DNA of 33,551 bases from a virus. The stretch covers positions 1 through 33,551 of IMG/VR virus record IMGVR_UViG_3300017971_000172; one strand, given 5' to 3'. Shown here in pieces: positions 1 through 33,551 of this stretch (its first letter is position 1; every line of letters starts with the position of its first letter). Position numbers and translations under genes: made by a program. Under the pieces are notes generated by a model. The model did not search any database. It was not told the origin of the DNA and saw nothing but the letters and a program-made list of their open reading frames with translations.

Positions 1-123
1 CGTAGAGGGCTTCGGCGGTATCTTCCTCGCCGCCTTCAAACAGCAGCAACCAGTAGCTGTTCAGCCCCGTCATCCACGCCAGTGAGGCGTCGTTGATGCC
101 CTCTCCCAGCAACGCCGTGCGGA
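1..123. repeat. Terminal direct repeat, left copy
   Basis: Bases 1-123 are identical to 33429-33551. A gene frame passes through the join without a break, so the window is a circular molecule of about 33,428 bp opened at an arbitrary point. A real packaged terminal repeat of this length is possible but less likely than assembler overlap. Confidence 0.95.
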
Positions 124-346
124 CTGCCCAGCGGACGGTGAGCAGGGTTTTGTCGTCGTCCGTGCCCAGCTTGGTGAAGCCAGTCTCCAGTCGTATCGCG
201 GCTTCTTCCCACTCGGCGGCGGGAGCGGTCAGGGCGACGGACTGCCCGCCGAAGTGAAGCACGACCACGGTCGCCTCATCTCGCCACTCGGCTGTGTAGA
301 TGTCGGCGGCGGCGATGATGGCGGGCTGGAACGTCAGCGGCTTCAT
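1..346 (-). CDS. Hypothetical late-operon protein, N-terminal part (gene crosses the circle junction)
   Basis: The leftward frame starts at ATG 346 (MKPLTFQPAIIAAAD) and runs off the left edge. Through the 123-bp identity it continues at 33428 and stops at 33301, giving a 157-aa protein. I recognise no domain; it is acidic and probably soluble. It is the first gene of the leftward late-type operon, 11 bp upstream of the 420-aa gene. The Shine-Dalgarno sequence before ATG 346 is weak, so the start is less certain than the frame. A candidate leftward promoter lies about 45 bp upstream. By position it could be a small virion or virion-assembly protein; that is inference only. Confidence 0.8.
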   Translation of the reverse strand, partial: MKPLTFQPAIIAAADIYTAEWRDEATVVVLHFGGQSVALTAPAAEWEEAAIRLETGFTKLGTDDDKTLLTVRWAVRTALLGEGINDASLAWMTGLNSYWLLLFEGGEEDTAEALY

Positions 347-391
347 AGCCCGAGAATAGGACGGCGGATGCAAGTGTTCGCAGTGTTGCCC

Positions 392-421
392 CTTACAACG
401 GCGTAACGTCCGTGATACAAT
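392..421. promoter_or_regulatory. Overlapping divergent promoters between late operon and rightward genes
   Basis: Rightward: TTACAA (393-398), 17-bp spacer, TACAAT (416-421), with TG one base upstream of the -10 (extended -10). Leftward on the other strand: TTGTAT (420-415), 17-bp spacer, TGTAAG (397-392), a weaker match. The two therefore use nearly the same bases and would exclude each other. A TCCCCAAT box (421-428), also found three times in 5605-5998, sits directly at the rightward start site. Confidence 0.55.
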
Positions 422-528
422 CCCCAATGTCAGATTGTTGCTGGACAACCAGCACCCCGCAAACCACCGTCAGAACAGGCGAGCAGGCGCGATGACCACC
501 ACGACCCGAGAGGGTCAGGAGGAAATCC

Positions 529-1017
529 GTGCCCCAATGCGACGCCAGAGCAAAGCCCCACCTCAGAACAGTCCCCGCCGACACCTTGTGGGTGAAGCGG
601 CTCGTCCAGCAGTCGCACTGGAAGACCTACTTCTACGACGAACCCCTGCCCACCTCGTGGGAACCCGAGGCGCTGGAGCAGTGGAAGCACGAACTCAGCC
701 CTGACGCTTGGCAGCACCTGAAAGCCTCGTGGCGGTCAGCACGCTCGCGGCAGAAATCCCGCCTTGAACGGACGATGCGGAGCGCCTGCCTGCGGGCGGG
801 CATCACCCTGCCAGAACTTCAGAAAATCACCGACCTCGCAGCGGACTATGTGTCCGACCCCGACTGGGGGTTGTTCCTTGCCGCTGCCATAGAGAAGGGC
901 AACAGCGCCGACGCGGTGCTCGCCTACCTGAAACTCAACGACCAAGGCACCCCGTGGGAAATCCTGCGGCGGGTCGCCCTCGGTCAACCACTGGAAAGAG
1001 GAAACCCCGATGCGTGA
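529..1017 (+). CDS. Hypothetical protein, 162 aa
   Basis: The GTG start at 529 is preceded by AGGAGG at 517-522 with six bases between, an excellent ribosome site that decides the start. The protein is basic and helical in its middle (residues about 60-95, rich in Arg and Lys) and has no domain I recognise. It is the first gene of a three-gene rightward unit (529-2028) behind the promoter at 393-421, and it overlaps the next gene by 8 bp, so the two are probably translationally coupled. DNA binding would fit the basic helix but is not shown. Its job could be early takeover or regulation; unknown. Confidence 0.75.
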   Translation: MPQCDARAKPHLRTVPADTLWVKRLVQQSHWKTYFYDEPLPTSWEPEALEQWKHELSPDAWQHLKASWRSARSRQKSRLERTMRSACLRAGITLPELQKITDLAADYVSDPDWGLFLAAAIEKGNSADAVLAYLKLNDQGTPWEILRRVALGQPLERGNPDA

Positions 1018-1681
1018 CGACATACCTATTGCCCCCGATGACAGGGACGTGGACGAACTTATGCGGGAACTGCTGGGAGAAACCCCCGAGCAATACGCGG
1101 AACGGCTGGTTGCCGACCTGATGGAGGATGGCAAGCCCAAACCCACGGCGGAACCGCCACGGCAACACCGTCGTAACGTCCCCAACTATTACGGGGACTT
1201 TCCTGTTCCCGACTGTGGCGGTGAGTGGATGGAGAGTGGCTCGGGGAACTACATTCTGAAGATGGAGTTCAGCGACCCCGCGATTGGCACCGTGTTCCCC
1301 AGCAAGCAGGACGCGGGGATGTGGAGCGCGGTGTATGACGACGACTTCATCGCCGAGCAGCAGCCCTCTGCCTACGAGGCGGCTGAAGCACTGGTGCGGC
1401 TGATAGACGGCGACGACAAGCCTGCCGCCCAGCGGCGGACGCCCCGCCCACAGAAATGGACGGCTTCCAAGCCCAAGCAGGGGCGCAGGGGCTATTATCG
1501 GTATGCCTATACCAGAGATAGCGGGCGGTTCCAGAAAATCCTGAGTATCCGCGAAACAGTGAAGAAAACAGGTTGGTGCGCGAGCATTGACGGAGAAGTG
1601 GTGCTGAAAGACGGGCGTCCCCGCTGGTTCGGCACCGATGCGGCAGCGGCGGCGTGGCTGGACGATTACGTCGCCATTTGA
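1010..1681 (+). CDS. Hypothetical protein, 223 aa
   Basis: ATG at 1010 overlaps the end of the preceding gene, and GAAAGAGGAAA upstream gives a usable ribosome site. The N-terminal part (about 1-50) is acidic with the helix DELMRELLGETPEQYAERL. A central basic, Pro-rich linker (about 140-165) leads to a C-terminal segment (about 165-223) rich in aromatic residues, with RRGYYRYAYTRDSGRFQKIL and a final WFGTDAAAAAWLDDY. The C-terminal part looks like a small DNA-binding or AP2-like fold of the kind seen in phage and homing-element proteins, but this is only an impression. No family assigned. Confidence 0.75.
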   Translation: MRDDIPIAPDDRDVDELMRELLGETPEQYAERLVADLMEDGKPKPTAEPPRQHRRNVPNYYGDFPVPDCGGEWMESGSGNYILKMEFSDPAIGTVFPSKQDAGMWSAVYDDDFIAEQQPSAYEAAEALVRLIDGDDKPAAQRRTPRPQKWTASKPKQGRRGYYRYAYTRDSGRFQKILSIRETVKKTGWCASIDGEVVLKDGRPRWFGTDAAAAAWLDDYVAI

Positions 1682-1704
1682 ACAACTGACTAGGAGAAGG
1701 CTGA

Positions 1705-2028
1705 ATGAGCAAACTGAACACCGAACACTCCACCCCCAGCACTGACATCCACGGAGCACTGGGCGCTGCTGCCCTGCCCAAGGGCGTCGCCACTGAACTG
1801 ACGGAGGACGAGATGCGCGAGACGGTTCAGGCAATTTTCCGCGACGCCGCTGAAACCCATCTTGAGGCTGCTGCTGCCCAACTGGGTCACTGGGCGGGCG
1901 AGGTCGCCGTGGCGGTGGAACGGATGCGTGCTGCGGGCATCGCCGACGAGGAAATCAAAGCCGTGGCAGGGCAGGGCATCTGGAATTTCGTGGAGAGATA
2001 CGACCGCACGCAGGTGGGCACTGCCTGA
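1705..2028 (+). CDS. Hypothetical protein, 107 aa
   Basis: ATG at 1705 follows AGGAG at 1692-1696. Small acidic, mostly helical protein with no cysteines, membrane segment or domain that I recognise. The helix from about residue 33 to 70 (EDEMRETVQAIFRDAAETHL) is amphipathic and suggests oligomerisation. Last gene of the rightward unit 529-2028; a strong terminator follows at 2170. Confidence 0.75.
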   Translation: MSKLNTEHSTPSTDIHGALGAAALPKGVATELTEDEMRETVQAIFRDAAETHLEAAAAQLGHWAGEVAVAVERMRAAGIADEEIKAVAGQGIWNFVERYDRTQVGTA

Positions 2029-2169
2029 TGGGCGGGGGTTTACCAGAACGAGGCAGAGCAGCTACAATCAAATCTCCAGCACGGTGGACGACATCGGTTG
2101 GTTTCCTCAGCAGTTGGGACGTAGGGGTGGTTCCTGAAATCCCGTGAGCGGCTGGTTACCGCTCGGGAG

Positions 2170-2205
2170 AAAGGCGGAGCGAGCAATCGCTACCGCCTTT
2201 TTCTT
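2170..2205 (+). terminator. Rho-independent terminator of the 529-2028 unit
   Basis: AAAGGCGG (2170-2177) pairs with CCGCCTTT (2193-2200) and AGCGA (2178-2182) with TCGCT (2187-2191) around a GCAA loop, with one bulged A. The run TTTTTCTTT follows. A weaker hairpin at about 2137-2166 (CCCGTGAGCGG with CCGCTCGGG) precedes it. Confidence 0.85.
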
Positions 2206-2570
2206 TGCCCGCGCCGCCCGCGACTGCTACGCCAACTGCTACCCTGCTTCCTCAGACTGGAGCATATACAGATAAAACCCAGTCATCTCAGTCAGTTGGA
2301 AGTGCCGTTCGGGCTGGGGTTTATGCCTTCGCGCTCCATTTGAGCCATTTCTGGAACCCAGTCGTGGTGCGGGTTTCAAGCCGATTGCTTCCTCAGTGTG
2401 GAGTGTGAGGAAGGTATTTTTCAGGGTTTCCACGATTTTTTGGCGTCCTGCTTAACTTGAGGCATACAGATAGTGTATGTTCCTAGGTAGCAGTAGCGGA
2501 CTGCTCCCCACTTTCGGGTAGCAGTCACGACAACGGGTGCCGACCAACACCCGCAACCGAGGAGACCACG
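2206..2570. other. Non-coding region upstream of integrase; probable attP region
   Basis: About 365 bp without a convincing gene, between the terminator and the integrase start. By position in P4-type elements it is where attP and the integrase control region are expected. I see an inverted repeat CTTCCTCA...TGAGGAAG (2388-2395/2406-2413, followed by ATTTTT), an inverted repeat CATACA-GATAG-TGTATG (2463-2479), and a related GCATATACAGATA near 2264. A possible -35/-10 pair TTAACT...TATGTT overlaps the second inverted repeat, which could be an operator. I cannot identify the core attachment sequence. Confidence 0.5.
2463..2479. repeat. Inverted repeat (6-bp arms, 5-bp spacer) before integrase
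   Basis: CATACA and TGTATG flank GATAG and lie within a weak candidate integrase promoter, about 90 bp before the start codon. Possible operator or recombinase arm site. Confidence 0.4.
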
Positions 2571-3893
2571 ATGAAATTCACCAACGCATCCGTCCGCGCG
2601 CTCAAGGCACAGGACAAGCCCTACATCACCGTTGAGACAGGCACCGAGCGCGGCGTCGGTCGCCTCGCCGTCAAGGTGTATCCGAACAAGCGCAAGGCGT
2701 TCCTCTACATCTGGTTTGAGGACGGCAAGCGCAAGGTCAAAACCCTCGGCTCTTTCCCCGACCTCGGCATTGCCGACGCCCGCCTCCAAGTGGCAACGCT
2801 GAGTGCCCGCTACCAGAAGACTGGCACCGCCCACGACGGGGGTAAGCACGACCGCCGCAAGACGGGGACGTTCGGGGATTTGCTGGATGCCTACATCGCC
2901 GATATGAAGTCGTCGGGCAAGCGTTCGTGGATGGAGACGGACAGGCAACTGACCTCATATCTTCGCAACCGCCACCCCGAGATGCTGAACACGCCTGCTC
3001 GTGATATCACCACGGGCGACCTCGTTGCCGTGCTGCGAGCCATCCACGACCGTGGCGCACAGAACGCCTACATCAAGGTGCGGGCGTATCTCAGAAAGGC
3101 TTGGCAGGTCGGGCTTCACCACGACAACGACCCCACCACCGAGCACCGCGCCGTCCGTTTCGGCTTGACGACGAATGTGGTGGACGCAATCCCAGCCAAG
3201 CGCGAGTTCAAGCGCGTCGGCACCCGCTGGCTGCCAGTGAGTGAAGCACGCTCCGTGTGGGGCGAACTGGACAAGGTGATGCGGTCGGCGGACGACGCCG
3301 TTGCGGGCGTCGGCGTTCAGTCAGCCGCCCTGCTGATGCTCTCACTGGTGACGGGTCAGCGGGCTGGCGAGTGGCGTCGGATGCGCTGGGCGGATGTGGA
3401 CTTGGAACACGCCGACGGCGCACGGGCGCTGATACCCGCCAGCACCTTCAAGACGGGAATTGACCACCTCGTGCCGCTGGGCGAACTGGCGGTGTCGGTG
3501 CTGGAGCGGCTGGGCGCGTGGCAGGACAAGCACGGCGGTCGGTCGGAGTTGGTGTTTCCAGCACGGTTCAGGAGCAAGTTGATTGGCGGGGCGATGGCAC
3601 ACCGCACCTACGGCGAGGCGGCGAAACTCGTGGCGACTGAGGTGGGCATCCCCGACTGGACACCTCGTGACTTGAGAAGGACTTGGAAGACCCTCGCGGG
3701 CGAGGCAGGACTGTCCAAGGAAGAACGCGACTGGGTTCAGGGGCACAAGGCGTCGGATGTGTCAGCCGTCCACTACGACTTCTACAGCTACTACAGGGAG
3801 AAGCAGCAGGCGATGCTGAAGTGGGAACGCTGGTTCTCGGCGCGGGTGCTGGGCGACGGTCAGGGGGCAGTGGTCAATGGTCCGTGGCGGTAG
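2571..3893 (+). CDS. int: Tyrosine recombinase integrase, P4 type
   Basis: A 440-aa site-specific recombinase. The N-terminal part (about 1-85) matches the DUF4102 arm-DNA-binding domain (RLAVKVYPNKRKAFLYIWF, TLGSFPDLGIADAR). A core-binding helical domain follows (about 100-200). The catalytic domain shows Arg264 in TGQRAGEW, the second box PRDLRRT with Arg369 (Arg366 stands where His is usual), His392 in GHK and the probable nucleophile Tyr402 in HYDFY. Length is normal for the family. GAGGAGACCACG precedes ATG 2571. Enzymes of this type integrate the circle into a host site, often a tRNA gene. The 3' end overlaps the convergent GIY-YIG gene by 20 bp. The matching excisionase may be the HTH protein at 18690. 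Confidence 0.95.
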   Translation: MKFTNASVRALKAQDKPYITVETGTERGVGRLAVKVYPNKRKAFLYIWFEDGKRKVKTLGSFPDLGIADARLQVATLSARYQKTGTAHDGGKHDRRKTGTFGDLLDAYIADMKSSGKRSWMETDRQLTSYLRNRHPEMLNTPARDITTGDLVAVLRAIHDRGAQNAYIKVRAYLRKAWQVGLHHDNDPTTEHRAVRFGLTTNVVDAIPAKREFKRVGTRWLPVSEARSVWGELDKVMRSADDAVAGVGVQSAALLMLSLVTGQRAGEWRRMRWADVDLEHADGARALIPASTFKTGIDHLVPLGELAVSVLERLGAWQDKHGGRSELVFPARFRSKLIGGAMAHRTYGEAAKLVATEVGIPDWTPRDLRRTWKTLAGEAGLSKEERDWVQGHKASDVSAVHYDFYSYYREKQQAMLKWERWFSARVLGDGQGAVVNGPWR

Positions 3894-4686
3894 GTCCGTG
3901 TTCCACGGGTGTATTCAGTGCCTCCTCTTTGCTCCACCCGAGGCGGTGGATACGGTTATATACCGTCTCAGGGAGCAAGTCCCTTTCCCTCGCTTGCTGA
4001 GCAATAGTTGGGGCATCTGTAGGGCGCTCTCTCACAGGGGTCGTCGCGGCGCGTTGCTTATCCCAGCCACGCCGCATACGCGCCCAGTAAACACCTCTGG
4101 AAACCCCTGCCTCCTGAAGCCATTCTGTTAGGGGTTTAGCCACACCATCAACCACCAGCAGCGAAGTGCGGGAGTGGCGGTCATCAGAGAAAAGGTTATA
4201 CAACCTGCCTCCACCACCCCGTTCCCTAGTCCGCTCAAGCAAGGCGGTTTCCAACCTACGCGCCTCTGCTTCTGTGTCGCGGCGGGCAAGGACACGGAAC
4301 TCAAAAGCACCGATGCCGTGAGTGGCAAGGTCGCTCTTCATAATAGGAGGGAGGTGGGCGGATGCCCCACGAGCGCGACGACGCAGCTTCTGCGCCCATA
4401 CCTGAAAGCGGGCACCGAGGTCAGTGGTAGACCCAAGATAAAATCTCCCTGTTGCGTGGCACTGGACGGCATACACACCAACCCGCCCACTCATAGGCTC
4501 CCCACCCAACAGACGTTTTTTCAACGGGGGCAGGCTGCGTTTTTTCACTGGTGTCGTCAAAGCTTTCTCCACAGACCAGCCTGCTTCGCGGCGTTTACGG
4601 TATGTCACTCTTAGCAGTCCGTAGTGCTGCAACCAATCCGACAAAGAGCGAGACACCCCGCCGATAGAAATTAGTTTCGTAGTCAT
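3874..4686 (-). CDS. GIY-YIG endonuclease with repeated DNA-binding modules
   Basis: A 270-aa protein. The nuclease core is at about 68-166: G70-V-Y72, Y83-L-G85, Arg93, Glu146 (RRLETALLER) and Asn164 (LYNLF), the expected GIY-YIG order. The core is bracketed by three copies of a helical module of about 38 residues. These are at about 10-47 (SLSDWLQHYGLL...TTPV), 180-217 (PLTEWLQEAGVS...TTPV) and 225-262 (ARERDLLPETVY...NTPV), and resemble nuclease-associated HTH modules. Homing endonucleases use this plan to cut one DNA strand set and spread their gene. ATG 4686 has AGAGGAAATACG upstream. It is the last gene of the leftward unit from 5597 and could be a free-standing homing nuclease. Confidence 0.88.
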   Translation of the reverse strand: MTTKLISIGGVSRSLSDWLQHYGLLRVTYRKRREAGWSVEKALTTPVKKRSLPPLKKRLLGGEPMSGRVGVYAVQCHATGRFYLGSTTDLGARFQVWAQKLRRRARGASAHLPPIMKSDLATHGIGAFEFRVLARRDTEAEARRLETALLERTRERGGGGRLYNLFSDDRHSRTSLLVVDGVAKPLTEWLQEAGVSRGVYWARMRRGWDKQRAATTPVRERPTDAPTIAQQARERDLLPETVYNRIHRLGWSKEEALNTPVEHGPTATDH

Positions 4687-4696
4687 CGTATTTCCT

Positions 4697-4716
4697 CTGT
4701 CTCACGCGTGAGACAG
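4697..4716. repeat. Perfect 20-bp palindrome, copy 1
   Basis: CTGTCTCACGCGTGAGACAG spans the stop codon of the 143-aa gene and lies just upstream of the ribosome site of the GIY-YIG gene. The central 18 bp recur exactly at 10794-10811. It resembles a parS-like centromere site with two extra central bases. Confidence 0.8.
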
Positions 4717-5133
4717 CACCTTCTTCACATCCTCGTCGGCAGCCAGCCCAGCACTCTGGGCGGACATCCTGCGCCCGTGGCGGTAGATGTTGAACCGCTC
4801 CTCACGGTAAGCACTGGCTGCCCCCTCGCGCTCGGCGATGGTGTAGCGCGGCAACTCCTCGTTGATTACCTTCTTGAACTGTTTCGCACGGGCGGCGGTG
4901 AGGTTCACGCCGTCGGTGTGGGCGTCAATCACGGCGAGGGCTTCGGCACGCTTGGCTTCTATCAGGTCACGATGCAGTGCGCTGGCGACCTTGCCGAGGT
5001 TGATGCTCAGCACCTGCTCAACGTGGAACTGCCGCTGCTTGCGCGTGTGCGGGTTCCACTCGGTGCCCACCAGCGAGAACAGCAGGTAGTTGCGGTCGGA
5101 CTTGATGGACTTCTTCAGGGTGTATTGGCTCAC
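4702..5133 (-). CDS. Hypothetical protein, 143 aa
   Basis: Starts at GTG 5133 with AAAGGAG seven bases upstream. Basic, mostly helical; the N-terminal part MSQYTLKKSIKSDRNYLLFS is followed by WNPHTRKQRQFHVEQVLSIN and then long helices. No cysteine cluster, membrane segment or known domain that I can name. Middle gene of the leftward J-domain, unknown, GIY-YIG unit. Its 3' end carries the 20-bp palindrome. Role unknown; the basic character would allow nucleic-acid binding. Confidence 0.75.
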   Translation of the reverse strand: MSQYTLKKSIKSDRNYLLFSLVGTEWNPHTRKQRQFHVEQVLSINLGKVASALHRDLIEAKRAEALAVIDAHTDGVNLTAARAKQFKKVINEELPRYTIAEREGAASAYREERFNIYRHGRRMSAQSAGLAADEDVKKVLSHA

Positions 5134-5179
5134 GGGGCGGCTCCTTTACTGCTGCTCAGCGCAGCGGCTTCTGTGGTGG

Positions 5180-5512
5180 TCAGGCACGCAGGCGGTTCAG
5201 CGCCTCCATTGCGTTCTCAAACGCCTCACGGTCGCCGCCCTTGTCGGGGTGATTGGCTTGTAGCACACGCCGCAGGGCAGAGATGGCGTCGCCCACATCG
5301 TCCCGTGAAGCGGAGGGGTTCAGCGCCCGCAGCTTGGCACGGGTGACGGCTGCCCTCTGCTGGCGGGCTTCCATCGCGGCGACTGCCTCGTGGCGCAGCC
5401 AGTCCAGCATCTGCTCGTCATCCCAGCCCACAGCGCACTGGCACCCAAACATCCAGTCCACCAGCTTCTCTTCGCCGTCAAGGTCACGCAGTCGGTTCGT
5501 CATAGCACTCAT
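5180..5512 (-). CDS. J-domain (DnaJ-like) protein, 110 aa
   Basis: Start chosen at ATG 5512 because GAGGAGCCAACG directly precedes it, the same leader used by several genes here. The C-terminal third is a J-domain: helix II ISALRRVLQA, the diagnostic loop His88-Pro-Asp90 in NHPDKGGD, and helix III REAFENAMEALNRL. J-domains stimulate the ATPase of Hsp70/DnaK. The loop HPDKGGD is like that of polyomavirus T antigens. The N-terminal 60 residues are helical, contain CQC at 22-24 and match nothing I know. There are no Gly/Phe or zinc regions, so it would recruit host DnaK to a particular target, perhaps replication or repressor complexes. First gene of the leftward unit. Confidence 0.82.
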   Translation of the reverse strand: MSAMTNRLRDLDGEEKLVDWMFGCQCAVGWDDEQMLDWLRHEAVAAMEARQQRAAVTRAKLRALNPSASRDDVGDAISALRRVLQANHPDKGGDREAFENAMEALNRLRA

Positions 5513-5568
5513 CGTTGGCTCCTCGGTCAAGCACCCGCTCTTGCGGATGGTGGTTGGTGATGATGGTG

Positions 5569-5597
5569 ATTATGGCGGCTCGGTCACAAGGTGTCAA
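5569..5597 (-). promoter_or_regulatory. Sigma-70 promoter for the J-domain/GIY-YIG unit
   Basis: On the minus strand TTGACA (5597-5592), 17-bp spacer, CATAAT (5574-5569). The -35 and spacer (CCTTGACACC, CCGAGCCGC) are shared with the promoter at 9440, which suggests common regulation. A leader hairpin CCGC-AAGA-GCGG (5546-5535) precedes the ribosome site. Confidence 0.8.
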
Positions 5598-6067
5598 GGT
5601 CTCGTCCCCAATACTTGAGTTGGGGCACGGGGTTTTTTTGAGAAGCAGTGTTTCTCAAAATTTCCCGCCCCTGTTGACCCATTGAACAAGCGACCTTTTG
5701 ACTGAGTGACCCTGTGACCTCGTGGGCTTGGTGGCGGGGTGCTCGGCTGGGATTACTTGAAGTGTCCCCAATAGTCTAAAAAATCACTTTGGCATGAATA
5801 GGGTACCTAGAGGGATAGGGTGCCCCCCTTCCGCGTTTCAGCCATACCCCCGCCCCTAGGGGGTCAGGTCACCCAGTCATCACATAAAAAATACACCCAC
5901 ACTCATAATCACTAATTCTTTTCTTGCTACATCACTAGCGGTATTCCGAATTCCCTTTTCACAATACCTTTGTAATTAGTAGTGGCGGACATTGGGGACG
6001 ATATGTATATTTAGTGTGTGGGCTAACCACTCACACTTACTAACCAATACACCGAGGACACCAAGCT
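5598..6067. other. AT-rich control region with inverted repeats and TCCCCAAT boxes
   Basis: About 470 bp without a gene, between divergent transcription units. Contains an inverted repeat CCCCAA...TTGGGG (5606-5625), a longer one TTTTGAGAA...TTCTCAAAA (5636-5644/5652-5660), three TCCCCAAT boxes (5605-5612, 5765-5772 and reversed at 5991-5998), and one copy of GTGACCTCGTGGGCTTGGTG (5714-5733). The boxes sit near the leftward promoter and just before the gene at 6068, as operator sites would. Confidence 0.55.
5636..5660. repeat. Inverted repeat, 9-bp arms
   Basis: TTTTGAGAA and TTCTCAAAA around GCAGTGT. It could form a hairpin or cruciform, or bind a dimeric protein. Confidence 0.6.
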
Positions 6068-6373
6068 ATGACATTCACTGACTGGTTCCGTGAGAACCTA
6101 TCCGACTACGCCCACGACATCGCCGAGCACGGAGCGGACGCGGGGTTTCCCTTCATCACCTACTACTCGGACACCGACAAGGTGTATCAACAATACGAGG
6201 AGGAGTTGTGGGCTTGGCTCGCCGAGGATGCTGACGACTTCGGGTATAGCACCGTCTGCGAGTTCATCTCCACCTTCGGGCGTGCTGACTTGGCAAGCGA
6301 CCCGATGTCCCTGCGCTGCCTCATCGTCTGGTATGGCTGCGAGCGCATTGCCCGCGAGGTGGGCGATGGGTAA
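6068..6373 (+). CDS. Small acidic phage-type protein, 101 aa
   Basis: ATG 6068 is preceded by GAGGACACCAAGCT. Acidic protein beginning DWFRENLSDYAHDIAEHGAD and rich in Tyr and Trp, with YEEELWAWLAEDADDFGYST and a C-terminal WYGCERIAREV. The pattern is like small phage proteins of unknown function (I recall a DUF7222-type family), but the assignment is from memory. Expressed alone or with a possible 18-codon frame at its end, and followed by a strong terminator. The upstream TCCCCAAT box at 5991 may control it. Confidence 0.8.
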   Translation: MTFTDWFRENLSDYAHDIAEHGADAGFPFITYYSDTDKVYQQYEEELWAWLAEDADDFGYSTVCEFISTFGRADLASDPMSLRCLIVWYGCERIAREVGDG

Positions 6374-6422
6374 GCAGGTAGGCAAGCGGCTGCCGAAACC
6401 GCCGCCACAGCCCAAGGACTGA
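6366..6422 (+). CDS. Possible 18-aa basic small protein
   Basis: An ATG at 6366 overlaps the stop of the 101-aa gene and opens a short frame, MGKQVGKRLPKPPPQPKD, ending just before the terminator. The overlap suits translational coupling, but the length is too short to be sure it is a gene. Confidence 0.25.
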   Translation: MGKQVGKRLPKPPPQPKD

Positions 6423-6432
6423 CCCACCAACT

Positions 6433-6459
6433 GCCCCGCTTCGGCGGGGCTTCTTTTTG
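6433..6459 (+). terminator. Rho-independent terminator
   Basis: GCCCCGC-TTCG-GCGGGGC (6433-6450) followed by TTCTTTTT. Ends transcription of the 6068 gene. Confidence 0.92.
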
Positions 6460-6808
6460 TCCGCAGGAAGGCACCCAGCGGCAGGACGAGGTAGGCGTCG
6501 TGGGCGCGGTCACCAAGCCGCGCTATCACTAGAGGGATTGTAAGCAGTGGGCGCGGGACAAGGCACCGCTCGTGAATTGGCTTCGTGGGTGAGGTGCTTC
6601 ATCACACAAGTTATAAATTCTCGGGATTGTTATATAAATTCGTGCCGCTTCTGGAACGCGAAATTCATACAAATTTTTGTGTGTCTTTAGTATTAAGAAC
6701 CCTCATAATCAGGGCGCGATTTAAGTTTTTTTCGCCCCATTTTTAGCGCCTAACCTGTTGTCCTACTTACCATTCCTTTCCCCCTACAGTGCTTACATAT
6801 CATTCCCC
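6460..6808. other. AT-rich intergenic region
   Basis: About 350 bp with no convincing gene. From about 6600 it turns strongly AT-rich. It holds one copy of a 17-bp sequence, GGATTGTAAGCAGTGGG (6535-6551), repeated exactly at 8363-8379. No terminator or RNA gene recognised apart from the hairpin at 6433. Confidence 0.5.
6535..6551. repeat. 17-bp dispersed repeat, copy 1
   Basis: GGATTGTAAGCAGTGGG, identical to 8363-8379. Both copies lie in gene-free DNA. Confidence 0.8.
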
Positions 6809-6837
6809 TTGCGTCACGCTTTGGGGTGGTCTATATA
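6809..6837 (+). promoter_or_regulatory. Candidate promoter for the 226-aa gene
   Basis: TTGCGT (6809-6814), 17-bp spacer, TATATA (6832-6837), about 50 bp before the start codon. Moderate match to sigma-70. Confidence 0.45.
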
Positions 6838-6887
6838 CCCAGTGTGAGGCGGCTGGCGCATCTCACCACGACCGTAAGGAGTAAGAA

Positions 6888-7568
6888 ATGAAAGTGTATG
6901 ATGACCGAATGAAGTGGGACTGGAGCGGACGCCAGTGCGTCGCGGCACCGCTTGTTATAGATGGCGTGCCCGTCGCGGTGATGGACGGCACACCTGTCAC
7001 CGACTATGGCGAGCTGGAGGTGGACTGGGACCGCTACCTGAGAAGCGACGCCGTGGCTCTCACGGTGGGGGTCAAGGTGAACCCCGACTGGTGGGAGCCG
7101 CTGAAGGCTGCGATGGAAGCTGAGGAGACGGCGGCTGAGGAGGCATACCAACAGGAGCGAGCACAGAAGCTGAAGGAGCACGAAGAGGCGCTGGCTGATG
7201 TCAGCCACCCCAAGCACTGGCAGGCGAGGGACACGGAAAGGCTGCTGAAGGCGGCGAGGGTATCGCCTCGGGCGGCTACGAAGCCCAAGCCGTTCAGGGC
7301 TGGGGGGTGGCGCTACAAGGGGCACTGCGCCCACTGCGGCACCCCGTTCGTGGCGGCTCACGCTGGCACGACCGTCTGCTCCGAGCGGTGCGCCAAGGAG
7401 CGCAAGGCGGAGCAGGCTCGGGACGGTCGTAAGAGCCGCGCCAAGGCAGCTCAGCACAAGGCGTGCGAGGCGTGCGGGGCACCGATGGCAGGGAAGCGCA
7501 GCCACGCCGTGACCTGCTCCCCTGCGTGCCGTCAGGCGCTGAAGCGTCGCCGTGACAAGGCGGCGTGA
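6888..7568 (+). CDS. Zinc-finger protein with two C-terminal Cys4 modules, 226 aa
   Basis: ATG 6888 follows AAGGAGTAAGAA. Residues about 1-75 form a mixed domain, about 75-115 a long acidic helix or coiled coil (EAEETAAEEAYQQERAQKLK), and the C-terminal third carries two short zinc modules. The first is CAHCG...CSERC (about 145-167); the second is CEACGAPM...CSPAC (about 190-217) before a basic tail. The 70-aa protein at 11352 has the same kind of module (CAHCG...CSSRC), and both genes are followed by the same 3' repeat, so the two are probably related. Nucleic-acid binding is likely; exact role unknown. Confidence 0.8.
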   Translation: MKVYDDRMKWDWSGRQCVAAPLVIDGVPVAVMDGTPVTDYGELEVDWDRYLRSDAVALTVGVKVNPDWWEPLKAAMEAEETAAEEAYQQERAQKLKEHEEALADVSHPKHWQARDTERLLKAARVSPRAATKPKPFRAGGWRYKGHCAHCGTPFVAAHAGTTVCSERCAKERKAEQARDGRKSRAKAAQHKACEACGAPMAGKRSHAVTCSPACRQALKRRRDKAA

Positions 7569-7792
7569 GCCGCTGGGTCGTCACGGTTCGGGGTGACCCA
7601 GTTCTGGACGCGGGTCGTCACGCTTCGGGGCATCCCAGTGCCTAGCTTGAGCGACCGAAAAGTGTGACAGGGGGCGGCTAACTGCTACCGCTAACTGCTA
7701 CCCACTGCCCAGCACCTCGCCCACAACCCGCGCCACCACTAGGTCACGGGGTCACATCTCTATGGACCCGCCATCCATTTCGGTGGAAACAG
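7569..7792. repeat. 3' repeat element with hairpin after zinc-finger gene
   Basis: CTGGGTCGTC...GGTGACCCAG (7573-7601) forms a hairpin of about 10 bp. Its core CGTCACGGTTCGGGGTG (7579) is repeated imperfectly at 7616-7630 and again at 11569 after the other zinc-finger gene. AGTGTGACAGGG (7661-7672) also recurs at 11613-11624. Probably a transcription terminator or processing element. Confidence 0.5.
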
Positions 7793-7949
7793 AAGGTGGC
7801 TCATTTGAGCTACCTTGCCTTCGGGTTCGGAAACCCCAACTGGACCATTTGGTCCAGTTGTATTCAGGTGGGCAAACTCGTTTCAGTTGAAACAAGTTCT
7901 CAGGACGCCCAGTGGCGGGCAGGCAAACTTTGTTCAACTGAACAAAGTT
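7793..7949. repeat. Array of four 24-bp palindromes
   Basis: Four inverted repeats, each with 11-bp arms and a 2-bp spacer, at 7793-7816, 7837-7860, 7875-7898 and 7926-7949. Left arms are AAGGTGGCTCA, CAACTGGACCA, AACTCGTTTCA and AACTTTGTTCA. The second and fourth are perfect and the other two have one wobble-type mismatch. All share the core CA-NN-TG. The last two lie in a 51-bp direct repeat that ends with AGTTCTCAGGACGCCCA. Sequence varies but complementarity is kept. The last palindrome begins just past the stop of the leftward 120-aa gene. Confidence 0.85.
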
Positions 7950-7950
7950 C

Positions 7951-8313
7951 TCAGGACGCCCACCTCCAGCGGATGCCGTTCTTCCTGACCACAGCACCGC
8001 CTCGGTGCCCTGACTTCGGTGCCAGCCAGACCCTGACCAGTTTCCTGCGGCGGTGGTATGGAATAGTGGGGTCATCAGGCACGCCTTCCCGTGGACGCCA
8101 GACCGTCGTGGCACCCCAGCCTGCGGCTTCCAGTGCGGCGGCGAGGGTGTTGAGGGCAGTGCCCTTCTTGATGACGCCGTGCTCAACCAACAGGTCACGA
8201 AGTTCGTAGAGGCGGTAGGCAGGTGCGCGGTCACGCTCGGGGGCACTGCGCCACCACTCTCGGATTTCCTTGGACATCTGGTGGCTCTGTATCAGGTAGG
8301 TGACGGTTCCCAT
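7951..8313 (-). CDS. Hypothetical protein, 120 aa, possible winged helix
   Basis: ATG 8313 with GGGGTGCTGAGAA upstream; MSKEIREWW at 8277 is an alternative start. Residues about 25-75 (YRLYELRDLLVEHGVIKKGT, then ALNTLAAALEAAGW) look like a compact helical DNA-binding domain. The C-terminal part is basic, with RRRKLVRVWL and KNGIRWRW. No known family. It stands alone on the minus strand, between the palindrome array directly downstream of its stop and the repeat-rich region upstream, so it may be the protein that acts on one of them. That is inference from position. Confidence 0.65.
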   Translation of the reverse strand: MGTVTYLIQSHQMSKEIREWWRSAPERDRAPAYRLYELRDLLVEHGVIKKGTALNTLAAALEAAGWGATTVWRPREGVPDDPTIPYHRRRKLVRVWLAPKSGHRGGAVVRKNGIRWRWAS

Positions 8314-8362
8314 TTCTCAGCACCCCTGTGGTTTTATCCAGTAGTCAGGATTATAGCAGGGA

Positions 8363-8379
8363 GGATTGTAAGCAGTGGG
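8363..8379. repeat. 17-bp dispersed repeat, copy 2
   Basis: GGATTGTAAGCAGTGGG, identical to 6535-6551, about 50 bp upstream of the 120-aa leftward gene. Confidence 0.8.
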
Positions 8380-8574
8380 GTGTGGGCAAGGTGGGCGAGG
8401 TCACGAGGTGGCGTGGTGACCTCGCCCACGAAGTTTGCCAGCGGCGGCTGAATGATGGGGTGATTTCGTGACCTCGTGGGCTTGGTGTTCCCTACTCCTT
8501 TTTCGTGCTGGGTATGTGCGTTTCACTCTCCGATTTCATACAGGCTTTTCACTCTCTGATTTCGTGGGTGCGTT

Positions 8575-8671
8575 ACTCCTCAGTGCCAACACCACAGAGT
8601 TTCATACTCCTCAGTGTCCACACCACAGAGCGTTTTATCCTCTCACACTCCTCAGGGCTAACATTTCAGAG
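8575..8671. repeat. 25-bp repeat, three copies (fourth at 9274-9298)
   Basis: Copies at 8575-8599, 8606-8630 and 8647-8671 begin ACTCCTCAGKG and end CAGAG. A fourth copy at 9274-9298 is on the far side of the iterons. The third copy is the most diverged. Related TTTCACTCTCYGATTTC is duplicated just upstream (8521, 8548). Confidence 0.75.
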
Positions 8672-8773
8672 GGCGGGAGAATATAGGGGGGGTTCAAAAA
8701 GGGGTTCTATACAGACATTGTGGGGCGAAATGGGCTTGGTGGGCGGTGCCGAGCACGGATTTGGGGGTGGCTA

Positions 8774-8848
8774 TTCGTCACCTGAGCGCCCTTGTTCGTC
8801 ACCCGAGCGCCCTTGTTCGTCATCTGAGCGCCCTTGTTCGTCATCCGA
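8774..8848. repeat. Forward 21-bp iteron array (3.5 copies)
   Basis: Units begin at 8774, 8795, 8816 and 8837 (the last partial), each starting TTCGTCAYC and continuing YGAGCGCCCTTG. Exact 21-bp spacing, two helical turns, favours side-by-side binding of an initiator. Confidence 0.9.
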
Positions 8849-9096
8849 AAAAGCACCTCCGAGCGTGTTTGAACGAGCGTAAGGCATTGTTTTGCCGACA
8901 AAACAGCCGAGCACGGCGCTCGTTTGGGATGACGATGGTGTAGTTTAAATCTCAGTTTTTAGGAAGAAGGGAAAATATATGGGGGGTGTAAAAGCGGAAA
9001 AAACACACCCAGAGGTAGAAAAGGTCGTGTTTTAAACTGCACCATCTACACCCCAAGGCAAAAACCCGTATTTCTTGAATAAAATCAGTGCCTTAT

Positions 9097-9149
9097 GGGA
9101 TGACGATTAAATTTGCCGAGATGACGAACAAGCCTTTTGGGATGACGAT
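9097..9149. repeat. Reversed 21-bp-spaced iteron core array (3 copies)
   Basis: GGGATGACGAT at 9097, GAGATGACGAA at 9118 and GGGATGACGAT at 9139 are reverse complements of the forward iteron core. They keep the 21-bp period. Single extra cores lie at 8926-8936 (reversed) and 9205-9215 (forward). Confidence 0.85.
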
Positions 9150-9439
9150 TAAGCCCACAAGGTCACCAAGTCATTGATTCTAATAGCTTTTTTACTCCGC
9201 GCTGTTCGTCATCCCACCCTCCTGCCGTTTCCGCCCCATAGAACTGTCCCACCCATACACCACTCTCAAAAACACTCCTCAGTGTCCACACCACCGAGCA
9301 CATATAAAAGGGAGGTGCCTGAAACGCCGCCACCAAGTCACCCAGCCCACAAGGTCACGTCATACACATCATTTACCCCATTCTCCAAACCACCTCGCCG
9401 CGCTATCAACCCGCCACCAAAAATTTTTCACTCTCGCCC

Positions 9440-9468
9440 TTGACACCGTTATTCCGAGCCGCTACTAT
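9440..9468 (+). promoter_or_regulatory. Sigma-70 promoter P1
   Basis: TTGACA (9440-9445), 17-bp spacer, TACTAT (9463-9468). A leader inverted repeat CGGCAG...CTGCCG (9478-9498) follows. Shares long stretches with the promoters at 10548 and 5597. Confidence 0.88.
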
Positions 9469-9516
9469 CCTCCCCATCGGCAGCATCACCGACTGCCGCA
9501 AACTGAGGAACCAAGA

Positions 9517-9786
9517 ATGAAACGAAACCTGAACGCTTACCGCGAAGCCGTCGCCGCGCTGCCCACCGCCCTGAGCCAGCACCTGTGCTCAGCCCCGAGC
9601 GACGACATCAACGCAGACCGCGTGCCCCGCGCCGTGGTCAAGCGAGGGCACGAAGACCTGTTCGTCGGCACCCTCGCCCTCCTCCACGGCGACGCCACGA
9701 GGTCACTGGCTGGCTTCGGCACCTACGAGAAGGACGGGCAGGTGCTGGTGTGTGTTGACCAGCTTGCCATCCTGCTCCGCCGCTGA
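9517..9786 (+). CDS. Hypothetical protein, 89 aa
   Basis: ATG 9517 has GAGGAACCAAGA upstream. Begins MKRNLNAYREAVAALPTALS and ends in a hydrophobic strand-helix (GQVLVCVDQLAILLRR). No recognised domain, no signal peptide. It is the first gene behind P1 and the nearest gene to the probable origin, so an origin-linked or copy-control role is conceivable but unsupported by sequence. A 95-bp gap separates it from the next gene. Confidence 0.8.
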   Translation: MKRNLNAYREAVAALPTALSQHLCSAPSDDINADRVPRAVVKRGHEDLFVGTLALLHGDATRSLAGFGTYEKDGQVLVCVDQLAILLRR

Positions 9787-9881
9787 GCCACCGTACCCAC
9801 CGCGAGCCGAACTGAAAAAACCGGATTTTCCCCGCCGGAACTACCCCCCTCGCTAACCACGAGGCTACTGAGGAGATTGAG

Positions 9882-10538
9882 ATGAACCAAACTGAATTTG
9901 ACCAACGACTGGCTGCCGCTGGCATCACCGACCCCTATGAGTTGAGTTCGTTGTGGAGCGAACCCGAGCTGGACGAGGAGTTCGATATGACCACCGCCGA
10001 TATGAGTGCTTATCACCAAGGGGTTTTGGATTTGGCGGAGACTGGGGTGGCGGTTGTCCGCCGCGACCTGCCCAGCGAGTGGGAGAGCGGTGTAGCAGCC
10101 GCCTTGGAAACTGTGAGGCAAATAAAACCCTCACTGGTAGTCATCCAGTCCACGCCACGAGGTCGCGTCGCATACGTAAAGACCACGGTGCCGATATTTG
10201 AAGGAGCGGTAACGGTAACCGCAACGAACCCGCACGCGACTGGGTGTTCCCAGCCAGCAGGGCTGGCATCAGGCGTTGTCCAGACCACCCGCGACAGCTC
10301 CGACCCGCTGGGCACGCTGGCACAGCAGATGGGAGCCTTCACCACGTTGGTGAAGAGGATGGAAACAGCGGTGGAGCGAGTGCGGAACTCGGACGGCTAC
10401 GCCAAGGTGGTGTTGCTTGGCAAGGCAGACACGATGCTGAAACCCTACGTCACACCAACGCGCGTGGAGGTGTCCATCCCCGCATCGGAGATGGATGACT
10501 TCGCTGCCGTGATGCGCGGCGAGCAGGAGGGCACCTGA
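9882..10538 (+). CDS. Hypothetical protein, 218 aa
   Basis: ATG 9882 is preceded by GAGGAGATTGAG. The N-terminal 75 residues are acidic (NQTEFDQRLAAAGITDPYEL, then DMTTADMSAYHQGVLDLAET). A middle beta-rich part (about 85-120) contains GRVAYVKTTVPIFEGAVTVT, and a C-terminal helical part (about 140-218) holds LGTLAQQMGAFTTLVKRMET. No family recognised. It is probably co-transcribed with the 89-aa gene from P1; promoter P2 begins 10 bp after its stop. Confidence 0.8.
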   Translation: MNQTEFDQRLAAAGITDPYELSSLWSEPELDEEFDMTTADMSAYHQGVLDLAETGVAVVRRDLPSEWESGVAAALETVRQIKPSLVVIQSTPRGRVAYVKTTVPIFEGAVTVTATNPHATGCSQPAGLASGVVQTTRDSSDPLGTLAQQMGAFTTLVKRMETAVERVRNSDGYAKVVLLGKADTMLKPYVTPTRVEVSIPASEMDDFAAVMRGEQEGT

Positions 10539-10547
10539 AATTCACCC

Positions 10548-10576
10548 TTGACACCGTTAGCGATACCCGCTACTAT
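10548..10576 (+). promoter_or_regulatory. Sigma-70 promoter P2
   Basis: TTGACA (10548-10553), 17-bp spacer, TACTAT (10571-10576), near-duplicate of P1. A leader inverted repeat GGCAGC-CAACC-GCTGCC (10587-10603) follows. Confidence 0.88.
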
Positions 10577-10623
10577 TCCTTCCGTCGGCAGCCAACCGCT
10601 GCCCTTAACCGAGGAACCAAACG

Positions 10624-11355
10624 ATGACTACGAACACCCTGCCCACCGTGCCCACCACGGCACCCTCGTGGGCAGCCCTGCGCCAAGCCGCTGCGAAACT
10701 CCGCAGCACGGGACAGCAACTGGTGCTGGATGCCATCGCCGTTGGCGACCAGTTATCCGCCCTGAGACCCACCTGCGCCAGTCAGAAAGAGTTTGTCTCA
10801 CGCGTGAGACAAGAGGTGGGCTTCAGCAAGTCCTACGCCTTCAAGCTGATGAGCCTCGCCCAGCACCAGCAGCAGGTGCTGGCAGCCAAGCCCGAGAGCA
10901 TCAGGCAGGCGCTGGCGGTGCTCAGCCCAGCACCCACCCAGTCCACGCCGCCTGCGCTCGCCACAGCGCCCGCTACGCCCACCACGTCACCCAGCCACCC
11001 CGTGACCTCGGTGTTCAGTCATCCACCCACCAAGCGCAAGCCGACGCCAACCATATCCGACGCCGAACTGGAGGCAGAAGTCACCCGCAGCCTCGTGCCC
11101 GAGCACATCATCAAGCACGCCGCCACGGCGATTGCTTCGGGGCAACTCGCTGCCGAGCATCAGCACCCTGACGAGTTCGTTGAGGTTGCCATCGCCGACG
11201 CGAAGTGGCTGGTGAAGAACCTCGTGACGGAAATGAGCCGAGGTGCCGACGGGGACTTCACCGACACCAGCATCCAGATACAGGACGCCGTGTTTGATGC
11301 GCTGGCGGAGTATTGCCGCCCCGCTGACGACGAGGACGACGAGGAGATTGAATGA
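10624..11355 (+). CDS. DUF3102-like DNA-associated protein, 243 aa
   Basis: ATG 10624 has GAGGAACCAAACG upstream. Residues about 25-95 (LVLDAIAVGDQLSALRP, EFVSRVRQEVGFSKSYAFKL, MSLAQHQ) match the pattern of DUF3102-type proteins, which are common in phages and plasmids and often lie beside partition or repressor genes. A Pro/Thr-rich linker (about 100-140) leads to a C-terminal helical domain and an acidic tail DDEDDEEIE. A perfect 20-bp palindrome lies inside the coding sequence at 10793. Driven by P2; overlaps the next gene by 4 bp. Confidence 0.8.
   Translation: MTTNTLPTVPTTAPSWAALRQAAAKLRSTGQQLVLDAIAVGDQLSALRPTCASQKEFVSRVRQEVGFSKSYAFKLMSLAQHQQQVLAAKPESIRQALAVLSPAPTQSTPPALATAPATPTTSPSHPVTSVFSHPPTKRKPTPTISDAELEAEVTRSLVPEHIIKHAATAIASGQLAAEHQHPDEFVEVAIADAKWLVKNLVTEMSRGADGDFTDTSIQIQDAVFDALAEYCRPADDEDDEEIE
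10793..10812. repeat. Perfect 20-bp palindrome, copy 2
   Basis: TTGTCTCACGCGTGAGACAA; the central 18 bp equal those at 4698-4715. It lies in codons for residues about 57-63 of the DUF3102-like protein. Confidence 0.8.
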
Positions 11356-11564
11356 TGGGCGGATACGACTACACCACCACCGAGCGCCAGCGGCGCTACC
11401 GTGAGCGCCAGCGTGCCAAGCGGAAGGCAGAGACCCCTGAGCGCCACTGCGCCCACTGCGGTGCTCTCCTGCCCGCTGACAGCCGCTCTGACGCCCGCTA
11501 CTGCTCCAGCAGGTGCCGTGTTTACGCCACGAGGTCACGCCAGCGCCAAGCCGCCGATGACTGA
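11352..11564 (+). CDS. Small zinc-finger protein, 70 aa
   Basis: ATG 11352 overlaps the preceding stop (ATGA). A very basic N-terminal helix (ERQRRYRERQRAKRKAETPE) precedes one Cys4 zinc module, CAHCG (about 34-38) and CSSRC (about 54-58), and a basic tail. The module resembles those ending the 226-aa protein at 6888. Nucleic-acid binding is likely. Note the 12-bp word CCACGAGGTCAC within it, shared with non-coding copies elsewhere. Confidence 0.82.
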   Translation: MMGGYDYTTTERQRRYRERQRAKRKAETPERHCAHCGALLPADSRSDARYCSSRCRVYATRSRQRQAADD

Positions 11565-11568
11565 CAGG

Positions 11569-11665
11569 CGTCACAGTTCGGGGTGGCGGACCCCCGTGGG
11601 GCGCAAGCGCGAAGTGTGACAGGGAGGTGAGACCCGCACGGCGCAGGACAGAGCACCGTGCGGGT
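11569..11665. repeat. 3' repeat element and GC hairpin between convergent genes
   Basis: GTCACAGTTCG (11570-11580) and CGAAGTGTGAC (11610-11620) form an imperfect inverted repeat related to the element at 7579-7672. A perfect 10-bp stem ACCCGCACGG...CCGTGCGGGT (11632-11641/11656-11665) follows. It lies between convergent genes and may stop transcription in both directions, although there is no T run. Confidence 0.55.
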
Positions 11666-11694
11666 GCTTGGGGGGTGTTACGCAGGCACGGTCA

Positions 11695-12363
11695 TCAGGT
11701 CATCAGGTCAGCCAAAGCGTCGGGCAACTCAGCCCCGCCTGACACCAGCACGGACACCAGTCGGTCGCTACTGGGCACGTCCGTCACGACAAGGACGGGA
11801 GCCAGACCCTCCGCCGCCATATCCGCCAGTGCCTGACGGTCGGGTGCCTTGGACAGGGCGTTGCCACCAGCCAGCATCGTGAGGTTGAGGTAGGCAGCCG
11901 TGCGCTCCTCGTCGTTGAAAGCCTCGTCGTAGATAGCCATCAGGCAGCCCACCAGCATACGGTGGAGGCGACCGCTGGGGTTGGGGTCAACGGCACCAGC
12001 CAGTGCTCTGGTCAGGCGCTCCACGTTATCCGCCACCGCCTCGTAGTCGGCGTCCGAGCGCGGCAGGGGGTGATGCCCCGCCACGGCACGGATGTCGCCC
12101 ACCTCGTCCACCACTTGGGACAGGGCGACGACGACCAGCACCTGCCCTGCGGGACAGAGCGTGTAGGTGCCGCCTACCACCCCGTCGGAGGTAGCCGTCA
12201 TCAGCGTGCGCTGGGCGTTGGACAGCGCCCCCACGAGGGCATCCATACACGGCACGTCCGTGGGCTTTATGTTCTGAAAGGCGAACGCCATAGGCAGTGC
12301 TCGTGCCCAGTCAATCTCGCCGTGCTCGTCCATCAGGCTCTTAATGGGTTGGGGTGAAACCAT
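11695..12363 (-). CDS. Hypothetical protein, 222 aa
   Basis: ATG 12363 overlaps the stop of the 76-aa gene, so translation is probably coupled. Acidic, mostly helical protein with hydrophobic stretches that are too short for membrane spans; it includes QVLVVVALSQVVDEVGDIRA and RLHRMLVGCLMAIYDEAFND. No catalytic motif or family recognised. Last gene of the leftward four-gene unit headed by the ribbon-helix-helix protein. Confidence 0.78.
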   Translation of the reverse strand: MVSPQPIKSLMDEHGEIDWARALPMAFAFQNIKPTDVPCMDALVGALSNAQRTLMTATSDGVVGGTYTLCPAGQVLVVVALSQVVDEVGDIRAVAGHHPLPRSDADYEAVADNVERLTRALAGAVDPNPSGRLHRMLVGCLMAIYDEAFNDEERTAAYLNLTMLAGGNALSKAPDRQALADMAAEGLAPVLVVTDVPSSDRLVSVLVSGGAELPDALADLMT

Positions 12364-12593
12364 CAGTTGTTCTCCTCGGGCGTAGTGCCCTCTGTTTTCT
12401 CAGGTGTGGGGAAGGCGTCCACCGCCAAGCCCACGCAGTCACGACATACCCAGACCGTGTTCACAGCCCAAGTCGCGCTATCACTCCGCTGCTTCTTGAT
12501 GGGCAAACCCACGCAGCCCGCCAGCTTCCCGCAGCACCAGCACGGATGCAGGCTGTCATAGCGAACGACGGGGGTGCTGAAAAGCGCGGTCAT
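12363..12593 (-). CDS. Cys4 zinc-ribbon protein, 76 aa
   Basis: ATG 12593 overlaps the preceding stop (ATGA). Two cysteine pairs, CWCCG (about 18-22) and CRDC (about 50-53), about 30 residues apart, form a zinc-ribbon pattern; the tail is acidic (EKTEGTTPEENN). Stop and next start overlap again (TGATG). Function unknown. Confidence 0.78.
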   Translation of the reverse strand: MTALFSTPVVRYDSLHPCWCCGKLAGCVGLPIKKQRSDSATWAVNTVWVCRDCVGLAVDAFPTPEKTEGTTPEENN

Positions 12594-13069
12594 TGGGGGC
12601 GCGGCGTCAGGTGGTCAGCGAGTTCCCGCAACGCCTGCGCCTCCTGCTCCAGCCGCTGTGCTTGTTCCCGCAATACCGCTGCGGCATCCAGCGGTTGGCT
12701 GACGGCACTGGGTGCCAGCCCAGCAGGTGCCGTGTCACGGATGTGGTATACACTACCCTGCTTGGTGCGGTTTACGCGGGAGATTTCCAGCTTCGTATCC
12801 GACAGGGCGGACTTTGCCTGCCTGCCGAACCAATACGCCGATTGCATCCCGTCCGCCACCTCCCGCGCCCACCAGCTTGCTTTGGCGGCGACTACCTTGC
12901 TACCCACACCGTCCGTGTAGGCATACGCACTGTCAGACTTCAACGCCTGTGCGAACTTCGCCCTGTCAAAAGGTCGCAAGGTGCCAGTATTAGCGACCGC
13001 CACCCTTACGATGCGGGCGATGCCTGCCCTTAGCCGTGCCTTGTCAGTTCCCTCTTCCTTCAACAACAT
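12590..13069 (-). CDS. Hypothetical protein with C-terminal coiled coil, 159 aa
   Basis: The frame is open from 13213, but ATG 13069 has GAGGAGGCTGAG directly upstream and starts after the end of the regulator gene, so I chose it. The N-terminal part is basic and helical; about residues 60-80 contain KASWWAREVADGMQSAYWFG; the C-terminal 35 residues (LREQAQRLEQEAQALRELAD) are a coiled coil. No family recognised. Second gene of the leftward unit. Confidence 0.78.
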   Translation of the reverse strand: MLLKEEGTDKARLRAGIARIVRVAVANTGTLRPFDRAKFAQALKSDSAYAYTDGVGSKVVAAKASWWAREVADGMQSAYWFGRQAKSALSDTKLEISRVNRTKQGSVYHIRDTAPAGLAPSAVSQPLDAAAVLREQAQRLEQEAQALRELADHLTPRPQ

Positions 13070-13097
13070 CTCAGCCTCCTCAGTCCAGTTAGTGCCA

Positions 13098-13373
13098 TCA
13101 CTCAGCCTCCTCGTCCACGCCGTCCATCCAGTCACGGATTTCGGCGACATCACGGACGGCGCGCTCAAATTTCCCCAGCATCGCCATCGCCTTGGCATTA
13201 TCACCACGCCCACGGCGATACTTGTCGTCCCACTTCAGTGCGAGGGCTTCATCAATGACCTCGCCTTTGGACTTGCCTTCGCGCAGCGCCAGTTTCTCCA
13301 ACTTCTCCCACGCTTCCTCTGAGCACCGTACAGAGATGCTTTTCGTTTTCTGGGCGGGTTTCACTCGCTTCAT
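13098..13373 (-). CDS. Ribbon-helix-helix regulator, 91 aa
   Basis: ATG 13373 with GGAGAAACGAG upstream. Residues about 11-46 (KSISVRCSEEAWEKLEKLAL then GKSKGEVIDEALAL) match the MetJ/Arc/CopG ribbon-helix-helix fold: a short DNA-reading strand, then two helices. The remaining acidic tail is helical. Such proteins bind operators as dimers. It is transcribed away from the long rightward operon, and its candidate promoter lies about 45 bp from that operon's promoter, the usual layout of an autoregulated switch. It is the only classical repressor candidate I see in the element. Confidence 0.82.
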   Translation of the reverse strand: MKRVKPAQKTKSISVRCSEEAWEKLEKLALREGKSKGEVIDEALALKWDDKYRRGRGDNAKAMAMLGKFERAVRDVAEIRDWMDGVDEEAE

Positions 13374-13403
13374 CTCGTTTCTCCGTCTAGTCGGTAGCTT
13401 TTA

Positions 13404-13432
13404 CTTATACCACGCCTGCCCCCTAGAGGTAA
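13404..13432 (-). promoter_or_regulatory. Candidate promoter for the regulator operon
   Basis: On the minus strand TTACCT (13432-13427), 17-bp spacer, TATAAG (13409-13404) with TG one base before the -10 (extended -10). The -35 is weak. Confidence 0.5.
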
Positions 13433-13454
13433 TGCTTTTGCGTGAAAAAAAGTC

Positions 13455-13482
13455 TTGACAAGGATTTTGAGGGTGCTACTAT
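13455..13482 (+). promoter_or_regulatory. Sigma-70 promoter P3 of the long rightward operon
   Basis: TTGACA (13455-13460), 16-bp spacer, TACTAT (13477-13482). An inverted repeat GTCGCG...CGCGAC (13490-13510) follows the start site, then a second hairpin CCCAAAGGC...GCCTTGGG (13513-13534). Confidence 0.85.
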
Positions 13483-13567
13483 TCTCACCGTCGCGTGACA
13501 AAAGCGCGACACCCCAAAGGCACAGCGCCTTGGGATACCGCTCCTTAACAACCAAGAGGAACCAACG

Positions 13568-13909
13568 ATGAAAAGTCTGAACGACTTGGCTCTCGTGGCG
13601 ATTGCCAATGAGAGCTTCGCCCGCGACGCCCAACGGCAGGTGATTTACCTGACTGGTAAGCCGAGCGACTTTGACTGGCAACTAGGCGGCGACCCGCACT
13701 GCCCACTTTGTGGGGAAGCGATGGAAGCCGAATACAACCTCCACCCATCTTCGGACGAGACGAGCATCTTTGACGCGACCGCTGAGTGTGAATGTGGCAC
13801 GGCGTTAAGTGGCATCTGCGAAACACACGCAGGTGCTGATGCGAGCACTGGTGTATGGGACGACAGCGTGTATGTGACGTTGCCCGCAAGCGCGTTGCCG
13901 ACGCACTAA
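13568..13909 (+). CDS. Cysteine-containing hypothetical protein, 113 aa
   Basis: ATG 13568 has GAGGAACCAACG upstream. Contains CPLC (about 45-48) and CECG (about 74-77) with a further CETH, which suggests one zinc-ribbon fold; the remainder is acidic. First gene of the operon from P3. Function unknown. Confidence 0.82.
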   Translation: MKSLNDLALVAIANESFARDAQRQVIYLTGKPSDFDWQLGGDPHCPLCGEAMEAEYNLHPSSDETSIFDATAECECGTALSGICETHAGADASTGVWDDSVYVTLPASALPTH

Positions 13910-13914
13910 CAACC

Positions 13915-13933
13915 CGCTGCCACGGACGGCGGC
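13915..13933 (+). repeat. 19-bp leader repeat, copy 1
   Basis: CGCTGCCACGGACGGCGGC, identical to 14749-14767. It can fold as GCTGCC with GGCGGC and precedes AACCAAGAGGA in both places. Confidence 0.8.
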
Positions 13934-13953
13934 ACAACCAAGAGGAGAACGAG

Positions 13954-14247
13954 ATGACCGAGCAAACCATTACTGAGTATGTATGTGAGGCGGTGCCCGA
14001 CCCCACCGACCTGCGTCGTGCCACCTTGGCGCAGGCGATGTGGAAGGTGCTGGAACAGCGGCGCAGGGCACTGGACTTTGACCAACCGTTTGACCGCCTG
14101 ATTCTGGAATGGGCACACGTAGATGTGGAGCGCGACGAGGCGTATGAGGTGTATAGACGCGCCAACCATAAAGCCGAGGCGGCGTGGCGCAAATGGCTGG
14201 ACACCCTGCCCAAGGGACCGCCGATGCGGAAGAAAACTGGCAACTGA
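13954..14247 (+). CDS. Hypothetical protein, 97 aa
   Basis: The frame is open upstream, but ATG 13954 follows the ribosome site AGAGGAGAACGAG and the shared leader hairpin, so it is the likely start. Helical protein with two segments, LAQAMWKVLEQRRRALDF and RDEAYEVYRRANHKAEAAWR, likely coiled. No domain recognised. Confidence 0.8.
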   Translation: MTEQTITEYVCEAVPDPTDLRRATLAQAMWKVLEQRRRALDFDQPFDRLILEWAHVDVERDEAYEVYRRANHKAEAAWRKWLDTLPKGPPMRKKTGN

Positions 14248-14260
14248 GGAGAACCAAGCA

Positions 14261-14740
14261 ATGACCGTGCTATACGAGAACTACCAACTGCCCGAGCCTT
14301 GGGTGATTACTACCTTGGACGAAGGCAGAGGCGAGCGACTGGGCACCATCACTACCCTGCCCCGCGTGCACGAAGGCAGGAACTCCGACGGCAGCACCTT
14401 CCCGCTGGCGGAACTGCCCGAGGACACGCCCAAGTATGTATACCTTTCCTGCGGCAACCGCGTGGGCTACTACAGCGGACACCCAGTCCAACTGAGGGAC
14501 GGGATGCTCCTGAAGGATGTCATTGAAACCCCCGAGGAGAAGGCGAGGAAAGCTGAGTTTACGAAGCTGCTGTATGAGATAAAGACCGCTGCCCACAAGG
14601 CGTTGAAAGGCGAGGAAGACTACGAGGTGGTGGACGCCAAAGTGGAGCACATCCTCAACAGTCCCGCCGCGCTGAAGCTGAAGCGCGACCACGGGTGTAC
14701 CGACGACGAACTCCGCGAGGATATTGAGCAGGAACTCTGA
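14261..14740 (+). CDS. Hypothetical protein, 159 aa
   Basis: ATG 14261 is preceded by GAGGAGAACCAAGCA. The N-terminal half is beta-rich (VITTLDEGRGERLGTITTLP) and the C-terminal half helical (EEKARKAEFTKLLYEIKTAA). Acidic. No known family. An earlier in-frame start at 14123 would overlap the preceding gene and lacks a ribosome site. Confidence 0.8.
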   Translation: MTVLYENYQLPEPWVITTLDEGRGERLGTITTLPRVHEGRNSDGSTFPLAELPEDTPKYVYLSCGNRVGYYSGHPVQLRDGMLLKDVIETPEEKARKAEFTKLLYEIKTAAHKALKGEEDYEVVDAKVEHILNSPAALKLKRDHGCTDDELREDIEQEL

Positions 14741-14748
14741 CCAACCCC

Positions 14749-14767
14749 CGCTGCCACGGACGGCGGC
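14749..14767 (+). repeat. 19-bp leader repeat, copy 2
   Basis: Identical to 13915-13933; again followed within a few bases by AACCAAGAGGA and a start codon. Confidence 0.8.
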
Positions 14768-14787
14768 TTAACCAAGAGGAAACCACG

Positions 14788-15003
14788 ATGACCAAACGTG
14801 AGAGAGAACAGCGACAACTCATCGCCCACCACGGACTGGAAGTGCTGAGCGTGAACAAGCGCCATCACCACCAATACCTATTGCGCCACCCAGTCACGAG
14901 GCGCACGGCGAAGGTGGTGTTCAGCAAATCGCCGAGCGATTACCGCGAACCGAAACAAGCGGCACAGGTGCTGCGTGCTGTCGCCAAAAGGCTTTCGCAC
15001 TGA
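14788..15003 (+). CDS. Small basic protein, HicA-like in pattern, 71 aa
   Basis: ATG 14788 has AGAGGAAACCACG upstream. Basic, 71 residues; the segment VNKRHHHQYLLRHPVTRRTA followed by KVVF and a C-terminal helix recalls the HicA/dsRNA-binding-like fold, where a His in a GSHH loop is catalytic. Here the loop reads KRHHH, no HicB partner is adjacent, and I would not call it a toxin. RNA binding is the modest guess. Confidence 0.72.
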   Translation: MTKREREQRQLIAHHGLEVLSVNKRHHHQYLLRHPVTRRTAKVVFSKSPSDYREPKQAAQVLRAVAKRLSH

Positions 15004-15013
15004 GGAAACCGAA

Positions 15014-15205
15014 ATGAGAATGACAATTCAGGAACGAAAAGACCTGTGCTTCGCCACGCTGGATGAGGTGGCGATTGAACTGGGCGTCAGCAAACAACGT
15101 GCCGCGCAGATTGAGAAGAAGGCGTTGACGAAAGTCCGCGTGCTGTTCCACGACGCAGGACTGGACGATACGGCACTGCGCGAACTCGCCCGACTGGAGG
15201 ACTGA
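15014..15205 (+). CDS. Stand-alone sigma-70 region 4-like HTH protein, 63 aa
   Basis: ATG 15014 follows GAGGAAACCGAA. Residues about 15-45, TLDEVAIELGVSKQRAAQIE then KKALTKVRVLF, fit sigma-70 region 4.2, whose usual form is LEEVG..[20 protein letters not shown]. Region 4 reads the -35 element and touches the beta flap of RNA polymerase. No region 2 or 3 is present, so it cannot act as a full sigma factor. It would act as an anti-sigma, appropriator or DNA-binding partner. One base separates it from the next gene, which also has a region 4-like HTH. Confidence 0.82.
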   Translation: MRMTIQERKDLCFATLDEVAIELGVSKQRAAQIEKKALTKVRVLFHDAGLDDTALRELARLED

Positions 15206-15206
15206 G

Positions 15207-16418
15207 ATGCCACGGAAGAAAACCATCACGAGAGAAGAATTCATTGAGCAGGCACGCAAGGTTCACGGCGATGCCTACGGCTACGGTGCCATCCCCGAGA
15301 CGATGAAGACCACTGACAAAGTGGAGATACACTGCCTCCGCCACGGGACATACGAACAGGGTGTTCGCTACCACCTTGCTGGGCACCGCTGTCGGGAGTG
15401 TGGGCTTGAAGACCGTGAATACCCATACGGGCACGGACACGGACGCGCAAAGGACGGCACCGCTGCCGTCATCACCAAGGAGATTTTTCTGGAGCGGTCG
15501 CGGGCGGCGCACGGAAGCAGATACGACTACTCGCAGGTGAAGTGGGTGAACACCAATACACCCGTGACCATCGTGTGCCCAGAGCACGGGGCGTTCATCC
15601 AGTTCCCCCCAAACCACTGGGGCGGGCACGGCTGCCGCCACTGCGGATATGTGGAGAGTGGACTGGCAGCACGCCTGACGGTGGAACAAGTCGCAGCCGA
15701 CATCGCCGAACTGGCGGATGGTCGGTATGAGTTCGTGAGTGGTGATCCACACGGCGAGGTAGTCATCCGCTGCACCGTCCACGACACCGAGTTCACCACA
15801 GTCCAGCCGCCGCAATTCCGCGCCCGAGTTCGCCGCTTCGGCGTGGCTGGGTGCCCTCAGTGTGTCCACGACAGGGGGCAGCGCAAACGCCGCCACAAGC
15901 ACCCGAGGCTGGGCACCATCCGCGAGGACACCCAGCGGCTGCGCGAAGAGAAAGGCACAAGAGCCGCCCTCATTTGGACGATGCGGGCACGAGGCGACAC
16001 GTTGAGAGAAATCGGGCAGCGTTTCGGGTTGACCCGTGAGCGCGTCCGCCAAATTGAGGCTGCGTGCCTGAAGTTCCTGACCACCCCGCCGTTGGCACCG
16101 AAACCGATGACGGAGCCGATGCCGCCATCACTGCCGCAAGACGGTGCGGTTTTGAGGCATTACCTATCTGTCCGTGCTGGCAACGTGCTGGGGCGGGTGG
16201 GCATCCTCACGCTGGGTGACCTGAAGGCATACCTGAACGAGAACAAACGCTCGCCAGAAGAGGCGCTGATGCGGCTGGACGGTGTTGGCGTGCGAGTTGT
16301 TGAAGACATCCTTTCACTACTGGAGAAAACAAATGAGAGCAGCAATGACGATGGCAGTTCTGATGGCACTGGCGACGAGCGTGAACGCGAAGTCCGCCGA
16401 CTGGGAACAGGGGTATGA
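15207..16418 (+). CDS. Triple zinc module - sigma-4-like HTH - alpha-CTD-like fusion protein, 403 aa
   Basis: Three consecutive DUF723-type zinc modules, each C-x2-H then C-x2-C: Cys43/His46 with Cys62/Cys65, Cys124/His127 with Cys143/Cys146, Cys189/His192 with Cys216/Cys219. Next, about 253-291, a sigma-70 region 4.2-like HTH (TLREIGQRFGLTRERVRQIE). Then about 316-373 a segment resembling the RNA polymerase alpha C-terminal domain: LSVRAGNVLGRVGILTLGDL aligns with the E. coli LTVRSAN...GDL stretch, with Arg323 and Asn326 at the places of DNA-contacting Arg265 and Asn268. A helix-hairpin-helix ending (LDGVGVRVVEDILSLL) follows. I know of no protein with this order. A host-transcription regulator is inferred. 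The last 86 bp overlap the next gene. Confidence 0.8.
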   Translation: MPRKKTITREEFIEQARKVHGDAYGYGAIPETMKTTDKVEIHCLRHGTYEQGVRYHLAGHRCRECGLEDREYPYGHGHGRAKDGTAAVITKEIFLERSRAAHGSRYDYSQVKWVNTNTPVTIVCPEHGAFIQFPPNHWGGHGCRHCGYVESGLAARLTVEQVAADIAELADGRYEFVSGDPHGEVVIRCTVHDTEFTTVQPPQFRARVRRFGVAGCPQCVHDRGQRKRRHKHPRLGTIREDTQRLREEKGTRAALIWTMRARGDTLREIGQRFGLTRERVRQIEAACLKFLTTPPLAPKPMTEPMPPSLPQDGAVLRHYLSVRAGNVLGRVGILTLGDLKAYLNENKRSPEEALMRLDGVGVRVVEDILSLLEKTNESSNDDGSSDGTGDEREREVRRLGTGV

Positions 16419-16602
16419 CGAAGGCTGGGAGCGGGCGTCCTGTTCGCTCGGGGTGGTGCTGGATGTGTACGACGAGTGCTTGGAAGAGCAAACGGGCACC
16501 ATCCGTGCCGCCATCAAGACCTGCACCCGCGAGGTGTGGGACAACGATGACGAGGCGTTCGTTGACCAGATGTTTGAACGAAGCATAGAGGAGTGCGAAT
16601 GA
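16333..16602 (+). CDS. Small exported protein, 89 aa
   Basis: ATG 16333 lies inside the end of the fusion gene, after CTGGAGAAAACAA. The N-terminus MRAAMTMAVLMALATSVNA is a signal peptide with likely cleavage after VNA. The mature part is acidic with four cysteines (CSLG, YDECLE, KTCTREV, IEECE), suggesting disulphides in the periplasm. Could be involved in lysis or envelope change; no family recognised. Confidence 0.78.
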   Translation: MRAAMTMAVLMALATSVNAKSADWEQGYDEGWERASCSLGVVLDVYDECLEEQTGTIRAAIKTCTREVWDNDDEAFVDQMFERSIEECE

Positions 16603-16940
16603 TGGGAACGCTTTTCAACCAAATACCCCGATACCAAGCCGCCAACATCCCGAGCGACGGCGACGCCATACGCGGCGTGCTGGCAACAGTGGAAGACCTC
16701 CAGAAGAACCACGCACTGACTTTTGAACGAGCACTGGCAGTGGTGGCAGAAGCCCGCAAGGAACGCCACGCGAGGTTCCTCCAGAACGACCTTGATGCGA
16801 AGGACGAGCAACTGGCTGGCTTCGGGGAGTTGTTGAGGGAGCACAACGAAATCTTCGGCGGGTTGGCGGAGGCGGTGTTGGAAGTCAAGGACGCCCTTGA
16901 AGACATCCGTGCCGTGATGGAACCCAGCGAGGAGGACTGA
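16599..16940 (+). CDS. Helical hypothetical protein, 113 aa
   Basis: ATG 16599 overlaps the preceding stop (ATGA) and has GAGGAGTGCGA upstream. Long helices (TFERALAVVAEARKERHARF, LAGFGELLREHNEIFGGLAE) with an acidic end suggest a coiled coil or scaffold-like protein. No known domain. Its own stop overlaps the next start. Confidence 0.8.
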   Translation: MMGTLFNQIPRYQAANIPSDGDAIRGVLATVEDLQKNHALTFERALAVVAEARKERHARFLQNDLDAKDEQLAGFGELLREHNEIFGGLAEAVLEVKDALEDIRAVMEPSEED

Positions 16941-17179
16941 TGACCCAGATGAAAGGTGTTGGCGCGAAACTTCACCCCCTGACCCTGAACAACAGGGAAC
17001 TAATCCAAGCGGCTGGGTCGGCATCCTGTATAAGCTGCGGCGAAACCGTAGCCGCAGACGCCATCGTGGCTTTTGTCGATGGGAGCACGTCGGTGTGCCC
17101 GAACTGCGGCGCAGACGCCTTGCTCCCGCTGACGACGCCAGAACTAGCGAAGATGCTGCACAAGGAGTGGTTCTCATGA
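16940..17179 (+). CDS. Zinc-ribbon protein, 79 aa
   Basis: ATG 16940 overlaps the preceding stop (TGATG). Residues CISCGETV (about 30-37) and CPNCGADA (about 53-60) form a classic zinc ribbon. Probably binds nucleic acid or polymerase; target unknown. Stop overlaps the next start. Confidence 0.82.
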   Translation: MTQMKGVGAKLHPLTLNNRELIQAAGSASCISCGETVAADAIVAFVDGSTSVCPNCGADALLPLTTPELAKMLHKEWFS

Positions 17180-17445
17180 AGTGGTCTCCACCGAATGACC
17201 TGAACTCGGTTTTGAAACGAGCGGCGCTGAGTTCATACCGAGCGATAGACAAGGAACGCTGCGTCGTGTCCTTCCCCCAGATTGTTGCCGACGCCGTGGA
17301 TGACCTCTGCCGCGACAACGCCCGCTTCGCGCTGCTCTGGAGGGCAGTAGATAAAGCCGACCGCGACGGCGCGAAAGCAGATGCCATCGACATGCTGGAA
17401 TTGATAGACGTCCACATTGAGCCTGAAGACGTAATGGAGGGCTGA
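17176..17445 (+). CDS. Hypothetical protein, 89 aa
   Basis: ATG 17176 overlaps the preceding stop (ATGA), which decides the start within a longer open frame. Helical, acidic at its end (AIDMLELIDVHIEPEDVMEG). No domain recognised. Confidence 0.78.
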   Translation: MKWSPPNDLNSVLKRAALSSYRAIDKERCVVSFPQIVADAVDDLCRDNARFALLWRAVDKADRDGAKADAIDMLELIDVHIEPEDVMEG

Positions 17446-17446
17446 G

Positions 17447-17692
17447 ATGGAAACAGAACCCACCAAGTGCCCCGTGTGCGGCGGGCACCTGAGCCACATC
17501 AGACCGACAATGGTCGTTATTGACGACTTGGCAATCCGCTTTCGTTGTGACGACTGCGGCACGAGGGTTATCTACGAAGCCCCCTTCGCCACCGAGAAGG
17601 CGGAAGTGAGTGTGGACACCACCAACTGCTCTGACCAAGAAGCACTGGCACGCTGGATGCTGGTGCGAGGGACACAAGGAGAACAGGAATGA
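17447..17692 (+). CDS. Zinc-ribbon protein, 81 aa
   Basis: ATG 17447 begins two bases after the preceding stop, with GGAGGGCTGAG upstream. CPVCGGHL (about 8-15) and CDDCGTRV (about 34-41) form a zinc ribbon of a type common in phages, with DQEALARWMLVR near the end. Such proteins resemble the Lar restriction-alleviation family in pattern (CPxCG...CxxCGA...A...WN), a possible but unproved role. Confidence 0.82.
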   Translation: METEPTKCPVCGGHLSHIRPTMVVIDDLAIRFRCDDCGTRVIYEAPFATEKAEVSVDTTNCSDQEALARWMLVRGTQGEQE

Positions 17693-17955
17693 CGCTCACC
17701 GAACAGCAAGAAGACTTCATCGTCGCCGCCACCGAGGAGGTGGTGGAACTCATCCGCCAGAAGGCTGGCGTCATCGCCGAGATGACGGGCGCTGCCAGTG
17801 GGGACGAAGCCGAACTTCAATTCGTGGGCGCGGTGCTCGCCCTGCTCGTCGGGGACGGGATGTGCCCGCACTGTATCAACCTTCAACTGGAAGAGGTGGT
17901 GCGGGTCGCCGCCGAGGCGGACGCTACCAACCAGCCCACTGAGAGGAGACATTGA
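17689..17955 (+). CDS. Hypothetical acidic protein, 88 aa
   Basis: ATG 17689 overlaps the preceding stop (ATGA), with AAGGAGAACAGG upstream. Acidic and helical (VAATEEVVELIRQKAGVIAE), with a CPHC pair near residue 61 but no second pair, so not a full zinc ribbon. Unknown. Confidence 0.78.
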   Translation: MTLTEQQEDFIVAATEEVVELIRQKAGVIAEMTGAASGDEAELQFVGAVLALLVGDGMCPHCINLQLEEVVRVAAEADATNQPTERRH

Positions 17956-17956
17956 G

Positions 17957-18286
17957 ATGAAAACGAGAAACCCCGTTGCCCGCCACCAGTCAAAGGCTGG
18001 GAAGGGCGGTGCCCACACCGACCGCAAAAGGGCGCTCAAGACGCCGCGTAAGGCGAAGCACAGGGCTGCCCTACCCCTCGCCCTCGTTATCGCTGCCCTG
18101 ACGCTGGCGGGGTGCGAGGAGCCGCTTCCCGCCCACTACACCGACTGCGGCGTTTGCGTGAATTACTGGCGCAGCGAAGGCGGTGCGGCAGTGGACGATA
18201 TGTGCGGCTTGCTCTGCGAGTGGGAGCAGGAACGCGACGACCTGCGGCGACTGCGCCGTGAAATCCGTGAACCGAACGTGAGGTGA
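17957..18286 (+). CDS. Predicted lipoprotein, 109 aa
   Basis: ATG 17957 with GAGGAGACATTGAG upstream. A long basic N-terminus (about 36 residues) precedes a hydrophobic segment ALPLALVIAALTLAGC with lipobox L-A-G-Cys53. The mature part has five further cysteines and a charged C-terminal helix (EQERDDLRRLRREIREPNVR). Anchored to the outer or inner membrane after processing. In phages such small lipoproteins can be outer-membrane spanins or exclusion proteins; neither is proved. The unusually long n-region makes export efficiency uncertain. Confidence 0.75.
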   Translation: MKTRNPVARHQSKAGKGGAHTDRKRALKTPRKAKHRAALPLALVIAALTLAGCEEPLPAHYTDCGVCVNYWRSEGGAAVDDMCGLLCEWEQERDDLRRLRREIREPNVR

Positions 18287-18291
18287 CGACG

Positions 18292-18552
18292 ATGCCCGAC
18301 TACGAAGCCATTATCCAGCGCCTCTCTGAGGAGATTGCTGCCCTGAACACCAAGGTCACCACACTGACCGCCGAGCGTGACCGTTGGAAGGCACGCGCCA
18401 AGACACTGAAGGGAACCCTTACGGAGAAGCGGATTACCGACCTCCAGAAGGAAGCCGAAGCCGCGAAAAAGGGACAGGCGGCGGCAGAGAAAGCTGCTCG
18501 GGAAGCGCGGGAACGCGAACGGAAACTGCTGGAGCAGGTGATGAAGGGCTGA
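18292..18552 (+). CDS. Coiled-coil protein, 86 aa
   Basis: ATG 18292 is favoured by GAGGTG six bases upstream; a GTG at 18283 overlapping the preceding stop is the alternative. Almost entirely heptad-like helix from IIQRLSEEIAALNTKVTTL to the end, rich in Ala, Glu, Lys and Arg. No membrane segment, so it is not itself an inner-membrane spanin. Possibly a structural or partner protein for its neighbours. Confidence 0.75.
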   Translation: MPDYEAIIQRLSEEIAALNTKVTTLTAERDRWKARAKTLKGTLTEKRITDLQKEAEAAKKGQAAAEKAAREARERERKLLEQVMKG

Positions 18553-18689
18553 TGGGTAATTTTTTGCGCTGGGGGTTTGCGTTTTGGGCGGCTTCGTGTA
18601 TCTTTGCCTTTGTAGTTTTTCCCGCAGACCACCGTCAGAACAGACGCGCAGGCGCAACCCCAACCCACGGCACCCTTGTGCCTGAGTGA
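18552..18689 (+). CDS. Small membrane protein, 45 aa
   Basis: ATG 18552 overlaps the preceding stop (TGATG). A single hydrophobic segment FLRWGFAFWAASCIFAFVVF (about 4-23) and a basic tail HRQNRRAGA. The codons for PADHRQNRRAGA lie in a 35-bp sequence repeated with three changes at 456-490. One transmembrane span with a basic tail would fit a small holin-like or exclusion peptide; no family recognised. Confidence 0.6.
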   Translation: MGNFLRWGFAFWAASCIFAFVVFPADHRQNRRAGATPTHGTLVPE

Positions 18690-18950
18690 ATGGAGTTTGC
18701 GCCAGTGACCTACGAAGAAGCCCTCGCCCGATACCACGCAGCACCAGCCAGTGCGGAGTTCCCTGCGCGGGTAATCGCCGCCGTGCTGAATGTCCACACC
18801 CGCTGGCTTGACCGCGACCGCCAGAGTGGGCACCCCCTCATTCCTTTCCTGCGCCTCAACGGCGAACCCACGGGGCAGGTGCGCTATCGCAAAGAGGATG
18901 TGGAAGCCTACCGCGAACGCAATCGTGTCGGACGCAGGGAGGTCGCGTGA
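18690..18950 (+). CDS. Excisionase-like HTH protein, 86 aa
   Basis: ATG 18690 directly follows the preceding stop. The segment VIAAVLNVHTRWLDRDRQSG then IPFLRLNG and VRYRKEDVEAYRERN follows the excisionase/MerR-type winged helix pattern (helix, wing, RYRKxDVEAF). Such proteins bend DNA at attachment sites or act as small regulators. It is far from the integrase and just before a possible small-terminase-like gene, so a packaging-initiation or replication role is also possible. Confidence 0.72.
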   Translation: MEFAPVTYEEALARYHAAPASAEFPARVIAAVLNVHTRWLDRDRQSGHPLIPFLRLNGEPTGQVRYRKEDVEAYRERNRVGRREVA

Positions 18951-19648
18951 TGCCTGTCACCGCCACCGTGCCCGCCTCCCCCACAGCACCCAACGCGCAG
19001 GAAGCGAAAGTCCTTGTCCGCCTGATGGCACTCCACGCCGAGGGCGTATTCAGCGACGACGAAGTGATGCGGCTGTCAGGGATGGACTTGACGCAACTCG
19101 CCTCCCTATTGGGCAACTCCCAGTTCGTGAAGCTGATGGACAGGGAAAGGGCGAAGCTGACGCACACCAAGCACCTCGCCAAACACTTCGCCCGCAAGGC
19201 GACCAGTGAGTTCGCACGCCAGTTGCCTGACCTGATGAAGGACGAGGACATCGGTGACGCGATGCGGCTGAAGTATGCCGAGTTCGCCGCGAAACTCGCC
19301 AGCGAAGATACCGTGGACGAGGGCGTGTCCCTCGCCGACCGCCCGAACGCCCGAGGTGAAGGTGGCGGCTTCCGCTTGGTAATGCACATCGGCGACCAAG
19401 AAATCGTTCTGGACACCGCCCACAACGCCTCGCAGCGCGAACCGAAGGTGCCCGACGAACCCATCACCATTGAGGGCGAGACCGAATACGCCGACCTCGC
19501 CAGCTCGCTGCCTTCCATTGAAGAAGAACTGGAGTTGGAAGGCGCTACCCACGAAGAAGCCGAAGCCGCTATCCGCACGCTGGACGCTGCCGTCGGAGCC
19601 TTTTTTGTAGATAACGACGACCTTGCTTACGAACCAGAGCAAGATTGA
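18950..19648 (+). CDS. Hypothetical protein, 232 aa; small-terminase-like in places
   Basis: ATG 18950 overlaps the preceding stop (TGATG) and has GGGAGG upstream; a GTG one codon earlier is the alternative. An N-terminal helical region with an HTH-like stretch (GVFSDDEVMRLSGMDLTQLA) is followed by DIGDAMRLKYAEFAAKLASE, a layout seen in some small terminases and other phage adaptor proteins. The C-terminal half is acidic. No large terminase follows, so the identification is weak. Next gene: primase-helicase, 10 bp on. Confidence 0.7.
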   Translation: MPVTATVPASPTAPNAQEAKVLVRLMALHAEGVFSDDEVMRLSGMDLTQLASLLGNSQFVKLMDRERAKLTHTKHLAKHFARKATSEFARQLPDLMKDEDIGDAMRLKYAEFAAKLASEDTVDEGVSLADRPNARGEGGGFRLVMHIGDQEIVLDTAHNASQREPKVPDEPITIEGETEYADLASSLPSIEEELELEGATHEEAEAAIRTLDAAVGAFFVDNDDLAYEPEQD

Positions 19649-19658
19649 GGAAACCGCC

Positions 19659-22600
19659 ATGTCAGAACTGAGCAAGATTGCCGATGCCACTCGGCAGGGA
19701 CTGGGTGACCCCCGCGCCGTTGTCCTGAAACAGATTATTGAGCGTGCCCGCCACTCGGCGTTTGCCATCCACACGGGCAAAAACTACGCCCCCGCCCGCC
19801 ACAAGACCCAGCCATCCAACCCGCCCGAATACGGGCGCACGAAGGACGGCGAGTGGTATCAGAAGAAGCGCCTGCTGGAACTGGAAAACGGACTGGCTGT
19901 CGCCCTTATCGCCAAGCACCTCGCGGGCGAAGCGCGGCTCGGCGTGTATTTTCACGAACCCGACGCCACCACCATCCGTGTGGCAGTGCTGGACTTTGAC
20001 GACAAGTCGGGCGAGGTGGGCGACGGCGTGTGGGAGAAAACCGCCAAAGTAGCAGCGTCCTTGCGGGAAGCAGGAATGAACCCCGTCGCCGAGCGGTCAG
20101 GTGGCGGCAAGGGCACCCACCTCTGGTTGCTGTGGGATGAACCACAGGAAGGCAAGGATGTCCGCGCAATGCTACAGAGTGTGCTGGAGGAGCACGGGCT
20201 GCGCGAGGGCACCAAGGGGCTATCCGAAGGCACCGTGGAGATTTTCCCGAAGCAGGATTACCTGCGGTTGGTCGTTGCGAAGGACGCTGATGGCACCCCG
20301 CGCCCGACGGGTGCCTATGGCAACCTGTGTGCCCTGCCCTTCAACCGCCAGTCGGCGTTGCTGGACGACGACGGCAACCCGATAGAAATCCAGCACGGCT
20401 ACCAGATGCCGATTTCCCCTGCGGTTCCGACGATAGTTTCCGCGCTTGACCCATCCAACGTGCCCGCCGCCATTCTGGAACACGCGGCGGCAGTCAATGA
20501 CGACCTGAGCCACGGTATCGGCGGGGAGAAAAGCCATTCGCCGCCGACGCTCCAAAGGGTTCAGGATGCGATGCCTTGGCTGGATGCCGACGACACCCAC
20601 CTCTGGCAAGCAACCGTCCAGTGGCTGAAGCGACTTGGTGACCTGCTCGGCGATGACGAGATGAAAGCCCTGTGGCTGGAGTTCAGCGCACGAGGCACCA
20701 ACACCGCGAGGAACGACCAACCGCGCTACGACCCCGAGGTGATGTGGGATACCGCGACACCTCGTGTTGACGCGGGAGCCGCAGCGGGTTCCCTTTTCAA
20801 AGTTACCCGTGAAGCAGCACTGGCTGCGATGAAGTCCGACAGCGGTGCCAAGGCGTGGTCAAAGGACGGACGAGCCGCCTACATCTACTTGCTGGCGCAC
20901 CACACGAAGGTGCTGGAAGAAGAGTATGCGGGTGGTGCTTACCCCAGCGACAAGGGACTGAAGAACGCCGCCAAGGAGATGAAGGACAACGCCGAACCTT
21001 CTGGCGCGGATGTCGTGTCCCAGCAGGCGTGGGAGTTGTTCATTGACCAGTATGGCAACCCTCGTATCTGGATGGACACAGGCAAACGCTTTGACGCCTT
21101 GATAATCAGCAGCGATGCCTTCGTCCGCCACTGGAACTACGCCCGCATCCAACAGGGTGAGAAGGCGCTGAGTGAAGCCAAGATGGGGCAGCTTCAGCAG
21201 GAGTTGGAAGCCCGTGCCGAAGTGGAAGGCGGCGAACATACCGTCCACCTCCGCACTGCGCTGGACAACGGGGACTATGTGCTTGACCTTGGCGATGACG
21301 ACGGGCACTGCGTGCGCGTCAACGCCAACGGCGTGACCGTTGAGAAGAACACGAGGGTGAAGTTCATCCGCCCTCGCGGCTTCGGCACCTTACCGATGCC
21401 TGACCTGTCATTCCCCACACCGCGTGACGCCTTCCTTGAGTGTCGGAATATGAACGCGATGCTGTTGCTGAAGACCAACGATGCGTTCTGGATGTGGCTG
21501 GTGGCAATGTTGAACACCCTGATGTGCGACACCCCCTACAACCACATCAACTTCTGGGGCGAGAGTGGCGTAGCCAAGTCGTCGGGCATGGCACTGAGCC
21601 GCTCGCTGATTGACCCCAGAAAGACCAGACACCAAGCAGGTAGCACACGGCTGGACAAGGAAGCCATCAACGCCGCCGCTGCGGGTCAGCGGATGCCGTG
21701 CTTTGACAACGTGAAGAAAATTGAAACCTCCGTTCAGGCGTATATGTGTGCCGCGATAACAGGCACCGAGGCGCAGGAACGTGCCCTGTATACCAACTTT
21801 GAATTGGCAGCCTCAGAAGTTCACTGCCCGCTGACGACAACCTCCATCCACCCACTGGCAACGGAACCCGACCTGATTGAGCGGACTGTTTCCCTGCCGT
21901 GCGCCAAACCGAAAGCCTACATATCACCCAAGGTCATAGCACGGAAGCTAGAGCAACAAACACCTCGTTTCACAGGCGCGTTACTGGTGATGTTGAAGGA
22001 GGCAATGGGGCGCTGGGACGATGTGCCCGATGCGCTGATTAACCGCCAACGCTTCCTTGATTTCGTGCGGCTGGGTGAAGCCCTGTTTATGGCGATGGGG
22101 CGTAAGTCAGGTGCTTTCCTTGAGGTGTATAACCGCCAACGCCGCGACAACACCGCTGACCTGCTCGCGGGACGGGCGACCTCCAAACGGGTCATCAAAT
22201 ACCTGCGACAAGAAGCAGAGAAGTTGAAAGGGCGGCGGCTTGGCAAGGAAGACCCTGCCAAGCGAGCGGAAGCCGCCCGTGCCCACCGTTCGTATTGCTA
22301 CGACAACGGTGACGGCACCGTGGTTTGGTGCGGCACTGCGTCGGTGTTTTACAACCTGTTCACCAAAGTGGAGCCAATTACGATGGATGAAGCGAAGCAC
22401 GATGCCTTCCCCTCATCCCCGCATTGGTTGGGGCGCGTCCTCAGCACTGACAGTCCTGCCTTGCGGCACATCGGCATCCACTTCACGGGCGGCAAACGCA
22501 CCAAGTGGGGGAGCCAGATGGAGTTCGCCGTAGAAATCGAGACGTTGGTCGCTGGTTCCTCTTGGCTGGACGAAGAACTGGGTTTCAAGGAAGTGCCCAC

Positions 22601-22733
22601 CCCTCGCCAGACTACCGACGCGGATGTTGCTGCCGACGCCTTGGTGAAGAGGCTGCGCGATGGCGGGATGTCAGATAAGGAGATAGTGGCGGTGATGCGG
22701 AGTGCCGCCGCGAACGCGAACGCCACCAAATAA
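19659..22733 (+). CDS. Primase-helicase (AEP primase plus ATPase), 1024 aa
   Basis: ATG 19659 follows TTGAGGAAACCGCC and decides the start. The N-terminal domain (about 90-240) has archaeo-eukaryotic primase features: metal ligands Asp112 and Asp114 in LDFDD, Lys151-Gly-Thr-His154 in GGGKGTHLWL, and VEIFPKQD with GNLCALPFNR after it. The C-terminal part has a Walker A motif Gly634-E-S-G-V-A-Lys640-Ser followed by conserved helicase-like segments (ITGTEAQERAL, EPDLIERTVSLPCAKP) of the DUF927/superfamily 3 type. It would make primers and unwind the origin, acting as the core replication enzyme. It is the last gene of the operon from P3. Primase and helicase fusions of this form occur in plasmids, phages and satellites. 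Confidence 0.88.
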   Translation: MSELSKIADATRQGLGDPRAVVLKQIIERARHSAFAIHTGKNYAPARHKTQPSNPPEYGRTKDGEWYQKKRLLELENGLAVALIAKHLAGEARLGVYFHEPDATTIRVAVLDFDDKSGEVGDGVWEKTAKVAASLREAGMNPVAERSGGGKGTHLWLLWDEPQEGKDVRAMLQSVLEEHGLREGTKGLSEGTVEIFPKQDYLRLVVAKDADGTPRPTGAYGNLCALPFNRQSALLDDDGNPIEIQHGYQMPISPAVPTIVSALDPSNVPAAILEHAAAVNDDLSHGIGGEKSHSPPTLQRVQDAMPWLDADDTHLWQATVQWLKRLGDLLGDDEMKALWLEFSARGTNTARNDQPRYDPEVMWDTATPRVDAGAAAGSLFKVTREAALAAMKSDSGAKAWSKDGRAAYIYLLAHHTKVLEEEYAGGAYPSDKGLKNAAKEMKDNAEPSGADVVSQQAWELFIDQYGNPRIWMDTGKRFDALIISSDAFVRHWNYARIQQGEKALSEAKMGQLQQELEARAEVEGGEHTVHLRTALDNGDYVLDLGDDDGHCVRVNANGVTVEKNTRVKFIRPRGFGTLPMPDLSFPTPRDAFLECRNMNAMLLLKTNDAFWMWLVAMLNTLMCDTPYNHINFWGESGVAKSSGMALSRSLIDPRKTRHQAGSTRLDKEAINAAAAGQRMPCFDNVKKIETSVQAYMCAAITGTEAQERALYTNFELAASEVHCPLTTTSIHPLATEPDLIERTVSLPCAKPKAYISPKVIARKLEQQTPRFTGALLVMLKEAMGRWDDVPDALINRQRFLDFVRLGEALFMAMGRKSGAFLEVYNRQRRDNTADLLAGRATSKRVIKYLRQEAEKLKGRRLGKEDPAKRAEAARAHRSYCYDNGDGTVVWCGTASVFYNLFTKVEPITMDEAKHDAFPSSPHWLGRVLSTDSPALRHIGIHFTGGKRTKWGSQMEFAVEIETLVAGSSWLDEELGFKEVPTPRQTTDADVAADALVKRLRDGGMSDKEIVAVMRSAAANANATK

Positions 22734-22757
22734 AAACCCCCTGCGAATGACAGGGGG
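22732..22757 (-). terminator. Terminator-like hairpin, leftward
   Basis: CCCCCTG (22737-22743) pairs with CAGGGGG (22751-22757). Read leftward it is followed by TTTTT (22736-22732). It would stop leftward read-through into the primase gene. Confidence 0.6.
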
Positions 22758-22820
22758 AGAAGTGACTGAAAAGAACCTGCCGAGGTTCCTGACGCCGATA
22801 CTAGCCCACAGGAGCCTGTG

Positions 22821-23195
22821 ATGCCAAACGCCTACTTCGTCAGTGAATACGAGATGGAACAGTTCAGCCACCGCATCTGGCGGCTGGCTGCCTATCTCGG
22901 AATCAAAACCAGCTACACCCCGCCCGACGAGCGATACACGGCGGTCACCAAGGGGAAGCGGGAGCGCCGCGAAGACCTAGACCCCAGCGCCATCATCAGC
23001 TTCAGCCCGTGCGCCACCAACGAGCACGGCGAGATAGAAGCCTGCCAACACCTGCGCGAGTGTGCTCGGGGGAAATGCTGTCAGGCGTTCCACCAGTTCT
23101 GTTCGCACCCCACCTACCCCAACGAGAAGTCCGCCTACCTGCGTGCCGACCGCACGCCTTGCCGCAAGCGGTTCAGGGCGCTGTTCTCGGACTGA
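22821..23195 (+). CDS. Cysteine-rich hypothetical protein, 124 aa
   Basis: ATG 22821 has AGGAGCCTGTG upstream. The C-terminal half is cysteine-rich (CATNEHGEIEACQHLRECAR, GKCC, FCSHP, PCRKRF), with at least seven Cys and several His, likely metal or disulphide bound. The N-terminal part begins MPNAYFVSEYEMEQFSHRIW. Isolated at the end of the rightward genes, 87 bp after the primase. No family recognised. Confidence 0.78.
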   Translation: MPNAYFVSEYEMEQFSHRIWRLAAYLGIKTSYTPPDERYTAVTKGKRERREDLDPSAIISFSPCATNEHGEIEACQHLRECARGKCCQAFHQFCSHPTYPNEKSAYLRADRTPCRKRFRALFSD

Positions 23196-23237
23196 AAAAA
23201 CCCCGACCCCCCGACATGGCAGAAAAAGGGGGTGGGG
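23195..23237 (-). terminator. Terminator of the leftward late operon
   Basis: On the minus strand CCCC-A-CCCCC (23237-23228) pairs with GGGGG-T-C-GGGG (23212-23201) with one bulge, followed by TTTTTT (23200-23195). It lies 50 bp beyond the last leftward gene. Confidence 0.82.
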
Positions 23238-23286
23238 TTGGGAAACCCCTGCGCCAAAAGGAGGAAAGACGCAGGGGGCGTGGCAC

Positions 23287-23403
23287 TCAGTTGGATTGGT
23301 TCGGGTCGGGTGCGTTGGGAGAAGGCTGCTTCTCAGCGGGCTTGGTGTCTTTCTCCATCGGCACCTGATGCTTTGTGTTCGCTCCAGATTTCTCGTATTT
23401 CAT
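23287..23403 (-). CDS. Small hydrophilic protein, 38 aa
   Basis: ATG 23403 follows GAGGTGACGAG, four bases after the preceding gene. Sequence is charged and Pro/Lys-rich (MKYEKSGANTKHQVPMEKDT), probably disordered. Last gene of the late operon. Could be a minor virion peptide; unknown. Confidence 0.65.
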   Translation of the reverse strand: MKYEKSGANTKHQVPMEKDTKPAEKQPSPNAPDPNQSN

Positions 23404-23407
23404 CTCG

Positions 23408-23767
23408 TCACCTCTTGCTGCATTTTCCGTTTTTGCGGTAGTTCCCGCCGCGCTTCTGATATGCGGACTTGGGCTTCCGCACGACACCGCCATCCGCGAG
23501 GTTGATGGTGCCACCGACACCTTGTGCCGCCTTGGCGTTTCCAGCGTTCGCACGCACGACACCGCCATCGGCGTATGACTGCTCTTCCATCTGCCGCATC
23601 CTGCGCTCCATTATGGAACTCAGCTTCTCCTCACCGACCTTCGGCTTGGACTTCGCCTTGCGACTGGCGGCTTTGTCCTTCGCTTTGACGGCGGGCTTCT
23701 TCGTCACCGCGTCCGTCTCGGAGCGACGTTTTTTTAAAGCCGCCATGACCTCTTCGACACTTGCCAT
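23408..23767 (-). CDS. Basic protein with repeated ADGGVVR motif, 119 aa
   Basis: ATG 23767 overlaps the preceding stop. Very basic Lys/Ala-rich middle (KKPAVKAKDKAASRKAKSKP) and two copies of ADGGVVR about 27 residues apart; the tail is Lys/Arg/Gly. ADGG-type motifs are frequent in internal or ejection-related proteins of podovirus-like phages (from memory). DNA binding or packing inside a virion is plausible. Confidence 0.75.
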   Translation of the reverse strand: MASVEEVMAALKKRRSETDAVTKKPAVKAKDKAASRKAKSKPKVGEEKLSSIMERRMRQMEEQSYADGGVVRANAGNAKAAQGVGGTINLADGGVVRKPKSAYQKRGGNYRKNGKCSKR

Positions 23768-24426
23768 CAAAAACCTCCAACTTGAAATTTCACGGGTGGC
23801 TTACCAGCGGCAAGCCAGTTGTCATACAGCGCAGGCTTGCCAATCATCTGCGCCCACTCATACAGGAAAACTTCGGGTTGCTGGATAATCATCCGCTGCC
23901 GCTGTTCGGGGGTGGCGTCCAGCAACGCCTGCTTCGGGTTGAACGGTTTCTCAGCCTGCTTCGCCTTGGGGCTATGGCGGCGGAGAAGCACCTCCTGTAA
24001 CTCGGTGTCATACCGCAACGCATCGGATGCGCGGAGCCTGCCAGATGCCTTATCGGCACGGAACTGAGCGATGGAAGCGTTCGTCCTGAAGTGCCCGTAG
24101 GGGTGCGTCGGTTTGGGCTGGGCTTCAGGCTTCTGGACGGGGATGGCATAGAAGTTCCCGTGCGGGATATCACTGCCGTCGGCGAGGAACACGCGCTCCC
24201 GTTTCCCGTTGCGCCTGTTCGGTGCCTTCGGTTTCGCAGCCTCCTCCAGCGCCCTCGCCATCTCGGCAGAGGGCGGCACTGGCACTTCCACCAACGTGCG
24301 GATACCGTTTTGTTCCACGACGGCGAACTGCTTCTTCGGTGCTGGCTTACCGCCTGCGCGGCGACCTTGTGGCTGCGGTGCCTCGGCGAACGGGACGTTG
24401 CCCATATTTCTGTGGAAGTCGCTCAT
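23767..24426 (-). CDS. Late-operon protein, 219 aa
   Basis: ATG 24426 overlaps the preceding stop (ATGA). The N-terminal part is Pro/Lys-rich and likely flexible (EAPQPQGRRAGGKPAPKKQF). The C-terminal half is helical (DATPEQRQRMIIQQPEVFLY, EWAQMIGKPALYDNWLAAGK). No recognised domain. Belongs with the virion-like gene set by position. Confidence 0.75.
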   Translation of the reverse strand: MSDFHRNMGNVPFAEAPQPQGRRAGGKPAPKKQFAVVEQNGIRTLVEVPVPPSAEMARALEEAAKPKAPNRRNGKRERVFLADGSDIPHGNFYAIPVQKPEAQPKPTHPYGHFRTNASIAQFRADKASGRLRASDALRYDTELQEVLLRRHSPKAKQAEKPFNPKQALLDATPEQRQRMIIQQPEVFLYEWAQMIGKPALYDNWLAAGKPPVKFQVGGF

Positions 24427-24902
24427 TCAGGCACCTCCACTTCTTGGAGCGTGTAGCCGCTGATGGCATCGCCAACAGGCATCATTACGCGCTTCATCCG
24501 CTTCGGTTTGACTGGGGGACGGAACTCAGCTTTCAGCATCCCCTCCCTGTTGTGCTTTGCCAGTGCCTGCCGCTCACGCTTGACGACAGCGGCGTCATAG
24601 GCAGCCCAGAACTCACTTTCATCCACCAAGCCACCAAACTTCTTCAGCACCTGTTCAAGCGGTGTGAGAAACGCCTCCTTGCGGTCGTAGGCGTCCCACG
24701 CTTCCTGACTGGTCGCTCGTTCCACCATCCAGCGGAGAACAGCGGCGTCGGCGAGGTCATACGCCTTCAGCGCCTTCTCCACCTCAATGTCATCCACTAC
24801 CTGCTTGAGCGGCAGTCCGCGACGGCGATACTCCTCTACGCGCTCGTCAGGCACCACGACCAGTTGGTTGGTGCCGCCAGAGTAATCAGGGGTCAGCCAC
24901 AT
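24423..24902 (-). CDS. Late-operon protein, 159 aa
   Basis: The frame is open further upstream, but ATG 24902 follows GAGGAGGGTAACAGT, so I chose it. Helical and charged: PDERVEEYRRRGLPLKQVVD then SEFWAAYDAAVVKRERQALA and a basic C-terminus KPKRMKRVMMPVGDAISGYT. No family recognised. Confidence 0.75.
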   Translation of the reverse strand: MWLTPDYSGGTNQLVVVPDERVEEYRRRGLPLKQVVDDIEVEKALKAYDLADAAVLRWMVERATSQEAWDAYDRKEAFLTPLEQVLKKFGGLVDESEFWAAYDAAVVKRERQALAKHNREGMLKAEFRPPVKPKRMKRVMMPVGDAISGYTLQEVEVPE

Positions 24903-24915
24903 ACTGTTACCCTCC

Positions 24916-25251
24916 TCAGGCGAACACCGCGCCAGCAGGTGTTCGGTGAGCGTGCTTGCGGAGCAGGTCAACAATCTGCTCATCACTCTGGGAAAGCGGC
25001 GGGGTGCCTGCCAGTGCCACAACCGTCTTGGCGGCGATGGCACCCTTGCCACCAGCGATGAAGCGAACCACCACCCAGTAACTTTCGTTGGTGGGCAGTT
25101 CGTAGGACGCCGCACTGATGTCCAGTTCACCGTCGTGAGGTTCACGAAGCAGCATCAAGTTGTGGCGGCTGCGGTTGACGAACCAATCGGCATCCTGCTG
25201 GTTCCACGCCAGCTTGGGGTCGGTCGGAATTGCTGTTGCTCGTTCAGTCAT
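24916..25251 (-). CDS. Late-operon protein, 111 aa
   Basis: ATG 25251 with GGAGAGCAACA upstream, inside a longer open frame. Contains NRSRHNLMLLREPHDGELDI, a beta-rich middle (ESYWVVVRFIAGGKGAIAAK) and a helical end. No family recognised. Lies 13 bp after the giant gene and before the 159-aa gene. Confidence 0.75.
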   Translation of the reverse strand: MTERATAIPTDPKLAWNQQDADWFVNRSRHNLMLLREPHDGELDISAASYELPTNESYWVVVRFIAGGKGAIAAKTVVALAGTPPLSQSDEQIVDLLRKHAHRTPAGAVFA

Positions 25252-25264
25252 TGTTGCTCTCCAG

Positions 25265-28200
25265 TCAGCGGACAGTATCGGGTCTGTCCCATCCCCTGCC
25301 GATAACCGACCCGCCGCGCATCTCTGCCTCGGCTGCCGCTTTCTCGGCACTACGAATAATGCGTTTCAGAGCGTCCCGCCCAATCACCGACTTCGGCGGC
25401 AGGTCATCACGCTCGTTCCACTCAAAAATCTCGTCCAGCACCTCGTCCACTGCCGCCTCGTCATCCGAATACCAAGCACGGCGGTAGCGTTCCATCAAGC
25501 GTTGGCGCTGCTTGATGATGCGTCCCTTGTAGCCCTCGTCGCGCTGGCGGGTGTCATAGTGCTGCTTCACCTTGGCGGGCGTAAAGCCCAGCGTCTGTGC
25601 CCAGTATTCCGTTGGACCGAAGTTCTCGGCGCTCATACGCGGGATGCCGCTGCCCGTGGTGAGACCCTGTTCTTCCCGCACCTCCGCCTTCAACCAGTCG
25701 CGTATCTGCTTCGGTGCGATGGAGCCGAATACCAGTCGGGGGTCTTCGCCTTCGGCAAGGCGTTTCGGGATGTCAAACGCGGTGAGGAAGAAGCTGACAG
25801 TCGGTCCCGTTGCCTCACCAACTGCCTGCGTCCACTCAGCCTTACCTGCGGTGACATCAGGCGGCGTGTCCATCAACGCCAGTTCACCCAGCGAAACACG
25901 GCTGGCAAGGTCAGCACCCGTTGCGTAGTTCACGGGTCCGTAAACAATGACCTCTGCCGTGTCCTGACCGAACTCCTTGCTCAGCCAGTTATAGAACCAA
26001 GCGTCGGGGTCGCGCAGCCACTCCTCGTCTTCCATCACCTGACCGAGTGCCCACATCATCAGGCGGATGGGTTCAAACAGGATGCCGCTGGTGCCTGCCG
26101 CCATCCAGTGGATGAGCATCAGGTTGCCCAGCACTCCCGCTGCCTGCTTGCGGGTGAAGGCGCGGGTGTTCTTGGTGACCTGCTCAATGACGCCCTCGGA
26201 GAACCAGCCCGTGTCCTGCATCAGCTTCGCAATCTCGGCGCGGTTGGTCGTGTTCTTACCGCCTGCCTTATCCAGCCACTGCTCCACCAGTTCGGTGCGG
26301 TTGATGGTTTCAGGGACGGCGGGTGTCCTGTCCATCCAGTTCAGGATGCGGGTTCGCATCTCGCCACGAGGTGCCACGGAACCGCCGTAAATCATCCCGC
26401 CCATAATCCGACCGACATACTCGTAGATGCCGAGCGGAAACATTTTGAAGCGGAACAAATTGCTCTTCACGATGCCACGGAATATCGGCGGTTTGTTGTA
26501 TTCCTCGTAGCCGAACTGGCTGGTGTTCACCGCCGCAGCGGCTTCGTAGGCAGCGTTCTGCTCAACCTCGCCAGCCAGTGCCTGCTGTGCTATCTCGCGG
26601 GCTTCCTTCCTGCTGGCACCGCGCTTCACCAAGTCGTCGGTATACCTGCCGAGTTTCGTCTTGCCCTCCTTGGTGGCAGCGTCTTTTTCAAGGCGGTAGG
26701 CAGCAAGCCCCACCACACCTCGGTTCATATACTCAATAATCTCGGGCAGGGCACGGATGAGGTTCATCACCTTGTCTATACCCTTGCGGATAACCCCCGC
26801 CTCCAGCGACGAGTGTTGGATGTATTCCGCGAATTTCGTGCTGAGGTCGTTGGTCTTGCGGAGGTTGTCCATCACCCGCTTCTCGTCATCCGACAGCACC
26901 TTGTTCTCGCGGTCGGTGAGCATCAGCCCGTCAATCTCCTTGACGGTCGGTGCCAGCGTGTCGGCATCCATCAAGATACGCTGAGCGGCACCGCGAAAAC
27001 GCATCGCCTTGGACAGCACCGTGGGGATGGCTTCACGCCAGTTCAGCCCCGTCAGGTCGGTGAAGGCTTTCGCCATCGCACCGATGGTCTTCAGCGTGCC
27101 GTATTTGCCCGAGAGATACGGGAAGCCCGTCAACACCATCTGCGTGCTGTTGAGCATTGAGTAGCCGACGCTGCCGAGATACACGGCGGTCGTGATATCC
27201 GACAGGTCTTTGGACAGGTTCTGCTGCCAGCGGGTCAGCACCTGAGCATCCACATCGCGGTTGTTCTGTAGCCGCCCGATGAGGTCAAGCACCGCCTGTG
27301 CGTTGGGGTCGCCGCGCAGGCGCATCGCTTCTGCTTGGTCACGCAGCGCAGCCATCGCCTTGGTTTCAACAGGCGAGAGTTCCAAGTTGGAGGAGTAAAC
27401 CGCCTGACTGGAAGCCCACGAAGCGAACGACTGTTCAAAGTCCTTGGAGAAGCCCTGAACCCGCTTGCGGTTGACCATCCCGCGTGCGAGGTCGCGCTTC
27501 ATGATGTGCTGTGCCATCACCTCGCGCAGTGCCTGCTGGGTGCGAGGGTCTTCAGGCAGGCGTTCTCTCAGGCGGGTGAATACCTGCCCGATTTCGCTGT
27601 CGCGTGGCGGCGTCCACTCGTCCAGCGAAGTGACCGAGTTCACGGACTGGTAGGTATCGTCCTTCTGGAGCTGCTGCTGGCGGGCGTTGGCGTCGCCCTC
27701 GCTGGGGTAGAGTTCAAAAACACGATCTACCACTTCGGCGCTGTAGTTCCCCGTCAGCGGGTCGCGCTCGCGGTTCTTGAAAATCTGGAGGGTCGGGTTG
27801 CCCGTCAGCAGCTTTTCAATCTGGGCGTTCAGTTCTTCCTGCGTGGGCGCGGTGATGTCGTAGGTGCTGCGGGCTTCCACCACCCACTGACCTTGGCGGC
27901 GCAGCGGAAAGTAGGAACCGCGTATCTCGGCAACATCCAGCGTCTTGGCTGCCAGTTCTATCGCGTCAATGATGTCGGCTTTCGTCAACACGGGCGCATC
28001 GGGCAGGGTGATGGCGGCGTTCTGCCCTGCCGTGACCTTGGCGGTGGCGGCTCGCAATTCCTGCTGGAGGTCGCTGAGCAGTTTGTGGGCGTTGTCGCGG
28101 TCGGCTGCCTTTTCCAGCAGGTGGTCCGCCTTGGCACCGAGTATTGCCTTGAGGTCAATCCCCTGCGAATACAGCATTGAAGCCACGACGTTGCGAAGGC

Positions 28201-31200
28201 TGTCCACCCGCGCCTTGTGCTCGTAGTCCAGCACGTCCTTGAAATGCTGCTGGGCGGCTTTCCCTTTCGGTAGTTTGCCCAGTTTGTCCCACTCCGCTTT
28301 CGCCAGTCGGTAGCGGACATCGCCGAGGTTGTCGGGAAGCGCATCAAGGTGCTTGTGAACGGGGTCGCTGCGCGACTTGTCGGGGCGGATTTCGTGGAGG
28401 GTCGCATACGCCATCGCCACCGACAGTTGCTTCCGCACGTTGGTGGGGAGTTTCCGAATTTCCCGTAGCAGGGCGTTCGCCTCACGCACCGCCTGCTGCT
28501 GTTCCAGCGTGCGAACACCGTAGGCGTTCACCACCGCATCCAGTGCCGAGTATGGCGTGTCAACCTGCTGGGGCGTGCCGCCCATCTCGGTGCGCTGCTT
28601 GGGCAGGAAAATCTGAACGCTATCCACCAGCGGGGCGAACTTCTGGCGCACCCGCTTGAGGGTGTTGATGCGAAGGAAGGCGCGGCGGATTTTCGTCGTC
28701 CACGAGCGCGGGTCAAGGTTGCCGAAGGTGCGGTCAATCCAACCGCGTTCCGCCTCGCGGAAGTCTTCCATCTTGGGCGGCGTGCCCTGCTTCTTTGACC
28801 GTTGCTGCTGGCGTTCGCGTTCCCGTGCCGAGGGAGCCACACCTGCGCGGCGCTGGCGGCGGGCGGCGGTTGTCCGCGCCTGTTCACGCTCGGTGCGCTG
28901 CTGAGCCTTCTCGGCGCGTTGCTGCTCGCTGGCGGCTACCTTCTCAGCCTTGTGGGCGGCTCGGCGCTTGGATGCCCGCTTGACCCCTTGGCGGCGGTCA
29001 CGGGCACGGGCGACCTGTTTTGGCGTCAGGGCACCTTCCTTCTCGGCGGTGGCGAGGGTTTCCTCGTGTAGCTTGGCAGCCGTTTCGCCGAGCGTGCCCT
29101 TCTCCACGGCTTCGCTGATGCGTTTCGCCGCGCCCTTGGACACCCTGTCCATCGCCCCGAGTGCCTTGCGGACATTGCGAGCGGCAACCACGGCGGGCAC
29201 CGCGCCACGGCGCATCGCCCTGACTGATTTAGCGGCGGCGTCCAGATTTTTCTGCTCCGCCTCCACCTGCTTGACCGCCTGCTGAACCTTGCGGATTTGG
29301 TTCTGGATTTCGCGGCGGGTCTGGCGGATGTCCCGCCCCCCTGCTTCACCCTGCCTCAGCGCCTTCAGCCGTCTCCCACTACTCACCAGTTCCTTACGGA
29401 GATTGCTCAGGGTGCGGCGAGCCTCGGCGAGGCGGCGCTTGAGCACGGCGTTGGCGTTGTCCAGCGAGCGGGTCAGGTCGTGGGCGGTCAGAACATCGGT
29501 CTGACTGGGCTTGTGAAGCCGCTTGATGACCTCGTTGATGGCTCCCCGCTGGTCTTGGCGGCGCTGCTGCGGTGTGGGCTTGGGCTGTGCCCTGCCACGG
29601 CGCTCCGACGCCATAGCGGGGCGTCCAGCGCGTTGCTCGGCGGCGATGTTCAGCCCCGTCAGCGCCTCGTAGGCACGGGCGGCGAGGCGGCGGTTGGTGT
29701 CCGACCCCACCTTGGCGGTGGCGCGGCGGTAGATGCGGTCAAGCATCTCCGTCGGGTCGGTGGTATCCAGCAGTTCCCTGATGTATTGGCTTCGGGTGCG
29801 GTCGGACATCGCCTGCCCGCGCACCTCGGCGTAGGCACGGGCGAGTTCGGTGAGTGCCGTGTTCTCAGCACTCAGCCTGTCCAGTTCCGCGAAGTCGTCA
29901 ATTACTGAACGTCCTTCAGCCTCAGCCCCTGCTTGAAACGCTCCTTCCGCATCGCCACGGTCGGGCGTCCGCGCTGCTTCGGCGGCTCCACGGAGGCGTT
30001 CACCGAGTTCTGCTTCCTCGGCGGTGCTGAAGGGCTGCCCTGCCTGACCTGCCTGCCCGCCGTCAAATGGTCCGCTACCTGCGGCTGGCGGGACGACTGT
30101 TTCCCCTGCTTCCGATACTCCAGCTTCAAACGGCTGCCCGTCTTCGGTGGGCGTCCGCGCTTGCCCGCTATCCACTTCGCCATCTCGTGTCCTCGCGTTG
30201 GCTGCCGCTGCTACGGCATCAAGGTCGGCGTCCGCACCCACCCCCTGCTCAGGGGAAGGAACTTCAGCACCTGCGTTCGTCGGCTGCCGCTCGGTGGCGT
30301 GAATTGCCGCTGCGACATCGGGGTCAACAGGCTCAGGTTGGGAAGGCACCTTCTGGGAACCACGGCTGGGTTCTGCCTGATTGATAGCAGCCGCTTCAGC
30401 GTCACCAGTGATGCCGCCCGTTTCCGTGTCCAGTCGGTCGCGGCTCAGTTCACGCGCCGTCGCAACGCCTGCGCCTGCCACGCCACCGTAGCCACCGCCT
30501 GCCAGTGCGCCCCAGCCACCGCGTTCCATCGCCTCGGCGAGTTCCATCTGGGCTTGGGTGCCCAGCCGCTCGCCGACATACTCAATGATGCCTTCCTGAA
30601 CGAATTCCGTTCCCGCCTCTTTCCCAGCCGCCTTGGCACCTTCAGCACCGATGCGCTTCAGTGCCTGCTTGAAGCCATACTCAACAGCCTCGTTCAGCAC
30701 CTGCTCGGTGACTTCCCGCCCTGCGTTGCCGATACCACGGGCACCGATGCGTTCCAGCAAGCTGCTGGCGACGGCGAACGGTGCTGCGGCGATGGTGTCG
30801 CTGAGGGTTGCCTGCCCCTCCCGTCCGTCGTTCTTGGCGCGTTCCTCGCCAATTTCGTGGGAACGGGCGACAACATAGGCGGGGAGGTTCAGCGCCACTG
30901 CCACCATATCGCCTGCTGACTGGATGCCTGTCTCGCCGACATATCCAGCCGTGGCTTCCAGCAGCCCCGCGTAGGTTTCGGGGTCGGTGATATCAAACTG
31001 CTCCCACTGCCCCTTGATGACATCAGGCACATAGCGGGCTTCGCCGCCGAAGTCTTTCTCGCGCCAGTATTCCCCTGCGCTCCCCAGTGGGGTCGGTATC
31101 CCCTCGTCGCGCATCTGGCGGTATTCTTCGCCGCCCACGAAGCGCCAGCCCTGCTCGTCGTTCACCAAGGCGAAGGTCGGGAGGGTGTCTTCCGCCCAAG

Positions 31201-32026
31201 TGGCAACATCCTCCGCCGTGCCGAGCAGGTCACCAAACAGTCCAGTGACGCGCTCAGCCGCGAGGCGGGCGGCGTTGCTCCAGTAGCCCGTTTCTTCGTC
31301 ACCAGTGGGCAGGGCTGGGTAGGTAGTAGGTTCGCCCCCGCCAGCACGCTGGAGAGCTTCAACCGATGGCTGTTCGGTTCTGCTGGAGGGAGCGAATTCG
31401 GTTTCCGCCTCAAGCGGCGCGAACAGGTCGGCGAGGCTGCCCTGTTCCTGCGGCTGGGGCGATGGTGCTCGGCGGTTGATGTGCCCGAACACCTTCTTCG
31501 TGTATCCCGTGTTGGCGAACAGGTCTTTCCTGAGCGGGTCAATGCCCGAGTTGTGGGCTGCCACGGCACCGCGCCAGAGGTCTTCCTCCAGTGCGTTGGG
31601 GTATTCGGCGGCGAGGGTATCGTAGTGCTCGCGCAGCATCCGCGCCGTCTCGTCGGTGGCGTGCTCCACATTCCACGGGTCAAAGTCAGGACGCCGCTGA
31701 CGGATGGAGTTCACCGTCGGCTCGTAGAACTGGAAGATGCCCTTACTGCCCTCGGGAGAAAGGCTCTTGTCGCCGTGAGCCGCAAGTTTCCTGCCACTCT
31801 CCTGCTCAGAGATACCCCACAGCAGCGTAGGGTCTACATCGTATTGGGCACCGTAGCGGGAGAACAACTCGTCGTAGTCGGTGTCGTCCTCAGCGAAACC
31901 AAACAACTCGTTGAAGGTCGGGTCGTTCGCCACAGGCTCGGGCGGACGCTCCAACTCAGGCGCAGGAAGCCCCAGTTCCTCCTCGTCCTCGGGGGCAAGG
32001 GGCGCGAACAGGTCGGCGAGTGCCAT
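25265..32026 (-). CDS. Giant virion-type protein with lytic transglycosylase domain, 2253 aa
   Basis: ATG 32026 directly follows the TAA of the 420-aa gene, with GGAGG seven bases upstream. Residues about 50-180 form an SLT lytic transglycosylase domain: catalytic Glu76 in SEQESG, GIFQFYEPT and AAHNSG. Such domains cut peptidoglycan during DNA entry. The peptide LADLFAPL occurs twice (about 3-10 and 200). A glycine-rich, possibly membrane-inserting stretch (GGWGALAGGGYGGVAGAGVA) lies near 500, and long coiled coils span about 870-1120. The C-terminal third (FRFKMFPLGIYEYVGRIMGG and surroundings) recalls large polyvalent-protein domains of phage ejection proteins such as LPD38. This resembles an internal virion or DNA-ejection protein; a conjugation-entry protein is the alternative. 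Confidence 0.85.
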   Translation of the reverse strand: MALADLFAPLAPEDEEELGLPAPELERPPEPVANDPTFNELFGFAEDDTDYDELFSRYGAQYDVDPTLLWGISEQESGRKLAAHGDKSLSPEGSKGIFQFYEPTVNSIRQRRPDFDPWNVEHATDETARMLREHYDTLAAEYPNALEEDLWRGAVAAHNSGIDPLRKDLFANTGYTKKVFGHINRRAPSPQPQEQGSLADLFAPLEAETEFAPSSRTEQPSVEALQRAGGGEPTTYPALPTGDEETGYWSNAARLAAERVTGLFGDLLGTAEDVATWAEDTLPTFALVNDEQGWRFVGGEEYRQMRDEGIPTPLGSAGEYWREKDFGGEARYVPDVIKGQWEQFDITDPETYAGLLEATAGYVGETGIQSAGDMVAVALNLPAYVVARSHEIGEERAKNDGREGQATLSDTIAAAPFAVASSLLERIGARGIGNAGREVTEQVLNEAVEYGFKQALKRIGAEGAKAAGKEAGTEFVQEGIIEYVGERLGTQAQMELAEAMERGGWGALAGGGYGGVAGAGVATARELSRDRLDTETGGITGDAEAAAINQAEPSRGSQKVPSQPEPVDPDVAAAIHATERQPTNAGAEVPSPEQGVGADADLDAVAAAANARTRDGEVDSGQARTPTEDGQPFEAGVSEAGETVVPPAAGSGPFDGGQAGQAGQPFSTAEEAELGERLRGAAEAARTPDRGDAEGAFQAGAEAEGRSVIDDFAELDRLSAENTALTELARAYAEVRGQAMSDRTRSQYIRELLDTTDPTEMLDRIYRRATAKVGSDTNRRLAARAYEALTGLNIAAEQRAGRPAMASERRGRAQPKPTPQQRRQDQRGAINEVIKRLHKPSQTDVLTAHDLTRSLDNANAVLKRRLAEARRTLSNLRKELVSSGRRLKALRQGEAGGRDIRQTRREIQNQIRKVQQAVKQVEAEQKNLDAAAKSVRAMRRGAVPAVVAARNVRKALGAMDRVSKGAAKRISEAVEKGTLGETAAKLHEETLATAEKEGALTPKQVARARDRRQGVKRASKRRAAHKAEKVAASEQQRAEKAQQRTEREQARTTAARRQRRAGVAPSARERERQQQRSKKQGTPPKMEDFREAERGWIDRTFGNLDPRSWTTKIRRAFLRINTLKRVRQKFAPLVDSVQIFLPKQRTEMGGTPQQVDTPYSALDAVVNAYGVRTLEQQQAVREANALLREIRKLPTNVRKQLSVAMAYATLHEIRPDKSRSDPVHKHLDALPDNLGDVRYRLAKAEWDKLGKLPKGKAAQQHFKDVLDYEHKARVDSLRNVVASMLYSQGIDLKAILGAKADHLLEKAADRDNAHKLLSDLQQELRAATAKVTAGQNAAITLPDAPVLTKADIIDAIELAAKTLDVAEIRGSYFPLRRQGQWVVEARSTYDITAPTQEELNAQIEKLLTGNPTLQIFKNRERDPLTGNYSAEVVDRVFELYPSEGDANARQQQLQKDDTYQSVNSVTSLDEWTPPRDSEIGQVFTRLRERLPEDPRTQQALREVMAQHIMKRDLARGMVNRKRVQGFSKDFEQSFASWASSQAVYSSNLELSPVETKAMAALRDQAEAMRLRGDPNAQAVLDLIGRLQNNRDVDAQVLTRWQQNLSKDLSDITTAVYLGSVGYSMLNSTQMVLTGFPYLSGKYGTLKTIGAMAKAFTDLTGLNWREAIPTVLSKAMRFRGAAQRILMDADTLAPTVKEIDGLMLTDRENKVLSDDEKRVMDNLRKTNDLSTKFAEYIQHSSLEAGVIRKGIDKVMNLIRALPEIIEYMNRGVVGLAAYRLEKDAATKEGKTKLGRYTDDLVKRGASRKEAREIAQQALAGEVEQNAAYEAAAAVNTSQFGYEEYNKPPIFRGIVKSNLFRFKMFPLGIYEYVGRIMGGMIYGGSVAPRGEMRTRILNWMDRTPAVPETINRTELVEQWLDKAGGKNTTNRAEIAKLMQDTGWFSEGVIEQVTKNTRAFTRKQAAGVLGNLMLIHWMAAGTSGILFEPIRLMMWALGQVMEDEEWLRDPDAWFYNWLSKEFGQDTAEVIVYGPVNYATGADLASRVSLGELALMDTPPDVTAGKAEWTQAVGEATGPTVSFFLTAFDIPKRLAEGEDPRLVFGSIAPKQIRDWLKAEVREEQGLTTGSGIPRMSAENFGPTEYWAQTLGFTPAKVKQHYDTRQRDEGYKGRIIKQRQRLMERYRRAWYSDDEAAVDEVLDEIFEWNERDDLPPKSVIGRDALKRIIRSAEKAAAEAEMRGGSVIGRGWDRPDTVR

Positions 32027-33289
32027 TTACTGTCCTCCGCCGTATGCCCGCTGCATCTCCTGAATAACTTCTGGCGGCACGGGGTTGCCGTCGGGCAGCA
32101 CCAGATTGCCCCTCGCATCACGCCTGATGTCGTCGCGGGACATCCCGTGCTTGGACAGCACCGCGTCCACGGCGCTGGTATTGCCTTGGCTGGCTCCAGC
32201 ACTCACCTTGCCGCCGCCCGTGCGCGAACTGCCTGCCACGGGGGACAACTGGCTGGCGTCGCCGCCCACACCGATGAGGTCTTTCTCCGCCTTGGAGAAC
32301 GCCTTCTCCAGCGGCGTCCCTGAGCGGTAATACTCCATCGCCCGCTCGGGCACGGTGGAGCCACCCGTGCCGCCCTTACCGTAGAGTTCCTGCTGCGCCT
32401 TGGAACCTGCCCGCGAGAACGCCGCGTCGGCGCGGGACTGCGCCATCTTTTCAAAAGTGCTCAGGGTCTGGCGGTATTCGGAGGCGGACGGCTCACTGGA
32501 CTTGCGGGAACGCGAACCCCCGCTCCTGTAGTAGTCCGACAGGGAACGCTTGTATTCAATGTCGGCGTCAGCGCCTTCCAACTCGGTCGGGTGAAGGTCT
32601 TTAGCACGGCGCTCTTCGCCACGCTTGGATGCCGTTTCAGCCTTGGTTTTGTCTAGGTCGGCAATCTCCTGAAGGCTCATCATTCCATACATCTGCATGT
32701 AGCCTTCGGGGTTGGTCAGCGGGTGCATGATTTTCTGGAGGGTGTCCTGCGTCAGCGGGATGCCGTCGCCCGTGGGCTGCCCCGTTTCGGGGTCCATATT
32801 CGCCAGTAGCATCCCGCCCTGCCCATCAGGCACGGCGATACCGAACTGTCCGTCGGGGATGTAGCCGTAGAGTTTCGTGACCTCCTGCGCGGCGGCTTGC
32901 GGGTCGGTGTCCCACAGCGCCAAGGCGTTCTCGTAGGCTTCGTTCGCCCCGATGTAACCTCTGGTTGCCAAGTTCTCCAGCCCCGACATCAACATCTCGT
33001 CGTCTACGCCGCCCATCTCGTAGCCTTCCAGCATCTTCCTGCGGGCAGCCTCAAGGTCGGTCCACTCGTAGTTCACTCGGTGCTGGGTCTGCTCTTGGGG
33101 CAACGGACCTTCAACCGCATCCTGCATCGCGGCGACCTGCTCGTCGGGCATCGGGATGGCACCCTCATAGGTCTGGGTTTCGGGGCTTATCCCTTCACCG
33201 AATAACCGCCTGCCCTTGCGCTCGCGCATGTCTTTCCCGAGTGCCATCCCCGTTTTGACGCCCGCGTTGAGTGCTCGCCAATCTGCCAT
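32027..33289 (-). CDS. Late-operon protein, probable internal virion protein, 420 aa
   Basis: ATG 33289 follows GAGGTAGAGAACG. Starts MADWRALNAGVKTGMALGKD, then a helical charged body, a Gly/Met segment (DGQGGMLLANMDPETGQPTG), and a Ser/Lys/Glu-rich flexible C-terminal part (SDYYRSGGSRSRKSSEPSAS). Size and place directly before the giant transglycosylase protein fit the smaller ejection protein of podovirus-like phages. No catalytic motif. Identification rests on context and composition. Confidence 0.72.
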   Translation of the reverse strand: MADWRALNAGVKTGMALGKDMRERKGRRLFGEGISPETQTYEGAIPMPDEQVAAMQDAVEGPLPQEQTQHRVNYEWTDLEAARRKMLEGYEMGGVDDEMLMSGLENLATRGYIGANEAYENALALWDTDPQAAAQEVTKLYGYIPDGQFGIAVPDGQGGMLLANMDPETGQPTGDGIPLTQDTLQKIMHPLTNPEGYMQMYGMMSLQEIADLDKTKAETASKRGEERRAKDLHPTELEGADADIEYKRSLSDYYRSGGSRSRKSSEPSASEYRQTLSTFEKMAQSRADAAFSRAGSKAQQELYGKGGTGGSTVPERAMEYYRSGTPLEKAFSKAEKDLIGVGGDASQLSPVAGSSRTGGGKVSAGASQGNTSAVDAVLSKHGMSRDDIRRDARGNLVLPDGNPVPPEVIQEMQRAYGGGQ

Positions 33290-33300
33290 CGTTCTCTACC

Positions 33301-33551
33301 TCAATGAATTGCTATCTGCTGCGCCTCGGCAGCGAGGGGTTTAGGTGTCAGGGCGGCGTCCTCTACACGGAGCGCCACCTGCTGGAATTCGGGGTCAATG
33401 CTGACGTGGAGCACGGGGTTGCGGCAGGCGTAGAGGGCTTCGGCGGTATCTTCCTCGCCGCCTTCAAACAGCAGCAACCAGTAGCTGTTCAGCCCCGTCA
33501 TCCACGCCAGTGAGGCGTCGTTGATGCCCTCTCCCAGCAACGCCGTGCGGA
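33301..33551 (-). CDS. Hypothetical late-operon protein, C-terminal part (gene crosses the circle junction)
   Basis: This is the C-terminal part of the 157-aa gene that starts at 346. The unique coding part here is 33301-33428 and the remainder duplicates 1-123. The frame reads through LLGEGINDASLAWMTGLNSY into ALYACRNPVLHVSIDPEFQQ and stops at TGA 33301. Continuity of this frame across the join is the best internal evidence that the element is circular. No family recognised. Confidence 0.8.
   Translation of the reverse strand, partial: RTALLGEGINDASLAWMTGLNSYWLLLFEGGEEDTAEALYACRNPVLHVSIDPEFQQVALRVEDAALTPKPLAAEAQQIAIH
33429..33551. repeat. Terminal direct repeat, right copy
   Basis: Second copy of the 123-bp sequence at 1-123. 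It lies inside the 157-aa leftward gene that crosses the circular junction. Confidence 0.95.

Follow-up and report, generated by a model that had tools for sequence, protein, structure and literature searches.

Integron attC sites are recognised by the shape of a hairpin and not by the sequence of its stem, and carry an R box of the form RYYYAAC/GTTRRRY. Glycine riboswitch aptamers, which occur as tandem copies, contain the wording GGCAA-hairpin-UCUCAGG. Paired arms can also be a product of replication. Template switching acts without selection to make the arms of an inverted repeat uniform and to flip the spacer between them (PMC8794818, PMC8604942), and multi-base compensatory changes can be created in the same way (PMC8794818). 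A search of the literature for tandem phage hairpins similar to those described here returned nothing closer than these template-switching studies.

The locus lies in IMG/VR virus record IMGVR_UViG_3300017971_000172, the whole of which (33,551 bases) was analysed and is referred to as the window. It holds a tandem stem-loop motif that, judged from sequence comparison, would function as a nucleic acid in its folded state, most probably as minus-strand RNA; this reading has a probability of roughly 45%.

Four Dyads Between Convergent Genes

The phage encodes a tyrosine integrase, an AEP-type primase-helicase (PF22548) and a 2253-aa virion protein with a transglycosylase domain. The primase-helicase (19659-22733) has an AEP-TOTE primase domain (PF22548); its phage relatives are only weak ones, BcepC6B and Microbacterium phage Zeta1847, and a search of IMG/VR found no close relatives of the primase. 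The array is flanked by two genes that converge on it, 6888-7568 (+) and 7951-8313 (-), and occupies one edge of a mostly non-coding 1.9-kb region (7568-9517).

7793-7816, no strand assigned: unit A, AAGGTGGCTC-ATTT-GAGCTACCTT; 9 of 10 stem pairs are Watson-Crick, the other is G-T on the plus strand
7837-7860, no strand assigned: unit B, CAACTGGACC-ATTT-GGTCCAGTTG; perfect
7870-7912, minus strand: unit C, 43-nt motif with hairpin AACTCGTTTC-AGTT-GAAACAAGTT at 7875-7898 and flanks GGCA and CTCAGGACGCCCA
7921-7963, minus strand: unit D, 43-nt motif with hairpin AACTTTGTTC-AACT-GAACAAAGTT at 7926-7949 and flanks as in C (GGCA and CTCAGGACGCCCA)
7951-8313, minus strand: 120-aa ORF directly upstream of the array on this strand; codon use coding-like

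The initial annotation described four 24-bp dyads with 11-bp arms around 2 bp, and its coordinates and count were right. When 11+2+11 dyads with no more than one mismatch are sought throughout the window, four and no others appear, all within 157 bp, against 0.5 expected in the whole window (first-order Markov resampling). The arms are perfect in B and D, but A has one G-T and C one C-A opposition, and arms said to differ completely between most units in fact have AACT...AGTT near the stem foot in common in B, C and D. The duplication of C and D is real (copies 7871-7911 and 7922-7962, spacing 51, 83% identical), and the joint arm changes claimed for it hold for two of the three differing pairs (G-C/T-A and T-A/G-C), the third being C-A in C and T-A in D. 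A protein-coding role for the array was rejected: overlapping ORFs of 137 and 164 aa score as non-coding by their codons, and the frames are not open in both this phage and the relative described below.

Several further repeats occur in the window. An 18-bp perfect palindrome, TGTCTCACGCGTGAGACA, is found at 4697-4716 and at 10793-10812, 6 kb apart; one copy is inside a coding ORF (10624-11355), and it resembles a parS or repressor site. Two copies of GGGTCGTCACGSTTCGGGG with a spacing of 37 and a tandem 13-bp repeat, GCTAACTGCTACC, lie at 7575-7639 and 7677-7702. A 39-bp inverted repeat at 8391-8429 has 14-bp perfect arms (GTGGGCGAGGTCAC/GTGACCTCGCCCAC), and a 26-nt hairpin-like repeat, ACTCCTCAGTGYCMACACCACMGAG (consensus of three), occurs at 8575, 8606, 8647 and 9274, the copy at 8647 being 69% alike; one copy is followed by a T-run on the minus strand. 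There are also 3.3 copies of a 21-bp iteron, TTCGTCAYCYGAGCGCCCTTG, at 8774-8848 and scattered inverted ATGACGA motifs at 8923-9149, where the GC content is the lowest of the window (0.51 at 8501-9500). The iteron and ATGACGA region is a candidate replication origin.

A Related Phage

Use of the conserved flank AGTTCTCAGGACGCCCA as a query led to one true relative, IMGVR_UViG_3300017971_000178 (28,682 bp; hereafter G001). It is syntenic with the window and diverged from it, with 28% identity in the large virion protein and 43% in that protein's neighbour, and its gene order appears colinear when G001 is read as a circle. Far apart as the two phages otherwise are, they share a 293-bp stretch (window 13944-14235) at 94% identity. 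This is evidently a recent exchange of a 96-aa gene, the IMG/VR relatives of which are confined to G001.

7845-7976, no strand assigned: segment alignable to G001 24174-24311 (77% identity); conservation ends at CCAGCGGATGC

The C/D element is present twice in G001, as GGCAAACTCTGTGCGGCGGCACAGAGTTCTCAGGACGCCCA and GGCAAACTTTATGCGGCTGCATAAAGTTCTCAGGACGCCCA. The flanks GGCAAACT...AGTTCTCAGGACGCCCA are identical to those of the window while stems and loops are new, and the linker between the copies has diverged in sequence and length (10 vs 16 nt) within the aligned segment. The comparison with homologous elements proposed in the initial annotation thus turned out differently for the two halves of the array. 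C and D have counterparts with flanks and geometry kept and with new, compensated stems; in the counterpart of B, around CCATTTGG, most of the pairing is gone, and no counterpart of A can be recognised. Because B has decayed and A cannot be recognised in G001, the window units are unequal, and C and D make up the conserved element. Sequence support for the candidate motif is accordingly strong for C/D and weak for A/B, and the loss of pairing in B counts against an RNA reading. The core CA-NN-TG noted earlier is true of the four window units, but the G001 copies have C-GGCG-G and C-GGCT-G, and the geometry that survives the comparison is 10 bp plus 4 nt, not 11 plus 2.

The gene nearest to the G001 array is a 94-aa HTH_31 gene (PF13560) on the same strand, with the array 3' of it. 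In both phages, then, a small ORF on the minus strand (120 aa; 94-aa HTH) is followed on its 3' side by the array, in syntenic position and in the same orientation. A C-like hairpin at G001 24417 resembles C more closely in inverted orientation, with 22 of 24 letters matching as against 20 in direct orientation. The unit D palindrome recurs in G001 as an isolated exact copy (L005 2095-2118), about 90 bp after the integrase gene; it has GGCA before it and no CTCAGGAC after it, and is located between two copies of GCGCCAGGCGTGATGTTG.

A second array in G001 (L005 8842-9250), 170 bp beyond the C/D copies, has eight units of 49-50 nt, with spacings of 50, 75, 49, 49, 49, 49 and 50. Linkers and outer arms are conserved, and the 15-nt core TGCG-N7-CGCA is variable and complementary, with double changes in five of the seven inner pairs; in one unit the core is TGTC...GACA. 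Two cores, GAATTTC and GAAATTC, are reverse complements of one another. Complementarity extends to the bases at the centre in all eight units, where a hairpin cannot pair, a feature less in keeping with RNA than with DNA symmetry or template switching.

Beyond G001, searches gave little. Rfam (4227 families, both phages) had nothing at gathering score and some chance microRNA matches far below threshold, and the array had no BLAST match among phages and plasmids. DNA-pattern searches returned 3, 32, 1 and 27 viral matches, with paired units in G001 only and the others due to chance; seven matches of a 17-mer in bacterial genomes are no more than chance for a collection of that size. The covariance search that had been suggested, run with a model (R1) on ten contigs sharing the virion-protein module and on BcepC6B and BA3, gave nothing credible, and weak extra matches at G001 13132 and G376 11173 are read as chance. 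R1 likewise found nothing in 398 Pseudomonadota genomes, a weak negative given that Pseudomonadota may not be the host's group.

Pairing, Strand and a Proposed Role

The pairing evidence comes from two viruses and four full units, namely C, D and the two G001 copies. Apart from the outermost column on each side, flanks and stem foot do not vary at all among these four copies, whereas the inner stem and loop vary between two diverged phages; this contrast in rate has a p of about 2e-6 (Fisher test) for copies that are not independent. In four of the ten stem pairs both partners have changed. Stem cells are paired in 39 of 40 cases, compared with 29-46% for structures slid by 1-3 columns, and the covariation score is 0.36-0.39 against 0.12-0.16 for shuffles and at most 0.15 for the slid controls. 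Compensatory stem change beyond controls is therefore seen in C, D and the G001 copies, in few sequences and in a form that template switching can mimic.

In the shape predicted for the minus strand, a closing stem of 4 bp (GGGC/GCCY) is followed by a 7-nt bulge on one side only (GUCCUGA) and then by an 11-bp stem, which has G-U at the foot and carries a loop of 4 nt. When four pairs are counted in the closing stem, all 60 pair cells are standard on this strand, seven of them G-U; reading these pairs on the plus strand leaves 53 of 60 standard. The fold z is -2.8 to -3.9 for minus-strand units and -1.4 to -2.1 for plus-strand ones. The minus strand can be taken as the structured one with moderate confidence, and no higher because the seven G-U cells may go back to about three independent events and because the wobble of unit A falls on the plus strand. 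In both repeat types CCYGA occurs within 14 nt 5' of the hairpin on the minus strand (11 of 16 hairpins, compared with 3.8% of 14-mers in the two genomes), a contrast that is no probability because the hairpins are related by duplication.

What might such an RNA do? Hairpin D begins one base past the stop codon of the 120-aa minus-strand ORF, so the array would be the trailer of that ORF, at the 3' end of a transcript carrying the small minus-strand gene; a scan at the array found no sigma-70-like promoter and no terminator. The fixed bulge (CCUGA) beside the helix would be the recognised part, and its reader could be a phage or host RNA-binding protein or a processing enzyme. The upper stem would need only to be a stem, acting as a mere spacer; template switching during replication would renew its letters, and selection would remove the copies that break it. 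A more elaborate proposal, which we regard as unlikely, is a phage RNA system with a fixed CCYGA bulge and free stems, in which two repeat families (43-nt and 49-nt) of one phage lineage would be read by a dedicated RNA-binding protein while template switching keeps the stems perfect.

Alternative Explanations

Could the stems have stayed complementary without selection on their fold? Template switching may by itself maintain the complementarity of the arms, in palindromic repeats that have little or no function; this account is rather unlikely as the whole explanation and has marks in its favour. The changes between C and D are clustered, and their loops AGTT and AACT are reverse complements, as are the two G001 cores named above; the best match of the hairpin at 24417 to C is the inverted one, and the 49-nt units are complementary even at the central base, 8 of 8. 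Template switching does not account for the fixed 24-nt length, nor for the fact that none of the four copies shows a change in the unpaired CTCAGGAC or the closing GGC/GCC while the linker beside them has diverged. Because its marks (inverted loops and cores, clustered changes) are present, compensation alone is no proof of selection. The initial annotation equated conserved pairing with selection on the hairpin, and this was too strong, as template switching yields the same without selection and inverted spacers are seen here; the C/D comparison does speak for it. The most economical view is that both operate, template switching supplying paired stems and selection keeping the motif and its shape.

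It is distinctly unlikely that the units act as double-stranded DNA dyads, that is, as operator or partition sites for a dimeric protein such as the 120-aa product, with variants differing in affinity. Palindromes of fixed length do stand beside a gene for a possibly winged-helix protein, although this is a weak pointer: the 120-aa product has no family match and no close relatives in IMG/VR, a low-confidence predicted model has a winged-helix-like order of elements, and a fold search with this model gave weak winged-helix-like matches and nothing else. The HTH_31 gene nearest to the array in G001, the exact D palindrome alone past the G001 integrase and the symmetry up to the centre of the 49-nt units are also in keeping with operators. 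A dimer site, however, needs conserved half-sites, and here six inner arm positions vary and stay complementary; of symmetric half-sites, only AACT/AGTT is common to B, C, D and the G001 copies. In addition, the conserved flank CTCAGGACGCCCA lies on one side only, without a symmetric partner, and the 120-aa protein is without a counterpart in G001.

An origin-linked role is improbable. The units would then be single-stranded or cruciform DNA hairpins for initiation or primase entry, in agreement with their place at the edge of the mostly non-coding region that has the iterons, the ATGACGA motifs and the lowest GC, with the AEP-type primase (PF22548) of the phage, and with the similarly repeat-rich intergenic region around the G001 array. 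Nevertheless, the iterons are about 0.8 kb away and could make an origin alone, G001 lacks a low-GC stretch by its array (0.52-0.68 per 100 bp), and the G-U asymmetry and fold strength point to an RNA strand. Most improbable is that the units are tandem intrinsic terminators serving the 3' ends of the two flanking genes, 6888-7568 (+) and 7951-8313 (-): the position between convergent genes, the stability of the hairpins and the start of hairpin D right after a stop codon suit this role, but none of the units is followed by a U-tract on either strand, a terminator scan finds none, and the conserved bulge would not be needed.

Other candidates were dismissed on single points: for recombinase sites, no footprint of recombination was seen (the single D copy by the integrase of G001 stays unexplained), stop-codon readthrough or a SECIS-like element (UGA by hairpin) is rejected because a further stop arises in the G001 stem, and kissing of loops C (AGTT) and D (AACT), which are complementary in the window, fails in G001 (GGCG, GGCT). 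Among the three options of the initial annotation, a structured RNA is thus the one favoured by G-U strand asymmetry and folding, operators are a lesser possibility and recombinase sites are without support.

Comparison With Known Systems

If the stems are selected for shape alone, the array would offer a compact natural case in which to apportion compensatory change between selection and template switching, because invariant unpaired flanks adjoin freely changing stems in tandem copies. If it is an RNA, it would add a new motif to temperate phages about which little is known; a purely mutational product would be a warning against inferring RNA structure from compensated stems.

Integron attC sites resemble the favoured RNA reading in being recognised by shape rather than by stem letters, but the R box RYYYAAC...GTTRRRY is absent (GGCAAAC...GTTCTCA here) and no integron integrase was seen. 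The plus strand of the array has the tandem GGCAA-hairpin-UCUCAGG wording of glycine riboswitches; the rest of the core is missing, there is no Rfam match even at E up to 5, and folding favours the other strand. A CsrA sponge of the CsrB/RsmZ type was also rejected, with no GGA in the loops (ATTT, ATTT, AGTT, AACT), CAGGACG in the linkers only and no Rfam match.

Closer likenesses are found elsewhere. As in structured RNA candidates obtained from comparative genomics (PMC2864571), a fixed single-stranded motif is combined with compensated stems in an intergenic, tandem arrangement; here the examples are fewer, the neighbouring small ORFs are the sole gene association, and the motif is known from sequence alone. 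With quasipalindromes under template switching (PMC8794818, PMC8604942) the array shares clustered compensated changes, perfected arms and inverted spacers, but it differs from them in that the unpaired flanks are invariant too and that a fixed tandem geometry recurs in two diverged phages.
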